In this document: positions 1 to 64,000 of the stretch, piece by piece
Numbering within the stretch: the first letter of the stretch is position 1
How the letters are laid out: each line of letters begins with the position of its first letter
Assembly: GCA_010671905.1 (NCBI GenBank)
Contig: JAAHII010000001.1
Coordinates: 186,001-250,000, forward strand
From: Leptolyngbya sp. SIOISBB
GTDB lineage: Bacteria; Cyanobacteriota; Cyanobacteriia; Phormidesmidales; Phormidesmidaceae
DNA length: 64,000 bases
Reading direction: 5' to 3'
The notes under the pieces: generated by a model
Told to the model about the DNA's origin: nothing
Databases searched by the model: none
The model's input: the letters and a program-made list of their open reading frames with translations, nothing else
Program-made: the position numbers and the translations under genes

Positions 1-1158
1 GGGTTCCGACGAAATTTCGGAGTCAAGTTCAGCCTGGGAATAAGCGAGGCGAGGTTCAGGTTTACCAAAGAGCGATCGCAATCCATCCGGTGCTCTCTGC
101 CGCAACCAGCCCACAATGCCATCCGGCAAGGCCGTCACCACCAGCAAGAACAATGCCCCCTGGAAAAACAGCCATACCTCGGGGAAGCTCTCACTCAGCA
201 GGGCTCTGGCCCAGTTCACTAACAGGGCGCCGAGAATCGCGCCAACCAGAGTGGCGCGACCGCCAACCGCTACCCAAATCACCATCTCAATCGAGAAGGC
301 AATGTCCATAAACTGGGGAGAAACAATCCCGGATTGAACGGTGTAGAGGGCACCGGCAATGCCCGCGATCGCCCCCGACACGGCAAACACCAACACTTTG
401 AAACCAGTGGGGTCATAGCCCGAAAAGCGCACCCGGTTTTCATCATCGCGAATGGCCACAAGTAATCGCCCAAAGCGACCGCTAGTCAGCCAGCGACACA
501 ATAGGTACATCAACACCAGCATGATGACCGTCATCAGATAGAAAGTCATTTGCATGCGATCGCTGCCGACCTCTTGCCCTAAAAAGACGCTGGTATCGGT
601 CTTCAGGCCATTGGTGCCGTTAATCCATTTCTGCTGGCCGTTGAACAGGTTAAAAAAGACGACGAGGGCCGCTTGGGTCAAAATCGAGAAATAGACGCCG
701 CGAATGCGGTTGCGGAATACCAGGTAGCCCAACAGCCCCGCCACGATCGCGGGAATCATGAAAATGGCAATCAGCGTAAACGGCAGCGACCTGAACGGCT
801 CCCAAAACCAGGGCAGAGTATCGACGCCATAAAGACCAAAAAATTCTGGAATCTGCCCTTCACCGAGGCTATTGAGCTGCAAAAACATCGCAAAGGCATA
901 ACCACCCAGGGCAAAGAAAATGCCATGTCCCAGGCTCAGCAGCCCGGTAAAGCCCCAAATCAAATCGATGCCCAAGGCCACGATCGCTAGGGATAAAAAT
1001 CGCCCCAACAGGCCCAGGCGAAAACCGCTGAGTAGCAACGGCAAAATCACGGCCATGAGGACAACAAACGCAATGATGCCGACAATCTCTAGCATCTGAC
1101 GGCGATTCTTTTGAGCTTTGACCGCTTTACGAGGTCGTACGGGAGTTTCTGAAATCAT
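1..1158 (-). CDS. urtC: Urea ABC transporter permease UrtC (3' end cut by window edge)
   Basis: Inner-membrane permease subunit of the high-affinity urea importer UrtABCDE, pairing with UrtB in the LivM-type position. The reading frame opens at ATG 1156-1158 and stays open for 386 codons to the window edge, so the extreme C-terminus is missing. The N-terminus is a basic cytoplasmic tail (SETPVRPRKAVKAQK) followed by many hydrophobic segments and the branched-chain-permease signature GFTGLLSLGHGIFFALGGY. It lies only 6 bp after the urtB stop, so the two are co-transcribed. Identification is secure from the order urtA-urtB-urtC and the sequence; urtD and urtE would be expected just outside the window. 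Confidence 0.93.
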   Translation of the reverse strand, partial: MISETPVRPRKAVKAQKNRRQMLEIVGIIAFVVLMAVILPLLLSGFRLGLLGRFLSLAIVALGIDLIWGFTGLLSLGHGIFFALGGYAFAMFLQLNSLGEGQIPEFFGLYGVDTLPWFWEPFRSLPFTLIAIFMIPAIVAGLLGYLVFRNRIRGVYFSILTQAALVVFFNLFNGQQKWINGTNGLKTDTSVFLGQEVGSDRMQMTFYLMTVIMLVLMYLLCRWLTSGRFGRLLVAIRDDENRVRFSGYDPTGFKVLVFAVSGAIAGIAGALYTVQSGIVSPQFMDIAFSIEMVIWVAVGGRATLVGAILGALLVNWARALLSESFPEVWLFFQGALFLLVVTALPDGIVGWLRQRAPDGLRSLFGKPEPRLAYSQAELDSEISSEP

Positions 1159-1164
1159 GTTTAT

Positions 1165-2565
1165 CTACACCTCTACCGAGCGGCCTTTCTGGGGGAACAT
1201 ACCAGCGGGCTTCCATTGCAAGAAGGCAATAATCAGGGCAAATACCATCACCTTCGCCATGCTTGTCGTTGCGAAGAAGGTGAAGAAGTCCGTGACCGGC
1301 TGTAGTGCTGTAATAGGTGTCAGCAGTAGGGCGATCGTGCCAGAACCGATGAGGTAGGTGACAATGCCAATCACCAAAGCCGCCACAATGCTACCTGCCA
1401 GCTTGCCGACACCGCCCAGGACCACCACCATGAAGGCATCCACAATGTAGTTGCCGCCTAAGTTCGGCCCCACGGAACCCAGCAGGGTCACGGCGCAGCC
1501 CGCGATACCGGCCAAGCCAGACCCAAGGGCAAAGGTCAAGGCGTCCACCCGCTCAGTGGGGATGCCCAAACAAGCACTCATTTTGCGATTTTGGGTCACA
1601 GAGCGAATGCGCAAGCCCCAAGCTGTGCCGTTGAGGAACCAATAAACACCAATTAAGCAAATTATCGTGAGCGCGATAATAAACAAGCGCGCATAGGGAA
1701 ACTGAACCGCCGTGCCACTGCTGAACCACTCCGGTCGCGGCACATAATCAGTGAACAAGGTCAGCAGAGCTACAATTCCCGAGATTAGCCCGGAGGAAAT
1801 GAGAACGACGCGCTCATTATCAAGGCTTTCGGTGATGGTGCGCTCGGACCGAATAAAAATCAGATAGCCCAAGATCCAGAGAACGAAGAACGTCAATACA
1901 CCGACGCCGATCGCCCAATAAAGTTGAGAGGCGAATGGGCCGCTGACCGAGACACCACCCCGCAGCCAACTGGGGGCGGTGACATCTACGTTGCGGGCGC
2001 TAAACCAGGGCCGACTCAGGGTCGTGTTACCACTCTGGTTAATTACAATGCCGATGACGATCGCGATCGCCCCCGACAGCATCAACACGACCGGGTTCGC
2101 CAGCCGCCGCAACTGCTCCCAGTTATATTGGCGCTGTAAAATCCAGCGGCCCCCATAAAAGAGCACGCAAAAGATGACGAGGCCAATCACCAACGACCAG
2201 CTGACACTCCGAATGAACTGCCGCAGAATTAGACTCACACCCCAAGTTGCTAGTAACGTTTCGAGCGGACGACCGTAGAGGTGTCGAATAACGCCTCGCT
2301 CCAGCACGAGACCGGTCAACGCCGCGACCAAAAAAGCCAGGGGTAATGCCGCAAAGATATAAAACTCGGAAGCCCCTTCGCCCATCGCGCCCGCGCCGTT
2401 TTGCACCACATATGTCGTGTAAGCACCTAGCATCATGAGCTCGCCGTGGGCCAGGTTGATCACGCCCATCAGGCCGAATACGATCGCCAACCCCAGCGCC
2501 ACAATCAACAGCACTGCGCCGATGCTAATCCCGTTAAATAACCCGCCAATCAGTCCCTCAATCAC
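1165..2565 (-). CDS. urtB: Urea ABC transporter permease UrtB, enlarged
   Basis: LivH-type permease of the urea importer. Family signatures are clear: VFGLMGVINLAHGELMMLG near residue 30, LYGRPLETLLATWGVSLIL near 100, NVDVTAPSWL near 190, TQNRKMSACLGIPTERVDAL, and the C-terminal FFATTSMAKVMVF and KPAGMFPQKGR. At 466 residues it is longer than the roughly 300-390 I expect. The extra length is in two hydrophobic stretches, about residues 120-180 and 200-285, the second carrying at least two additional membrane segments flanking a charged loop. The reading frame is intact. It is followed 6 bp later by urtC and separated from urtA by about 340 bp containing two hairpins. Confidence 0.93.
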   Translation of the reverse strand: MIEGLIGGLFNGISIGAVLLIVALGLAIVFGLMGVINLAHGELMMLGAYTTYVVQNGAGAMGEGASEFYIFAALPLAFLVAALTGLVLERGVIRHLYGRPLETLLATWGVSLILRQFIRSVSWSLVIGLVIFCVLFYGGRWILQRQYNWEQLRRLANPVVLMLSGAIAIVIGIVINQSGNTTLSRPWFSARNVDVTAPSWLRGGVSVSGPFASQLYWAIGVGVLTFFVLWILGYLIFIRSERTITESLDNERVVLISSGLISGIVALLTLFTDYVPRPEWFSSGTAVQFPYARLFIIALTIICLIGVYWFLNGTAWGLRIRSVTQNRKMSACLGIPTERVDALTFALGSGLAGIAGCAVTLLGSVGPNLGGNYIVDAFMVVVLGGVGKLAGSIVAALVIGIVTYLIGSGTIALLLTPITALQPVTDFFTFFATTSMAKVMVFALIIAFLQWKPAGMFPQKGRSVEV

Positions 2566-2670
2566 ATCCTTACCTTCTGTCTACTTGCTGATGCGGCACC
2601 CAAAAATCGCGACTGCTGCTGAATTCGACCAGCAACATCGGCTGACCTCCCGTTTAGACAGCAGGAGATT

Positions 2671-2697
2671 AATGTTCAATCGGGTCGATTGAACATT
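2671..2697. repeat. Perfect 11-bp inverted repeat between urtA and urtB
   Basis: Arms AATGTTCAATC (2671-2681) and GATTGAACATT (2687-2697) are exact reverse complements around a 5-base GGGTC spacer. It sits about 110 bp upstream of the urtB start on the transcribed strand. No T-run follows on the minus strand, so it is a weaker terminator candidate than the hairpin at 2828-2875; an operator or mRNA-stabilising hairpin is possible. Confidence 0.6.
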
Positions 2698-2820
2698 TTC
2701 GCCGTCTGAATTGCACAATTCAGTAGCTTCGACCCCTCAAGGGATGCCCCACTTGATGCCGAGAAAACGCTTTGCTAGCTATACCCTTGTCCCACGCCAG
2801 GGAACTGTGCCTTTTGCTAC

Positions 2821-2875
2821 CAAAGAAAAAGGAGAGCAAGATCTCGCCAACCACGGCAAAGTTTTGCTCTCCTTT
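2821..2875 (-). terminator. Intrinsic-terminator-like hairpin after urtA
   Basis: Arms AAAGGAGAGCAA (2828-2839) and TTGCTCTCCTTT (2864-2875) form a perfect 12-bp stem with a 24-base loop. On the minus strand, downstream of the urtA stop, the stem runs into a T-rich tract (plus-strand 2822-2830 is A-rich). It probably ends most urtA transcripts and lets part of transcription read into urtBC, giving more binding protein than permease. Confidence 0.7.
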
Positions 2876-2906
2876 ACTTCAGGTTGCATACCAATCAGCG
2901 CGAACG

Positions 2907-4232
2907 TTAGGCGCCTTCGACCTCATACTTGCCACCCTTCTCAGGATCGGACCAGTCACAGGCGAACCCAATGGTATCAGGGACGTACTGGTTCCAGGGC
3001 ACCGGATCAATGGGGCCATCCGTCGAAGAAACGATGTCAAAGAGACCGTCATCACGCACCTGACCAATCCGGACAGTCTTGGAGATGTGATGGTTGGGGT
3101 TCATGGTCACCGGCCCTTCAGGTGCCGCAAATTCCTGACCGTAGGCGGCTTCGCGCACGGCAGCAATGTCAGTAGTGCCCGCCTGCTCAACGGCCTGCTT
3201 CCACAGATAAACCATGATGTAAGCAGCTTCCATGGGGTCATTGGTTACGCGATCGTCACCATATTCCGCCTTGAAATCAGCGACCCACTTCTCGTTTTCG
3301 GGAGATTCTACGGTCTGGAAGTAGTTCCAAGCAGCGTAGTGGCCAATCAAAAATTCTTTACCGATTTGGCGAACTTCTTCTTCTGCCACGCTGACCGACA
3401 TCACCGGATACATTTCCGGATCCATGCCTGCCCCTTGTAACTGCTTAAAGAACGCCACATTACTGTCGCCATTCAAGCTATTGAAGATCACACCACCATT
3501 CGGCAGGGCGGCCTTAATCTTGGTGATAATCGGGGTTACCTCGGTGTTGCCCAAAGGCAGGTAGTCTTCACCAACAGTTGTGCCACCTTTGGCTGCCAAC
3601 TGCTCCTTGATGATGGTGTTAGCCGTCCGCGGGAAGACATAGTCAGAACCGACCAAGAAGAACTCAGTGCCCGAGTTTTCTAACAGCCAGTCCACTGCCG
3701 GTTCAATCTGCTGGTTCGGGGCGGCACCTGTATAGAAGATGTTCTTAGAGCATTCTTGACCTTCATACTGAACGGGATACCACAGCATGTGATCCTTCGA
3801 TTCAAAGACGGGGAGAACCGCCTTGCGGCTAGCCGAAGTCCAGCAACCAAAGACGGTGACAACTTCGTCCTGGTCAATCAGCTTCTCTGCTTTTTCAGCA
3901 AAGGTGGGCCAATCAGAGGCACCATCTTCTTCGACGTACTCAATCTGCTGGCCGAGCACACCGCCCGCTGCGTTAATTTCTTTAATCGCTAGCTTCTCAG
4001 CATCGACCACAGTGGTCTCACTGATGGCCATGGTGCCACTGAGAGAATGTAGAATGCCGACCTTGATGGTTTCACCATCGCCACCTGCCGCTGCGGTTTC
4101 ATCGCCACCTTCAGCTGGGGCTTCCTCTGTTGTAGTGTCAGAGGGCGCTCCACAGGCTTTAAGCAGCATCGCTGTGCCCATCGTAGCGGAGCCGTATAGC
4201 AAAAATTTCCGCCGTCCAAATCGATTTGTCAT
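2907..4232 (-). CDS. urtA: Urea ABC transporter substrate-binding protein UrtA
   Basis: Extracytoplasmic urea-binding protein of the UrtABCDE importer, 441 residues. The N-terminus has twin arginines (GRRKF, residues 6-10) followed by a hydrophobic stretch and a lipobox LLKAC with Cys27, so it is probably a Tat-exported lipoprotein. A Thr/Glu/Gly-rich linker (about 30-55) leads to the type-I periplasmic binding fold starting [17 protein letters not shown]. It is first in the minus-strand order urtA-urtB-urtC. A consensus NtcA promoter lies 160-200 bp upstream, so expression should rise under nitrogen limitation. Confidence 0.95.
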
Positions 4233-4382
4233 TCGTGCCGTCGCTCCTGACTCAAAAAGTTTTCTAACCTTGGCGCAATGGGTATGAACTCAGCCCTGGA
4301 GAAAGTTTCCCACTAGGTGAAAACCTCCTCAATTTCCAGCTTTAGGCAGATGCCAGTGAGCCACACCTTTCCATAGCAATCG

Positions 4383-4431
4383 CATGGTGATACTAAAGTC
4401 AGGGTAAATACTGAAATGTAGCAGACAATAC
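4383..4431 (-). promoter_or_regulatory. NtcA-activated promoter of urtA
   Basis: On the minus strand an NtcA box GTA-N8-TAC (4418-4431) is followed by exactly 22 bases and then TAGTAT (4390-4395), matching the canonical GTA-N8-TAC-N22-TA-N3-T architecture of NtcA class-II activated promoters. A transcription start near 4383 would give a leader of about 150 bases. NtcA control of urt genes is established in other cyanobacteria; here it is inferred from the exact match and spacing. Confidence 0.88.
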
Positions 4432-4502
4432 CAAAACCGCTTTTCTCTGATGATTAAGACGGATTTAAGACAAATTTTTCTTAGACAATTTGGCCAGGTC
4501 TT

Positions 4503-5177
4503 TTAGTGAGAGTGGGGTTGCCCAGAGGGGTGAACATGGGCAAACTCCTTGGCGGCACTGGCCACGGCAGGGCTAGGACCGAGCTTTTGTTGATGGCGAA
4601 TCAGGTCAATCACCGTGTTGAGTCCTTCCCGAGTTTTAAGGTTTGCAAAGACAAAAGGGCGATCGCCTCTCATTTTTTGAGTGTCTCGTCGCATGACTTC
4701 CAAATCAGCGCCGACATAAGGGGCGAGATCAATTTTGTTGATGATCAGTACGTCGGATTTCATGATCCCCGGTCCCCCTTTACGCGGAATTTTGTCCCCA
4801 GCGGCCACGTCAATAACGTAAAGCGTCATCTCCACCAATTCAGGACTAAAAGTGGCGGCCAGATTATCTCCACCGCTCTCAACAAAGACGATATCAGGGG
4901 CAAATTGATCGACTAGACGATCAATCGCTTCTAAATTAATGGAGGCATCATCGCGAATCGCGGAGTGGGGACAGCCGCCGGTTTCGACCCCCACAATGCG
5001 ATCGTGCTCTAAGGCTGCACTCCGCACTAAAAACTGGGCGTCCTCTTGGGTGTAAATGTCATTGGTCACCACCGCCAAGTTGAAATCGTCGCGCATGGCC
5101 TTGCAGAGCGCATCGATTAGTGCGGTTTTGCCCGAACCTACGGGGCCAGCCACCCCCACCCGAAACGGTTTCGTCAC
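4503..5177 (-). CDS. ureG: Urease accessory GTPase UreG
   Basis: SIMIBI GTPase that delivers nickel to urease together with UreD/UreF. P-loop GPVGSGKT is at residues 11-18, the metal-binding CPH motif near 69-71 ([13 protein letters not shown]), ESGGDN near 100 and the guanine-specificity NKID near 147. I chose the GTG at 5175-5177, which gives the family start [17 protein letters not shown] and has GAGGAT upstream; the open frame extends to 5273, but those 32 extra residues do not resemble UreG. Length is 224 residues. It follows ureF on the same strand. The C-terminus is His-rich ([11 protein letters not shown]). Confidence 0.93.
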
Positions 5178-5284
5178 GAAATGATCCTCAATTCTGCAGC
5201 GCGCATATCGGCTCTGGCACGCATTATAACGAGCGAAATTGTGAATGCAGATTCGACCTCCCGCTGCCACCATGATGTCCGCAT

Positions 5285-5977
5285 CTAACTGCGAAATAAG
5301 CGACTGTACAATGCTTCATGCTGCATACTTGCGAGAGAAACGCCCCAATTGCAGGCCGTCAGATCACCCTCATCCATCGCCGCAATCTCTGCCTGAACCG
5401 TTTGGATGGGCTCCGTCAATTGCTGGAGCAGTCGCTGGCCCTCAGTTTGGCCCAGGGGTACAGCGCGGACGGCAGCACTGATCAGATTCGCTGCCCAACT
5501 GTGGAGAAAGGCGATCGCGGCTTCGGCAACCGGAATCTGCCAGGCTTGGGCAACCAGGCTGTAAGCGATCGCAAAGTTACAGCCTCCATGGCGTGTAAAA
5601 GCGGGAAATTGTGGGGCCAATTCGGGTTCTAAATCAGCGAAGAGGCGCAGCAGCGATCGCCCCATTTGCCAGCTTTGCGATCGCATTTCCGCCGTTTCGC
5701 GGAGGGCAGAGAGCCACTGATCCCACCGCTCAATCTGGTCGTGGTCTGACTCAGCTGCCGCCCCATAAGTCCATCGCAAAATAGCGGTTTCGAGGCGAAT
5801 ACTGCCGGTGTATAGCTCTTGTTCAAGCCAGTGCAGCAGATCGGCACGAGTTGCGATCGTGCCATTCGTTGCCAAGGTTTCAATCCCTTCAGAGTAGCTG
5901 TAAGCGCCAATCGGTAAGGTCGGACTGGATAGTTGTAAAAGTGTCAGCAGTTTGCTGTGCGTTAATTCAGCGGTCAT
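5285..5977 (-). CDS. ureF: Urease accessory protein UreF
   Basis: UreF bridges UreD and UreG during nickel insertion into urease. The 230-residue product has the family start [21 protein letters not shown] and the all-helical body, including [25 protein letters not shown] in the C-terminal third. It is upstream of ureG on the same strand with a gap of about 107 bp. The urease structural genes and ureD/ureE are not in the window; scattered urease genes are usual in cyanobacteria. Confidence 0.92.
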
Positions 5978-6354
5978 GATGTGTGCCCATCGCCCCCATG
6001 CCCCAAAATTCTACCGTCGGACAAACGGATAGCCACATTCACGCAATTGGCCGCATTCACCCGAGCGGATGGCAAACATTGGGCAAAATCCAGAATCTAG
6101 CAGGGAGAGAGGCAAAGCACCGCAGCCAAGAGTCACCGAATCCCTGCACCGGCGCTAACAGCCCCGCAGATATCGTCTAGGGATACCTTTAATTCAAACA
6201 ATTAATGAGCAGACGCTAAATCTGGCTTCTGAGCGTTAGAATATTTTTCAATCCTCCACATTTAGCGCCCTCCTTGAGTTTTAGACTTAAGGGGATGACT
6301 CTGAGGCTAATGCTGAGGAAGCTTGTTCCGGCTGAATTGCGATCGCTCAAAACC
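5978..6354. other. Intergenic region, divergent from ureF
   Basis: About 375 bp between the divergent ureF and the gene at 6355. I see no convincing RNA, repeat or conserved small ORF. It should hold both promoters, but no clear NtcA site is visible. Confidence 0.4.
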
Positions 6355-7230
6355 ATGTCTAGCAATACCTTGTCACCGACCCACCCTGAGGCCATTCCCT
6401 CTATCGAAGTATCAGGGTTGCCGATTGATGTCGGGATTTTGCCGGACGGGACGCCCTTTATGTCGGGGCGAGAACTGGCGCGGGCCTGTGGCATTTCTAA
6501 CAGTACGCTCGTGGGTTGGGGCGAAACGACACCGCAGATCGGCGATCGCTACCGCGCAGGCAAACTAGCCAACTTGTTAGCCACCTATCGTTATCAGGGC
6601 GATCGCCTCTTTGTGCCCATTCCCAACGGCACTAAATTTGGTGGCCGAGCCAACGTATCAGCCTACCCCTACCAAGCCTGTCTCGCTTTTCTCGACTATT
6701 ACGCCTTTGAAGCCAATAAAGAAGCGGCCCGTAATAGTCTGCGTCTGCTTAGTGAAAAGCAACTGCCCCAGTCCATCTACGCTGCCGTCAACGAGCCCGC
6801 TCAGAAAGTGTCGCCCCCGAAACGGATCCAGCCTGAATTCGATCCGTTTCGCCGTCGTCCTTTGCGGAATGGTATTCCTGTGGGTTACTTCAGCGTTGGG
6901 CAGCTATTCGCCACCGAGCCGATGCGATCGCTGCTCCCTCTAGAACTCCACACCGCGCTACTCACCAACATTGACAAAGCCTGGAACCGCTACTGGAATA
7001 TTCGACAGCTGCGGCAACAATACGGCGATCGCTTCGCCATGCCCCAGCGCCCTCTCAATGACTGGGCCAGAACTCGACAATACGTTTATCCCTCTGTGGC
7101 CTTAGCAGCCTTCAAAGATTGGCTAGCGCTAAACTATCTGCCCGATCGATATCCTTCCTATCTACAACGAAAATGGAAACCAGTGAGGCCAGCGATCGCC
7201 CAATTTAAGCAACTCCCTCATGCCGGATGA
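6355..7230 (+). CDS. Unknown protein with HTH-like N-terminal segment
   Basis: No family recognised with confidence. The product is 291 residues from ATG 6355; ATG 6295 in the same frame is an alternative start. Around residues 35-65, FMSGRELARACGISNSTLVGWGE reads like a helix-turn-helix as found in phage antirepressor-type or MerR-like proteins. The C-terminal third is basic and aromatic (RKWKPVRPAIAQF). HIP1 sites inside the gene argue for long residence in this genome. It stands alone between ureF and the NERD gene. A DNA-binding role is inference from the short motif only. Confidence 0.6.
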   Translation: MSSNTLSPTHPEAIPSIEVSGLPIDVGILPDGTPFMSGRELARACGISNSTLVGWGETTPQIGDRYRAGKLANLLATYRYQGDRLFVPIPNGTKFGGRANVSAYPYQACLAFLDYYAFEANKEAARNSLRLLSEKQLPQSIYAAVNEPAQKVSPPKRIQPEFDPFRRRPLRNGIPVGYFSVGQLFATEPMRSLLPLELHTALLTNIDKAWNRYWNIRQLRQQYGDRFAMPQRPLNDWARTRQYVYPSVALAAFKDWLALNYLPDRYPSYLQRKWKPVRPAIAQFKQLPHAG

Positions 7231-7343
7231 TTGCAACCAAACAGTTGCTGAGCTCACAAGAGTGATGGAAAATCTAGCTTTATAGGCAGCTATTTCACTT
7301 CAAACAATTGCCTATAAAGACTGTGATTACCAAGGTGAAATTG

Positions 7344-8030
7344 ATGCGATCATCAAATCGCAAAGCTGGGCAAAATATTCGCAATTTGGCTCTCCAAAGA
7401 AGAGTCAAAGCCCTGACAGCAGGGGCCTCAGCAATCTTTCTGGTAGCTTTGCCGTTTCTTCTGCAACATATTTTTCAAGAACTCCTGACTCAGTTCTCTC
7501 GCAATTCTGCATCAAACTTAGGACTGCCACTGATTGTTTATATTGCCTGTCTAGTCGCGGGCGTCGGTTGCCTGCTTAATGGCCTGTACTGGTGGCGGCG
7601 CGCTAACCACGCCGATCAGGGCGCTCAAGGAGAAGAAACGGTTGCTAAGGCGATCGCCGATTTGCCAGCTGCTGGATGGACTATCGAGTATGGCCTCCGG
7701 CTAGGCAAAGGACTAGGCGATGCTGATATTGTTTGTCTTTCACCCCGCAATAGAGCCTATGTCATCGACGTCAAATCACACCGGGGCTACGTGATCACCG
7801 ATGGACAAAAGCTGTATCGCCTGATGGGCAATCAAAAATACGCCTTCGAAAAAGATTTTCTCAAGCAAGTCATGAAGCAGGCTTTTCAGGTCAAGCAGCA
7901 AAAGCAATTGAAATTTGTGACGCCAATTCTGGCCTTTTCTAACGCCAAAGTGACGCTTAAGGGCAAAATCCAAGGCGTATATGTTGTGGAGAAATCACGT
8001 CTATCTTCCTTACTGAATAAGTTGGGTTGA
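7344..8030 (+). CDS. Membrane-anchored NERD-domain protein
   Basis: NERD (nuclease-related) domain protein of 228 residues. Two hydrophobic segments at about residues 25-45 and 60-82 are followed by the NERD signature: GAQGEETVAKAIADLP, then GLGDADIVCLSPRNRAYVIDVKSHRGYV with the D...E/D-x-K pattern of the nuclease-like fold. Start chosen at ATG 7344, which has AAGGTGA six bases upstream; an upstream TTG at 7308 in frame is less likely. NERD domains are predicted to bind or cut DNA, but this has rarely been shown. No operon partner is visible. Confidence 0.8.
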   Translation: MRSSNRKAGQNIRNLALQRRVKALTAGASAIFLVALPFLLQHIFQELLTQFSRNSASNLGLPLIVYIACLVAGVGCLLNGLYWWRRANHADQGAQGEETVAKAIADLPAAGWTIEYGLRLGKGLGDADIVCLSPRNRAYVIDVKSHRGYVITDGQKLYRLMGNQKYAFEKDFLKQVMKQAFQVKQQKQLKFVTPILAFSNAKVTLKGKIQGVYVVEKSRLSSLLNKLG

Positions 8031-8266
8031 TAATCTGAAAGGACTTTGATTTTACTATTAGGTATTCGACACATTTTGTTGACAGCCAAAACTTAGAGTT
8101 TCTGGCTGTCGTCATATGCTGTAACGTTGCCCTTCTATTTCAACCTGATTTCTGTCTCGCGACAGGCAGGAGCTAGTACTCCATGGCGGAAGTCTCGATA
8201 CCGATCCCCCTCATTCCCCAGCCCCTGCTCCCAAAACTGAGAGAAGGGGAGCAAGTAGCTTGAAGG

Positions 8267-8477
8267 CCCTCTCCCAATGTTGGGCTACGGCTTATACATA
8301 AGTCATTCGTTTAGAACACACATGAGGTTCGATCCCCCTCAATCCCCCTTAAAAAGGGGGAAATCCCAGTTTGAATCGGATAAAGCCCCCTTTTTAAGGG
8401 GGCAGCGACAGCGGGGGATCTGCCATTTGCGCTGAGTTCTAGAGATGTGTATAAGCGGCAGCAATGTTGGGAGAGGG
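8267..8477. repeat. Nested palindromic repeat element, about 211 bp
   Basis: Outer arms CCCTCTCCCAA (8267-8277) and TTGGGAGAGGG (8467-8477) enclose GATCCCCC (8331-8338) and GGGGGATC (8413-8420). Inside these are two 17-bp units, at 8344-8360 and 8386-8402, each with C5 and G5 arms and exact reverse complements of one another. The result is a strong nested cruciform between the NERD gene and thrS. It looks like a small non-coding mobile or extragenic palindromic repeat. No second copy occurs in this window. It could also stop transcription from either side. Confidence 0.7.
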
Positions 8478-8549
8478 ATTTAGGGTGTAGACGCGGAGCG
8501 GCTTCTCTTTGAGTGGGCCAATGGGTGGTCAAATTTACGCCAAGCAGTA

Positions 8550-10361
8550 CTAAAAATTGCCGTGTTCAGACACTGCCGTTTTCAGTCGTGCAATCACCTC
8601 ATCGACCGGAATCGCGCCCAATTCACCCTCAGCCCGGGTGCGGATGCTGAGAGCATTGGCTGCTTGCTCTTTGGCTCCGACGATCGCCATCACTGGAATC
8701 TTGCCTTTTTCACCATTGCGGATGAGCTTGCCCAGGCGATCGCCGCTGGTATCGACTACGGCGCGAATGCCCTCTGCCACCATGCGATCAGCCACCTGCT
8801 GGGCATAGCCCGTCAGTTCCGTGGTCACAGGCAACAGGCGAATTTGTTCGGGCGCTAACCATACGGGGAAATCGCCCGCATATTCTTCAATCAAGATGCC
8901 GATCAGGCGCTCTAGGGAACCAAACGGCGCTCGGTGAATCATCACGGGTCGCTGTCGACTGCCATCTTCCGTCACATATTCCAACTCAAATCGTTCAGGC
9001 AGGTTGTAATCGACCTGCACGGTGCCCAGTTGCCATTCACGATCCAACGCATCGGTAAAGATAAAGTCGAGTTTCGGCCCGTAAAAGGCCGCTTCGCCCA
9101 CGCCTTCAAAATATTCCATACCCAGCGTTTCCACCGCCCGCCGAATCGCATTCTCAGACGTTTCCCAGACCTCATCAGAGCCAATGTATTTGTCAGAATC
9201 AGGATCACGGAAGCTGAGCCGCGCTTTAAACTGCTTAAGTTGCAAGCTCTTGAATACAGTGAGGATCAAATCCACCACTTTTAAGAACTCATCATCCAGC
9301 TGTTCTGGCGTCACAAACAGGTGGGCATCATCAACCGTGAAGCCGCGCACACGGGTGAGGCCACCCAGTTCCCCTGACTGCTCGTAGCGATAAACGGTCC
9401 CAAACTCCGCCAGGCGAATCGGCAGTTCCCGATAAGATCGCAACTCACTTTTGAAGATTTGAATGTGGAACGGGCAGTTCATGGGCTTCATGACAAAGCC
9501 CAGTTCGTTGGCGCGATCGCCGTCGTCCTCGGCCATCATCGGGAACATGTCTTCTTTATACTTTTGCCAGTGCCCCGAGGTTTTGAATAAATCAGTACGA
9601 GCGATGTGGGGGGTGACGACCGGCAAATAGCCGCGCTTGAGTTGTTCCTGCTTGAGGAAGTCTTCTAGGGTTGATCGCAAGACGGTGCCTTTGGGGGTCC
9701 ACAACGGTAACCCCGGCCCCACAATATCGGTGAAGATAAACAGCCCCAACTCTTTGCCCAACTTACGGTGGTCTCGGCGCTTGGCTTCTTCGCGACGGCG
9801 CTTATATTCTGCTAGTTGCTCAGGAGTTTCCCAGGCGGTGCCATAGATGCGCTGTAGCTGGGCCTTGCTCGAATCCCCCCGCCAATAAGCCCCCGCCACT
9901 GATTCCAGGTCAAAGGCCTTAGGGTTGAGATCTTTAGTAGTTTCCACGTGGGGGCCAGCACAGAGATCCCACCATTCTTCGCCCAGGTGATAGAGGGTAA
10001 TCGGGTCTTCTAGCCCTTCTAAGATCTCAAGCTTGTAAGGTTCACCTAACTCGTTGATGCGGCGTTGGGCTTCCTCTCGGCTCACCTCTTCTCGTTGAAC
10101 CGGTAATCCTTTATTGATGATTTTGATCATCTGCTTTTTGATCGCCTTGAGATCCTTTTCAGTAAAGGCATCGGGGCTATCAAAGTCGTAATAAAAACCG
10201 TAGTCAATCCACGGGCCGATGGTGACTTGGGCCTTGGGAAACAACTTTTGCACAGCCATTGCCATCACATGGGAAAACGTGTGGCGAATGCGCTTGAGGT
10301 TTTCCGACTCGTCAGTGCGAGGAAGATAAATTTTTTCGTTGGAGTCGCCAGCGTTAACCAT
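8550..10361 (-). CDS. thrS: Threonyl-tRNA synthetase
   Basis: Class II aminoacyl-tRNA synthetase charging tRNA-Thr. I place the start at ATG 10359-10361 (MVNAGDSNEKIYLPRTDES), 603 residues; the open frame continues 72 codons upstream, but that part does not resemble the family. The editing domain shows HTFSH near residue 25 and DLCAGPHVETT. The catalytic core shows MKPMNCPFH (zinc Cys), RVRGFTVDDAHLF (motif 2) and HRAPFGSLERLIGILIEEYAG (motif 3), then the anticodon domain from about 505. The N-terminal TGS domain of many bacterial ThrS proteins is absent, as I recall is usual for cyanobacteria. Confidence 0.96.
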   Translation of the reverse strand: MVNAGDSNEKIYLPRTDESENLKRIRHTFSHVMAMAVQKLFPKAQVTIGPWIDYGFYYDFDSPDAFTEKDLKAIKKQMIKIINKGLPVQREEVSREEAQRRINELGEPYKLEILEGLEDPITLYHLGEEWWDLCAGPHVETTKDLNPKAFDLESVAGAYWRGDSSKAQLQRIYGTAWETPEQLAEYKRRREEAKRRDHRKLGKELGLFIFTDIVGPGLPLWTPKGTVLRSTLEDFLKQEQLKRGYLPVVTPHIARTDLFKTSGHWQKYKEDMFPMMAEDDGDRANELGFVMKPMNCPFHIQIFKSELRSYRELPIRLAEFGTVYRYEQSGELGGLTRVRGFTVDDAHLFVTPEQLDDEFLKVVDLILTVFKSLQLKQFKARLSFRDPDSDKYIGSDEVWETSENAIRRAVETLGMEYFEGVGEAAFYGPKLDFIFTDALDREWQLGTVQVDYNLPERFELEYVTEDGSRQRPVMIHRAPFGSLERLIGILIEEYAGDFPVWLAPEQIRLLPVTTELTGYAQQVADRMVAEGIRAVVDTSGDRLGKLIRNGEKGKIPVMAIVGAKEQAANALSIRTRAEGELGAIPVDEVIARLKTAVSEHGNF

Positions 10362-10792
10362 ATTGAATTGAACGGAGAGGGGAGTGCGATGTGACCACAG
10401 CCAGTCTACAAGGGAAAGCAGCCGTGCCACAGGGTTTTTGTCATTAGTTCCATCGTAATCTTTGTGAGGCCGATCAGGGGGCCGATTTGAGGCAGTGGGG
10501 GAACAGAGCGGGGCATGAGACTGGGGGCAGAGAAGGGAGTGTTTGCAGAGCGTATCGAGAGCGGCATCGCATGCCATAACGGCACCAAACGACAGCCAAT
10601 ATCTCGCTTGACCAACAATTTATGGGGTTACTCAGCCGCGGCCAAAACTGTCTTGACTGGATTAATTAGGAAGCGACTCAATTTCCTTGACACCTCTCGC
10701 GCAGCCCCTTAAGGTCAAGACTCGCCCGATGGCTTCTAGGCCAAGCATTGAGCCTGGCTGCTGTCTATCCCCTCACTGGAATTTTATTACCC
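10362..10792. other. Region between divergent thrS and the gene at 10793
   Basis: About 430 bp. The thrS frame stays open to 10577 but lacks family similarity there. No T-box-like specifier hairpin, RNA gene or repeat could be recognised. Promoters for both neighbours are expected here. Confidence 0.35.
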
Positions 10793-11092
10793 ATGCGTTG
10801 CACCATCATCAGCCGAGCTGGCCAAGTCCTGGCTTATGGCCGTCTCTTTATTCGTTCCCAAGCGGATGGTGGCCTACGCCTCGATCTAGAGACCGATCGC
10901 GGTCGCATTCTTGAAGGTGGGCTCATTGATGAAGATGGCGATATGACTCGGGCTGGGGCAATTTTGTCAGATCAGTTTTTTGACGTGTGGGGCATGAGTG
11001 ACCTGACCCTCAGCATTCAATGTGGTGATGCCGGTACCCCACCCAACGCTGCTCTGCCGCCCTCTGCCGACATTGACATGTCACTGCTGTAA
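10793..11092 (+). CDS. Small conserved-looking hypothetical protein
   Basis: A 99-residue soluble protein from ATG 10793 (MRCTIISRAGQVLAYGRL); an in-frame start 15 codons upstream is less likely. The sequence alternates beta-prone and charged stretches (LRLDLETDRGRILEGGLIDEDGD) and has no signal peptide, membrane segment or recognised motif. Codon composition and a balanced charge profile support a real gene. It precedes the Ca2+/H+ antiporter by about 160 bp on the same strand. Function unknown. Confidence 0.6.
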   Translation: MRCTIISRAGQVLAYGRLFIRSQADGGLRLDLETDRGRILEGGLIDEDGDMTRAGAILSDQFFDVWGMSDLTLSIQCGDAGTPPNAALPPSADIDMSLL

Positions 11093-11254
11093 ATACTCTG
11101 CGGCACCCTATTGCTGGCCCAAAACTTGGAGCCCGCATTCATCACGACATCACTTCAGATTGATGTGCCGTATCTTAGGGCGGGTATCCTGCTGTGGAAA
11201 AACATCTGGATTGACAGGGTGCTGAATTTGCTGCCGTTTTGGGACTAATTGCCT

Positions 11255-12370
11255 GTGACTACCGCCGCCAAGTCAAAATTTCCGCTAACCATCACCAACT
11301 TGATTTCATTTGGGCTACTGCTCTTTGTGCCGTTGGCAATTTGGGCTGAGCAGGCGGAGCTGAATGCCCTCATCGTCTTTGTCGTATCGGCGATCGCCAT
11401 CATTCCCTTAGCCATGTGGCTCAGCACGGCAACCGAAGAGGTGGCGGTCATTACTGGCCCTTCCATTGGGGGTTTGCTAAACGCCGTGTTCGGTAACGCC
11501 ACCGAACTCATTATCGCCCTCGTGGCTTTGAAAGCAGGACTCGTAGGCGTGGTCAAGGCAAGTATCACCGGAGCATTGCTAGCGAATCTACTGCTAGTGA
11601 TGGGCCTTTCCATGTTGGTGGGCGGCATTAAATATAAAGAACAAGAATTTACCTCCGTCATTGCTCGTATCAACGGTTCCACCATGACTTTGGCGGTGAC
11701 CGCGCTGGTACTACCTGCGCTGCTAATCAAAACGTCGACCGTTGTGGCACCAGAAACCATCAACCATCTTTCTATGACGGTGGCGGTAGTGCTCTTGGTG
11801 GTATACGTTTTGACTCTGGTATTTTCTCTCAAAACCCATAGTTACCTTTACGATGTCGGTGTCGAAGATCTGGCGATCGATGTTAAAGAAGAAACTCATG
11901 AAGAAAAGCCCAACCTCTGGCTTTGGGTGGGTGTCCTTTTAGTGGCTACCCTGGGTGTGGCCTTGGTCTCCGAGATTTTTGTCGCGGCGCTCGAAGAAGC
12001 TACTACCAGTCTGGGATTTACAGAACTCTTTTCGGGGGTGATTTTAATCCCTCTAGTGGGGGGAGCAGCGGAATATCTAACCGCTGTACGAGTGGCCTAC
12101 AAAAATAATATGGATTTGGCAATTTCGATCTCGATGGGATCCAGTCTGCTGGTCGCGCTGTTGATTGTGCCAGTGCTGGTGCTGGCGGGTCAGTTTTTAG
12201 GCCAACCCATGGATCTAAATTTCAATCTCTTTGAAGTGGTGGCGGTGGTGATTGCCGTGGCTCTGGTCAACCTCATCAGTTTAGATGGTCGCTCTAATTG
12301 GCTGGAAGGCGTACTGCTATTGGCAACGTTCTTAATTCTAGGAATCGCTTTCTACTTTCATCCAGCTTAG
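11255..12370 (+). CDS. Calcium/proton antiporter, CAX family
   Basis: Cation/H+ exchanger of the CaCA superfamily, about 371 residues with some ten or eleven membrane segments. The two alpha-repeats carry the hallmark acidic motifs: GGLLNAVFGNATELIIALVAL in the first half and VILIPLVGGAAEYLTAV in the second (the conserved G-N-A-x-E and G-x-A-x-E elements). An acidic loop (DLAIDVKEETHEEK, about 208-222) separates the halves. Start taken as GTG 11255; TTG 11249 in frame is equally possible. Likely exports Ca2+ from the cytoplasm in exchange for protons; a role in salt or pH tolerance is inference. Confidence 0.9.
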   Translation: MTTAAKSKFPLTITNLISFGLLLFVPLAIWAEQAELNALIVFVVSAIAIIPLAMWLSTATEEVAVITGPSIGGLLNAVFGNATELIIALVALKAGLVGVVKASITGALLANLLLVMGLSMLVGGIKYKEQEFTSVIARINGSTMTLAVTALVLPALLIKTSTVVAPETINHLSMTVAVVLLVVYVLTLVFSLKTHSYLYDVGVEDLAIDVKEETHEEKPNLWLWVGVLLVATLGVALVSEIFVAALEEATTSLGFTELFSGVILIPLVGGAAEYLTAVRVAYKNNMDLAISISMGSSLLVALLIVPVLVLAGQFLGQPMDLNFNLFEVVAVVIAVALVNLISLDGRSNWLEGVLLLATFLILGIAFYFHPA

Positions 12371-12584
12371 TCGCAGCCGGAAAGAAACTTTGTGAATCAC
12401 ACTTTGCCTTAGAGGACACTGAGCGCACTTTGAGACAGAGTCCAACGCTTTACCCTTCTTGCCCTGCAAAGGAATTTCAAAAGCACCACTGTTCCAAGTA
12501 AATAAAGTAGACATAATTATTGTGTAGATGGGTTTTCTCCTCACGGAGACGTGTTGCGTAGGCACAGCCAGTCTGAAAGACTTA

Positions 12585-12645
12585 CGACTCCGCTCAACCC
12601 TCGACGTCCTATCCAGGCGATAATCCAGCTGATTGAGCGGAGTCG
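12585..12645. repeat. 13-bp inverted repeat
   Basis: CGACTCCGCTCAA (12585-12597) and TTGAGCGGAGTCG (12633-12645) are perfect reverse complements 35 bases apart, in the region between the convergent antiporter gene and gatB. This resembles short dispersed repeats common in cyanobacterial intergenic DNA. Confidence 0.6.
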
Positions 12646-12770
12646 AAATCAGCGATAGGTTTTAAGGTTTGATTAGGCTCTGCTACTTATCACCATGAAC
12701 TTGAGGAGAGGTGAAATCAGCTCATAGCAGCATTATTGCTCAACTCAGGCCATGAGTTTCCCCTTTAAAA

Positions 12771-12800
12771 GGAAAAAAGGAGAGCTGAATTCAGCTCTCC
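12771..12800 (-). terminator. Intrinsic terminator of gatB
   Basis: A perfect palindrome (12779-12800, core GAGCTGAATTCAGCTC) is followed on the minus strand by six T residues (plus-strand A-run 12773-12778). It lies about 85 bp after the gatB stop. Confidence 0.8.
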
Positions 12801-12883
12801 CTACCATCAGGGTGCATCTACATAACACAGTATGGCATAGATGGGATGAGGGGTGAAACCCCCACACCTCTAATTTACATTTC

Positions 12884-14371
12884 TTAACCATTCAGCTTCT
12901 TGCTGAGGATTTGATTCGTTAGCTTTGGATCAACCCGCCCACTGGTGCGCTTCATCACCTGGCCGACAAAGAATCCCTGGAGCTTTTTCTTGCCCGCTCG
13001 ATATTTCTCCAGTTCGTCGGGGTGAGCTGCTATCACTTCATCAATGATGGCTTCAATTTCTTTCGGGTCAGAGATCTGACTGAGTCCCCGTTCCTCAACA
13101 ATGGTCTTGGGAGAACCCCCTGCAGTCAGCAAATCGGGCAAAATATCTTTGGCAATTTTGGTGCTGATGGTGCCTCCTTCAATCATTTGGATCATCTCCG
13201 CCAGCATGTCTGGCTTTAAGGCGATCTCATTGATCGACAGCTTTTCGGAGTTGAGGTAGGCAGCAATATCTTGCGTAATCCAATTGGTGGCAAGTTTAGC
13301 ATCAGCCTCTAACCCCACAACCGTTTCAAAATATTCCGCCACCATGCGCTCATCAGTCAGCACCCGTGCATCATAAGGAGACAGCCCCAAGCTATCTTCA
13401 TAGCGGCTACGCTTTTCTGCTGGGAGTTCCGGCAGCTCTGATTGCCAGGATGAAAGCTGCTCTGAGGCCACTTCAATAGGCGGCAAATCGGGTTCGGGGA
13501 AATAGCGATAATCGCTCGATCCTTCTTTCAATCGCATGCTGATGGTGCACTGACTACCTTCTTCCCACAGGCGCGTTTCCTGATAGATCGGTTCACCAGC
13601 TTCGATCGCCGCCACCTGACGGTCAATCTCGTATTCGATCGCCTTTTGAATCGCACTGAAGGAGTTCATGTTCTTAATTTCCACCTTCGTACCAAATTTT
13701 TCGGTACCCACGGGGCGTACGGAGATATTGACATCGCAGCGCAAAGAACCTTCCTGCATATTGCCGTCGCTGACACCCAAGTACCGCATAATACGGCGTA
13801 GCTCTTGCGCATATTCCGCTGCTTCTTGGCCGGTCCGGAGATCCGGTTCGGAGACAATTTCGATTAAGGGCACACCGGCTCGATTGAAATCCACCAACGA
13901 ATAGGCTGAGCCAGACAGGCGATCGCTCCCGGCATGCACCAATTTGCCCGCATCTTCTTCCATATGCAGACGCGTAATGCCGATGCGTTTATGGCTGACT
14001 TCCTTGGTCTTGGGATTGACCAACTCAATTTCTAGCCAGCCATGCTCAGCAATAGGTAAGTCAAATTGCGAAATTTGATAGTTTTTTGGCAGATCAGGAT
14101 AGAAATACTGCTTGCGATCGAACTTGCTATAGGGGGCAATTTGGCAATTGAGCGCCAACCCAGCTTTGACGGCATATTCCAACACCTTTTGATTCAGCAC
14201 GGGTAAGACTCCCGGCATCCCCAACACGATGGGATCGATGTGGGTATTTGGATCAGCCCCGAATGCTGTCGAACTCGGCGAAAAAATCTTGGTTTCAGTG
14301 CTGAGTTGGCAATGGGTTTCTAGACCGATGACAGCTTCGTACTGGGTTTTGGTGGGGGCAGCAGACGTCAT
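12884..14371 (-). CDS. gatB: Asp/Glu-tRNA amidotransferase subunit B
   Basis: Subunit B of GatCAB, which converts Glu-tRNA(Gln), and where present Asp-tRNA(Asn), to the amidated form. The 495-residue product has the GatB/PET112 signatures: [13 protein letters not shown] near residue 12, then [61 protein letters not shown] and [13 protein letters not shown]. The C-terminal YqeY-like helical tail ends [10 protein letters not shown]-type ([17 protein letters not shown]). It is monocistronic with its own terminator; gatA and gatC lie elsewhere. Confidence 0.97.
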
Positions 14372-15077
14372 GACAAACCGCGATCGCTAATGAACCTTGT
14401 CATTCTAACGTTCGTTGCTGACCTGATTACAGTGTGGACGAACCAGACTCATACAGTTCAGCAAAGCAAGCACAAGCCACGATCAAGGAACCTTTTAAAG
14501 ATCTCCTTAAGTGCCTAAGTTTTAACCACGCCAATCAGGCACACAATCGTCTGAAATCATTGATGTCAATGGAAAGCAAGGCATCACACTAAGTTGCGAA
14601 ATGCTGGAGGGTTTTCTAAATTGACTTTAATTGACTTTGACAATTCGGCTTGCAGAGCTTAGGGCGTGCCATCAATTAATCCCAGAAGCCTTTGGGGCCA
14701 AACATTTCCGCGCCCGCACTCACTCCATGGGCTAGAGGCTGTCGTTCCTTTGCTGAAAGGGCTTGGCCGCGACCGGATGACAGGCCCTGGAGTCTTGCTT
14801 GACAAAGTTGCCGCTTAAGACTGCAATCAGTGGTGTCAGAACCATCAGTTCGCGTGGTCTAGACTCATCACGATCTACCGGGAAGCTAGCATACCACCAA
14901 AGTCAAGCTCCCACTTAACACAGAGGACGTTTTACAGAGGTGTCCTAGGAATCACAGCAACTACCCAAAACGCCCTAAAGTAAAGGCATGATAATATCTT
15001 GTTTGATTTTGTAACTTGTCGAATCAGTCGGCTGACAAGTTGAGAATCTCTTAACAGAGAATTTACAGGCCAACACA
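14372..15077. other. 700-bp intergenic region holding repeat copy A
   Basis: Non-coding region between gatB and the oxidoreductase, transcribed divergently. It contains copy A of the 131-bp repeat at 14660-14790. Nearer the downstream gene is an 8-bp inverted repeat, AACTTGTC (15013-15020) and GACAAGTT (15034-15041), a possible leader hairpin about 40 bases before ATG 15078. No gene seen. Confidence 0.5.
14660..14790 (+). repeat. 131-bp MITE-like repeat, copy A
   Basis: Begins TTAGGGCGTGCCATCAATTA and ends GGATGACAGGCCCTGG, matching copies B, C and D at about 80 percent by eye. The left module has CATCAATTAATC; the right module is a hairpin that includes an inner CCTTTGCTGAAAGG stem. This is the most diverged of the four full copies at its right end (CTGG instead of CTAG). 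Confidence 0.82.
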
Positions 15078-16151
15078 ATGAGTCTATCTATGAATGGTGC
15101 AGATGCTGAGCTTCAATTGGTACCACCACACCCTATTCGGGTCGGGGTCATTGGCGTTGGCAATATGGGGCAGCACCACGCGCGGGTGCTCAGTCGACTT
15201 AAAAATGTGGAGCTTGTAGGGGTCTCTGATGTCAATGTCGAGCTAGGACTTGATACTGCTAGTAAGTATCGAGTGCGGTTTTTCGAGGACTATCACACCT
15301 TGATCGAACATGTCGATGCGGTCTGTGTCGCTGTGCCCACTCGTTTACATCATTCTGTCGGTATGAACTGCTTGCGAGCTGGGATTCACGTCCTGATTGA
15401 AAAGCCGATCGCGGCCAGCATTGCCGAAGCGGAATCACTAGTCAACGCCGCTGCCGAGTCAAATTGCATCTTGCAAGTAGGCCATATTGAGCGGTTTAAT
15501 CCAGCTTTTAAAGAGCTGCACAACGTTTTACGTACCGAAGAAGTTTTAGCGCTGGAAGCTCGGCGTATGAGCCCTTATTCTGACCGCGCTAATGATGTTT
15601 CAGTCGTGTTGGATCTAATGATTCACGACATTGATTTACTTCTGGAACTTGCAGGCTCCGCTGTGGTGAAGCTATCTGCCAGCGGTAGTCGTTCTGCCGA
15701 TTCAGGCTATCTTGATTACGTCACAGCGACGCTGGGCTTTGCCAATGGTGTTGTGGCCACCCTGACAGCCAGCAAAGTTACTCATCGCAAAATTCGTACC
15801 ATCGCTGCCCATTGTCGCAATTCGTTAACTGAGGCTGATTTCCTCAATAACGAGATCTTAATTAATCGCCAGACTACAGCGAATACGATGACTAATTATG
15901 GTCAGGTGCTCTATCGTCAGGACGGTTTGATCGAAAAGGTCTACACCAGCAACACAGAACCGCTACACGCTGAGTTAGAGCATTTTGTGAATTGTGTAAG
16001 AGGTGGTGAACAGCCCTCCGTTGGTGGGGAACAAGCGCTTAAAGCCCTGCGTTTAGCGAGCCTGATTGAGCAGATGGCCCTTGATGGTCAGGTCTGGTAC
16101 GGTGAAGACTTGGCGGCAGCTGGCATTGAGGCCACCACAGTCTCGGTTTAA
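15078..16151 (+). CDS. Gfo/Idh/MocA family oxidoreductase
   Basis: NAD(P)-dependent sugar-type dehydrogenase of 357 residues. The Rossmann motif is VGVIGVGNMGQHHARVL at about 21-37; the family EKP motif is in HVLIEKPIAAS near 108-118; the C-terminal alpha/beta domain follows, with HIERFNPA and DLMIHDIDLLLEL contributing likely active-site residues. The closest types I know act on UDP-amino sugars or inositol-like substrates, but the substrate cannot be assigned here. The gene is isolated, with a long leader containing a small hairpin. Confidence 0.88.
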   Translation: MSLSMNGADAELQLVPPHPIRVGVIGVGNMGQHHARVLSRLKNVELVGVSDVNVELGLDTASKYRVRFFEDYHTLIEHVDAVCVAVPTRLHHSVGMNCLRAGIHVLIEKPIAASIAEAESLVNAAAESNCILQVGHIERFNPAFKELHNVLRTEEVLALEARRMSPYSDRANDVSVVLDLMIHDIDLLLELAGSAVVKLSASGSRSADSGYLDYVTATLGFANGVVATLTASKVTHRKIRTIAAHCRNSLTEADFLNNEILINRQTTANTMTNYGQVLYRQDGLIEKVYTSNTEPLHAELEHFVNCVRGGEQPSVGGEQALKALRLASLIEQMALDGQVWYGEDLAAAGIEATTVSV

Positions 16152-16327
16152 TCTGCTCTGACAGTATGGTGACGCGATAGGTCGAACCTCTTGCCCCTTG
16201 CCGCGATCGCGAGAGATAGTCAAAAGCAAGTGCATATTATTGTCGCATCAGGCTGGCCTTGATCGTTGCTGAAAAGAGCTGCTAACAGACTGCTTAAAAG
16301 CTCCGTCAGAGACCGCAAGTGTCGGTA

Positions 16328-16858
16328 TCAAGCTGATTTCAGTAGTTGCCCAAAGGCTTGGGTTTGCTGCAGCTGATGCATGTGGTTGAATAGTTTCCAG
16401 CAGTAATTTTCGGGAAGGCCACAGGTGTAAGCGCCTCGAAGCACCACACTGAAATACCAATCATTGGGCGCAATCTCTTGAGTCAATTTTTCGCACACAG
16501 TGTAGGTGCGAATTTTTTTGTATAGTTGCCCCTGGCAGTGAACCGTGACCGCCTCGTGGTGGTAGCCCACTTCTCGCTCATCTAGCAATGAACTCAACCG
16601 TTGAGGTAACCGGTACAGCACTCCCTCAACGGCATGATGGGAGTCTTTGACGACATCCAAAACTCCACAGTTACGTCGCTCTGACTTCCGAAAAAAGCCG
16701 AGGCGATAACCCGGCAACGTAGCGGGTCCGACCACATAGTGATGAGTGTTTTCCCCCAGCGATCGCTTCAAATCGACCGGGCACATGCAAGACCCGTAGG
16801 CAAAATAGTAAAAACTGGGCTCGTTCGTAGTTTCAGAGAAAAGTCTTGTCACCGACAT
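16328..16858 (-). CDS. Gamma-glutamylcyclotransferase-like (AIG2/GGCT) protein
   Basis: A 176-residue protein with the GGCT/AIG2 fold signature FYYFAYGSCMCPVDL near residues 17-30, matching the YGSN-like phosphate loop, then GPATLPGYRLGFFRKS, VLDVVKDSHHAVEGVLYRL and LDEREVGYHHEAVTV; the Glu in DEREVGY is the expected catalytic acid. Enzymes of this fold release pyroglutamate from gamma-glutamyl amines or dipeptides; the substrate is not predictable. It stands alone on the minus strand. Confidence 0.83.
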   Translation of the reverse strand: MSVTRLFSETTNEPSFYYFAYGSCMCPVDLKRSLGENTHHYVVGPATLPGYRLGFFRKSERRNCGVLDVVKDSHHAVEGVLYRLPQRLSSLLDEREVGYHHEAVTVHCQGQLYKKIRTYTVCEKLTQEIAPNDWYFSVVLRGAYTCGLPENYCWKLFNHMHQLQQTQAFGQLLKSA

Positions 16859-17024
16859 AAGCTGCTGTTCTGTGCGGATATGGGGGATTGTAGCAAACTT
16901 TAGGAATCGTGGATCCGTTCAATCTACTATATCCCGATTGATTTACCGTAGATTCTGATTTAGAAAAAGTTAACGGTTTGAAACCGCCTACGTATTAGTG
17001 CATTGAGCCGATTTTGTTAGGTGG

Positions 17025-17831
17025 CTAACTCACCTGGGGACGAAATAGATGAGTATGCTCTGGATTGTACAGGCGCGATCGCACGGCTGCCCCCTTCAAA
17101 GCTGGACTCACGATATACAAAGTCGTACGGATTAAATTTTCTCGCTGGGTGACGGCGGCCATTTCTGACAGTGGCACAACCCAAATTTGCTCGTCTGGCC
17201 AGCCAACTCGAAAGCACACCGCCACCGGCGTATCGGCGGGATAATGGGCTAGCAGTTGGGTTTGTGAAGCTTCGACATGGCGCGCGCTGAGATACAAACA
17301 CAAGCTGGTTTGGTGGGCTGCGAAGGTCGCTAACTCTTCGGCTTCAGGGACTTGGGTGCGGCCACTAATGCGCGTCAAAATAATCGACTGCACTAATCCC
17401 GGAATGGTGAGCTCGGCATTGAGCTTAGCCGCCGCCGCCTGAAAGGCACTGATGCCGGGAATGACTTCAAAGGGCACCTCTGCTAAGGCCAGGGCCTGCA
17501 TCTGTTCATGAATGGCACTGTACAAACTGGGGTCACCTGATTGAAGCCTCACCACCGATTTACCAGCCTTGACTCGCTCAATCATCAGCGGCACGATCGC
17601 CTCCAGGGTCAAGTTAGCCGTGGCCACTTTTTCGGCATCGGTTCTGACCCAACTTAAAACTTGTTGGGGCACTAACGAGTTGGCATAGACAATCACATCA
17701 GCCTGTTGCAAAAGCTTCTGTCCGCGCACAGTAATTAGGTCTGGATCCCCTGGGCCAGCCCCTAAAAAGTAGACACCAGGAGCGAGCAGGAGTGACTCGG
17801 CGGTAGTGCTTTGAGGGGTTGCAAGGGTCAT
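17025..17831 (-). CDS. cobM: Precorrin-4 C11-methyltransferase CobM/CbiF
   Basis: SAM-dependent methyltransferase of corrin-ring (cobalamin) synthesis, 268 residues. Typical tetrapyrrole-methylase motifs are VYFLGAGPGDPDLITVRGQKLL near 19-41, VVRLQSGDPSLYSAIHEQ near 97-114, VIPGISAFQAAAAKL and SIILTRISGRTQVPE. The length and order match CobM/CbiF rather than CobI or CobJ. No other cobalamin gene is adjacent and no cobalamin riboswitch is visible upstream. Confidence 0.92.
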   Translation of the reverse strand: MTLATPQSTTAESLLLAPGVYFLGAGPGDPDLITVRGQKLLQQADVIVYANSLVPQQVLSWVRTDAEKVATANLTLEAIVPLMIERVKAGKSVVRLQSGDPSLYSAIHEQMQALALAEVPFEVIPGISAFQAAAAKLNAELTIPGLVQSIILTRISGRTQVPEAEELATFAAHQTSLCLYLSARHVEASQTQLLAHYPADTPVAVCFRVGWPDEQIWVVPLSEMAAVTQRENLIRTTLYIVSPALKGAAVRSRLYNPEHTHLFRPQVS

Positions 17832-18453
17832 GTAATAGGCCGTCTCTATTCAACCAGCCCTTAGCTTAACGTCTTCAGCTATCTCAACCGCGAGTGTTGA
17901 CAATTCATTTAGACGATGATTCTGGCACCAGACGGCACAGTCGTATCCCTCATTAAATAGCGATATCGGTTTGGTTATCGGGTGCGCCACCGTCAAAGCA
18001 AACACCCCCATCGACTAGCGGAAGTCGTTACGATAGGAGGGCCATACATGGGGTTCTAGCTTACTGTAGCTGTCGCGGCCCTTCTCCTCCCCAGGCTGCC
18101 AACAGTCTGTTCTCAGGCTACTGAGTTTTGATCATCATCATTCAGATAGTTGGCCCAGACTATCGTTGCTGCAGTAGCCGCGATCGCTAGCAAAATCGCA
18201 GAAATATCAACACTTTTTGGGGGTTTATGGGCATCCTACAGCAGTAAAGTTCTGAAAACAGCTCGGTACTATTGAAGCACTAGGTGCAGGTCTTAAACGT
18301 CAACGTCAACAGCCTCGCAAACCGCCTTAAGCCTACGCCGTGAGGTGCTGCACAGTTTTAATCGTCTGTTCGGGTGTTTCGGTGCTTGATCTGTTCGGGT
18401 GCGTGATCGTTGATATTTAACTGCTAATCCTAAAACTTGCAAGCGTTACTGGT
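17832..18453. other. 620-bp intergenic region
   Basis: Non-coding between divergent cobM and the STAS-sugar transferase gene. A minus-strand frame at about 18115-18240 would encode a short hydrophobic peptide ending NYLNDDDQNS but has no acceptable start codon. The element TCTGTTCGGGTG occurs twice near 18363 and 18390. Nothing else recognised. Confidence 0.4.
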
Positions 18454-19461
18454 ATGCCTCCAAACTCTCGCTCTTCTTCCATATCAACCAGTTTTGTCAA
18501 TGGTATTTGCACGATCTTTTTACCCCCTGTCTTTGCGGTCAATGAGGCAATTGATTTCCAGGCTGTCTGTCGCGACATCTTTCAAACTCGCAGCAGTGAC
18601 TTAAAACAGATCACCCTCGACTTCCGAGCCACAACGTTTTTAGATAGCAGTGGTCTGGGTTCTTTAGTGATTTGTCGCCGTCTGTGTGAAGAAAGTCATA
18701 CTGACATCTTGCTGCAAGAGGTCGGACCCCAGGTCATGATGGTGCTCACCATGACCAACCTCGATAAAGTTTTTACCATCGCGCAGCAACGCCCTGACGA
18801 AGAGCTGGTGCCGCCTCGTACTCGTGACCTGGAGCGTCAAATTCGCTCAACCCATCCGTCGGTAACGTCCAAAGCTAAGCGTCTGATGGATATTGTGGGC
18901 GGACTGATCGGTTTAGGGGTGACAGCGGTCTTATTCATCCCGATCGCGATCGCCATTCAAATCGATGATCCTGGCCCAATCTTGTTCAGCCAAACCCGCT
19001 GTTCTTGGATGGGTCGCCGCTTCCGCATTTGGAAATTTCGCTCCATGGTGGTAAATGCCGAAGCGCTGAAAAATCGCGTCAAAAACGAGGTCGAAGGACC
19101 GCTGTTCAAAAATGAAAATGATCCTCGGGTGACGCGAGTGGGGCGGTTCTTACGAAAAACGAGTTTGGATGAGTTTCCCCAGTTTTGGAATGTGCTGCGG
19201 GGAGATATGAGTTTAGTCGGGACCCGCCCCCCCACCCCCGCAGAAATTGCTCACTATGAAATTCCAGCGTGGCAGCGGTTAAATGTGAAACCTGGCCTCA
19301 CCGGCGAATGGCAAGTCAACGGTCGTTCAAGTATCAAAAAATTTGAAGACGTGATTCGTCTGGATATGCAATATCAGGAAAACTGGAGCCTGATGTACGA
19401 CCTCAAGATCATTATCAAGACAGTGCTAGTACTCTTTACCAAGAAAGCGGGTGCCTCCTGA
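18454..19461 (+). CDS. STAS domain fused to polyprenyl-phosphate sugar transferase
   Basis: A 335-residue two-domain protein. Residues about 8-112 form a STAS (anti-sigma-factor-antagonist) domain with the phosphorylation-site motif FLDSSGLGSLV near 67-77. After a basic linker, residues about 140-335 form a bacterial sugar transferase: one membrane helix (MDIVGGLIGLGVTAVLF), then KFRSMV, TSLDEFPQFWNVLRGDMSLVGTRPP and KPGLTGEWQVNGRS. This enzyme class moves a sugar-1-phosphate to undecaprenyl phosphate to start exopolysaccharide assembly. The fusion suggests that initiation is gated by a serine-kinase/phosphatase partner switch; that is inference. No other polysaccharide genes are adjacent. 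Confidence 0.92.
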   Translation: MPPNSRSSSISTSFVNGICTIFLPPVFAVNEAIDFQAVCRDIFQTRSSDLKQITLDFRATTFLDSSGLGSLVICRRLCEESHTDILLQEVGPQVMMVLTMTNLDKVFTIAQQRPDEELVPPRTRDLERQIRSTHPSVTSKAKRLMDIVGGLIGLGVTAVLFIPIAIAIQIDDPGPILFSQTRCSWMGRRFRIWKFRSMVVNAEALKNRVKNEVEGPLFKNENDPRVTRVGRFLRKTSLDEFPQFWNVLRGDMSLVGTRPPTPAEIAHYEIPAWQRLNVKPGLTGEWQVNGRSSIKKFEDVIRLDMQYQENWSLMYDLKIIIKTVLVLFTKKAGAS

Positions 19462-19526
19462 ATCTGAAGCGTGTCATTTTGAATAGAAGCGATATAGTAG
19501 TGCAAGCGATCTAACTTTGCACAACT

Positions 19527-22500
19527 GTGGTAGAGCCGTTGGTGAGTGACCCGGCAAAGACAAAAACCGCCTCTCAGCGATCAGTATCAGAGACGCCTCA
19601 AGCTGCTGATGCGGGCTCTGCTACGCCCCAGCAGCGTTGGTTTATTTACCCAACCCTGAAGGGTGAGGCCAGGGGGCTGGCACAACAGCTCCAATTGTCC
19701 CCCCTAGTCACCCAAGTCCTACTTAACCGGGATATCGAAACTCCAGAGTCAGCACAGGATTTTCTGAATCCGGAATCGTTGTTGTTGCCGTCTCCTCTGG
19801 ATGAATTTCCCGACTTAGAGCCGAGTATTGAGATCTTGCTACAGGCGATCGCACTCGGCGAGAAAATCGCGATTTGCGGCGACTACGATGCCGATGGCAT
19901 GACGAGCACGGCACTGCTGTTACGGGCACTGCGGTATTTAGGTGCTCAGGTAGACTATGCCATCCCCAGTCGCATGCAAGAAGGGTACGGCATTAATACC
20001 CGCATTGTTGAAGAGTTTTTTGCTGACGACATTAGCATCATTCTTACCGTGGATAACGGCATCGCTGCCGTAGAGCCGATCGCCTATGCCAGAGAATTAG
20101 GGCTCACCGTCATCGTTACCGATCACCACGACATTCCGCCCGAGATTCCCCCAGCCCACGCCATCTTAAACCCCAAGCTAATCGCTCCTGATTCTCCTTA
20201 TTACGGCGTTGCTGGGGTCGGGGTCGCCTACATTTTGGCGGTGTGTTTGGCTCAAGCGATGGGGCGCATTCAAGACCTGACGGCCCCCCTGTTAGAACTG
20301 TTTACCCTGGGGACGATCGCTGATTTGGCTCCCCTCATTGGGGTGAATCGGCGTTGGGTTAAGCGCGGGCTAAGACTTTTACCCAAATCTCGCTTGATCG
20401 GAGTCCAAGCCTTAATCAAGGTGGCGGGCCTTGGGGACGAAAATGAAACCCTGAAGCCGGAAGACATCGGCTTTCGCCTCGGGCCGCGCATCAACGCCGT
20501 GGGCCGAATTGGCGATCCGCAGGTGGTGATTGAAATGCTGACCACGGATGATGTGGATGTTGCCCTGCAGCGGGCCTTAGAATGCGAAGCCGCTAATCAA
20601 CAGCGGCGAGAAATGTGCGATCGCATTGAGGCCGAGGCGATCGCCTGGGTCGAGGCGCAGATGGCGGAGGGCAGTGTTGATCTACCACGCGATCGCGTGT
20701 TACTCATCGTGCAGCCGGACTGGCACCACGGCGTCATTGGTATTGTCGCTTCGCGGCTGGTGGAACGCTATGGCGTCCCCGTTTTTATCTGCACTTACGA
20801 AGATAAGGGCCAAAAAGAGATTCGCGGTTCCGCCCGAGGGATTCCCGAATTCAACGTGTTTGAGGCGCTGCAAAACTGCCACGACCTGATGGTCAAATTT
20901 GGGGGGCACAAAGCAGCTGGGGGCTTTTCTTTTCTGACCAAGCATTGGCGGCAAGTGAAGTCACGACTGGCCAATTTTGCCAATCAAACGCTGCAGTTAG
21001 AACATCTCAAGCCGTTGGTCACGGTGGATGGGCGAGCGACCTTTGAGCAACTCACCTTTGACCTGTATGACCAACTGAATCGGCTGCATCCCTGTGGCAT
21101 TGGCAACCCCGACCCTGTTTTTTGGACGCCCAACGTACGATTAATCGAACAACGGGCGATTGGCCAAACGAAAGCCCATCTCAAGGTGACGGTGGCTGAT
21201 GATGCGGACAATCGATTGGCCGCGATCGCCTGGCGTTGGGGCAGTTATTGCCCGCTCCCTGAGCGATTGGATATCGCCTACAAATTAAAGCTGAACGAAT
21301 GGAAGGGCAACACCACTCTGCAACTCGAACTCGTGGGTGTGCGATCGCCCTCTGTGGTGTCTACCGCCGCGGCGCCGCTCGCTAAGAGCGTCACGAATAC
21401 CGTCGCCAGCCCTCAGTTACCACTCACTCTGGCCGCACCCAACTCTGACGCGATTGCTGAAGGAGGCGCGATCGCTCAACGTTCTCTCTCCAAGCAGACA
21501 CCGACGGACTCTGGTGCCACCACCGAAGACTTTTACACCTCAGCGACGACAGCTCCAGCCACGAACCAAGCTGACTTTTATTACAGCCATCGCCGCTATC
21601 AAGTGCGCACCTTGCCAGCGGGGAACTCCCACAAGCTAGAAATTCAAAATCCCGAGGGACAGGTTTTTGTGGTGCTGTTGCCCGATCGCCAAGGCTACTT
21701 GTCCATTCCGGGGGCGGCCCCACGACCGGTTGATATTAGTGAGGCCCACTACTTTAATCTGCTGCGGGCGGGGCTCGATGCCTTGGAAATTCGGCAGCAG
21801 ACCCACCTCCTGTTAGAAAAAGATGAACTGCTGGCCGACAAAGATCAGCACATTGCCACCCTCACCCAGCAAATCCAGCTGCTACAGGCGCAAGTAGGTC
21901 AAGTGTCGACAGCTCAACAGCAGCAATTCGAGGCCTTGCAGGCAGAGGTCAAAGCTCAAGAAACGGCCATTCAACATCAGGAGGCCCACATCGAGACCTT
22001 CAAACAAACCATGCATCGGCCCACGCCCACGCTGGATCCTAAAGCGATTAAACAAGAAGTGCGCGAAGCGGTGGGCGACAAAATTTGGTATTGCCTGCAA
22101 ACCCAGAGCCAAAAAGACCTCTATGCCGCTTACAAGCATGTCATCCTGAATGCGGCTGATGGCACTGATGTTCAGACAGCCGACTATAGTGAGGCCGGAA
22201 GGCGGCTAGGAGGAGTTGTCGAGCGCGAGGTGGTTCAACCTTGTTTCAATGACCTCTATACCTTTTTGCTCAGCCAGGGCAGTCCAGAATTAGGCGGCAT
22301 CAAACTGGCGTCAGGCCGCAACTATACTCTGAGCATAGCGGCTTCCCTCTGGGCCGAAGCGTGGACAACAGTGCGATCGCCCGCTCTCAAAATCCCCCAA
22401 GTCCCTGCCGATGACCAACTCTATGTCACGGCCACAGCATCTCAGGAACTCAGCCATCGCGATCGCGCTTTGCTAGCAACCTTTTTAGCCCAATGGGAAC

Positions 22501-22688
22501 ATCCAATGAGCCAATGGTTCCAGACCAGTGGCGAAGAAGTGGCCACTTATCTCGACCAAATCGGCAAGTTCCACCAGCTGGCTACTCAAGCATCCTCGCC
22601 CCTCTATCTGTGGACCTTTGAAAAAATGCGCGATCTGGTGGTCGGCGATGCCCAGCATCCAGGTCTCTTTCAGCGCATTTATGCCTGA
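19527..22688 (+). CDS. recJ: RecJ-type ssDNA exonuclease with long C-terminal extension
   Basis: Single-strand 5'-3' exonuclease of recombination and repair. The catalytic DHH part has GDYDADGMTSTALL near residue 120, VDNGIAA, TDHHDIPPE near 198 and GTIADLAPL. The DHHA1 part has GVIGIVASRLVERYGVPV and FGGHKAAGG near 458, followed by an OB-like domain to about 600. The 1053-residue length is nearly twice that of E. coli RecJ. The added 450 residues comprise a low-complexity linker (about 610-690), a beta-rich block (695-755), a Gln-rich coiled coil (760-828) and a helical domain of unknown function (835-1053). Start is GTG 19527. Confidence 0.93.
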   Translation: MVEPLVSDPAKTKTASQRSVSETPQAADAGSATPQQRWFIYPTLKGEARGLAQQLQLSPLVTQVLLNRDIETPESAQDFLNPESLLLPSPLDEFPDLEPSIEILLQAIALGEKIAICGDYDADGMTSTALLLRALRYLGAQVDYAIPSRMQEGYGINTRIVEEFFADDISIILTVDNGIAAVEPIAYARELGLTVIVTDHHDIPPEIPPAHAILNPKLIAPDSPYYGVAGVGVAYILAVCLAQAMGRIQDLTAPLLELFTLGTIADLAPLIGVNRRWVKRGLRLLPKSRLIGVQALIKVAGLGDENETLKPEDIGFRLGPRINAVGRIGDPQVVIEMLTTDDVDVALQRALECEAANQQRREMCDRIEAEAIAWVEAQMAEGSVDLPRDRVLLIVQPDWHHGVIGIVASRLVERYGVPVFICTYEDKGQKEIRGSARGIPEFNVFEALQNCHDLMVKFGGHKAAGGFSFLTKHWRQVKSRLANFANQTLQLEHLKPLVTVDGRATFEQLTFDLYDQLNRLHPCGIGNPDPVFWTPNVRLIEQRAIGQTKAHLKVTVADDADNRLAAIAWRWGSYCPLPERLDIAYKLKLNEWKGNTTLQLELVGVRSPSVVSTAAAPLAKSVTNTVASPQLPLTLAAPNSDAIAEGGAIAQRSLSKQTPTDSGATTEDFYTSATTAPATNQADFYYSHRRYQVRTLPAGNSHKLEIQNPEGQVFVVLLPDRQGYLSIPGAAPRPVDISEAHYFNLLRAGLDALEIRQQTHLLLEKDELLADKDQHIATLTQQIQLLQAQVGQVSTAQQQQFEALQAEVKAQETAIQHQEAHIETFKQTMHRPTPTLDPKAIKQEVREAVGDKIWYCLQTQSQKDLYAAYKHVILNAADGTDVQTADYSEAGRRLGGVVEREVVQPCFNDLYTFLLSQGSPELGGIKLASGRNYTLSIAASLWAEAWTTVRSPALKIPQVPADDQLYVTATASQELSHRDRALLATFLAQWEHPMSQWFQTSGEEVATYLDQIGKFHQLATQASSPLYLWTFEKMRDLVVGDAQHPGLFQRIYA

Positions 22689-22896
22689 TTTCAGATCACC
22701 TGGACTGTTGATCTCAACATCAGTAGCAATCACAGAATTCAGCGTGCAGAAATGAAGGTTCTACTGACTGGGAATCTCAGCCGCATCGATTTCCTGATCC
22801 ATTTTTTGCAGCGATCGCCAGAACTCTTTAACCTCTACAACAGAACTTAGTGTCATAGCACACCCCGTCAACGGGGCAAAAAGGGAGAGCGATCGC

Positions 22897-24117
22897 ATGG
22901 GCCAAGGAGTCATTGTTGTAGGTGCGGGACCAGGGGGTATGGCGACGGCCTATCTATTGGCGGCCCACGGCCTCCCCGTCACTCTGATTGAACAGGAACC
23001 GCAGTTTGACCGCGTGTTTCGGGGTGAAGGGCTAATGCCGTCGGGAGTGCAGGCCTTGATCGAGATGGGATTAGGCGACTGTTTAGCCAGCATTCCTACC
23101 CGCAAGCTAGACGCCTGGGATTTTTATGTCGAAGGACAGCGGCGGATGCGCGTGGTGGAACCGTGGTCGCAGACGGGGCTACCGCCGACTCACATTATTC
23201 ACCAATCGGCATTGTTAGCGGCGATCGCAGAACGCGCCCAAGCTTTGTCCAATTTTCAATTTTTTCCCGGCTGGCAGGTGCGGGATCTGTTCCACCAAGG
23301 GGACAGGATTATTGGTGTACAGGCCACCCAGAACGGTGAGACGCGAGACTTTACTGGCGATTTGGTAATTGCTGCTGACGGACGGTATTCGCGATTGCGT
23401 AAGTTGGCGGGCTTATCCCTCACTCAAGCCGCCACCCAGTTTGACGTGCTGTGGTTTAAGTTGCCCGCCCCAGCGGACATGCTCTGCGAAACGGTGTTCA
23501 CCGTTTGTCTACAACAACAGCGCCAATTTGCGTTTTATCCCTCCTGGGATGACCGTCTGCAGATTGGCTGGATTGTTGAAAAGGGTCAGGGTAAAAAAAT
23601 GGGCGATCGCGATTGGATTGCCGAATTTGCTCAAGCCTTACCCCCGAAACTGGCTACCCACTTTCAGCAGCATCGCGCCGATTTAGTGGGACCCATCTTT
23701 CTCGATGTGATGGTGGGCTACGCGCCTCAGTGGTCTACATCAGGATTGCTGCTGCTGGGCGATGCCGCTCACCCGATGGCACCTAACCGGGCTCAAGGCA
23801 TCAACATGGCGCTGCGGGATGCGATCGCGATCGCTAATCACCTTGTCCCTTGGTGGCAGCAAGGTCACACTGCTGCCACCCTGCCCGATTGCCTCACGGC
23901 GATTCAGGTCCAGCGCCAGCCCGAAATCACTACCGCCCAAAAACTCCAGCTCGAAGAGTGGGAAAAAATTGCCCTCATTACCGCTTCTCCCCTGACCTAT
24001 CAGCCGTTCCAAGTCCTCGCAAATGCACTGGGCCGTCTCGGTATCACTCAACAAGCTTGGCTCCATCAACAGCGCTACCTACGCTACGGCCTCAGCCCGG
24101 TCACCCTGCAGGTATGA
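22897..24117 (+). CDS. FAD-dependent monooxygenase (UbiH/PHBH-like)
   Basis: Flavoprotein hydroxylase of 406 residues. GxGxxG dinucleotide motif VIVVGAGPGGMATAYLLAAHG is at residues 4-24; the second FAD motif LLLLGDAAHPMAPNRAQGINMALRDA is near 285-310; the DG motif is VIAADGRYSRLR near 157. This is the aromatic/isoprenoid hydroxylase group, which includes enzymes of quinone and secondary metabolism; the substrate is unknown. It starts about 200 bp after recJ. A GCGATCGC directly precedes the ATG and a small CCCCG/CGGGG hairpin (22863-22876) lies in the leader. Confidence 0.87.
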   Translation: MGQGVIVVGAGPGGMATAYLLAAHGLPVTLIEQEPQFDRVFRGEGLMPSGVQALIEMGLGDCLASIPTRKLDAWDFYVEGQRRMRVVEPWSQTGLPPTHIIHQSALLAAIAERAQALSNFQFFPGWQVRDLFHQGDRIIGVQATQNGETRDFTGDLVIAADGRYSRLRKLAGLSLTQAATQFDVLWFKLPAPADMLCETVFTVCLQQQRQFAFYPSWDDRLQIGWIVEKGQGKKMGDRDWIAEFAQALPPKLATHFQQHRADLVGPIFLDVMVGYAPQWSTSGLLLLGDAAHPMAPNRAQGINMALRDAIAIANHLVPWWQQGHTAATLPDCLTAIQVQRQPEITTAQKLQLEEWEKIALITASPLTYQPFQVLANALGRLGITQQAWLHQQRYLRYGLSPVTLQV

Positions 24118-24576
24118 ATGGAGTTCAGGTTTCAGGTATCGGGTATTGGGTTTTAGGTTGGGAGGCTATGGAACTAAAAAGTGCAGCCGTAATAACGGTT
24201 CCCCGGAATAGAGCTACAGATTGCAATGGAGGGCGGTGGAGCCGGGGAGCAAGGGGGAAGATGTGTAGCTGGATGCTAGAGAATCGGGATGATACTGATT
24301 CCCTAAAATCTTGCTACTACTTGGTGGTGTAAGTTCGCATACCATTCGTGATGAGCAGGGGAGACGGGGAGCCAGGGGGCTAGAAACTGGAAGGGTGCCA
24401 TTATTGCCGCCACACAATACTACGCATCCTGCCCCTCAGCCCCCTGGCCCCAAACCTCCCCGGCCCGATCTGTCGCTCTACTTTGGAGAACTGATAACAA
24501 ACCAGGCCATGTCTGCAAATTCCTAACACCCACTACCCAATACCCAGCACCTGACACCTCATACCCTTTGACTTCC
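24118..24576. repeat. Intergenic region bounded by inverted heptamer repeats
   Basis: At 24124-24158 five heptamers run in tandem: TTCAGGT, TTCAGGT, ATCGGGT, ATTGGGT, TTTAGGT. At about 24527-24565 the opposite strand carries ATGAGGT, GTCAGGT, GCTGGGT, ATTGGGT, AGTGGGT. The two blocks are inverted and enclose about 370 bp without a recognisable gene. They resemble the short tandem heptanucleotide repeats described from filamentous cyanobacteria. Confidence 0.65.
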
Positions 24577-25209
24577 ATGCATCTCCTCTTCGATCTAGAC
24601 GGCACCCTCACCAATCCTCAGCAGGGCATTACCGCCTGCATCAGCCACGCCCTACATCAATTAGGAGAACCGGTACCCGAGGCCCACACCTTGACTAGCT
24701 GGATTGGCCCACCGCTACACGACTCGTTTACTGAGGTTTTGGGAAGTGCTGACCGGGCCACCGAGGCCGTAAAGTTGTATCGCGATCGCTTTGCCACGGT
24801 TGGCCTGTACGAAAATGAGGTTTACGAGGGCATTCCAGAAATGCTGAGTGAACTGGGGAGATCGCCCTACATAGCTTGGGTTTGCACCTCAAAGCCGCAA
24901 GTATTTGCACAAAAAATTATCGAGTACTTTCAGCTAGGAGCTTTCTTTCAGGGCGTTTATGGCAGTGAGCTGAATGGCGATCGCGTCCATAAAGCGGAGC
25001 TGATTGCCCACCTATTGGCAGTCGAAGGCATTGCCGCTGAGGATGCCGTGATGATTGGAGATCGCCGTCATGATATCCACGGGGCGCGACAAAACAGACT
25101 GACTACGATCGGGGTTACTTGGGGCTTTGGCACCGTTACTGAACTGGCTGAAGCTGGGGCGGTTACGCTCTGCCATACACCGCATGAGCTGCTTATAAAA
25201 TTGCGATAG
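24577..25209 (+). CDS. HAD-family phosphatase (phosphoglycolate phosphatase-like)
   Basis: Haloacid-dehalogenase hydrolase of 210 residues from ATG 24577. Motif I is LFDLDGTLTNP at residues 3-13 with the nucleophile Asp and acid/base Asp; motif II is WVCTSKPQ; motif IV is VMIGDRRHDIHGARQNRLTTIGVTWGFG. A helical cap lies between motifs I and II. The arrangement fits Gph-like phosphatases, although 2-phosphoglycolate as substrate is not proven. The gene lies just after a heptamer-repeat region. Confidence 0.88.
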   Translation: MHLLFDLDGTLTNPQQGITACISHALHQLGEPVPEAHTLTSWIGPPLHDSFTEVLGSADRATEAVKLYRDRFATVGLYENEVYEGIPEMLSELGRSPYIAWVCTSKPQVFAQKIIEYFQLGAFFQGVYGSELNGDRVHKAELIAHLLAVEGIAAEDAVMIGDRRHDIHGARQNRLTTIGVTWGFGTVTELAEAGAVTLCHTPHELLIKLR

Positions 25210-25407
25210 TTGTCAGCCTTAGAGGCCAGCAGTTGGTCAGTCTTCAAGGGTTAAATGAAGCTGCTTTAGCCGAAGCAGCAGATTGGCGGCGACAAACTGC
25301 CCATTGAATGACTTTGGCAAAAATTTTAGCGGTGGCTGATCCTCGCGACGACCGAGCGGGCGCACCTTGATAGGATACTGAGGCAGTTACGAGACAATTA
25401 TCTAGCT

Positions 25408-25701
25408 ATGTCTGAATCCACCCAAGCCATGACCGGCGCTGAGGCGGTTGACGCCGCGATCGCTAAAGGCATTGACCTCGACGGTAGCCCCATTCCCGAG
25501 AACAAGCTGTCGCTGTACCAAAAAGTGATGGCTAAGGAGGCCGATCGCCAGCGTAGCGGCGTCCAAAATTCGATGCGATCGCGCATTGTCCGCATTGGGG
25601 CCAAGCACTTTTCCCAAGCCGAGTTAAATCAAATGCTGCTCGACGCTGAATTCACCCCTCTAAAAGACAAAGAAATCGCCTTTTACTACGGCGGTAAGTA
25701 G
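25408..25701 (+). CDS. Small soluble hypothetical protein, cyanobacterial type
   Basis: A 97-residue hydrophilic protein with no signal peptide or membrane segment. The stretch DGSPIPENKLSLYQKVMAKEADRQRSGVQNSMRSRIVRIG reads as two amphipathic helices joined by a basic segment, and the C-terminus FTPLKDKEIAFYYGGK is compact. I believe similar proteins occur across cyanobacteria, but I cannot give a function. It is followed by the palindrome at 25748-25767. Confidence 0.72.
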   Translation: MSESTQAMTGAEAVDAAIAKGIDLDGSPIPENKLSLYQKVMAKEADRQRSGVQNSMRSRIVRIGAKHFSQAELNQMLLDAEFTPLKDKEIAFYYGGK

Positions 25702-25747
25702 CCTTAGGAACGCGGATCAATTAATGTATCGTTTTGGTTTTTCGGAG

Positions 25748-25767
25748 GGGCGCACGGCCGTGCGCCC
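25748..25767. repeat. 20-bp perfect GC-rich palindrome
   Basis: GGGCGCACGG followed directly by CCGTGCGCCC, about 45 bp after the stop codon of the preceding gene. It resembles a palindromic repeat common in cyanobacterial genomes and could act as a terminator stem, although no T-run follows. Confidence 0.6.
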
Positions 25768-25880
25768 GTAACAAGATGGGAGATTTTATTAAATCCTGAT
25801 TCCTTAGAGCGATATCCAGCGGCGGCAGCAATCTCCTGTCGCTTGGGTAAAGCATCTAGTCTGCTCAAGTGACAGGATTT

Positions 25881-26954
25881 CTAAGGGCCACTCTCAGCGC
25901 GGGGCTGCTTGAGTTGACTAATCAAATCAGCTCTTCGCGTGTTGAGTTCCCGCTCCACCATTAGCATGGTGCGTTGGAGTTCTCGAAAACCAGACCCGCT
26001 GGGGGCCGTTTCTAAGAGCTTGTTCAGGGCCATCAACTGTGCAGTCAGCAGGGTTAACTCTGACGGTACTTTGACATCGGGCACAATACCGGTTTTGCCC
26101 CAGTTCTCCCCTGTCGCGGGATTAATTGACTGCCCAACCGGCACAAACATCCAAAAGTGGTCATTCAGGCGATATCCCTGTCCGGGATGGGCACCCCCAA
26201 CCGTATGTTCCCCAATCACGGTTACCCGCTCTAACGTCTGCAGATTATAAGCAAATTCCTCGGCCGCTGAAAACGTCTCCTGGCTAGTGAGCACATATAC
26301 GGGTTTATCCAAGTACCGAGGGGCATCTAGGTGCGGCACCGTCCACCATTGCCGCGTTGAGTCATCGGGTCGCCAGTACAAATCGTTCAAGTGGACGGCG
26401 GGATAGGCGGGCAATAAATAACTGCACAATAGCGCCACCATGGCGGGTGAACCGCCACGATTATGGCGGATGTCAATGATCAGCGCTTGGGTATGGGTGA
26501 TGAAGGTCATCGCTGCTGCGATCGCCGCCCCGGCAAATTCGGGTGGTTCAAAGCCGTAAAGCTCTAGATAACCCACATTGCCCCGCAGCCGCTCGACGCG
26601 GTTGATATCAAAATTTCGGAGACTGCTCTGGTGTTGCTCTACGGTCAACTCGGCTGTCGTCGGCTGGGCCTCTGGGTCAATGTGGGGCAACGGCTGGGGG
26701 CTGAAATGGACTTTGAGTTGGCGATCGCCGGATAACTCTTGCAGTTGCAGCGTCAAAATTGCCGCCCACTGTTCGCCGCCCGTTACTTCTGCATATCCCT
26801 GAGCTTGGCGACGCTGTTGCAGGTCAGCCTGCAGCTTTTGGGCGACATCGGGAAACACATAGTGGTTTAAGGTCTCGACCACAGCGTCCAATAAAGACTC
26901 TCGCTGCGTGTCGTCAAACTCGAAACCCACCTCATCAGAAAAATCAGAAGTCAT
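25881..26954 (-). CDS. S41-family (IRBP/C-terminal-processing-like) peptidase
   Basis: A 357-residue protein of the tail-specific protease/IRBP group. An N-terminal helical region (LLDAVVETLNHYVFPDVAQKL) is followed by the core: GNVGYLELYGFEPP, ALIIDIRHNRGGSPAMVALLCSYL, then VLTSQETFSAAEEFAYNLQTL, which carries the nucleophile-type Ser-Ala within the S41 TSxxTxSAAE pattern. VGGAHPGQGYRL and GKTGIVPDVKVP complete the fold. There is no signal peptide and no PDZ domain, so it is probably cytoplasmic. Substrate unknown. Confidence 0.86.
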   Translation of the reverse strand: MTSDFSDEVGFEFDDTQRESLLDAVVETLNHYVFPDVAQKLQADLQQRRQAQGYAEVTGGEQWAAILTLQLQELSGDRQLKVHFSPQPLPHIDPEAQPTTAELTVEQHQSSLRNFDINRVERLRGNVGYLELYGFEPPEFAGAAIAAAMTFITHTQALIIDIRHNRGGSPAMVALLCSYLLPAYPAVHLNDLYWRPDDSTRQWWTVPHLDAPRYLDKPVYVLTSQETFSAAEEFAYNLQTLERVTVIGEHTVGGAHPGQGYRLNDHFWMFVPVGQSINPATGENWGKTGIVPDVKVPSELTLLTAQLMALNKLLETAPSGSGFRELQRTMLMVERELNTRRADLISQLKQPRAESGP

Positions 26955-27002
26955 AAATCATCCAGTCGGTCTAGCTACCTAGCGTCAGACCTGCCCTCTA
27001 TT

Positions 27003-27614
27003 TCACTGTGTGCGAATCCGTTCCGGTGGTGGGGCTTTCACAGTGCCGAGGCGAGACTTGAGCTGTTGAGCGCGTAGTAGCTCAGTGTAGTTCATGCCGC
27101 CGCGCCCCTCAATCAGCGGGACCGCTTCGATCGCTTCTAACAAATGTCGCACCGCATCTCGTTCAGAATAGCCCCGTCGTTGCACAACCCGAATCGCAGT
27201 ATCATCGGCATCCAACTTGGCTTGATTACCCGTGTTTGAGCGCCAGACTTGGCTCGCCGAGATCGCCGTCAACCCCCCGGCCGCCAAAATGCCGACCGCA
27301 TCCGTTTGGAAAAGTTCAAATACTGTGCCCACTAGGCCCACTGCGGCTACCCCTTGATAGAGCTCAGGTTTGATTAACCTGACCGACGTCATCCAGCAAA
27401 CATTATGCAAAAAGAGGAGATCGCGTTGAGACGCGGACAACTCTTGCCAGAGTCGCCAGTTAATCGTGATGGGATGACTTTTTTGCCAAGGGCGAGGAAA
27501 CGGTGTTTCGATCACGGTAGATTGGCGATCGTCAATGATGATGCGCGTTTTCATCCTGGCAGAAGCCGGCATCAGATCTTTGAGACGAGTTACTTCGGCG
27601 TTGGTATTGACCAC
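27003..27614 (-). CDS. DUF3318-like membrane-associated protein
   Basis: A 203-residue protein starting at GTG 27614. The pattern RLKDLMPASARMKTRI at the N-terminus, WQKSHPITINWRLWQELSASQRDLLFLHNVCW in the middle and two adjacent hydrophobic segments (about 90-125) resemble the cyanobacterial DUF3318 group as I remember it. The basic C-terminal half ends in LLRAQQLKSRLG. It sits about 50 bp downstream of the S41 peptidase gene on the same strand and may be in one transcript with it. Function unknown. Confidence 0.65.
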   Translation of the reverse strand: MVNTNAEVTRLKDLMPASARMKTRIIIDDRQSTVIETPFPRPWQKSHPITINWRLWQELSASQRDLLFLHNVCWMTSVRLIKPELYQGVAAVGLVGTVFELFQTDAVGILAAGGLTAISASQVWRSNTGNQAKLDADDTAIRVVQRRGYSERDAVRHLLEAIEAVPLIEGRGGMNYTELLRAQQLKSRLGTVKAPPPERIRTQ

Positions 27615-27690
27615 AGATTAAGTCCTCGAACCCTGCTCTTCAGTCATTTATGGGCAAAGCCTGTAGGACAGGATCTTAGCGCATAGCGAG

Positions 27691-28290
27691 TTACAGAAAT
27701 TCGAGACTCTCTGCCAGGGTGACCACTGTCTGAGGGACTTGCGCCGAGGCCTCTTCTAAAGCTGCGACCACCAGTAAATAAACTGTCGCTCCACGCTGAT
27801 TGGCCAAGATGCTGCCTGAAACGGGTTGTGGCGATCGATTGCCTTGGCTCAAGCGCCCAGTCCAGTCAATTTGTAATCCTTGGGGAACCGAGGTAAAAGT
27901 TTGGGTTTGAAAGCCTTCTCCATTATTCAGCGCCTGGTTAGCCAGGGCAACCAGCGTCACATCTGGCAAGGGGGTTTCGCTATCTAGGGGCAGCTGCACA
28001 ATGCTATAAGCCAGACTGCCATCGGGCAGCGTAAACAGGGGTGAGCCCCCCGCTGTGGTGGTCGTCGTCCCATCCAAAATCCCGATCTGGAAGGTGCCCT
28101 GCGGATCTTCATAGATGCCACTGAAGTTAGACGTCGTCTCAACGGTCAGCTCATCGGCAGGCGTTTGAGCCAGGGCGGCTCCTCCGGATGAAACAGTGGG
28201 TGACCGAAAACCAGGGCCAGCGCCGAGCAATAGCGACACCAGGAGGGCGATCGCGGCAATTCCCATCCATCCTAGTGATCGTCGGTTCAT
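27691..28290 (-). CDS. Exported or membrane-anchored hypothetical protein
   Basis: A 199-residue protein with an N-terminal export signal: basic MNRR, a hydrophobic core (IAAIALLVSLLLGA) and a possible cleavage site after AALAQ near residue 42. The mature part is beta-rich with repeated Thr/Ser/Gly stretches (GILDGTTTTTAGGS) and no cysteine. It is upstream of the DUF3318-like gene on the same strand with about 75 bp between them. No family recognised; the profile suggests a small periplasmic protein. Confidence 0.65.
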   Translation of the reverse strand: MNRRSLGWMGIAAIALLVSLLLGAGPGFRSPTVSSGGAALAQTPADELTVETTSNFSGIYEDPQGTFQIGILDGTTTTTAGGSPLFTLPDGSLAYSIVQLPLDSETPLPDVTLVALANQALNNGEGFQTQTFTSVPQGLQIDWTGRLSQGNRSPQPVSGSILANQRGATVYLLVVAALEEASAQVPQTVVTLAESLEFL

Positions 28291-28368
28291 GGCCCCAGCC
28301 TCGGTGCGATTAATGTTCGCCCTTAGCTTACCGAGAAATTTCGGTGCCAGTCGCTCTTTTGCCAGAAA

Positions 28369-29583
28369 TTAACTCCGACAAAAAGATTCCACACACCGCA
28401 CAAACATTTCCACGCCAGTCGACAGAGCCGCTTCATCAAAATCAAACCGGGGATGATGATGGGGATACGCCAGGTTCTTCGCTTGATTAGCTGATCCTAA
28501 AAAGAAATAACAGCCCGGCACTGCCCGCAAGAAAAAGGACATATCTTCACCGCCCATAGTTTGGCATTCGGGCACGACCCCAGCGGGAGCTTCCACCACA
28601 GACAGAGCAACTGACCGCACTAACTCCGCGATACCCGCATCATTTACCACGGGTGGATACAGCGGATTGTAGTCCAGCTCATAGCTCGCCCCATGGCATT
28701 GGCAGACGCCCCCAATAATCTCGTCGAGCCGTTGCGCAAAATAGCCTTCATAGATGTCATCAAAATAGCGCACCGTACCGCTCAACCGAGCCTGGTCAGC
28801 AATCACATTGACCGCTGACCCAGCATGCAGTTCGCCTAGCGTAACCACTGCCGCCTTCAGGGGGTCGATATTGCGAGCCACAATGGTCTGCAGGGCATTG
28901 ACGACCTGGGCTGCTACCACAATAGAATCCACAGTTTGATGGGGAATCGCCCCGTGTCCACCCCGACCTTTGAGCGTGCAGTGAAAGAATTCAGTGGCCG
29001 CCATCATTGGCCCCGTACGCACACCCACCGTACCCACCGGCAAATTGTTCCACAAATGCAAACCGATAATGGCGTCCACATTGGGATTTTCCAGAGCACC
29101 CTCCTCAATCATGGGTTTGGCGCCCCCCGGACCTTCCTCAGCGGGTTGAAAGATAAACTTCACCGTGCCGCAAAAACTATCGCGGTGCTGCGAGAGATAG
29201 TAAGCCGTTCCCAGGGCGATCGCCACGTGGCCGTCGTGCCCACAGGCATGCATGACGCCATCCCGCTGCGATCGATAGTCGACTTTGTTCATCTCGTGAA
29301 TCGGCAAGGCATCCATATCAGCGCGAATCGCCAGTACTGGCCCCGGTTTATGGCCCTGAATGACGGCCACAATACCGGTTTTGGCAATTCCCCGTTGATG
29401 TTTAATCCCCCACTTCGTCAGCTTTTGGCTGATCAGAGCCGCTGTTTCCGCTTCCCGGAAAGCCAATTCCGGTTGCTGATGAATTTGCCGTCGCCAGAGA
29501 GTAATTTGTGGCTGCAGTTGGCGAATGGATAAGCGCACCCCTGACAGGGTCGATGTGGCAGCTGGAAAAACCGTTGAAATCAT
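28369..29583 (-). CDS. M20-family amidohydrolase (HipO/IAA-amino-acid hydrolase-like)
   Basis: Zinc-dependent M20D amidohydrolase of 404 residues. Metal-site motifs: MHACGHDGHVAIALG near 109-123, FIFQPAEEGPGGAKPMIEEGAL near 146-167, GLHLWNNLPVGTVGVR, and TMGGEDMSFFL near 355. The dimerisation (lid) domain includes GRGGHGAIPHQTVDSI. Relatives hydrolyse N-acyl amino acids such as hippurate or acetyl-diaminopimelate; the substrate here is unknown. It is the upstream member of three consecutive minus-strand genes. Confidence 0.92.
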   Translation of the reverse strand: MISTVFPAATSTLSGVRLSIRQLQPQITLWRRQIHQQPELAFREAETAALISQKLTKWGIKHQRGIAKTGIVAVIQGHKPGPVLAIRADMDALPIHEMNKVDYRSQRDGVMHACGHDGHVAIALGTAYYLSQHRDSFCGTVKFIFQPAEEGPGGAKPMIEEGALENPNVDAIIGLHLWNNLPVGTVGVRTGPMMAATEFFHCTLKGRGGHGAIPHQTVDSIVVAAQVVNALQTIVARNIDPLKAAVVTLGELHAGSAVNVIADQARLSGTVRYFDDIYEGYFAQRLDEIIGGVCQCHGASYELDYNPLYPPVVNDAGIAELVRSVALSVVEAPAGVVPECQTMGGEDMSFFLRAVPGCYFFLGSANQAKNLAYPHHHPRFDFDEAALSTGVEMFVRCVESFCRS

Positions 29584-30553
29584 AGTTGCTTATTAAAAAT
29601 GACCTGTGTGGGTAGAAGATTTGAGCAACAAAACAGGCATTATCCTATTTTTATATCCGACCTCTATCCCGAACCCGCGATCGCCCAAACATTGGCAGAC
29701 ACGATGACGTATTTGCCCCTTTGGCGACGGCTCTCAAAACAAATCGAACCCTTGTCTAATAATGGTTTGACCTTACCAGGCTGAGCCGCGATGACGCGCC
29801 CAACTCCAGTCTTTATTAGGTGGCTTCCAACTCAAATAAGCTTGGCAACTAACTCATTCAGACTTTGACTCAGTCAAACCATTTGAACATTATGAAAGAC
29901 TAAGTTGAGGACATGTGTGATCATGCCCATTTTGTTCAGTAAAGTTTCTGTTAAATAATCCGTGCAATCTCCGATGACAGCCCTTTGCTTCATCTGGCCT
30001 TCATATAGGTGATCCGGCGAGATTGGCCTTATCCGGAAAAAAGGTATTGCTGATAATTAAGCGATCGATTGAGTTCCTAGCGTTGCCTGAATCGGATTAC
30101 GCAGTTTGCTGCCTTTCTAGGGCGCATCATCAATTAATCCCGAAAACCTTGTGGGGCAAGCATGACCGCGCCCGCATCCACTTAACACGCTAGGGGCTGT
30201 CGTCCTTTTGCTGAAAGGATTTGGTCCCTAAATAATGACAGCCCCTAGTACCAGTGAGGCGATTTATCGTCGCTTGAACTGGGAAATAAGGACTTGAACT
30301 AAGTCTAATGTTTTTGCCGTCTTAGATATCGGGTCAAATCCTTCATTGTCGCCGCTGGTTTGTCAAAAGCATTCCAAAGGGCTCTTCACCCACCGAAGCA
30401 TACGCTGGGTTTTCATCGCTCAAACCATTCGCGGAAGTAGGTAATTTCGCCCCTAACGACGAATGCCCAGCCTGAATAACAGCTGGGCATTGGTTTTAAA
30501 TATCATCTGTAAATTGGCGAGGTATCGACACTTCCTAAAGCGTCGAACTAAGA
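29584..30553. other. 970-bp intergenic region holding repeat copy B
   Basis: The longest non-coding stretch of the window. Apart from repeat copy B (30118-30248) I see no RNA gene, tRNA or ORF with plausible coding character; the 61-codon frame at 29599 lacks family features. Confidence 0.45.
30118..30248 (+). repeat. 131-bp MITE-like repeat, copy B
   Basis: Starts CTAGGGCGCATCATCAATTA and ends GACAGCCCCTAG. The right module forms a strong hairpin: CTAGGGGCTGTC (30190-30201) pairs exactly with GACAGCCCCTAG (30237-30248), with an inner CCTTTTGCTGAAAGG stem. Both ends abut CTAG. Confidence 0.85.
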
Positions 30554-31090
30554 CTAGCAGCGTTGCTCCAGATATTGGCCAATCATGATTTCCTGTCCGG
30601 CCCGTGAAACAATCGTCTGACGGGTGCGGGTAGATTCACCAATTAACTTAATTTCCTCTTCAAAACTGGAGCCGTCGTAGGCCGTCTTGAGTACCATCGT
30701 GCGCGGTTCACGAAAGCTAAAATTAGCTGTCACTGGCTTTGCTGTGGAGAAGCCGCGATCGCGATACAGGGTTGACCCGCTAATCCCAAATAAGGTTGAC
30801 CCACTCACCGGTTTGCGCTGTGTGTGAATGTAATTGCTTTCCCAAGTAATTTGAGCGCCGCAGATTAAAGCAGTTTGCTCAGGCAACTGGTGTAGCTGAT
30901 GTAAGTCAGTCAGTTCGGCAGTTCCCGCAGGCAAAAAGCGAATGTTGAGATAGCTCACCACTTCTTGTACATCGCCACTTTTGAGCGTGTAATAGCGACG
31001 CTTAGAACACCAATCACCCTCACTAGTCTTAAAAAAGGAGGACACCAAAGGCTCAGCCAGAGTGCGCGCAGTATCTAGGGAATAGGGCAT
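30554..31090 (-). CDS. CpcS/CpeS-family phycobiliprotein lyase (CpcU-like)
   Basis: Chromophore lyase attaching phycocyanobilin to cysteines of phycobiliproteins, 178 residues. Family features: FFKTSEGDWCSKRRYYTLKSGDVQEVVS near the N-terminus, CGAQITWESNYI, GSTLFGISGSTLYRDRGFSTAKPV, TMVLKTAYDGSSFEEEIKLIG and RTRQTIVSRAGQEIMIGQYLEQR, forming a lipocalin-like barrel. The KLIG-RTRQTIISRAG type fits the CpcU branch, which works with a CpcS partner in some cyanobacteria, better than the catalytic CpcS branch; that subdivision is from memory. Confidence 0.85.
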   Translation of the reverse strand: MPYSLDTARTLAEPLVSSFFKTSEGDWCSKRRYYTLKSGDVQEVVSYLNIRFLPAGTAELTDLHQLHQLPEQTALICGAQITWESNYIHTQRKPVSGSTLFGISGSTLYRDRGFSTAKPVTANFSFREPRTMVLKTAYDGSSFEEEIKLIGESTRTRQTIVSRAGQEIMIGQYLEQRC

Positions 31091-31405
31091 AGTAAGGTTA
31101 TCCGTTGAGAGGGAAAAGACTCAAAAAAGCAACGTCTTGAGAATTGTTAATTTTTGTAACTTACATCAATGCTATCGGTCTGTCTCAGAATTGACAACTT
31201 GCCAGCTTTTGTTCACGGTTTTGTTTAATGGTGCTAACTCGATATACCAATGTCCTTCCATTGATTCCCGATAGTACTGAGACCTAGTGGCGAAACCGCT
31301 CTATCCGCTACAAAAGAGATAAAGGCATGATGAAGCCTGTATTCTGTCTCCCAACTTGGTTAGAGAGATTCTAAAATAGAGAAACGTTAATGCTTTTTTC
31401 AGGAT
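31091..31405. other. Divergent intergenic region
   Basis: 315 bp between the lyase and the DUF2062 gene. It is AT-richer than its surroundings and must contain both promoters. No repeat or RNA recognised. Confidence 0.35.
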
Positions 31406-31972
31406 TTGCTAGCCACGCCAGTGTTACTCACTCCCCTAACTGATCAACCTTCTGTGCCCACTCCCGCTCGTCTTCCCGCTTCGCCAAAACCCTCTCGTTC
31501 CTGGTGGGCGCAACTGCAGCGACGCAGCCGTTACCTTTATCTGAAATTTATTCGCTTGCGAGGACACCCCAAAGAACTGGCGCGGGGATTGGCCGCTGGG
31601 GTTTTTGCTGGCATGTTTCCACTCTTTGGCGTGCAAACCATTATGGGAGTCGCGATCGCCCTACGCATCAAAGGGAATCCGCTCATGGCAGCCGCTGGTA
31701 CCTGGATTAGCAACCCACTGACGTATCTCCCGATTTACGCTTTTAACTATCGTTTGGGCAGTTGGTTGTTGGGCCGCCCGGCAATTAACTTGTTTACGGA
31801 TGTGGAATCCATGAGGGCTTGGGTAGAAACCGGAGCCGATGTCGGCATTGCCCTCATGTTAGGCAGCGCAGTTATGGGGGCGCTCTTCGGCACGGCTAGC
31901 TATTTTGCGGGCTTGCCCTTGATTCGTCGCGCTCGCCGACGGTATCGCCAACTGAAGCACCCAGGAGCTTAG
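31406..31972 (+). CDS. DUF2062 membrane protein
   Basis: A 188-residue protein with the DUF2062 pattern: basic SRYLYLKFIRLRGHPKELARGLAAGVFAGMFPLFGVQT, then TM segments with GNPLMAAAGTWISNPLTYLPIYAFNYRLGSWLLG and a final helix before a basic tail (IRRARRRYRQLK). Around three or four membrane segments. The start is TTG 31406 or GTG 31421. The function of the domain is unknown; in some species it is fused to glycosyltransferases. Confidence 0.85.
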   Translation: MLATPVLLTPLTDQPSVPTPARLPASPKPSRSWWAQLQRRSRYLYLKFIRLRGHPKELARGLAAGVFAGMFPLFGVQTIMGVAIALRIKGNPLMAAAGTWISNPLTYLPIYAFNYRLGSWLLGRPAINLFTDVESMRAWVETGADVGIALMLGSAVMGALFGTASYFAGLPLIRRARRRYRQLKHPGA

Positions 31973-32317
31973 TCGGGCTTGGTTGATGGCTCACATTCTC
32001 GGATACTGCCCTAAAGTAGAGTTCAACCTTCTTAAGGCTAGGTCTTGCTAGCTCAGGATTGCAGCCCTCTGACGAGTGATCATTCACCCACAGACGACTA
32101 AAACGAACAGGTTTGTATGCTATCGGGTCAGAGCTTGAGGACTCTGTCGGTGAAGCGTGCAGTTGGGAGTATTCAAGCTGGTATCTTGCCCAACCAGTTC
32201 ACTCGCAGCTGGGTCGATGAGGAAACTTTGCAAACCGATTGAAACTCCAGTGGACTGTAGTGTTTAACATGGCAGTATCATTCACTGGATGGAGCGCGAT
32301 CGCGCTCTACACAAGCG
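31973..32317. other. Intergenic region before the P-type ATPase
   Basis: 345 bp without a recognisable gene or repeat. Presumably carries the promoter of the copper-type ATPase. I could not identify a CopY- or CopR-like operator with confidence. Confidence 0.35.
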
Positions 32318-34567
32318 ATGCAAGAAATTTTGCAAATTGCCGGGATGAGCTGTGCGGGCTGTGCCCGCAACGTTGAAAAGGTCGTCAACCAGATCGACGG
32401 GGTTGAAAATTGCATCGTCAACTTTGGTACCGAGCAGGCTACCGTCGAGTTCAATGCTCGACAAATCCAGCTACCAGTCATTCAGCAAGCTGTGGAGCAG
32501 GCGGGTTACGGTGCCACGCCGGTAACTGAGTTTGGCGAAGCACCTCTGAGCCTGGAGGAAACCTCAGATCCCCAGGCCCGGAGCTTGCTCCGTAAAGTTA
32601 TCTTCGGGAGTATCGTCAGTGCCATCATCGTCTTCGGGTCTATCCCCATGATGACGGGCCTGCAGATTGGCTGGATTCCCCTCTGGTTGCATCATCCCTG
32701 GGTACAGTGGGCGTTAGCGACCCCGGTGATGCTGTGGTGTGGCCGAGACTTTTTTGTGGGGGCCTGGCATAGTTGGCAGCGACGAGCGGCTGATATGAAT
32801 ACCCTCGTGGCCCTGGGGACGGGGGCGGCTTATCTGTATTCATTAGTGGTGACGATCGCCCCGCAGTTGGTCACTACCCAAGGGTTGGCCGTCGCCGTGT
32901 ACTACGAAGCGGCGGTGGTTATTATTACCCTGCTGCTGCTGGGTCGCTGGTTAGAACAGCGGGCTAGAAAACACACCTCCGATGCCATTCGTCACCTGAT
33001 GGGACTGCAGGCGAAAACGGCTCGGGTCTGGCGCCAGGAGGAATTTGTCGATATTCCCATTCAGGCGGTCGTCGTTGGGGATGTGGTACTGGTGCGGCCG
33101 GGAGAAAAGATTCCGGTTGATGGTGAGGTGATCGAGGGTCAATCCACGGTTGATGAATCGATGGTGACCGGTGAATCGATGCCGGTGAGCAAGACAGTCG
33201 GCGATCCGGTGATTGGTGCAACACTCAACAAAACGGGCAGCTTTCGGTTGCGGGCATCGCGGGTGGGCAAAGATACGATGCTGGCCCAGATTGTTCAGTT
33301 GGTGCAAGCCGCCCAAAACTCGAAAGCCCCGATTCAAAACTTGGCCGACCGCGTCACGGGTTGGTTTGTGCCTGTGGTGATGGCGATCGCGCTCGTCACT
33401 TTTCTTGTCTGGTTTTTCACAACAGGGAATCTAACTCTGACTCTGGTCACAACGGTGAGTGTCCTAATCATTGCCTGTCCCTGTGCGCTGGGGTTAGCCA
33501 CGCCAACGTCCATCATGGTGGGTACGGGCAAAGGGGCCGAAAATGGCATCCTGATTCGCGGTGGGGATAGTTTGGAGCAGGCTCATAGCATCACTACCCT
33601 GGTGCTCGACAAAACGGGCACGCTGACGGCGGGTAAACCGACCGTCACTGACTTCGTCACGGTAGCCGGAACCGCTAATCAAAACGAGTTAAAGCTACTG
33701 CAATGGGTGGCGGCGGTGGAGCAAAATTCTGAGCATCCCTTGGCCGAAGCCATTGGACAATATGCCCAACGGCAAGAAATTGACCTTAATTCACTGCCCA
33801 CAGTGACTGACTTTGCCGCGATCGCTGGACGAGGCGTGCAGGGCCGGGTCGCTGATCGCTGGGTCCAAATTGGTACCGCCCGCTGGATGCAGGAACTCGG
33901 CCTGGAAATCACTCGCCTCGCGACCCGTGAAGCGGCCTTGGCCAGCCAGGCCAAAACCACGGCGTTGATTGCCATTGATGGACAGATTGCAGGATTACTA
34001 GCGATCTCCGATACGCTCAAACCCTCTTCTCGTAGCGCCGTCGAAAGATGGCAAAAAATGGGTCTCGAAGTCGTTATGCTCACCGGTGACAACCGCCACA
34101 CAGCCTCAGCATTGGCAAGTGAGGTAGGCATTCACCGGGTCCTGGCAGAAGTACGCCCCGATCAAAAAGCTGCCCAGATCAAAGCCCTGCAGCAACCCGG
34201 AAAAACTGTGGCGATGGTGGGGGATGGTATCAACGATGCCCCAGCCTTAGCCCAGGCAGATGTGGGCATCGCCATTGGTACCGGCACCGACGTCGCGATC
34301 GCGGCAAGTGACATCACCCTGATTTCTGGAGACTTGAGAGGCATTACGATAGCCATTCAACTCAGTCAAGCAACTCTGAGCAACATTCGCCAAAACCTCT
34401 TTTTCGCCTTCATTTACAACATCATTGGTATTCCCATTGCCGCAGGGGTGCTGTATCCGCTGACGGGTTGGTTGCTCAATCCCATCGTTGCCGGAGCGGC
34501 GATGGCGTTCAGCTCGGTGTCTGTCGTGACAAATGCTTTGCGACTCAAGCGCTTTCAGCCTCATTAG
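32318..34567 (+). CDS. Copper-translocating P1B-type ATPase (PacS/CtaA-like)
   Basis: Heavy-metal P-type ATPase of 749 residues. One N-terminal metal-binding domain with [13 protein letters not shown] (CxxC at 12-15), eight membrane helices, TGES in [11 protein letters not shown], ion-site CPC in [15 protein letters not shown] near 386, phosphorylation motif [12 protein letters not shown] near 430, SEHPLAEAI and the hinge [25 protein letters not shown] and SEHPL indicate Cu(I). Cyanobacteria typically have CtaA (cytoplasmic import) and PacS (thylakoid lumen loading); the N-terminal domain looks more PacS-like, but the assignment is not firm. Confidence 0.93.
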
Positions 34568-35048
34568 TAAAGAGCAGCATCCGCTGCTGGCAGGGCGAAA
34601 CTCTGTAGTGTTCAGAGCAAAAGAGGCTACGAAGTGAAGGATTTCCATGCCTTGACATGCGCCCACCTTCTCGTTTGCTCGCAGATGGCACGGTGGTCAT
34701 GTTGAAAGGTCATGCTGATAGCTAGTGATGAGACTCTAGCGAGTTCGCTAGAGTGGCGACATTGATAGATAGCGATGGTTGCACTAGCAACGCCAACGGT
34801 TTGGATGGCGGCGTGAGCGATCGCGGCTTCAGGTCGAGTTTCACTAACCGACATGATGGGACAGGCTCATTTTGGGAAACTTGATCCCGTAGTTCTAGGA
34901 CCGGTCAAAACACCTTAAATCAGCTGGTCTGATTAGATTAAGAGGGGATAGCAAAGATATCGCCACAGACAGGAATCGACTTCCTATAGTTTTGTTACAT
35001 TTGTTAATAGTGTGATTCGCACAAACTAAAAGAAACCCGTGAGGTGTT
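34568..35048. other. 480-bp intergenic region
   Basis: Contains a 75-codon minus-strand frame (34627-34854) whose translation has no recognisable features and is probably not a gene. No RNA or repeat identified. Confidence 0.35.
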
Positions 35049-36350
35049 GTGAGAGTATTCGCCTCGTTTGACTCAGCATTACGTTGGAACTTAGGAATTT
35101 TATTCGCTGCGGGCCTCTGCTTTTGGGCGGGGTTAGCAGGGCTGTTGCCAACCTTGCCCCTGTTCATCGAGACCCTGGGAGCGACGGGCTCACAAATCGG
35201 CATTGTGATGGCCTCGTTTGCCTTTGGTCTGCTGGTGGCCCGTCCTTGGCTGTCGCGCTTGGCCGATGAACAGGGCCGCAAGCTCGTACTGATGATCGGC
35301 ATTGTGTCAGTGACGATCGCCCCCTTTCTCTATTTATTAGCGCTCTATTTGCCCCCGCTGATCTGGCAGGTGAATTGGGGCGATCGCACGGTGGATATCA
35401 ATGGTGTATTACTGCTGCTGATGGCCTTTCGCGCCTTTCATGGGTTAAGTATTGCGGCCTTTGTCGTGGCCTACAGTGCTTTAATTGTCGATATTTCGCC
35501 CCCCGCCAATCGGGGCGAGTTAATCGGTTATATGAGTCTGGTGAATCCCATTGGGATGGCACTAGGCCCCGCCCTCGGCGGCTTTTTGCTGGAGTGGAGT
35601 GACTTTGCGACAGCGTTTACCGCGATGGGGATTTTGGGGATTTTGGGATTGCTCTGTGTCTTACAGGTCAAAGAAACCTATACCCCAGCGACTCGTGATC
35701 CGCAGGCGCCACGTCCCCAATTCTGGAGCTTGTTGCTAACCCCGCGCGTGCGCACGCCCGCCTTTATGCTGCTGCTGGTGGGCTTGGCATTTGGCACTTT
35801 GAGCACTTTTGTCCCCCTATTTGTCAGAGAAGCGAGCATCGACCTCAACGTCGGATTGATTTACACCACCTCGGCGATCGCGAGCTTTGGCATTCGCCTC
35901 ATGGTAGGACGGGCCTCTGATCGGCTGGGTCGAGGCCGGTTTATCACTGTCGGACTGTTGCTCTATACCCTGTCGATGCTGACGTTTTGGCAGGCAGAGT
36001 CAGCGGCGACGATGCTGCTAGCAGGACTCATTCAAGGGGGAGCTGCAGGCACGCTCATTCCCATGGTGGCAGCGATGATGGGCGATCGCTCGGCCCCCAA
36101 TGAGCGCGGCAAAGTCTTTGGCTTGGTGATGGTCGGGTTTGACGTGGGGATCGCCTTTGCGGGACCGGTATTTGGCACGTTCGCCGATTGGGTCAGCTAT
36201 CGGGGCTGTTTTGGCTTAGCGGGATTGATGACCTTTTTGGGGCTGTTGGTGTTCATCACCACCTCCAGTAAAGACCTTGATCATTCTCTCCGGTTTTCTC
36301 TGGGGCAAGGTCGCGACCTGTATGCGATCGATCTCCCCCCGGTTAAGTGA
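35049..36350 (+). CDS. Major facilitator superfamily transporter
   Basis: A 433-residue, 12-helix MFS protein. The N-half loop 2-3 motif is present as RPWLSRLADEQGRKLVLMIG (variant of G-x-L-a-D-r-x-G-r-k), repeated in the C-half as LMVGRASDRLGRGRFITVG. LVNPIGMALGPALGGFLLEW matches motif C of drug:proton antiporters, so an exporter is likely. Start is GTG 35049. Repeat copy C begins 24 bp after the stop codon. Substrate unknown. Confidence 0.88.
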   Translation: MRVFASFDSALRWNLGILFAAGLCFWAGLAGLLPTLPLFIETLGATGSQIGIVMASFAFGLLVARPWLSRLADEQGRKLVLMIGIVSVTIAPFLYLLALYLPPLIWQVNWGDRTVDINGVLLLLMAFRAFHGLSIAAFVVAYSALIVDISPPANRGELIGYMSLVNPIGMALGPALGGFLLEWSDFATAFTAMGILGILGLLCVLQVKETYTPATRDPQAPRPQFWSLLLTPRVRTPAFMLLLVGLAFGTLSTFVPLFVREASIDLNVGLIYTTSAIASFGIRLMVGRASDRLGRGRFITVGLLLYTLSMLTFWQAESAATMLLAGLIQGGAAGTLIPMVAAMMGDRSAPNERGKVFGLVMVGFDVGIAFAGPVFGTFADWVSYRGCFGLAGLMTFLGLLVFITTSSKDLDHSLRFSLGQGRDLYAIDLPPVK

Positions 36351-36373
36351 ACGATCTGAGCTTGCCTGTTTTC

Positions 36374-36504
36374 TAGGGCGCGTCATCAATTAATCTCGGA
36401 AACCTTTGGGGCTAGGCATTACCGCGCCCGAACTCACTCAGCAGGTTAGGGGCTGTCGTGCCCTTGCTGAAAGTATTTGACCGCGACCGGATGACAGACC
36501 CTAG
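36374..36504 (+). repeat. 131-bp MITE-like repeat, copy C
   Basis: Starts CTAGGGCGCGTCATCAATTA and ends GGATGACAGACCCTAG. Left module 36374-36445, right hairpin module 36446-36504. It is located immediately downstream of the MFS gene. Terminal inverted repeats TAGGGCGCGTCATC and TAGGGTCTGTCATC differ at two or three positions. Confidence 0.85.
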
Positions 36505-36655
36505 CAGCCGTCTTGGCGCGCACGAATGGTGGTTTTTGCCAGTGGTGCCATGGCAGTCCCCTTTTCAGAGAAAATGAGGACAAATTTGTGTCATGGCGTC
36601 CTTCATTTTTCCTGGAGAGTGGGGTGTCGCTGTTGTTTAGGAACCAGTGGTCATC

Positions 36656-37849
36656 ATGTATGCCCTCACAAACTGCACGATTTACACCGGTGTTGAGGTG
36701 CTGCAGGATTACGCTTTGGTGATCGCTCATGAACACATTCAGGCGATTACTCCCATAGCAGATTTGCCCGCTGAGTGTGAACGCATTGATTTAAATGGCG
36801 CATCCATTACTCCTGGATTTATTGATTTGCAGCTGAACGGCTGTGGCGGGGTCATGTTTAACGATGCGATCGCTGCCGAAACTCTGGAAGTGATGCACCA
36901 GACCAACCTGCACAGCGGCACCACCAGCTTTTTGCCCACGCTGATCACCACGTCGGATGACGATATGCAGGCCGCCATCAACACGGTGCAGGCCTATCGC
37001 CAGGCTCATCCTCACTCAGTGCTAGGGCTACACCTCGAAGGGCCTTACCTGAACCCTAAACGCAAGGGTATCCACAATGGGGATTACGTGCGATCTCCCG
37101 ATGCCGACATGATCGCCGCGATCGCGCAGGCAGGGTCAGACACGGTGCGCCTGGTCACCCTTGCCCCCGAAATGGTTGCGGCTGACGACATTGCTCAACT
37201 TGCTCAAGCGGGCATTGTGGTCTCTGCCGGACACACCAACGCCACCGACGATCAAGCCTCAGCAGGCTTTAACCAGGGCGTGACCATGGTGACGCATCTC
37301 TTTAATGCCATGTCGCCCTGGCAAAGCCGTCAACCCGGCACGGTCGGAGCCGCGCTCAATTATCCTGATATCTATGCGGGCATTATTGCCGATGGTCACC
37401 ATGTGCATTTCACGTCGATCGCCTTGGCCCATAAGCTCAAGGGCGATCGCTTGTTTTTGGTGACCGACGCGACGCCCCCAGCCGGTACCGTCATGGATTC
37501 GTTCATCATTGGCGGTCAGCAAGTCTATTACCGTGACGGTAAATGCGTCTCGGCAGAGGGCACTTTGGGTGGTTCCGCGCTGACGATGATTGAAGCGATC
37601 GCGAACTGTGTAAACCACGTCGGCATTCCGCTGGCAGAAGCGTTGCGTATGGCGAGCTTATACCCCGCCCAAGCCCTCAACATCGCCGATCAATATGGCC
37701 AGTTCTCTCCCGGCAGCGTCGCTAATGTCACCATTTTTGACCATGATCTGAACATGCTCGGCGTAGTGGATGTCGGACGGTTGCAATGCTTTGGCTCTGC
37801 TGATTCAACCGATCGTTCTCTGGTCACAACTGCACCCACGCCAGAATGA
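36656..37849 (+). CDS. nagA: N-acetylglucosamine-6-phosphate deacetylase
   Basis: Amidohydrolase-superfamily enzyme removing acetate from GlcNAc-6-P in amino-sugar recycling. 397 residues from ATG 36656; GTG 36647 is an alternative. Motifs: ITPGFIDLQLNGCGGVMFND near 55-75, GLHLEGPYLNPKRKGIHN near 122-140 with the metal-binding Glu, VSAGHTNA (His), THLFNAMSPWQSRQPG (His) and FLVTDATPPAG with the catalytic Asp. No nagB is adjacent. The promoter lies between repeat copy C and the start. Confidence 0.94.
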   Translation: MYALTNCTIYTGVEVLQDYALVIAHEHIQAITPIADLPAECERIDLNGASITPGFIDLQLNGCGGVMFNDAIAAETLEVMHQTNLHSGTTSFLPTLITTSDDDMQAAINTVQAYRQAHPHSVLGLHLEGPYLNPKRKGIHNGDYVRSPDADMIAAIAQAGSDTVRLVTLAPEMVAADDIAQLAQAGIVVSAGHTNATDDQASAGFNQGVTMVTHLFNAMSPWQSRQPGTVGAALNYPDIYAGIIADGHHVHFTSIALAHKLKGDRLFLVTDATPPAGTVMDSFIIGGQQVYYRDGKCVSAEGTLGGSALTMIEAIANCVNHVGIPLAEALRMASLYPAQALNIADQYGQFSPGSVANVTIFDHDLNMLGVVDVGRLQCFGSADSTDRSLVTTAPTPE

Positions 37850-37892
37850 GGAACGCTACCCTAAAAGGGTTCGCAATTTATCCTGACGCACT

Positions 37893-38231
37893 ATGCCGCA
37901 AGCCAAACGCTTCATCACGGCTGCAGCGCTCTGTACTGCTGGATTTCTAGCCGGTACGGTAGCCCCAGCTGCAACCGCCCCGCTCGTGAGCGATCGCACT
38001 TCTGATATCCTCCTGGCAGGGGAAAAACCTGCCGCAACCACACTACCCACCCCAGAGTTGGATGTTGAAGAAACTACCGAAGTTACTGAAGCGGAGCCGC
38101 TAGAGTGCCCCCCCGGTCAGTTTCCCTCTGCCTTTGCCGACGTTTACCCCTGGGAATGGGCCTACGAGGCTATCAACAATCTGGCGTCGCCCTCGATGGA
38201 GTGCTTCGATTTGCCCGAGGAAGTTCGCTAG
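37893..38231 (+). CDS. Small exported protein with a partial SLH motif
   Basis: A 112-residue protein. The N-terminal 30 residues form a signal peptide (KRFITAAALCTAGFLAGTVAPAATA). A Thr/Glu-rich linker leads to FADVYPWEWAYEAINNLAS (about 86-104), which matches only the first third of an S-layer-homology domain (F-x-D-V-x-x-x-x-W-A-Y-x-A-I-x-x-L). Two cysteines (ECPPGQF and MECFDL) bracket it and may form a disulfide. The gene starts about 45 bp after nagA. The rest of an SLH domain is not found in other frames downstream. Function unknown. Confidence 0.7.
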   Translation: MPQAKRFITAAALCTAGFLAGTVAPAATAPLVSDRTSDILLAGEKPAATTLPTPELDVEETTEVTEAEPLECPPGQFPSAFADVYPWEWAYEAINNLASPSMECFDLPEEVR

Positions 38232-39557
<1,326 letters not shown>

Positions 39558-39585
39558 ACTAGCTCGGCCTAGCAATGTGATTCCC

Positions 39586-39644
39586 AAAAACGGTTTTGGC
39601 GGACGCGCTCTCCTGAGTCCTCTCCGCCAGAACCGTTTTTATTG
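39586..39644 (+). terminator. Strong intrinsic terminator of por
   Basis: An 18-bp stem with one G-U pair: the left arm runs 39586-39603 and the right arm 39623-39640 (core CGGTTTTGGCGGA with TCCGCCAGAACCG), ending in TTTTTATTG. It begins 28 bp after the por stop. Confidence 0.88.
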
Positions 39645-40114
39645 ACCGCAGCTAGTGCGGGATGCAGAGTGCAGGAGTGAAAACCTGACTGTTTAACGTC
39701 AGTTCGGGTTAAGACCAAAGCCGGATATTTCCCCTTCTGGGAAGGGATTTGAGGCTCAATGCGCAGGTAAAAACGTTCGGACAGATGGTGAAGGGCATTG
39801 CCTTCGAGATGGGACTTGCGACAGTGGTAGACCAGCCGGTCTTCCTTTACAAAACCTGTATTTCGGCTGCTAAACCGTTGGCGGCGACCTAGAGTCAAAA
39901 CAGGATTAGATACAGCGTATTTTCTGGCTCGCTTCCACCCATCAAGCTACCAAGGTAGGAGGCTTTGCTTGCTGACATCTTTTGGCATAAAGACTACGGC
40001 ATTTCTGGATGCGCTGATGTCTAATTTTGCTAGGTCACAGGGTTTGATGGCCCTAGAGACCCACAGATCGTTTTTGCTTTCTTGCTATCTCGCTCAAAGT
40101 TCACTTTTGTGCTC
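39645..40114. other. Intergenic region between por and the cupin gene
   Basis: About 470 bp. The 109-codon minus-strand frame at 39569-39898 runs through the por terminator and has no recognisable features, so I do not treat it as a gene. No RNA seen. Confidence 0.4.
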
Positions 40115-40606
40115 ATGACTCATTTATCCCCCTCCCTGTCTTCGCCAACTGACGAGGCGCAAGATTGCAAGCTGCCGGTGGTCAAAACCTATCGGGATTA
40201 CCAGGTTTTTCGTATTAGTCCAGAAGATCGGAATCGGCTGGCGATCGTGTTTGACCCCAAAACAGCCGATGTGTCGCTGACCTACTGTGTCGAAATTTTT
40301 GATGCGGGTGGACGCACGCCTTCTCATCGTCATAACTCTGCTGTGGAGATGTTCTATGTGTTGAAGGGGCACGGAGAAGCGGTTTGTGATGGCAAAATTG
40401 TGCCGCTCAAGACGGGGGACAGTATTTTGATTCCCAATAGTGGTACCCATGAAGTGCGAAATGTGGGCAGCGATCGCCTCTATATGCTGTGCATCATGGT
40501 GCCCAACGAAGACTTTGCAGAACTGATTCGCAATGGGGTACCCGATGAGCTAGACGAAGAGGATTTGAGTGTATTAAGTCGGACTGACGTTCTCGTGCCG
40601 TGTTAG
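40115..40606 (+). CDS. Single-domain cupin protein
   Basis: A 163-residue cupin_2-type barrel from ATG 40115. Motif 1 is GGRTPSHRHNSAVEMFYVLKGHGEAVCDG with the metal ligands His, His and Glu; motif 2 is GDSILIPNSGTHEVRNVGSDRLYMLCIM with the third His. About 35 disordered residues precede the barrel, and an acidic tail (DELDEEDLSVLS) follows. A metal site is likely intact. Substrate or signalling role cannot be assigned. Confidence 0.85.
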   Translation: MTHLSPSLSSPTDEAQDCKLPVVKTYRDYQVFRISPEDRNRLAIVFDPKTADVSLTYCVEIFDAGGRTPSHRHNSAVEMFYVLKGHGEAVCDGKIVPLKTGDSILIPNSGTHEVRNVGSDRLYMLCIMVPNEDFAELIRNGVPDELDEEDLSVLSRTDVLVPC

Positions 40607-40639
40607 CCGTCAGACCGAAACAGATTTAGCAGGAAGGAT

Positions 40640-41317
40640 TTAGAGTCTAGGGTTCAAAGTTTGGGCTGTCGCTGGTTCCGAGGGGCTGAATACCCGTGCC
40701 GTAAAGGTTAAAAAGGCATAGAGAATAAGCGTTTCTCCCAAAAGTTCGGAAAACTCCTCAACGGTGATTCTGAGTGGTTCAACCCACAAGCTTGGTTGAG
40801 CATAGTTGTGGGCCGCTGCTGCCTGGGCGATCGCCCCTTTGAGAAATTCGGCTCCAAAGCCACCTGCCAAAAAGATAGCCATACCGGCTGCAACCCATAG
40901 CAGGGTGTCGCGATGAGATCGCCAGAGCCACACCAAGTCCCGCCAACTGAAAATCGGAATGGCCGCTAAAAGCCCTAGATACAAAAATTTCCAGTTGATT
41001 TGGTCCAGTTTGAGGTGAAGTTTAGTGAGTTCATCAACACCGCCGAACCAGCACAGACAGGCCAGCGCCAACGGTAAGTACCAAGAATAGGGATCTGGCA
41101 ATCGCGATCGCTGCCTTAGCAGCACGACACACAGTCCCCCAATCGCAAAGAGATGGGCAGCTTGCATTAATGAAGGCAAGGTTCGCAGACCATTAAAATC
41201 CAGCAGGGCGGGAGCGGCCCCTTGCTTGATGGTCAGGATGAAGTAGGCGCTGGCAAGTCCGAATTCTAGACCAATGAGGGCAATGGTCCCTCGTTTTAGC
41301 AGTTTCGAGATGGGCAT
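40640..41317 (-). CDS. Integral membrane protein of unknown function
   Basis: A 225-residue protein with about six predicted membrane segments: residues 10-30, 46-67, 76-94, 108-123, 137-156 and 189-207. Charged residues lie within or beside the helices (FGGVDELTKLHL and EEFSELLGETLILYAFL), suggesting a transport, cofactor-binding or redox role, but no family is recognised. It converges with the cupin gene, the stops being 33 bp apart. Confidence 0.68.
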   Translation of the reverse strand: MPISKLLKRGTIALIGLEFGLASAYFILTIKQGAAPALLDFNGLRTLPSLMQAAHLFAIGGLCVVLLRQRSRLPDPYSWYLPLALACLCWFGGVDELTKLHLKLDQINWKFLYLGLLAAIPIFSWRDLVWLWRSHRDTLLWVAAGMAIFLAGGFGAEFLKGAIAQAAAAHNYAQPSLWVEPLRITVEEFSELLGETLILYAFLTFTARVFSPSEPATAQTLNPRL

Positions 41318-41434
41318 TGGTTAAAGGTGGCTGGGATACTTATCGTCAGCATGCCCACACGGGGAGACAACTGCTGTCGGGCAAGGTCAGATTTCATCGG
41401 TAGAATAAAGCGCGAGTTGAGTTTTTGACGGACT

Positions 41435-42061
41435 GTGAGCGACGTCCTAATTTCTCCCCCCATTTCTGCCCGACAGTCTCAGGTGCCTGCTCCCATCCGG
41501 TTGGCGGTACTGGCTTCTGGTAAGGGCAGTAATCTGGCCGCGATCGCCTCAGCGATCGCCCGTGGTGACTTGAACGCGACGATTCAAGTGGTGATTTACA
41601 ACAATCCCGAGGCCGGAGTGGTGCAAAAAGCAGCGCACTATGGCATTCCCACGGTGTTGCTCAATCATCGGACGTTTGACAGTCGCGAAGCCCTGGATCA
41701 AGCCATTATCGATACGGTGAAGGCGTATCAAGCGGATTGGGTGATCATGGCAGGCTGGATGCGCCGCGTGACCGATGTGCTGATTAATGCGTTTCCCCAG
41801 CGCGTCTTAAACATCCATCCCAGTTTGTTGCCCAGCTTTCCCGGAGTGCGAGCGGTGGAGCAGGCATTGGCCGCCGGGACGAAAATCACTGGCTGCACCG
41901 TTCATTATGTGGAGTTGGTGGTTGATAGTGGCCCCATCATCATGCAGGCGGCGGTACCAGTGCTGCCGGACGATACCCCTGCCACCCTGCAAGCCCGTAT
42001 TCAAGTACAAGAACACCAGATTTATCCGGCGGCGATCGCGATCGCGGCTGCCACCTCTTAA
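41435..42061 (+). CDS. purN: Phosphoribosylglycinamide formyltransferase PurN
   Basis: GAR transformylase, third step of purine synthesis, using 10-formyltetrahydrofolate. 208 residues from GTG 41435. LAVLASGKGSNLAAI near 24-38 is the phosphoribosyl-binding loop; VLNIHPSLLPSFPGVRAVEQAL holds the catalytic Asn and His; GCTVHYVELVVDSGPIIMQ holds the catalytic Asp. About 18 residues precede the usual start of the domain. No purine neighbours. Confidence 0.95.
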   Translation: MSDVLISPPISARQSQVPAPIRLAVLASGKGSNLAAIASAIARGDLNATIQVVIYNNPEAGVVQKAAHYGIPTVLLNHRTFDSREALDQAIIDTVKAYQADWVIMAGWMRRVTDVLINAFPQRVLNIHPSLLPSFPGVRAVEQALAAGTKITGCTVHYVELVVDSGPIIMQAAVPVLPDDTPATLQARIQVQEHQIYPAAIAIAAATS

Positions 42062-42169
42062 AAGTGGTCTGTCGTCAGACTCCTATGGGTTATCTGCAAA
42101 TCAGTTTCTTTCAGGACTCATCACTAGATGCTTTGAAGATCACCTTAATGAGAGGAAGGCTACAACGCT

Positions 42170-42406
42170 ATGTTGCTACAGATTTTGCTCATCGTTTTGT
42201 TTCTGAGTCTGTTTGTGCTCGCTTTCATCAGACCTGACAAGCGGAAGCGACGTCGGCGTTCTGGTCAGCGGGGCAACAGCTCTTTCCTTGGGGGCCCCTC
42301 AGCCTACACCGGAACGGATTACAGTTCTGATGGGGGTAGTTTTGATGGGGGTAGCTGCGACAGTGGAGGTTACGACGGCGGTGGCGGCTGCGATGGCGGT
42401 TTTTGA
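42170..42406 (+). CDS. Small single-pass membrane protein with Gly/Ser/Asp-rich tail
   Basis: A 78-residue protein: one hydrophobic helix (MLLQILLIVLFLSLFVLAFI), a strongly basic stop-transfer segment (RPDKRKRRRRSGQR), then about 40 residues almost wholly Gly, Ser, Asp and Tyr with two Cys (for example GGSFDGGSCDSGGYDGGGG). The topology predicts the tail in the cytoplasm. It resembles small tailed proteins in other bacteria whose roles are unclear. SD-like GAGGAAGG lies about 10 bases upstream of the ATG. Confidence 0.72.
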   Translation: MLLQILLIVLFLSLFVLAFIRPDKRKRRRRSGQRGNSSFLGGPSAYTGTDYSSDGGSFDGGSCDSGGYDGGGGCDGGF

Positions 42407-42457
42407 CTCGATACCCCCTCAGAAAGGTTGAGCAGTTGGGAAGGGTTTAGCTCAGGA

Positions 42458-43054
42458 TTAACCCAGTAATGGTGACTGTTCGGGTAGCCCCAAGTCACTC
42501 GGTAGGGCGACAAAAATTAGGTGATCAACCCACTGTTCATTTTCGAACCAGAAGCCGCGACGAATGCATTCTTGGCGGAGGCCGATACTTTGAACCAGTC
42601 CAATCGAAGCCTGATTATCCAGATTGATGGCAGCTTCGATGCGGTGGTAATGCAGTTGCTTAAAACCAGCAGTCAACGCGGCGGTCACCGCTTCTTTGCC
42701 AAAGCCTTGTCGCCAAAATTGATTGTGAATACCGTATCCCAAGTTGGCCCACTGAAATACGGAACGCTGAATCGTCGTGAGGTCAATTTTGCCCAGGTGT
42801 TGGTTCGTTTGTTTGTGAAAGATGCTCCAGTTATAGCCTTGGTCGTTTAAGGCCGCTGCCTGATGATCTTCGCAGATCTGGGCAAACCCATCAGCGTCCA
42901 GTTCCTCCAGATCGAGCAGATCGTCATCATACGGGTGCTGCTGGGGCAACCGGGCCTGCGTCGAAGCCCAGCAAGCTTGATAATCGTCGGGCTCGATCGG
43001 TCGCAGCACCAACCGCTGAGTCTCAAGCCTTAAAGGCCAAGCTATTGTCGTCAA
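42458..43054 (-). CDS. GNAT N-acetyltransferase (RimJ/RimL-like)
   Basis: A 198-residue acetyltransferase_3-type GNAT protein. The N-terminus WPLRLETQRLVLRPIEPDDYQA is typical of the group; the acetyl-CoA loop is in YGIHNQFWRQGFGKEAVTAAL near 115-135 (Q-x-x-G-x-G/A equivalent), followed by HRIEAAINLDNQASIGLVQSIGLRQEC. It could modify ribosomal protein N-termini or a small molecule; the target is not predictable. Confidence 0.85.
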   Translation of the reverse strand: MTTIAWPLRLETQRLVLRPIEPDDYQACWASTQARLPQQHPYDDDLLDLEELDADGFAQICEDHQAAALNDQGYNWSIFHKQTNQHLGKIDLTTIQRSVFQWANLGYGIHNQFWRQGFGKEAVTAALTAGFKQLHYHRIEAAINLDNQASIGLVQSIGLRQECIRRGFWFENEQWVDHLIFVALPSDLGLPEQSPLLG

Positions 43055-43102
43055 CTAGCCATCCTCAGAGAAATTCACCTCCCAGCATAGCGGTAGCCAG
43101 GG

Positions 43103-46100
43103 CTATGGCAGGGGAGTCAGTGGCGGTGGTTTTACCTCAGTCGGGTCTTGGCGAATCGGCGTAACGCGATTTCCCCAGACACCGTCAGTACCAGTCCCGT
43201 GAAGTAGCGTGTAGAAGCAGGGGATGATGAACAGTGTCAGCAATGTCGCCAGCGATAACCCCGAGAAGACCACAATGCCCATGGGCTGCAGAAATTCGGA
43301 TCCTTCACCAATACCTAACGCCAACGGCAACAGACCCAGCACCGTCGTTACCGTGGTCATGAGAATGGGACGCAGTCTTTGGGGGGCAGCTTGCAGCATC
43401 GCCGTTTTGCGATCGCACCCCTGCTCGGCATAAATTTGGTTGGCGAGTTCCACCATGATGATGGCGTTGTTGACTACAATGCCCACCAGCAGCACGGCCC
43501 CCACAATTACGGTGGCCCCGATCGCCGTTTGGGTGACAAATAACCCCAAAATGCCCCCTGCCAGGGCTAGCGGTACGGTCAGCATGATTACGAGCGGGTC
43601 AATCAGGGAGTTGTACTGCACCGCCATCACGGTGAACACGAGGAAGGTCGCGAGGCCGCCGAGGGTGAGCAGCGATCGCTGAATCGCTTGGTTGGACTCC
43701 GCGCTGGAGCTTGGTAGCACCGTCACGCCCGTCGGCAGGTCGATACTGCTTAAAATCCGGTTCATCTCATCTAGGGCTTCGCCGAGAGCCGCACCCTCGG
43801 TCAGTCGGCCTTCAATGATGAACACCTGGCGCTGATTAATGCGTTGAATTTCGGCGGGGGCTTGTCCCGGTTCGACCGATGCGACATCCCCCAAGCGCAC
43901 CAACTGTCCCCCAGTGGCAAACACCGGCAGTTGGCGCAACTTGGACGGCGAGTCAATTGCCACATCCGGCAGCTGCACGCGAATATCCACCAAGCGCTCG
44001 TCTCGCTGCAGCTGGGTCGGCACCGAGCCATCCACTAAGGTTTGCACGGTATCGCCGATGGTGGCGGCGGATAGCCCCAGATCGGCGGCCCGCTCCCAAT
44101 CGGGGCGAATCTGGATTTCGGGCTGGGGGGGATCGGCATCGGGGCTATAGCGGGCTAAGGTAGCTTGCTGATCAAAGGCGTCGAGCACCTGCCGTCCGGC
44201 CTGCTGTAGCAGTTCGCGATCGGCACTTTGCAAAATCACATCAACATCGGCGCCGCGTACGGGCGAGTTACTGGTGATCAGGCCCCGCACCGATTCAGGG
44301 AATAGCCGCAGGCGAATATCCACCAGGTTGAGATCAGCCAGCGCCCGATTAGCCTGACCGACAAATTGGCCCACAGAAGTACCGGGCTGCAGCGAGATCG
44401 TACTCGTCCCCCGGAGCGCATTGGCGCTGGTAATACTGGCAAAGAGAAAGCCGCCCGACGTGGTGAACACATACTCGGCACCGGGTTGGGCGAGCAGCAC
44501 TTCATCCACAGCGGCCATGACCTTTCGGTTATCGGCTAGTGGGGTACCGGGGGGAAATTGAGCAAACAACCGGGCTTGTCCGGTATCAATCGAGGGCAAA
44601 ATTTCTTGAGGAATTTGCCCCACCATCAGCAAGCTGCTGCCGCCCAGTACGAGCACAGCGATCGCCACGACCCCCCATCGCCGCCGGAGGACTCGGCCGA
44701 GTAAGCGCTGATATTGTCGGGTTAACCCTTTAAGCCGCAGATCAAACTGTTTCACCAGGGGGAAATTTTGGACCCCACTGGCACCGGGCATCGCCAATAA
44801 ACGCGCGGCGAGAGCAGGCACGATGGTTAAAGCCACCACAAGAGAAGCGGCGATCGCAAAGCTGATGGTCAACACCAGTTCGTTGAACAGCAGCGCAATA
44901 AAGCCGCCGATTAGCAAAAACGGCAGCACCGATACCAAGTTGGTGGACGTGGAGGCCAGCAACGCCGATTCCAACTGTTGGCTGCTCTGCTCTGCCTGGA
45001 CAATGATCTCGGTGGGTGCTGGCGTCGCCTTTGCCCTGTTGCCATAGCTAGCGTTGCTGCCATGACTGGAACCGTTGGGTGGGCTGCCATTCCCCTGACT
45101 CGCTTGGCGCTGAGACAATGCCTCGGCACCCTGGGCAATATTTTCAAGCATCACAATGGAGTTATCCACCACGATGCCGACGCCCAAGGCCAAGCCCCCC
45201 AGGCTAAACACGTTGAGCGATAGCCCAAACACGCCAATGAGGATGATGGCGGTCAGTGCTGCTAGGGGAATGGCCAAGACAATAATCAGCGTTTGACGCA
45301 GAGAGCCGAGAAAAAAGAACACCGCTACGGCTGCCAGCGTGGCCCCCGTCAGTCCAGCTACCGCCACATTACGAATGGAGTTTTGGACAAAGACCGATTC
45401 GTCGAGGGTGACATTGATAACAATGTCAGGGGGAAACAGATCCGCCGCCTGCAGCTGCGCCATTCGTTGTTTGACGACATCGACCACGGCGACAGTATTC
45501 GCATCCGGTTGCTTTTGCACACTTACTTTTACCGCCGGTTGTTGGTTAAGCGAGACATAAATCCGCTGCTCTTCGGTGCCATCTACCACGTCAGCAAAGT
45601 CTCGCAGATACACCTGTTGAGGCGGATCGGTGCCCGCGATGTCAAAGGCCAAATTGCGCAGCTCATCCGCATTCTCAAACCGTCCGGCGATGCGGGTTAG
45701 GGTTTCTGCATCAGCGCCTCGGATGCGGCCGCCAGAAGTATCTTGATTGCGCGCTTCTAGCACCGTGAGCACGTCCGCTAAGCCTAATCCCAAAGCCTGC
45801 AAGCGATTGGGATCAAGGTTGATCTGCACTTCTTCTTCTAGCCCCCCACTGACATCCACGCTAGCGACGCCAGGTAGGGTGGTGAGTTCACGCGCCAGTT
45901 CTTCTTCGGCAAAAATACGCAGCTCACTCCCCGGCAGGGATTCTGACGTCAACGCCAGCTCATAGACCGGCAGTTGGGACGGATCGAATTTGAACAGACG
46001 CGGCTCGCCAACCGTATCCGGGAGTTCGTCCCGCGATCGGTTGAGGGTTGCGGTAGCGTCATTCAGCGCCTGATCAATATCGCCTCCCGGCTCAAAAGAA

Positions 46101-46397
46101 CAAGTCGATGCTGATGCGGCCTTCCCGCGTTTGAGAATAGATTTGCACCACCCCTTCGGTGGCAGCCAGTCCTTCTTCCAGGGGACGGGTGATCTCATCC
46201 ACGGCCACCTCTGGCGACACACCCGGTGCATCTAAGCGCATGCCGATGCGGGGATAGGTAATGGAGGGCAGTAGGTCAACGGGTAAGCGGGTGATAAAAA
46301 AGCCACCCATGACGACCACCGCGATCGCCAACATCAAGACGGCGATATGCCGTCGAATCGCCAGGGTCGTAATGCTGTTGCGGGAATGGGAGGTCAT
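43103..46397 (-). pseudogene. RND efflux pump (AcrB/HAE1-like), frameshifted near N-terminus
   Basis: Inner-membrane pump of a tripartite RND system. The 5' part starts at ATG 46395-46397 (MTSHSRNSITTLAIRRHI) and encodes TM1 and RLPVDLLPSITYPRIG, but stops at TGA 46092-46094. The rest continues in another frame for over 1000 codons: porter domains, GIVVDNSIVMLENIAQ near the TM4 site, a Gly/Ser-rich insert (GNGSPPNGSSHGSNASYGN), GQIPQEILPS, and LLVGIVVNNAIIMVELANQ. Removing one base from the run of four T (plus-strand A 46094-46097) restores DLFFEPGGDIDQALNDATA. One extra base may be a sequencing error, a real inactivating indel or, less likely, +1 recoding at UUU-UGA. Partner gene 46604-47893 lies just upstream. 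Confidence 0.88.
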
Positions 46398-46603
46398 GGG
46401 GGAGTAGGTGTGAGGGGTGGGTGCGGTGGGTGGGGAGTAGGGTAGGGGGTGGCAGGGTGGCTGGGTGGAGGGATGTGAGGTGGTTGGAGTGAGGGTGGGT
46501 GGCAAGGGTGGCTGGGTGATAGCTGTTAGAGCGGGCAGCTTGCCCGTGATCAAAGCCGATCGGTCCCCGAAATCCCCATTTCCGCATTCCGAACTCCGAA
46601 TTT
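46398..46603. other. G-rich low-complexity spacer between adaptor and pump genes
   Basis: On the plus strand, 46407-46515 consists mostly of GGG/GGTG runs. The region lies between two genes of one minus-strand operon, where short spacing would be normal. It resembles degenerate heptamer repeats and has potential for G-quadruplex formation in the template strand. Confidence 0.55.
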
Positions 46604-47893
46604 CTACTTCTCCGTCTCCGATAGCACGCTCAAGTTCACGGCTTGCCCGTCGTTGAGGTCACCGCTGCTACGCACCACAATGATGTCGCCTGCCTGCAAA
46701 CCGGACATAATTTCGACCCGATTACTGTTTTCTCGGCCAATTTCCACAGGGCGAGCTTGCACCGTGGCGGTTTGGCCCTCGACATCAGTGAGCACAAACA
46801 CCGTCGGCTTAGCATCCTCGATCGCAATATCGAGAGCCCGTTGGGGAATGGCGACGAGATCACTGTCCTTCCCCACCAAGGTCACCCGCGCGAGCAGGCC
46901 GCTGCCAATACGTTCTGAATCATTGGGCACCGTGACTTCCACGGGAATCAGTCGCGAGGCGGGGTCGGCAGCTGGGGCAATGCGAGTCACCCGTCCGGCG
47001 ATCGCCGTTGCCGGAAAGGCATCTAAACGTACTTCTGCCGGTTGACCGACCGTCACTTCAGCCAGATCTCGGTCCGACACGTCAATCAGCACTTTAATAC
47101 TGCTGAGGTCACCGATTTGCATCAGCTCATCGCCCGATTCGGCATAGTCACCGACCTCGACCAACCGCTCAATCACTTTGCCCGAGAGGGGCGATCGCAC
47201 GACCGCAAAAGACAAGCGTTCCTGAGTTTGCGCTACCACGGCTTGCTGGGCTGCGACTCGCCCTTCCGCTGCGTTGACGGCGGCTTGGCGGGTGCGAATC
47301 TGTTCTTGGGTTGATTGCAACACCTGCTGCCCAGTATCCACGGTCAACTGGGCCTGTTCCGCCGTTTGGGTTGAGACGGCCCCATCCGCCGCCAGTCTCG
47401 TCAAGCGATTGGCATCAGCTTGGGCTTGCTGCAGTTGTACCCGTGCAGATTCATAAGCGGTTTGGGCATCGCTGACAGCCGCTTGGGCCTGGGCGACCTC
47501 TGATTGGCGGGCTTGTAATTCGGCTTGAGCTTGATTCACCACCACCGTTAACAGGTCAGCATCCTGCCGGGCGACAATCTCTCCCGACGCGATGCTGTCC
47601 CCGGCATCAACAGTCAGGGCGGTGACTTGCCCCTCGACCCGCGATCGCAGCACAACCGTTTGCAGGGGCTGCGTCGTGCCCGTGAAGGTTAGCCTGGCCT
47701 CAAACGAACCAACGGTTGCCACCTCTGTGTCAACTGCGACGAGTTCCTCGGCCCGCGCGGCTGATGGGGGCCCACCTCTTTGATGCCCCGCCGCGCAGCC
47801 CCCTATTCCAATCAAACAGGCCGCCAACAAAGACCATCCAGAGGCAAGTCGCAGCCGCTGAGTGGTAGATGATCTAACCGGACGAAAAGTCAC
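46604..47893 (-). CDS. RND efflux periplasmic adaptor (membrane-fusion) lipoprotein
   Basis: AcrA/HlyD-type adaptor of 429 residues joining the RND pump to an outer-membrane channel. A signal sequence with lipobox LIGIGGC (Cys about 33) indicates a lipoprotein. Then lipoyl half-motif TGTTQPLQTVVLRSRVEGQVTAL, a long Gln/Ala-rich coiled hairpin (about 105-215), second half-motif SPLSGKVIERLVEVGDYAE and beta-barrel segments to the C-terminus (LQAGDIIVVRSSGDLNDGQAVNL). It is upstream of, and on the same strand as, the pump gene, so they form one operon. Confidence 0.92.
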   Translation of the reverse strand: MTFRPVRSSTTQRLRLASGWSLLAACLIGIGGCAAGHQRGGPPSAARAEELVAVDTEVATVGSFEARLTFTGTTQPLQTVVLRSRVEGQVTALTVDAGDSIASGEIVARQDADLLTVVVNQAQAELQARQSEVAQAQAAVSDAQTAYESARVQLQQAQADANRLTRLAADGAVSTQTAEQAQLTVDTGQQVLQSTQEQIRTRQAAVNAAEGRVAAQQAVVAQTQERLSFAVVRSPLSGKVIERLVEVGDYAESGDELMQIGDLSSIKVLIDVSDRDLAEVTVGQPAEVRLDAFPATAIAGRVTRIAPAADPASRLIPVEVTVPNDSERIGSGLLARVTLVGKDSDLVAIPQRALDIAIEDAKPTVFVLTDVEGQTATVQARPVEIGRENSNRVEIMSGLQAGDIIVVRSSGDLNDGQAVNLSVLSETEK

Positions 47894-48189
47894 TCCATAA
47901 CCTCACAATTTGGACTTCAACGCTGGGTGGTTGAGAGCACATCGACGGCCTGCCTGGGCCATTAGTCACGACCTGCCGGTGCCATGGCCCTCAAGCCACC
48001 CGATTGTTGAGAAGTGAAAACTTAAATTTGTCTATAGAATAACGCCAATAAATCCTCCTGACTTGCTCGATTACCTGGGCTTGTTGCGATCGCCTCCGAT
48101 CGCCCAGTGCTGTAGTCCTATCAGGGGTTTCAAAAGCTCCACTCCACCCCCTACACTGGTAGCCAACGCACGCACTTCTAGGCGGGGAT

Positions 48190-49296
48190 ATGAACCTGTC
48201 GACGGTTGTAGAGCAGCTACAAACTTTCCGCAAACAATATTTGTCAGGGGGACGCCGGGTTTCTCCGCAAGGGCTGAAGTACATGACCGATAGCCTGCTA
48301 GAGGAGTCGCGCCCCGGCAACAGTTTTTTTATCTTGACTGTCGGGTCTTGCATCATTGCCACGTTTGGTTTGCTCTCTGACAGCACGGCGGTGATTATTG
48401 GGGCCATGCTGATTGCCCCCTTGATGCTGCCGATTCGGGGGCTGTCCTTTGGCATTTTGGAAGCGGATGAAGCCTTAATTCGCACCAGCGTTAAAGCGAT
48501 CTTGATTGGCACGGGAGGCGCGATCGCGGTTTCGATGCTGCTGGGCATGACGGTCAACCTATCAGACTATGGCAACGAAGTCTGGAGTCGGACCCAACCC
48601 AATCTGCTGGATTTGGGGATTGCGATTACCGCCGGTGCCCTAGCGGGGTTTGCCAAAATCGAAGCCAAAATTTCCAGTTCATTGGCTGGCACCGCGATCG
48701 CAGTGGCCTTGATGCCTCCCCTTTGTGTCGTCGGCCTATGGCTCGCCCAATTTGAGCTGCGCTGGGCATGGGGTGCCCTGGTGCTTTACCTCACCAACCT
48801 GCTGGGCATTACCTTGGCCAGTATGTTGGTATTTCTCTGGGCGGGTTACTCACCCCTCGATCAAGCCCGTCGCCCCGTCGGTTGGACGCTGGCTCTCACT
48901 AGTATATTGCTAGTCCCTTTGGGATTGTCTTCTTATCGACTACTGGTGCAAGACCGCTTGGAATCTAACTTAGAAGACGCCTTACTCGATAGAACTGTAA
49001 CCTTTCAAAGATTAGAACTCGTGACGTTAGAAACGGATTGGTTTGCCAACCCTCCAGAGGTCAATCTTTTGGTTTATGCCAACGAGCCAGTCACCCCAGT
49101 ACAGGTCGATTTGTTAGAGCAATTTGTCGCAGATGAGATGGGGCGACCCTTCAAGCTGATTTTTCAAGTCGCCCAGTTAGAAAGGGTGACCAGCGAACCC
49201 GTCAGTTCGATGGACAAGATTGACTCAATGGGCGATTCAATCAACGATATCGATTTACCCAACCTCCCTTCTACGCCCCAGTGGCAGCAAAACTAG
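48190..49296 (+). CDS. DUF389 membrane protein
   Basis: A 368-residue protein of the DUF389 (TIGR00341-like) group. Core: ILTVGSCIIATFGLLSDSTAVIIGAMLIAPLMLPIRGLSFGI, GTGGAIAVSMLLGM, ITAGALAGFAKIEAKISSSLAGTAIAVALMPPLCVVGLWLA and TNLLGITLASMLVFLWAGY; about six membrane helices, then a soluble alpha/beta tail (LELVTLETDWFANPP). Function unknown. Its stop codon TAG (49294-49296) coincides with the terminal CTAG of repeat copy D, so the C-terminal end may be set by the repeat. Confidence 0.88.
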   Translation: MNLSTVVEQLQTFRKQYLSGGRRVSPQGLKYMTDSLLEESRPGNSFFILTVGSCIIATFGLLSDSTAVIIGAMLIAPLMLPIRGLSFGILEADEALIRTSVKAILIGTGGAIAVSMLLGMTVNLSDYGNEVWSRTQPNLLDLGIAITAGALAGFAKIEAKISSSLAGTAIAVALMPPLCVVGLWLAQFELRWAWGALVLYLTNLLGITLASMLVFLWAGYSPLDQARRPVGWTLALTSILLVPLGLSSYRLLVQDRLESNLEDALLDRTVTFQRLELVTLETDWFANPPEVNLLVYANEPVTPVQVDLLEQFVADEMGRPFKLIFQVAQLERVTSEPVSSMDKIDSMGDSINDIDLPNLPSTPQWQQN

Positions 49297-49423
49297 GGCC
49301 TGTCATCCGGTCGCGGTCAAATCCTTTCAGTAAAGGAACGACAGCCCCTAGCCGATGGCATGAATGCGGGCGCGGGTGTGCTTAGCCCCCAAGGCTTCTG
49401 GGATTAATTGATGACGCGCCTTA
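49293..49423 (-). repeat. 131-bp MITE-like repeat, copy D, overlapping a stop codon
   Basis: The same repeat in the opposite orientation. Read on the minus strand it begins TAAGGCGCGTCATCAATTAA and ends GGATGACAGGCCCTAG. Its right end contains the TAG stop codon of the DUF389 gene. The hairpin module spans about 49293-49352. Confidence 0.85.
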
Positions 49424-49623
49424 GGCTTTTTGGCGAGGTGCGGAAATCCGTTCACCGGCGACGCCTTTCAGCCGCTTTCTCCTCAGCACGAATTTCTATA
49501 CTGAATAGAGTATGTAATTGCCTTCGTGCCTGACGATTAAATTGCTACCGTGTTAGACGCACTCTGATTTTCCAGGGTAGCAATGGGGCAAGACTACCTA
49601 CAGTGAGTTAAGGAGCAGCACAG
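49424..49623. other. Leader of the gene at 49624
   Basis: Two hundred bases between repeat copy D and the next ATG, with an AAGGAG ribosome-binding site 8 bases upstream of the start. No other element seen. Confidence 0.4.
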
Positions 49624-50985
49624 ATGGCCTACAACACCGCTGTCATGGAAGCCGTGGAGTCTTTGAAATATCGCGTCACGGTTGGTGATGTAGCGACTCA
49701 ATCAGGCTTAGAGTTGGCGGTGGCCCAACAGGGCTTAAATGCCCTTGCTGCCGATACTCAAGCACATTTACAGGTCTCCGACACGGGGGAAATTGCCTAC
49801 GAATTTCCCAAAAGTTTCCGCGCGATTCTCCGCAACAAATACTGGCGCTTGCGGCTGCAGGAGACCTGGGAGCGCATTTGGAGCGTGCTGTTTTATCTCA
49901 TTCGCATCTCTTTCGGTATCCTGCTGATCGTCTCCATCTTGGTGATTGTGGTGGCCATTTTGGTGCTGGTGATCGCGGCTCAAGCGGCCTCCCAAAAAGA
50001 TGACGATCGCGGCGGTGGAGGCGGTTTCGGTGGGGGTTTTGGCGGGGGCGGCATGGTGTTCATGCCCCGCTTTTGGATTGGCGATTTGTTCTGGCTATTC
50101 CACTACGACCCCTATTACAGTCGCCGTTCACCGTCTCGCCGCGCCTCTCGTCCCAATCGCTCTGGCCGTGCCGACGACGGCATGAACTTTTTAGAAGCCA
50201 TCTTTTCCTTCCTCTTTGGGGATGGCGACCCCAATGCCGATTTAGAAGAGCGGCGCTGGCAAGAAGTTGGGGCGGTGATTCAAAATAATGGCGGGGCGAT
50301 CGCTGCAGAACAAGTTGTCCCTTATTTGGACGACTTAGGTAAAGGCTGGTCTCAGGAAGATGAAGACTACATTCTGCCCGTTCTGACTCGCTTTAACGGG
50401 GTGCCTGAGGTGAGTCCCCAGGGCGATATCATCTACCATTTCCCCGAACTGCAAGTGACGGCGCAAAAGCAGCGCGGACGCATCGCCGTTCCCGCCTATC
50501 TCAAAGAAGCGCCGCGCAAGTTTAGTGAGGCCAAGATGGGCCAACTGTCGGGGGCGATCGCCCTCGGTGTCTTCAATTTCTTAGGAGCCATTGTTCTCGG
50601 CGTCATGCTGCAAGATCAGGCTCTGGTAGCCGAGATCGGTGGCTTTATCGGCTTTGTCAACGCGATCTACTGGGTGATTTTGGCTTACGGGGCGGGGTTC
50701 TTGGCGATTCCTGCGGGGCGCTACTTTTGGACAAACCGCAAAAACAGCCAGATCGAGTCCCGCAACGAACAGCGTCAAGAACGCGCCCTTGCCCTCAATG
50801 CTGCTGGCCCTGAGCTCGATGAGAAGATTACCTTTGCCCAACAGTTCGCCGCTCAAACAGTCGTCTCGGCTGATGACCTGGCTTATACCACTGAAAAAGA
50901 CCTGACTGAGCAGGAATATGAGCAGCGCGACAAGCTGGATGCCGAATGGCAAAAGCGCTTGGAATCTTCAGAAGATGCGACTTAA
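49624..50985 (+). CDS. Membrane protein with duplicated winged-helix-like domain
   Basis: A 453-residue protein without an assigned function. Residues about 5-65 (VTVGDVATQSGLELAVAQQGLNAL ... VSDTGEIAYEFPKSFR) and about 210-278 (GAIAAEQVVPYLD ... VSPQGDIIYHFPELQV) share a helix-helix-beta-wing pattern ending in D/Q-G-x-I-x-Y-x-F-P, so one domain is duplicated. A membrane helix (about 90-120) and a Gly-rich stretch (GGGGFGGGFGGGG) separate them; two more helices (about 305-365) and a charged C-terminal tail follow. I believe similar proteins are widespread in cyanobacteria. SD AAGGAG supports the start. Confidence 0.75.
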   Translation: MAYNTAVMEAVESLKYRVTVGDVATQSGLELAVAQQGLNALAADTQAHLQVSDTGEIAYEFPKSFRAILRNKYWRLRLQETWERIWSVLFYLIRISFGILLIVSILVIVVAILVLVIAAQAASQKDDDRGGGGGFGGGFGGGGMVFMPRFWIGDLFWLFHYDPYYSRRSPSRRASRPNRSGRADDGMNFLEAIFSFLFGDGDPNADLEERRWQEVGAVIQNNGGAIAAEQVVPYLDDLGKGWSQEDEDYILPVLTRFNGVPEVSPQGDIIYHFPELQVTAQKQRGRIAVPAYLKEAPRKFSEAKMGQLSGAIALGVFNFLGAIVLGVMLQDQALVAEIGGFIGFVNAIYWVILAYGAGFLAIPAGRYFWTNRKNSQIESRNEQRQERALALNAAGPELDEKITFAQQFAAQTVVSADDLAYTTEKDLTEQEYEQRDKLDAEWQKRLESSEDAT

Positions 50986-51105
50986 ACAGGGAACAGAACA
51001 CTTGACCGTAACGGCTGCTCAGGCAACGGTTACAGCACGTTAGCTCGACGTTAAATTAACCTGTATTCTCTCAGGCAAATTTGGGGTTGCCTTTAGTCTG
51101 AGGGC

Positions 51106-52188
51106 ATGACTATCTCTCAACCCACCTCTCCGAAAATTTCCTCTTCAACTTCGCCGAAGGTTCGACGTCTACGAGACAAAACTGTAACGCTGGCCCATGG
51201 TAGTGGTGGCCAAGCCATGCAGGATTTAATCGAGGCGCTCTTTATTAGTCAGTTTGAGGGCAAACCGCCGACAGCGCTGGAAGATCAGGCTCGCATTCCC
51301 CTCGATGAGTTGACAGCTCAAGGCGATCGCCTAGCGTTTACCACCGATTCTTACGTGGTTGATCCGTTGTTCTTTCCCGGTGGGGATATCGGCTCCTTAG
51401 CGGTGAATGGGACCGTCAACGACTTGGCGGTCAGTGGTGCCGTGCCTCGCTACTTGACCTGCGCCATGATTTTGGAAGAAGGTTTGGCGATTGAGACCTT
51501 GCAGCAGGTGGTTGCCAGCATGGTGAATGCGGCCCATCAAGCAGGCGTCAAAATTGTCACGGGTGACACCAAGGTGGTGCCCCGGGGCGGCGCTGACAAA
51601 TTATTCATCAACACTGCAGGCATTGGGGTAATGCGCCGGGGCGTGACACCCGCAGCGGTTCACATTCAGCCGGGGGATGCGGTGCTAGTGAATGGCCCCA
51701 TCGGCAATCACGGGGCGACGATTCTGGTAGCGCGCGAGCAGTTCGCCTTAGAAACGGAGCTGCAAAGCGATTGTCAGCCCTTAAACGGTCTGGTCGATGC
51801 CATTGTGGCGGTTTGTCCTGAAGTGCGGGCGATGCGCGATGCGACTCGCGGCGGGCTCGCCACCGTGCTCAATGAATTTGCCGATAGCGCTCAGGTCGGC
51901 ATTCGCCTGATCGAAGACCAGATCCCAGTGGATGATGCCGTTCGGGGCCTGTGCGAACTGTTGGGACTCGACCCCCTTTACTTAGCCAATGAGGGCAAAT
52001 TGGTGGTGGTCGTCCCCCCTGACCGAGTCGACACGGTCTTGGCGGCGATGCAGTCCCATCCCACCGGGATACATAGCCGCATTATTGGCCAAGTGATTGA
52101 TGGTCAACGGGTCGCCCTCAAAACCGGCTTTGGCACTGAGCGCATCATCGATCGCCTCGTCGGTGACCAGTTACCGAGGATTTGCTAA
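51106..52188 (+). CDS. hypE: Hydrogenase maturation protein HypE
   Basis: HypE dehydrates the carbamoyl group on its C-terminal cysteine to make the cyanide ligand of [NiFe]-hydrogenase. 360 residues. Signatures: TLAHGSGGQAMQDLI near 28-42, TDSYVVDPLFFPGGDIGSLAVNGTVNDLAVSGA, GDTKVVPRGGADKLF and the essential C-terminal PRIC with Cys as the last residue. The stop overlaps hypA (TAATG). The E-A-B order is the usual one of the cyanobacterial hyp operon; hypC, D and F are absent here. Confidence 0.96.
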   Translation: MTISQPTSPKISSSTSPKVRRLRDKTVTLAHGSGGQAMQDLIEALFISQFEGKPPTALEDQARIPLDELTAQGDRLAFTTDSYVVDPLFFPGGDIGSLAVNGTVNDLAVSGAVPRYLTCAMILEEGLAIETLQQVVASMVNAAHQAGVKIVTGDTKVVPRGGADKLFINTAGIGVMRRGVTPAAVHIQPGDAVLVNGPIGNHGATILVAREQFALETELQSDCQPLNGLVDAIVAVCPEVRAMRDATRGGLATVLNEFADSAQVGIRLIEDQIPVDDAVRGLCELLGLDPLYLANEGKLVVVVPPDRVDTVLAAMQSHPTGIHSRIIGQVIDGQRVALKTGFGTERIIDRLVGDQLPRIC

Positions 52189-52529
52189 TGCACGAACTGG
52201 GAATCACCCAAAACATTGTGGCGATCGCGACAGAACACGCCCACGGCGCTAAGGTCCGCCGCATCAGCCTCGAAATTGGTCAGCTCTCGGCCATCATGCC
52301 CGATGCCATTGAGTTTTGCTTTGACATCTGCGCTCAAGGCACCCCTTTAGAGGGTGCGACGTTGGAAATCATTCACGTTCCGGGTCGCGGCCAATGTCAG
52401 GCCTGTGGTCAACAAATCCCCCTAGAGCAGCCCTTTGGCGTCTGTGACTGTGGCTGTACCCACCTCACTATCATTCAAGGCGAAGAACTCACCATCAAAG
52501 AATTGGAGACAGAAGCTTTATGTGTGTAA
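52188..52529 (+). CDS. hypA: Hydrogenase nickel-insertion protein HypA
   Basis: Nickel metallochaperone of 113 residues. [11 protein letters not shown] gives the N-terminal nickel site (Met1, His2); the zinc site is formed by CQACGQQ and CDCGC. It starts at ATG 52188, sharing one base with the hypE stop, and its end overlaps the hypB start, so translation is coupled. Some cyanobacterial HypA homologues instead serve a nickel guanidine hydrolase; the hypE linkage favours the hydrogenase role here. Confidence 0.95.
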
Positions 52530-53446
52530 CCTGCGGCTGCTCTGACGGTGCCCAAGCGACCTATACCCGCCCCGGCGAATCTGCCTCCTCAACTCCTGAG
52601 GCGGAGAGTCATACCCATGTGCTTGCCGACGGCACGGTGGTCACTCACAGCCATGGTGGCCATGACCACGCTCATGAGTCTCACCATCACCATTCGCACT
52701 CGCAGGGGCACTCGGCGATCGCTGAGCCGGTCTCCGTAACGCCACCGGCGGAAGCTCATGCCCATGCCCACGGCACGACGCTAACGCTAGAACAAAACCT
52801 GCTGGCAAAAAACGATCGCCTCGCCGCTCAAAATCGCGATTGGCTGCAAGCCCGTAATATCACTGCGCTCAATCTAGTCAGTTCTCCCGGAGCGGGCAAA
52901 ACCACCCTCCTGGTAAAAACCATCTCAGACTTGCAAAGTGAGATTCCCATCGCCGTAATTGAGGGCGATCAAGAAACTGCGAACGACGCCGAACGCATTG
53001 CGGCTACCGGGTGTCCCGCCATTCAGGTCAATACCGGCACCGGATGCCACTTAGAGGCAACCATGATCGAGCAGGGTCTCGCCACGCTGACCCCACCCGA
53101 CAATTCTCTGGTGCTCATCGAAAACGTCGGTAACCTGGTCTGTCCGGCTCTCTTCGATTTGGGAGAGAACGCTAAAGTCGCGATGCTCTCGGTTACCGAG
53201 GGGGAAGATAAACCGATTAAATATCCCCATATGTTTCGGGCCAGTCAGGTGATGGTGCTCACCAAAATCGATCTGCTGCCCTACGTCAACTTTGATGTGC
53301 AACGCTGCCTTGACTACGCTCGTCAGGTCAATCCTCAATTGAGGATATTTCAGGTGTCAGCGACCACAGGTGAAGGCTTAACCGCCTGGTATGACTGGTT
53401 GAGAGCTACCGTATCAGTACCCAGTCCCGCTGGCATACTTGGATAA
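52520..53446 (+). CDS. hypB: Hydrogenase nickel-insertion GTPase HypB
   Basis: SIMIBI GTPase delivering Ni2+ with HypA. 308 residues. The N-terminus has CVTCGCSD (high-affinity metal site) and a long His-rich stretch (about 30-90) for nickel storage. The GTPase core has [11 protein letters not shown] near 115-125, [40 protein letters not shown] and TKIDLLPYV. It overlaps hypA by 10 bp and closes the visible hypEAB operon. Confidence 0.96.
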
Positions 53447-53841
53447 GAAAACCATGCCAGCCTGTCAATTTAGCGAAAAATTTTGTTCATTCGTGCTTCG
53501 CTGTTGGCAGCGTCCGGCTTCTAGTTGTCTATGACACAGTCGCACATACCCTTCTAGATTTTGCTCTCACTTGCTCCCCCGCCCCCTTGCCCGTGGCGAA
53601 TGGTGCAACTTACGCCGTTGTGTACTGATGCCTGAAATCGCCTCACATCTGGCATCTGGCATCTAGCCCCCATACCCAGCAGCCATTCCAACAACTTTTG
53701 TAGCATTCATCCCGATGCCAAATATTTCTTTGGGAAGGGTAAACGCTGGCTGAATTAGTTCCCGAGTCTACAGAGTCAAGTTTGCTCTCTCGGGGACAAA
53801 CAGGCGGCAATATTGCCATTTAGTGGGGCTCTCATTTTTCC
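53447..53841. other. 395-bp intergenic region after hypB
   Basis: No gene or RNA recognised. A C-rich patch (53570-53590) may be degenerate repeat sequence. Confidence 0.35.
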
Positions 53842-54261
53842 ATGAAATCTTATACCAAAGTTGCCATGTTTACGGTTGGGTCTACGGTCTCCTTGTCAGT
53901 CATGAGTGCAGCGGCTCAAGCACAATCGACGGGAACCGCAGCTGATTTGTTGCCGCTCGATCCAAATGGAGTCTCAATGGATACGTTGCCGGATCAACTG
54001 AAGGTCGTCGGCAGCGTCAGCGCTAACGTCAAACCAGAAGCCACCTACAGTCCTGAAATGTTGAATGCGGTGGCAAGTAACATCAACCATCCCAATCAAG
54101 GCAGCGACGAAGATGACACCCCTGATATTGGTGACCTGATTGATTTAAGCTTTGTCGAACAATTTATCGATGAAGATGGCAATGTCGACCTGCCGCTCGG
54201 TATCACCGTCTATGAGGCGATGGGGCAAACGTCTATTGGCTTTGGGACAGATTTTCGATGA
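53842..54261 (+). CDS. Small exported acidic protein, unknown
   Basis: A 139-residue protein with a clear signal peptide (MKSYTKVAMFTVGSTVSLSVMSAAAQAQS, likely cleaved after AQA). The mature part is acidic (SDEDDTPDIGDLIDLSFVEQFIDEDG) and has no cysteine. The C-terminal GQTSIGFGTDFR could be a beta-strand but is too short to assign to a porin. No family recognised. It precedes the long regulatory region of the symporter. Confidence 0.65.
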   Translation: MKSYTKVAMFTVGSTVSLSVMSAAAQAQSTGTAADLLPLDPNGVSMDTLPDQLKVVGSVSANVKPEATYSPEMLNAVASNINHPNQGSDEDDTPDIGDLIDLSFVEQFIDEDGNVDLPLGITVYEAMGQTSIGFGTDFR

Positions 54262-54760
54262 TGGATTAGCCCAATTCAACCGCCATGACTGCTGGACTGT
54301 GAACCACAGAATTTGTGTAATGTAGCAATCCGTCGATCTGTCGGAAAAACCGCGATCGCTCAAATCCATCATCCGCAAAATCTTCATTACTCTGAACGCT
54401 GTAGGGCCTCGCTCTTCCTGCAGGGTATTCTGCATCCTGAATTGCGCACGCTTCACTCTGTTACATCTGTTCTGCATATTCAGGATCTATCTGCCTGGAT
54501 ATCGCACAACTGCCAAGTAAACCTGCCGTCCTGGGGAATGTGCAGATGTCAGCCTCCCCTCACGTCATGCATAGAAGAACCTGGATAAGACGATATTATG
54601 TAGCGCCCATGACCCTTCAATCATAAAAATAGATGCGCTTGATACCAAATCGGAAATTATCTGAAGTTTTTTGATGAGTGTTTTAGAGGCTGCGATCGCA
54701 CATCACCCATTACTTCGAAGATCAACGAGTAAATTAACTCCTCAAATTTCATAAGTAAGC

Positions 54761-54803
54761 GTATCAAGAAATACTAAACTTCATTGGATTAGCTGTTAAA
54801 AAT
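54761..54803 (+). promoter_or_regulatory. Candidate NtcA-activated promoter upstream of the riboswitch
   Basis: GTATCAAGAAATAC (54761-54774) is an exact GTA-N8-TAC NtcA site. Counting 22 bases on leads to TAAAAAT at 54797-54803, one mismatch or one base off the TA-N3-T -10 element. The inverted repeat GCCTAAT (54849-54855)/ATTAGGC (54869-54875) lies between this promoter and the riboswitch. The NtcA box is exact; the rest is inference. Confidence 0.6.
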
Positions 54804-54930
54804 TCAATTATTGAGCTTTGAATATGCCCTGCTCAGGGAATGTTAGACGCCTAATTTTGATTAGGAATATTAGGCTCTCAGTTTTCAGTGCTGATACTTT
54901 TTCAGCCGTTGTAAAAATTTAAGAACTTAG

Positions 54931-55084
54931 CATCTAGGGTTCCGATCTGATGGCTTTGTCAGGTGTCTGGTCCAAGAGGTGCAGTCAGGCTTAAGCACCT
55001 TAAGCCTGATTCACGGAGGGATAAAAGCCCGGGAGAAATGGGTCAACTGAGAGTTGGCTCACTGTTCTTTCCCGGGCTTTGCTA
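54931..55084 (+). promoter_or_regulatory. Guanidine-I (ykkC) riboswitch with terminator-like expression platform
   Basis: Conserved ykkC landmarks appear in the right order: CTAGGGTTCCG (54934-54944), CTGGTCCAAGAGG (54967-54979), CACGGAGGGATAAAAGCCC (55012-55030) and GGGAGA (55031-55036). Just after the aptamer, AAAGCCCGGGA (55024-55034) can pair perfectly with TCCCGGGCTTT (55070-55080), a stem that competes with the aptamer P3; no long T-run follows. Ligand binding would block this stem and turn on the downstream symporter. The motif was matched from memory of the published consensus. Confidence 0.9.
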
Positions 55085-55145
55085 TATCTAAATGCTCAAT
55101 TTCAATGCTTCTAATTTGTGGTTTTAGCTCTAGGAGATTGAGAGC

Positions 55146-56648
55146 ATGGAGAACACGGCTTTTTCGTGGGGAATTATCACATTCCTTTTAGGTACGTTAG
55201 GCATTGGCGTCTGGGCGTCTCAACAAATTAAAGGAGATAGTGTCAATTTTTTGGTGGCGGGCAGAGGGCTCGCGTTGCCTTTGGCAGGCGCCACATTAAT
55301 GGCTCAATCGGTTGATTCCAATGCCACGTTGGGCAACACCGACCTCTCTTCAGAATTTGGCTTTTGGGCGGGAGCCGCACTACCAGTTGGCTTATCTCTG
55401 TGCCTACTGTTAACAGGGTTGTTCTTAGCCAAACCCATGAACCGTATGGGGCTAATCACCATTCCCGATTTTTATCGGGTGAAATATGGGCGCACGGTAG
55501 AACTGATCGCTGCTTGCATTATGAGCGTTAGTTTTTCCTTTTTGCTGGCCGGCAATTTGGTCGCTGGGGGGTTCATGTTCCAAAACTTTTTGGGCCTGAG
55601 CTATTTTGGCGGTATTACCCTCCTCGCCGTATTGGTGTTTGCCTATACCGTATCGGGCGGTCTGTTTGCCGTTGCCTATACCGATTTCATTCAGGTTTTC
55701 ATTGCGTTACTCGGCGCTTGGGGACTCTTGATTTATGTCATCGCTAACTTTGGGATAGACATTGCTCCTGGGATGGGGCCTTTGGGCTTTGAGCAGTTAA
55801 CCTCAGTTGGGGCGGGAGCCGCCATTAACTGGGCTAGCATCATTGCTCTGGGCTTTGGCAACATGGTCGCCATTGATTTTATGGCCCGTATTTTTGCCGC
55901 AGAAAGTCCAGGCACCGCCCAAAAGGCTTGTTTCGTCGCCTCTGCCGGAACGCTGATCGTCGGCATTCCCTTTTCGATTATTGCGTTAGGCGCAGGCGGC
56001 ATCTTTGCTCAAACCGGTGTCACTGCCGATGGGCCAGTGCTCTTTGCTTTGCTGGAAAACGTAATTCCACCGGTGTTGGGTCTACTGGTTTTGGCCGCTA
56101 TCTTGTCGGCGTCTTTGTCTACGGCTGATGGAGCCATCTTGGGCACTTCGTCCGTGTTGGCCCATAACGTGATGGGCATTCGCCATGCCTCTGGCCATCA
56201 TGCTGCCGGCGGCGATCGCTTATTGCTGATTACGCGCTTGATGGCCATTGTCATCACGATATTGGGTTGCTTTTTAGGACTACGCGTACCCCAGACGGGG
56301 GTGCTGCTATTGCTGGCATTTGATATGAGTTTTGCGGGTTTAGTCGTACCGCTCATTGGGGGGCTCTATTGGGCACGAGCCACCCGTCAAGGCGCTTTAG
56401 CCTGCATTCTGGTCGGCTCACTGACGCGCTTGGCCTTTTTCATGTTCATGCCCACGATGTTTGGAGTAGACAATACATTGCTGTACATCCCCAACGAGCT
56501 GTTCACTATTGACTTTGACGGTTTTCCGACGCTGATTAGTCCCATTGTGGGGTTAGTCGCGTTTGTCGTGGTCTCTCATCTGACCTATCGCCCTCAAAGT
56601 CCTGAAGAGCAAAGGGTTGAACTTTTGGAAAAGACTCACGCACTGTAA
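55146..56648 (+). CDS. Sodium:solute symporter, candidate guanidine importer
   Basis: SSF-family (SSS) transporter of 500 residues with about 13 membrane helices. Family features: FLVAGRGLALPLAGATLMAQSVDSNATLGNTDLSSEFGF, TIPDFYRVKYGRTVELIAA near 98-116, AYTVSGGLFAVAYTDFIQVF near 163-182 and ILSASLSTADGAILGTSSVLAHNVMGI with the Na2-site serines. It lacks the sugar- or proline-specific features I know. The guanidine-I riboswitch about 60 bp upstream points to guanidine as substrate or inducer, and import is the normal direction for this family. A HIP1 hairpin about 140 bp downstream may terminate it. Confidence 0.9.
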   Translation: MENTAFSWGIITFLLGTLGIGVWASQQIKGDSVNFLVAGRGLALPLAGATLMAQSVDSNATLGNTDLSSEFGFWAGAALPVGLSLCLLLTGLFLAKPMNRMGLITIPDFYRVKYGRTVELIAACIMSVSFSFLLAGNLVAGGFMFQNFLGLSYFGGITLLAVLVFAYTVSGGLFAVAYTDFIQVFIALLGAWGLLIYVIANFGIDIAPGMGPLGFEQLTSVGAGAAINWASIIALGFGNMVAIDFMARIFAAESPGTAQKACFVASAGTLIVGIPFSIIALGAGGIFAQTGVTADGPVLFALLENVIPPVLGLLVLAAILSASLSTADGAILGTSSVLAHNVMGIRHASGHHAAGGDRLLLITRLMAIVITILGCFLGLRVPQTGVLLLLAFDMSFAGLVVPLIGGLYWARATRQGALACILVGSLTRLAFFMFMPTMFGVDNTLLYIPNELFTIDFDGFPTLISPIVGLVAFVVVSHLTYRPQSPEEQRVELLEKTHAL

Positions 56649-56787
56649 TGATGGCGAAGCGCTGAATCCTCTGGGTAGACGGAGGGCGAATTCTCGAAGC
56701 GTTGCTCTACGAGGGTTTCAGTAAACTGGAGCGCCCTTACCCTAGGCGTGAATAGCGGTAGGGCCAAGATTGCTCCAACTTTCCATC

Positions 56788-56825
56788 AGCGATCGCTCCG
56801 ATGCCTGGAGCGATCGCTTGTTTGT
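56788..56825 (+). terminator. Hairpin made of two HIP1 octamers after the symporter gene
   Basis: AGCGATCGCTCC (56788-56799) and GGAGCGATCGCT (56807-56818) form a perfect 12-bp stem with a 7-base loop, followed by TTGTTTGTCT. It could end the symporter transcript. Confidence 0.55.
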
Positions 56826-56941
56826 CTATACCAGCCGCCGTTTGGCTAGGTCACCCTGGATTGCTGAAACTACTGTCTGGCAAGCATTTCGCCTTCCGAA
56901 CTCCGCCTTCTGCTATATAGCGACTACCTGATGAACGGTGG

Positions 56942-57982
56942 CTAACTCAAGTCGGCATGGCGACTCAGTTTTTTGAGGGTGCGGTGCATCTCGGGTAACC
57001 GCCGGAAGACCGCTGATGCCTTGAGAAACACTTTGTGCGGGAGAGCCGGAATGCCAGTAACGATTTCGCCCGGTTTAATATCGCTGTGGATGCCCGCTTT
57101 AGCGGTGCCGATTGCGCCATCGCCGATTTCAATATGATCGACGACACCGACTTGCCCCGCGAGGATAACCCGGTTGCCGATTTTGACGCCGCCCGCCATG
57201 CCTACTTGGGCGGCGATCGCGCAGTTTTCGCCAATCTTGCTGCCGTGGGCAATCTGCACCAGGTTGTCAATCTTGGTATTGCGGCCCACTTGGGTCGTGC
57301 CGAGGGCGGGGCGATCAATCGTGGCATTGCAGCCCACTTCGACCCCTGCCGCTAGCACCACATAGCCGGATTGGGGCATCTTGACCCAGCCCTCCGGTAC
57401 GGGCACGAAGCCAAAGCCTTCGGAACCGATAACAGCACCGCTGTGAATCACGCAGTCGGGACCAATTTCCGATCGCTCATGAATGACACAGTTGGCGTGG
57501 AGCACAGTGCGATCGCCCACCTTGGCACCGGCATACACCACCGCATTGGGATGAATCGCGACGCCATTGCCAATATGAGCGTTAGCCCCAATCACGACGT
57601 TGGCCGCGATCGCCACATCGTCCCCCAATTGCGCCGTGGAATGAATCTGAGCGGACGGCTCAATCCTCGAATCAGGGCGGACCGGCTGATAGAAACAAGC
57701 AATTGCCTGGGCGAGGGTTACCCGAGGTTCTTTGACGGCAATCCAAGCGAGGCCGCGATCGCTGGCCTGGGCCTGCAGCTCATCATGCAGCGGCAAAATG
57801 AGGGCACTCGCCTGGGTGGTGGCGATGTGATGGGCATACTTTTCGCCTTCGATATAGCTCAGGGTGTGGGCTGCCGATTCTTCAATCGCCGACAGTCCGG
57901 TCAAGTTGGGGTCGTCCGCTAAATGTGCCTGGGGATGGGCCTGGGTAGCGGCTAAGTGCTGGACGAATTCACTGAACTTCAT
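56942..57982 (-). CDS. lpxD: UDP-3-O-acylglucosamine N-acyltransferase, paralog 1
   Basis: LpxD-type acyltransferase of lipid A synthesis, 346 residues. An N-terminal UDP-binding domain (about 1-105, with AITQA-like ATTQASALILPLHDELQA) is followed by a left-handed beta-helix of hexapeptide repeats (IHPNAVVYAGAKVGDRTVLHANCVIHE), then GFGFVP, CNATIDRPALG and NLVQIAHGSKIGENCAIAAQVGMAGG, which holds the catalytic His, and a C-terminal helix. It lies 36 bp downstream of a second, similar gene (58019-59101). Confidence 0.9.
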   Translation of the reverse strand: MKFSEFVQHLAATQAHPQAHLADDPNLTGLSAIEESAAHTLSYIEGEKYAHHIATTQASALILPLHDELQAQASDRGLAWIAVKEPRVTLAQAIACFYQPVRPDSRIEPSAQIHSTAQLGDDVAIAANVVIGANAHIGNGVAIHPNAVVYAGAKVGDRTVLHANCVIHERSEIGPDCVIHSGAVIGSEGFGFVPVPEGWVKMPQSGYVVLAAGVEVGCNATIDRPALGTTQVGRNTKIDNLVQIAHGSKIGENCAIAAQVGMAGGVKIGNRVILAGQVGVVDHIEIGDGAIGTAKAGIHSDIKPGEIVTGIPALPHKVFLKASAVFRRLPEMHRTLKKLSRHADLS

Positions 57983-58018
57983 GGCAAGATCCTTGGCAAT
58001 GCGAGAAGAATAAAACCC

Positions 58019-59101
58019 TTAAGAAACTTGAGTATCAATGGCCTCAAGTTGCTGCTGTAGGGTCGCGACCTGCTGCTGCAACTCCTTCAAGGTGCGTTGC
58101 ATTTGAGGCAGGCGATTGTAAATCGCAGAGGATTTCAAAAACGTGCGATAGGGGCTTGCTGGATTACCCATAACAACGCTGCCCGGAGCGATCGTGCCGT
58201 GCAGTCCGGCTTTGGCTCCCGCTTGCACATTGGCTCCCACCTGGGTTTTATTCGCGGCCCCCACCTGGCCACCGAGAATGACGTGATCCGCCACCTCAAC
58301 TTGACCGGCCAGGCCCACCTGAGCTGCCAACACACAGCTCGGTCCCACCTGACAGTTATGGCCAATATGCACCAGGTTGTCTAACTTCGTATTGGCCTGA
58401 ATCCGCGTTTCACCCACAGAAGGGCGATCAATCGTCGTGTTGCAACCGACTTCAACTGCCGACTCTAGAATCGTGCACCCAGATTGAGGAATTTTTTCCC
58501 AGCGGCCCTCATGCAAGATAAAGCCAAACCCTTCTGAGCCGATCGCGGCACCGCTATGAATCACGCAGTCAGCACCGATTTGCGTCTGTTCATGAATCAC
58601 ACAGTTGGCATATAAAACCGTGCGATCGCCAATTGCTGTTTGGGGATAAATCACCACATTGGGATGAATGCACACGTCATCTCCCACCCTCACATCGGGA
58701 TGAACGACGACATGGGCGGCAATGGTGACGTTCTTCCCGAGGCGAACGGAAGGATCAATCACTGCGGTGGGATGAATGCCTGGCGCCGGTTGATAAGGCT
58801 GATAAAAGAATGACAGGGTTTGCGTAAAGCCCCAACGAGGGTCAGTCATGCTGATCCAAGCCAGCCCGCGATCGCTGGCCTGGGCCTGCAAATCGGCATC
58901 GGCGGGCAAAATCAGCGCACTGACTTGAGTCGTCGCCACATAAGCCTCGAACTTGCCGCCCTCGATATAGCTAATCGTTCCGTCTGTACCCGTCTGTACA
59001 GGCGTCACAGCGGTAATTTCTGGGTCGTGTTCGGGGGCGGTCTTGAGGCTAGAGTCGGACGCCGTGAGGCCAAGCCGCTGAACAATGTCACTGAACTTCA
59101 T
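58019..59101 (-). CDS. lpxD: UDP-3-O-acylglucosamine N-acyltransferase, paralog 2
   Basis: A second LpxD, 360 residues, clearly homologous along its whole length to its downstream neighbour (shared HSGA-IGSEGFGF, VEVGCN-TIDRP, NLV-I-H, AAQVG-AG). The catalytic His is retained in NLVHIGHNCQVGPSC. It differs in the N-terminal UDP-sugar-binding domain and in a longer C-terminal coiled helix (LKELQQQVATLQQQLEAI). It follows rlmD by 25 bp, so rlmD-lpxD-lpxD look like one transcript. Confidence 0.9.
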   Translation of the reverse strand: MKFSDIVQRLGLTASDSSLKTAPEHDPEITAVTPVQTGTDGTISYIEGGKFEAYVATTQVSALILPADADLQAQASDRGLAWISMTDPRWGFTQTLSFFYQPYQPAPGIHPTAVIDPSVRLGKNVTIAAHVVVHPDVRVGDDVCIHPNVVIYPQTAIGDRTVLYANCVIHEQTQIGADCVIHSGAAIGSEGFGFILHEGRWEKIPQSGCTILESAVEVGCNTTIDRPSVGETRIQANTKLDNLVHIGHNCQVGPSCVLAAQVGLAGQVEVADHVILGGQVGAANKTQVGANVQAGAKAGLHGTIAPGSVVMGNPASPYRTFLKSSAIYNRLPQMQRTLKELQQQVATLQQQLEAIDTQVS

Positions 59102-59126
59102 GACGTGTTAGGGAGAATAGGCTTTC

Positions 59127-60497
59127 TTACGCTACCAGAAACGCGACACACTCTACATGCGCCGTTTGCGGAAAAAAGTCGGCGGGTTGCACGCGCTGCA
59201 GTTGGTAGCCGCCTTCATCGCACAAGCGTTTCAGGTCGCGGGCTAGCGTGGCCGGATTGCAACTCATATAAACAATGCGTTGGGGATGCAGAGACAACAG
59301 GGCGCCGAGCACGCGATCGCTGCAGCCCTTGCGAGGCGGGTCTAGCACCACTACATCCGGCTGCCGATCTTGCAAAAATCGCGGCGCTTCCGGCAGCAGC
59401 TTATCCACGGTGCCCGCTTCGAAATGGGCATTGCTGATGTCATTTAAGCGCGCATTTTCGATCGCGGTTTCGATCGCTTCAGACTGCACCTCTAGACCTA
59501 AACAATACTGAGCGCGTTGGGCAAGCGGTAGGGTCAGCGTCCCAATGCCGCAGTAGGCATCGATGACAGTTTCTGTACCCTGCAGTTGCAACTCATCCAA
59601 AATCACCCGCAGCAGTCGCTCCGCCTGCTCAGTATGGACTTGGAAGAAGGTCGTGGGATAAATGTGAAAGGTGAGGTTGGCAAAGCGTTCTTCCAAATAC
59701 GGCTCACCAATCACGAACCGCGTTTCGGCTCCCAAAATGGCGTTACCCGGCTTCGTGTTGAGGTTAACGCAAACCCCGGCCAGTTCTGGAAAGCGCGTCT
59801 TCCAGTCACCGCATTGCTCTTCAATGCCGGGCAAGTCCCAGGTAGTGCTAACTAGCGTCAGCAGCACCTGGCCGGTGCGTCGTCCGACTCGCAAGGCGAG
59901 ATGTCGTAGATCACCGGTTTGCGTTTCTTCGTCATAAATTGACCAATCCCGCGCCTGAATGTCTTGCTTCACTTCCGCCAAGAGTGGATCAAGGCGATCG
60001 TCCTGGATCGGACACTGATTGAGGTTAATGATTTGGTGGGTGCCCTTGCGGAAGTAGCCCGCTTTCACCTTGCCCTCAGCCGAAACGCCGAGAGGGTAAG
60101 TGGCTTTGTTACGGTAGCTCAGCGGATTGTCGGCACCGATGATGGGACTAATCGGGACATCGGAAAAGTGACCGATGCGTTCTAGGGCATCCAAGACCTG
60201 CTGTTGCTTAGCCGCGAGCTGAGCTGAATACGTTACGGCCTGCCACTGACACCCCCCGCACTTATCCGCCACGATGCACGGTGGTCGGATGCGATCGCTG
60301 GAGGCTTGCAAAACCTCCAGCAATTGCCCCCGCCCAAACTTGGGTTTAACGAATACGAGTCGCGCCTGAATGCGATCGCCGGGTACCGTATCTGGCACAA
60401 AGACGACACGATTCTCCCAACGGCCTACGCCATCGCCACCGCTACTCAGGTCCGTGATATCCAGTTCTAGGGCGGTCCCTTGTTGCCATTGAGTCAT
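59127..60497 (-). CDS. rlmD: 23S rRNA (uracil-C5)-methyltransferase RlmD/RumA type
   Basis: SAM-dependent RNA m5U methyltransferase of 456 residues. An N-terminal TRAM domain (LDITDLSSGGDGVGRWENRVVFVPDTVPGD) is followed by the iron-sulfur motif around CIVADKCGGCQWQ, substrate-domain strands, FQVHTEQAERLL and VIDAYCGIGTLTLPLAQ (SAM site), and VVLDPPRKGCSDR and VYMSCNPATLARDL with the catalytic Cys. RlmD (U1939) versus RlmC/TrmA specificity cannot be separated by eye, but TRAM plus the Fe-S cysteines favours RumA-type. Confidence 0.9.
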   Translation of the reverse strand: MTQWQQGTALELDITDLSSGGDGVGRWENRVVFVPDTVPGDRIQARLVFVKPKFGRGQLLEVLQASSDRIRPPCIVADKCGGCQWQAVTYSAQLAAKQQQVLDALERIGHFSDVPISPIIGADNPLSYRNKATYPLGVSAEGKVKAGYFRKGTHQIINLNQCPIQDDRLDPLLAEVKQDIQARDWSIYDEETQTGDLRHLALRVGRRTGQVLLTLVSTTWDLPGIEEQCGDWKTRFPELAGVCVNLNTKPGNAILGAETRFVIGEPYLEERFANLTFHIYPTTFFQVHTEQAERLLRVILDELQLQGTETVIDAYCGIGTLTLPLAQRAQYCLGLEVQSEAIETAIENARLNDISNAHFEAGTVDKLLPEAPRFLQDRQPDVVVLDPPRKGCSDRVLGALLSLHPQRIVYMSCNPATLARDLKRLCDEGGYQLQRVQPADFFPQTAHVECVAFLVA

Positions 60498-60613
60498 AGG
60501 TCAGGTTTCAGCGTAAGAGGGTAGTAGGGTGCGGGCGCGGGTGACAAGACAAAAGAGGGAGCCTAAACCATACTTGCAGCTCCTCAATGACAACCATTTG
60601 TCTTGGTCAGGAA

Positions 60614-61663
60614 TTAGGCGATCGCCATGGCTTGCAATTCCGCAACGGGATCGCCCTCAAGCACCGAACCGTCAGGAGCTTCGAGGACAAAGCCCGCATC
60701 GCGGATCATTTCAAAGTCGGCGGTGGCCGCCTGGCCGGGTGTGGTGAGGTAATCGCCGATAAAGATGGAGTTGGCGGCGTAGAGTCCCAAAGGTTGGAGC
60801 GATCGCAACTGCACCTCGCGCCCGCCAGCAATGCGAATTTCCTGACTGGGCAGCAACAGGCGGAACAGACACAGCATCCGCAAACACTGACGCGGATTTA
60901 GGTCACCGCGACTCTCAAACGGGGTACCAGGGATGGGAATCAAGAAATTAAGCGGGACGCTCGTGACTTCCAACTCTCGCAACGACAGCGCTAAATCGAT
61001 CGCGTCGTCTGCCGATTCCCCCATCCCCAAAATGCCGCCAGAGCAAGTGGTTAGCCCAGCAGCTTTGACGGCTTCCACAGTGCCGATGCGATCTTGAAAA
61101 GTATGAGTGGTGCAGATATTTTCGTGATTGTTTTCTGCGGTGTTGAGGTTGTGGTTAACGCGATCCACACCGGCATCAGCTAAGCGTTCGGCCTGGCTCT
61201 CATCTAATAGCCCCAGACAAGCGCAGATTTTCATCGGGTACTGGGCTTTGACCGCGCGCACCAAATCCAGCACGCGATTGAAGGTCGGCTCGGCGGGCGA
61301 TCGCCCCGAAATTACCATGCAAAAAGTCCCGGCTTTCAGCGTATGAGCACGTTCCGCCGCTGCGAGTACCCGGTCTTTCGCCATGAGGGGATACTTGTCG
61401 ATTTCCGCCGTGGAAATCTTGGACTGCGAGCAGTAGTGGCAATCTTCAGGACAGAGACCGCTTTGAGCGTTGAGCAAAAAATGTAGTCGGACTCGATTTT
61501 GCCAGTAGTGGTGCCGTACTCGATAAGCTGCGTGCAACTGAGCTAGCAATTCCGTATCCGGAGCGTCAAGAACTCGATGAGCCGCTTCCCGACTGATGAT
61601 TTCCCCGGCCAGGGACTGATCAGCAAGGTGATTCCAATCGGAGGTAGACAGCAATGAAGTCAT
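60614..61663 (-). CDS. bioB: Biotin synthase BioB
   Basis: Radical-SAM enzyme inserting sulfur into dethiobiotin, 349 residues from ATG 61663 (the frame stays open eight codons more to 61687). The radical-SAM motif [11 protein letters not shown] (CxxxCxxC) is near 60-70. Further cysteines of the second cluster appear in [17 protein letters not shown] and [12 protein letters not shown], and the conserved Arg is in [36 protein letters not shown]. It precedes rlmD by about 115 bp on the same strand. Confidence 0.96.
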
Positions 61664-61748
61664 AACGCGAGACGGGTAATAGGCCAAACTATAGGCTAAT
61701 ACGACAGAGGCATTCCGGCGAAAGGGTTGGCAAATTGTTGCAATGGCT

Positions 61749-61783
61749 AGAAGTCGAAGGTCAGAAGTCGGAGGTCAGAAGTC
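61749..61783 (+). repeat. Tandem heptamer repeat
   Basis: Five contiguous 7-mers: AGAAGTC, GAAGGTC, AGAAGTC, GGAGGTC, AGAAGTC, in the gap between bioB and the next minus-strand gene. Related in style to the repeats at 24124-24158. Confidence 0.75.
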
Positions 61784-61829
61784 AGCACCTAGTCCTCAAG
61801 CCCTAAGACCTGAAACCCCAAATTCTCCA

Positions 61830-62186
61830 TCACCCTCTCGCCTGATAGTGGGTACAGCCGTCACAAGGCCCTTCAGGATTGACCGCACAGCGGACGATGG
61901 GCGATCGCGCGTTGTACTCACAGGTTAAATCGCCCACCACCCAGCGATCGCCCAGCCAACTTTTGTCGTTAGCGGTCCCCGCTAGCTGTATGTACAGCTC
62001 AATCTTGTGTAGCTGGTAATGGTTGGCCGTAAAGCGATACCGATGTCGCCTTTCAAGCACGGTATAAACTTGTCCAGCGTGGGTGATCTGAGCACCGGGT
62101 TGAGGCATTGAGGTCAACGGTATCCGGCCCAGCGATCGCTGAGGAGAATTTAAAATCAATTCAGTCGGCGGTAGAGCCTGCTCCAT
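61830..62186 (-). CDS. DUF6464-like small protein
   Basis: A 118-residue protein from ATG 62186. The C-terminal half contains GDLTCEYNARSPIVRCAVNPEGPCDGCTHYQ with four cysteines, a pattern I associate with a cyanobacterial family (DUF6464) that may bind a metal or form disulfides. The N-terminal half is beta-prone (GAQITHAGQVYTVLERRHRYRF). No signal peptide. Function unknown; the family match is from memory. Confidence 0.7.
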   Translation of the reverse strand: MEQALPPTELILNSPQRSLGRIPLTSMPQPGAQITHAGQVYTVLERRHRYRFTANHYQLHKIELYIQLAGTANDKSWLGDRWVVGDLTCEYNARSPIVRCAVNPEGPCDGCTHYQARG

Positions 62187-62416
62187 CGTCACGGTGGCAT
62201 AAAAAACATCGACCCAACCAGTTGCGACCCATCGTTGAAGACGATCTGGCCCAGTCCAGCAGGGAATGAATGGCTTCTCATCATATCCTTCATTATCTTG
62301 CCAGCGGTCATTGTGTCAGTGGAGACAAAGGATGTGTTAGCAATCCTTGGCACGGTTGGCGATGTCAAGAAGGGGTTGGCTAAGATGGCACCAAAGGTGA
62401 AATAACCGGAGTGTTT

Positions 62417-63076
62417 ATGGCTACCCAGCAGGTTCAATATGAGAACCTTCTTGCGACGAGCAGTGCCTATGATGGAGCGATCGCGCTGCTCAAGCAATAT
62501 CGACCTTATCTGGAAGTCATTCCCAGTATGCGACGCCCTAAGGAAAGCGTGGTCACTATTCCGCTACCGGTGATCAAGGTTCGCAGTCCGATTGAACCTA
62601 AGGGCCATGCCGGTATTCATCTGAGTGCAGGAGAGTCAGTGTTGCTTCCCTGCGATGTGGCGTTGCTCATGTGCGACCCTGAGTGGAAAATCAAAACCGG
62701 CATTGAAATTCTCCTCTTTATTCATCGCCCTAACGAAGATTTCTCAGATCTATTGATGCGTTGGCGCCAGACGCAAATACTGCTAGATCGTGGTTATGAG
62801 TGGTTGCTGCCCGCCCGCTACCAACATCTGCTCAGCGATGATATGACGACGGTGCGTCCACTGTTCATCGTTTTTCCTGAGAGTCCTGAACGGATTGCCA
62901 AGGGGTTGAAAGGCGCTGGACTACCAGCAGTCACCTACACCGATGCGTCTACAGAAGACGCAGTTGCGACCGATATTGCCCTTCTACAAGAAGATGAGTT
63001 AGATGTAACCGCCGCCGAAAATTTCGACTTTGCCGACCTCGATGACATTGGCAACTCCGAAATGACGTCAGAATAA
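62417..63076 (+). CDS. Unknown soluble protein
   Basis: A 219-residue protein from ATG 62417, which has GGAG five bases upstream. The sequence is mixed alpha/beta without signal peptide or membrane helix, and the C-terminus is markedly acidic (LLQEDELDVTAAENFDFADLDDIGNSE). No motif that I recognise. It is divergent from the DUF6464-like gene. Confidence 0.62.
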   Translation: MATQQVQYENLLATSSAYDGAIALLKQYRPYLEVIPSMRRPKESVVTIPLPVIKVRSPIEPKGHAGIHLSAGESVLLPCDVALLMCDPEWKIKTGIEILLFIHRPNEDFSDLLMRWRQTQILLDRGYEWLLPARYQHLLSDDMTTVRPLFIVFPESPERIAKGLKGAGLPAVTYTDASTEDAVATDIALLQEDELDVTAAENFDFADLDDIGNSEMTSE

Positions 63077-63240
63077 GGACGCTCCTGCCTCCCTTTACGC
63101 CATGAAAGGGTATAGCAGAATGCGGAATGCGAAGGTCGGAATGCAGAATTGAAATGCAGGCTAGAAAGCAGTTTCGACAATCCAGGGCGACCTGAACAAA
63201 CTGCGGCTTGCTATAGCATTCCCGACCAGTCAGTGAGCTC

Positions 63241-63296
63241 GGTGCTGTCATCCGGTCGTGGCCAAATCCTTGCGATGCAAGGGCGACAGCCCCTAG
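63241..63296 (-). repeat. Hairpin-only copy E of the MITE-like repeat
   Basis: On the minus strand CTAGGGGCTGTCGCCCTTGC through CCGGATGACAGCACC matches only the right (hairpin) module of copies A-D. The left module is absent; in its place is the 3' end of the acetyltransferase gene, whose TAG stop (63293-63295) lies inside the terminal CTAG. Confidence 0.8.
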
Positions 63297-64000
63297 TTAG
63301 ACGTCCCTAAACCCATAAGAACATCAACTCGTACTGTTTCTTCAAATTCGATCGCGAAGTTAGATCGCAGCAGTTCTCGATACGCTTTCTCGTCTGTCAC
63401 TATCTTTTCCTGACGCTGATTGTCAGTCGTTCTGATCAGACGATTGTTCGACAGTGTGATGCGCCCCTCTGGCGTCGCCAATTAGCAGAGTGATTTCTGA
63501 GTGAAATGTGACTCTGGAGATGTCTGTTGATAATGGCACATGGTGCTGAAGTCTGTGAGGCGGCGAGGCGTCAGTGAAATCATGTATTGTGACTCCCAAT
63601 CAGTCTCTCGTCGCCGCTGGAGCTGCCTCTTAGAGTCTGAGCCGATCAAGCGATATGAGCAACCATGCTGCATGTCTTCTACTCCAGCCTCCAGCCGCAG
63701 CGGTTCTAGAAACGAATCTCCGAACCCGACATCTGCGATTAGACATTCCTCCATCTCGACCAGTAGAACTAGATGGTCAAACTCAGGCCCCGGTTGAGTG
63801 CCGTTAAACACTTGTGCTGACAAGAGCACGACCGTAAACCCAAGCTGCTCAAGCAGCCACCCAAATAGTCCATTCAACTCGTAGCAGAAGCCCCCTCGTC
63901 CATGCTGAATAATCTTGTCATAGACCAATGGGAGAGAGAGGGTAATCGGGCGGCCCAGATGAATATCCAGATTTTCAAAGGGAACCGCAAACAGATGCGC
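63293..64000 (-). pseudogene. Arylamine N-acetyltransferase with in-frame stop (5' end beyond window)
   Basis: The frame is open at the window edge (HLFAVPFENLDIHLGRPITL) and encodes a NAT with its catalytic triad intact: Cys in GGFCYELNGLFGWLLEQLGF, His in EFDHLVLLVEM and Asp in IADVGFGDSF. After ESHFTQKSLC a TAA stop (63482-63484) interrupts it, then the same frame continues with LATPEGRITLSNNRLI and the expected C-terminal helix to TAG 63293-63295. One base change would explain the stop. The gene is probably a recent pseudogene or yields a truncated enzyme lacking about 60 residues; readthrough or sequencing error are alternatives. Confidence 0.82.

Follow-up and report, generated by a model that had tools for sequence, protein, structure and literature searches.

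In Leptolyngbya sp. SIOISBB, a gene for a transporter of the sodium:solute symporter (SSF) family follows a Guanidine-I riboswitch. Since the switch precedes the SSF gene and relatives of the transporter adjoin a guanidine-degrading enzyme, this locus is probably a little-described route of guanidine uptake that provides a nitrogen source. We consider it quite likely that this SSF imports guanidinium driven by Na+ and is positively controlled by guanidine. With somewhat less confidence, but still as the likely account, we propose that its clade forms a third guanidine importer family, Na+-coupled and marked by the residue D57. The clade would have originated in gdmH operons and, in Leptolyngbya-like cyanobacteria, left them once to come under a Guanidine-I switch of its own. 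It would partly replace the ABC importer and have relatives with the same partner in Actinomycetota and with a related one in haloarchaea. The window, that is, the whole stretch of 64,000 nucleotides that we analysed, corresponds to C1:186001-250000 of the host genome (8.34 Mb, two contigs).

Riboswitch, leader and transporter

The initial annotation had recognised a guanidine-I aptamer from the letters alone. We scanned positions 50000-60000 of the window with the Rfam 15 models, and Guanidine-I (RF00442, ykkC subtype 1) was the sole match at gathering score (63 bits for this model; E 8e-15 in the 10 kb). The match covers the whole model (1-107 of 107) and starts 8 nt before the start given initially (Table 1). 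Lack of a covariance-model hit would have counted against the initial annotation, and the hit was obtained. Within GGTCCGAGAG an A replaces the model's conserved G, and the same was seen in 6 of 15 SSF aptamers. Three core motifs of the window aptamer were set against those of the host's gdmH-linked aptamer: one was identical and the other two had a one-base difference each. The base which discriminates between ykkC ligands (guanidine versus PRPP, ppGpp or others in subtype 2) is named in the part of PMC6031431 used here. The ligand of the window copy would be guanidine.

Table 1. Features of the riboswitch-SSF locus, in window positions
Feature	Position	Strand	Evidence
Guanidine-I riboswitch aptamer (RF00442)	54923..55037	+	cmscan 86.2 bits
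Terminator-like hairpin (expression platform), overlaps aptamer 3' end, short T run after	55024..55080	+	fold energy
Shine-Dalgarno-like AGGAG, 9 nt 5' of ATG	55132..55136	+	sequence read directly
SSF-family transporter gene, 500 aa, ATG; candidate Na+/guanidinium symporter	55146..56648	+	PF00474

The overlapping terminator-like stem described earlier was also recovered. The aptamer 3' end AAAGCCCGGGAG is the 5' arm of the hairpin and pairs with the later TTTCCCGGGCTTT, and the 69-base stretch holding the hairpin has an energy of -32.9 kcal/mol. The minimum-energy fold of 54923-55095 includes this hairpin, as expected for an ON switch that has no ligand bound. Hairpins built in this way, which share the aptamer 3' strand, were present in 15/15 leaders folded (the window and 14 named loci), the weakest being that of L004 with -22.2 kcal/mol. 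The leader appears to hold an expression platform that ligand binding could disrupt. Since the T run 3' of the window hairpin is short (CTTTGCTATATC), termination may be leaky. The ATG lies 108 nt from the aptamer end and 65 nt from the hairpin end, and the latter distance matches the 'about 60 bp' of the initial annotation. A promoter scan gave two sigma-70-like sites (1.9 expected), which both lie on the - strand, and we claim nothing from it. Like other Guanidine-I riboswitches, this one matches the whole model, and its hairpin overlap fits the usual ON logic. It differs from them in its target, an SSF transporter, which is not named as a target in the portions of the literature compared.

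The gene behind the aptamer had been assigned to the SSF family, and its product matched PF00474 with 115.7 bits (gathering score 22.8). The protein stayed below the curated NCBIfam cut-offs of all nine models matched, including PutP (101.5 bits, cut-off 515.5), PanF, ActP, MctC and VC_2705; the superfamily model TIGR00813 gave 110.2 bits, under its cut-off of 184. The nearest solved chain was the choline transporter CHT1 (83.6 bits). It shares PF00474 and the Na2 positions with the SSF family (PutP, vSGLT, CHT1), whereas it falls under the curated cut-offs of the named bacterial families and is distinguished by an SVDxNATxGN motif (x varies), which was absent from 29 other SSFs aligned. The host genome encodes two further PF00474 SSFs which are not close (no other match at E <= 1e-5 in the protein search). 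In the ORF list the next gene-like ORF 3' of the SSF gene is on the - strand. Positions 56942-57982 and 58019-59101 (-) encode tandem similar proteins, LpxD-type acyltransferase-like by eye, an apparent duplication.

Residues A53, V56, A322, S325 and T326 of the transporter align to vSGLT A62, I65, A361, S364 and S365 (phmmer, 2xq2), which we take to be the Na2 sodium site, and coupling to Na+ would fit this alignment. All five are invariant in 40/40 clade members, window included. They do not single out the clade, since Na2-type residues are common among SSFs: among 29 other cyanobacterial SSFs, S325 was found in 25 and T or S at position 326 in 25. D57 is D in 40/40 clade members, while the same column in the 29 other SSFs holds S in 24, A in 4 and D in 1. 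It aligns to vSGLT S66 and is also D in the haloarchaeal and Rubrobacter relatives described below. An acidic side chain placed close to the substrate site, in the first helix, would be a fitting partner for the guanidinium cation. Since the AlphaFold2 model (alignment of 18: window and 17 relatives) had a low mean pLDDT of 42.9, D57 was placed by alignment only. Alignment A1 holds 17 of 18 named relatives (L017 omitted). For the residue counts and the tree, 40 of the 43 cyanobacterial SSFs were used, window included; the truncated SSFs of G169, G344 and G383 were left out, and G321, among the 40, has an odd N-terminus. The set of other SSFs comes from 30 loci, 29 of which gave an ORF via the clade profile.

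Linkage to guanidine hydrolase genes

The host genome has a second Guanidine-I aptamer (C1:3306839-3306972, 82.4 bits). Behind it, on the same strand (L051), are genes for a 390-aa guanidine hydrolase homologue (gdmH), a HypA-like protein and a type III glutamine synthetase, followed by a HypB-like protein and the binding protein, permease and ATPase of an ABC importer; the names come from family and structure matches plus position. The GdmH homologue scored 836.8 bits to 7esr/7oi1 over residues 1-390 and 584.2 bits to 9fek. The PDB names of these entries are probable and putative agmatinase 2, and we take 7esr/7oi1 to be the Synechocystis guanidinase Sll1077/GdmH and 9fek to be a Nitrospira guanidinase. 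The glutamine synthetase gene inside the operon (L051 10682-12043, +) reached 582.7 bits against a cut-off of 469.6, and a similar gene is the first of a second switch-linked cluster in G236, one that includes the ABC importer (L097).

By these assignments the host has a gdmH-ABC operon of a known kind, plus an SSF under its own switch. The Synechocystis gdmH operon with hypA, hypB and ABC genes is sll1077-sll1082, as given in the part of PMC8390497 compared. Switch class, enzyme and nickel chaperones are alike in both organisms, and an operon of this kind, ABC genes included, is found in the host too, but the host carries an additional SSF with a switch of its own. This qualifies the initial description of a lone SSF symporter. 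The SSF is alone in the window; however, the second switch with gdmH and an ABC importer is another candidate route, and the SSF is therefore not the sole one in the host.

A hypE-hypA-hypB cluster (51106-53446, +) lies about 1.5 kb 5' of the window riboswitch. We considered it as a source of guanidinase chaperones and rejected it, since HypE is a sign of hydrogenase and a separate hypA/hypB-like pair is found at gdmH; the cluster probably serves hydrogenase maturation. In the relative G060, no hyp-like or GhaA/GhaB match was recognised within 8 kb of the SSF.

We searched one set of 388 cyanobacterial genomes for all four components. Guanidine-I was found in 205 genomes at E <= 0.001 (198 above the cut-off), GdmH in 160 (E <= 1e-100), the ABC binding protein in 177 (E <= 1e-70) and the clade of the window SSF in 43 (E <= 1e-100). 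For these 43, switch places were taken among the matches listed in the 388-genome search and from a rescan of 26 of the 43. In 25 genomes the SSF match has a same-strand aptamer 91-348 nt to its 5' side; of these 25 aptamers, 23 are above the gathering score and two are degenerate. In three of the 25 (G250, G371 and G223) gdmH is divergent from the SSF. In seven others (G378, G024, G193, G198, G233, G159 and G008) the SSF shares its strand with gdmH and a ghaB-like gene and comes after both; gene order and strand suggest that these are operons. The aptamer before gdmH is above the cut-off in five of the seven and below it in G233 (43.8 bits), and none was found in G008. Same-strand ORFs of at least 60 aa between gdmH and the SSF are nickel-chaperone relatives, save two other ORFs in G198. 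The remaining 11 (G032, G113, G195, G229, G222, G133, G152, G372, G235, G383 and G169) had neither a switch in front nor a nearby gdmH within 8 kb a side, or less at contig ends, and all of them have gdmH elsewhere in the genome.

The two decayed aptamers are at the usual place before an intact SSF (G356:C46:146584-146704, 35.1 bits; G236:C4:105849-105970, 29.1 bits), an apparent natural loss of riboswitch control. In G046 (L094 8069-8698) just the first 18 or 19 SSF residues are encoded after an aptamer, and unrelated sequence continues from there to the contig end; this would be either an interrupted gene or an assembly break. The stand-alone SSFs of L081, L082, L084 and L091, from one genus, have a 473-493-aa gene upstream in the same orientation; it belongs to the MFS family in both loci checked (L081 and L084).

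Whether orthologues share the switch had been raised by the initial annotation, and the outcome was positive: besides the 23 of 43 genomes above the cut-off, 14 of 18 named loci have it immediately before the SSF. The named set overlaps the 43, so that the counts are not additive. L008, L012, L013 and L017 of the named set had no switch at gathering score. As a control, none of 30 loci of other cyanobacterial SSFs (the best 30 by score) had a switch or any other Rfam match at gathering score. Since the switch was found at 23/43 loci of the clade versus 0/30 other SSF loci, the pairing is not due to chance.

The SSF also occurs together with gdmH. GdmH was present in 38 of 43 SSF genomes versus 160 of 388 overall (Fisher odds ratio 13.9, p 1.6e-11, genomes being treated as independent regardless of shared ancestry). 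Five SSF genomes gave no gdmH match at E <= 1e-100 (G188, G217, G321, G341 and G344); these assemblies are drafts, split into 250-1050 contigs, and in each of them the SSF is directly preceded by a switch that scores above the cut-off. The 160 gdmH genomes divide into 20 with SSF and ABC importer, 18 with SSF only, 106 with ABC only and 16 with neither, an association of SSF and ABC with an odds ratio of 0.17 (p 2.4e-5; Fisher test on the same assumption of independence). The two importers partly replace each other among gdmH genomes, and only partly, since 20 genomes, host included, have both. Unlike the Synechocystis operon, 18 of the 38 genomes with SSF and gdmH are without an ABC binding protein at E <= 1e-70. 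A different guanidine importer may be encoded in the 16 gdmH genomes in which, at the thresholds applied, neither the SSF nor the ABC binding protein was found.

History and distant relatives

In a tree of the 40 SSFs with 8 of the 29 other SSFs as outgroup, the 40 formed one clade (100/100). All 24 SSFs of the tree that have a switch before them, be it direct or degenerate, fell on a single branch (96/96), and the gdmH-linked and stand-alone copies fell outside it. The simplest story would be a gdmH-linked ancestor, one move out under a separate switch and decay of the switch in two relatives. As the tree was midpoint-rooted and several outgroup rows have very long branches, the direction of this history is inferred.

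Six plasmid records encoding an SSF of 50-57% identity were found by tblastn (E <= 1e-60). Plasmid records annotate the clade just as 'sodium:solute symporter family protein'. A plasmid of Rubrobacter indicoceani (Actinomycetota) has the order Guanidine-I (75.7 bits, L131 6512-6622), GdmH, SSF. This GdmH is 60% identical, with 9fek as the closest solved chain, and the SSF is 53% identical; the SSF is followed by a formamidase gene, which is on the opposite strand, and by urease genes. The SSF of Nonomuraea adjoins a GdmH-like stretch (62% over 357 aa), which is on the opposite strand and inside a longer frame that reaches into the SSF region. Plasmids of Haloarcula (two records) and Halalkalicoccus encode a 55-56% identical SSF with an agmatinase-family gene one gene away. 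The product of this neighbour is only 36% identical to GdmH; guanidinobutyrase and guanidinopropionase are among its PDB matches. Scanning of the stretches from Haloarcula sinaiiensis, Halalkalicoccus and Nonomuraea gave no Guanidine-I match at E <= 0.1. Beyond the haloarchaeal SSF, with one gene between, is a gene for an APC family permease (L129 10323-11753).

Substrate and direction of transport

The lines of evidence converge on guanidine: riboswitch, hydrolase and nickel chaperones point to it, as do the partial substitution for the ABC importer and the recurrence of the arrangement in another phylum. The initial annotation had proposed the SSF as a candidate for guanidine uptake, and this gains support from gdmH lying 5' on the same strand in 7 of 43 genomes and divergently in three, and from the partial ABC replacement. 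When guanidine is scarce, the nascent leader would fold the terminator and transcription would stop. When guanidine is bound, the last aptamer stem would hold AAAGCCCGGGAG, the terminator would be blocked and the importer would be made. The SSF would then import guanidinium together with Na+. The second host switch precedes gdmH and genes for HypA-like and HypB-like nickel chaperones, so that the imported guanidine would be split by the gdmH product into urea and ammonia, used as nitrogen source.

The SSF could instead import another guanidino compound (methylguanidine, agmatine, guanidinobutyrate or similar) which is converted inside the cell, with the switch sensing the product. A guanidine riboswitch operon serving methylguanidine is described in the part of PMC12508155 consulted, and the haloarchaeal neighbour is a more distant ureohydrolase with guanidinobutyrase and guanidinopropionase among its PDB matches. 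We find this unlikely, since the seven gdmH-SSF arrangements show no evident guanidine-releasing enzyme (the intervening ORFs are the nickel-chaperone relatives, plus the two other ORFs of G198) and since in the host the same switch class precedes a gdmH operon with an ABC importer.

Guanidine breakdown yields urea, so co-regulation would also be expected if the SSF were a urea transporter which takes up or recovers the urea made by the hydrolase. SSF transporters for urea exist (DUR3), and the formamidase and urease genes after the Rubrobacter SSF would fit such a role. The NCBIfam matches of the window protein included no DUR3 model. However, the SSF partly replaces the ABC importer of gdmH operons, the invariant acidic D57 would fit a cation better than neutral urea, and a guanidine-dependent switch would be of no use for urea uptake in general; we regard this function as improbable. 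Na+ symporters normally run inward, the Na2-type residues are intact, and the SSF, like the ABC importer, accompanies gdmH and nickel chaperones. Export of guanidine for detoxification is thus very improbable, although many bacterial guanidine riboswitch targets are exporters according to the sections of the review PMC12186494 used here. Uptake of guanidinium itself, directed inward, is the reading we prefer.

Guanidine import has been attributed to ABC and APC transporters (parts of PMC12186494, a 2025 review, and of PMC11410670, on comammox), and the words symporter and SSF are absent from the main texts of both as far as these were available. The closest parallel is Nitrospira inopinata, where Guanidine-I is upstream of APC permease-guanidinase genes and proton symport is proposed (PMC11410670, same part). 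In both cases Guanidine-I lies upstream of a transporter that does not depend on ATP and is linked to guanidinase; the Nitrospira protein is an APC superfamily permease with proposed proton symport, whereas here it is an SSF with Na2-type residues. Among the papers listed in the literature search, none was found to join guanidine riboswitches with a solute symporter: the symporter in the consulted part of PMC2211319 is under a thiamine switch, and those in the parts of PMC9943018 and PMC11477304 have no link to guanidine. The search did not cover Funck 2022, Sinn 2021, Nelson 2017 and the 2025 PNAS paper on cyanobacterial guanidine assimilation, which may list an SSF, and we do not claim absence from print. 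What we describe is a known guanidine regulon with a transporter from another family, and the transporter family is the new element.

The genetic link of the SSF both to a guanidine switch and to a guanidine-degrading enzyme was found in the genomes compared, and guanidine has been recognised as a bacterial nitrogen source only recently. If our reading is true, a sodium-driven SSF importer would be a third solution to guanidine uptake beside ABC and APC transporters. It might suit salt-rich habitats, given the relatives in haloarchaea and in marine-sediment Rubrobacter. D57 would be a directly testable residue of this candidate importer, and a substrate would be assigned to an SSF clade that plasmid records annotate by family name only.
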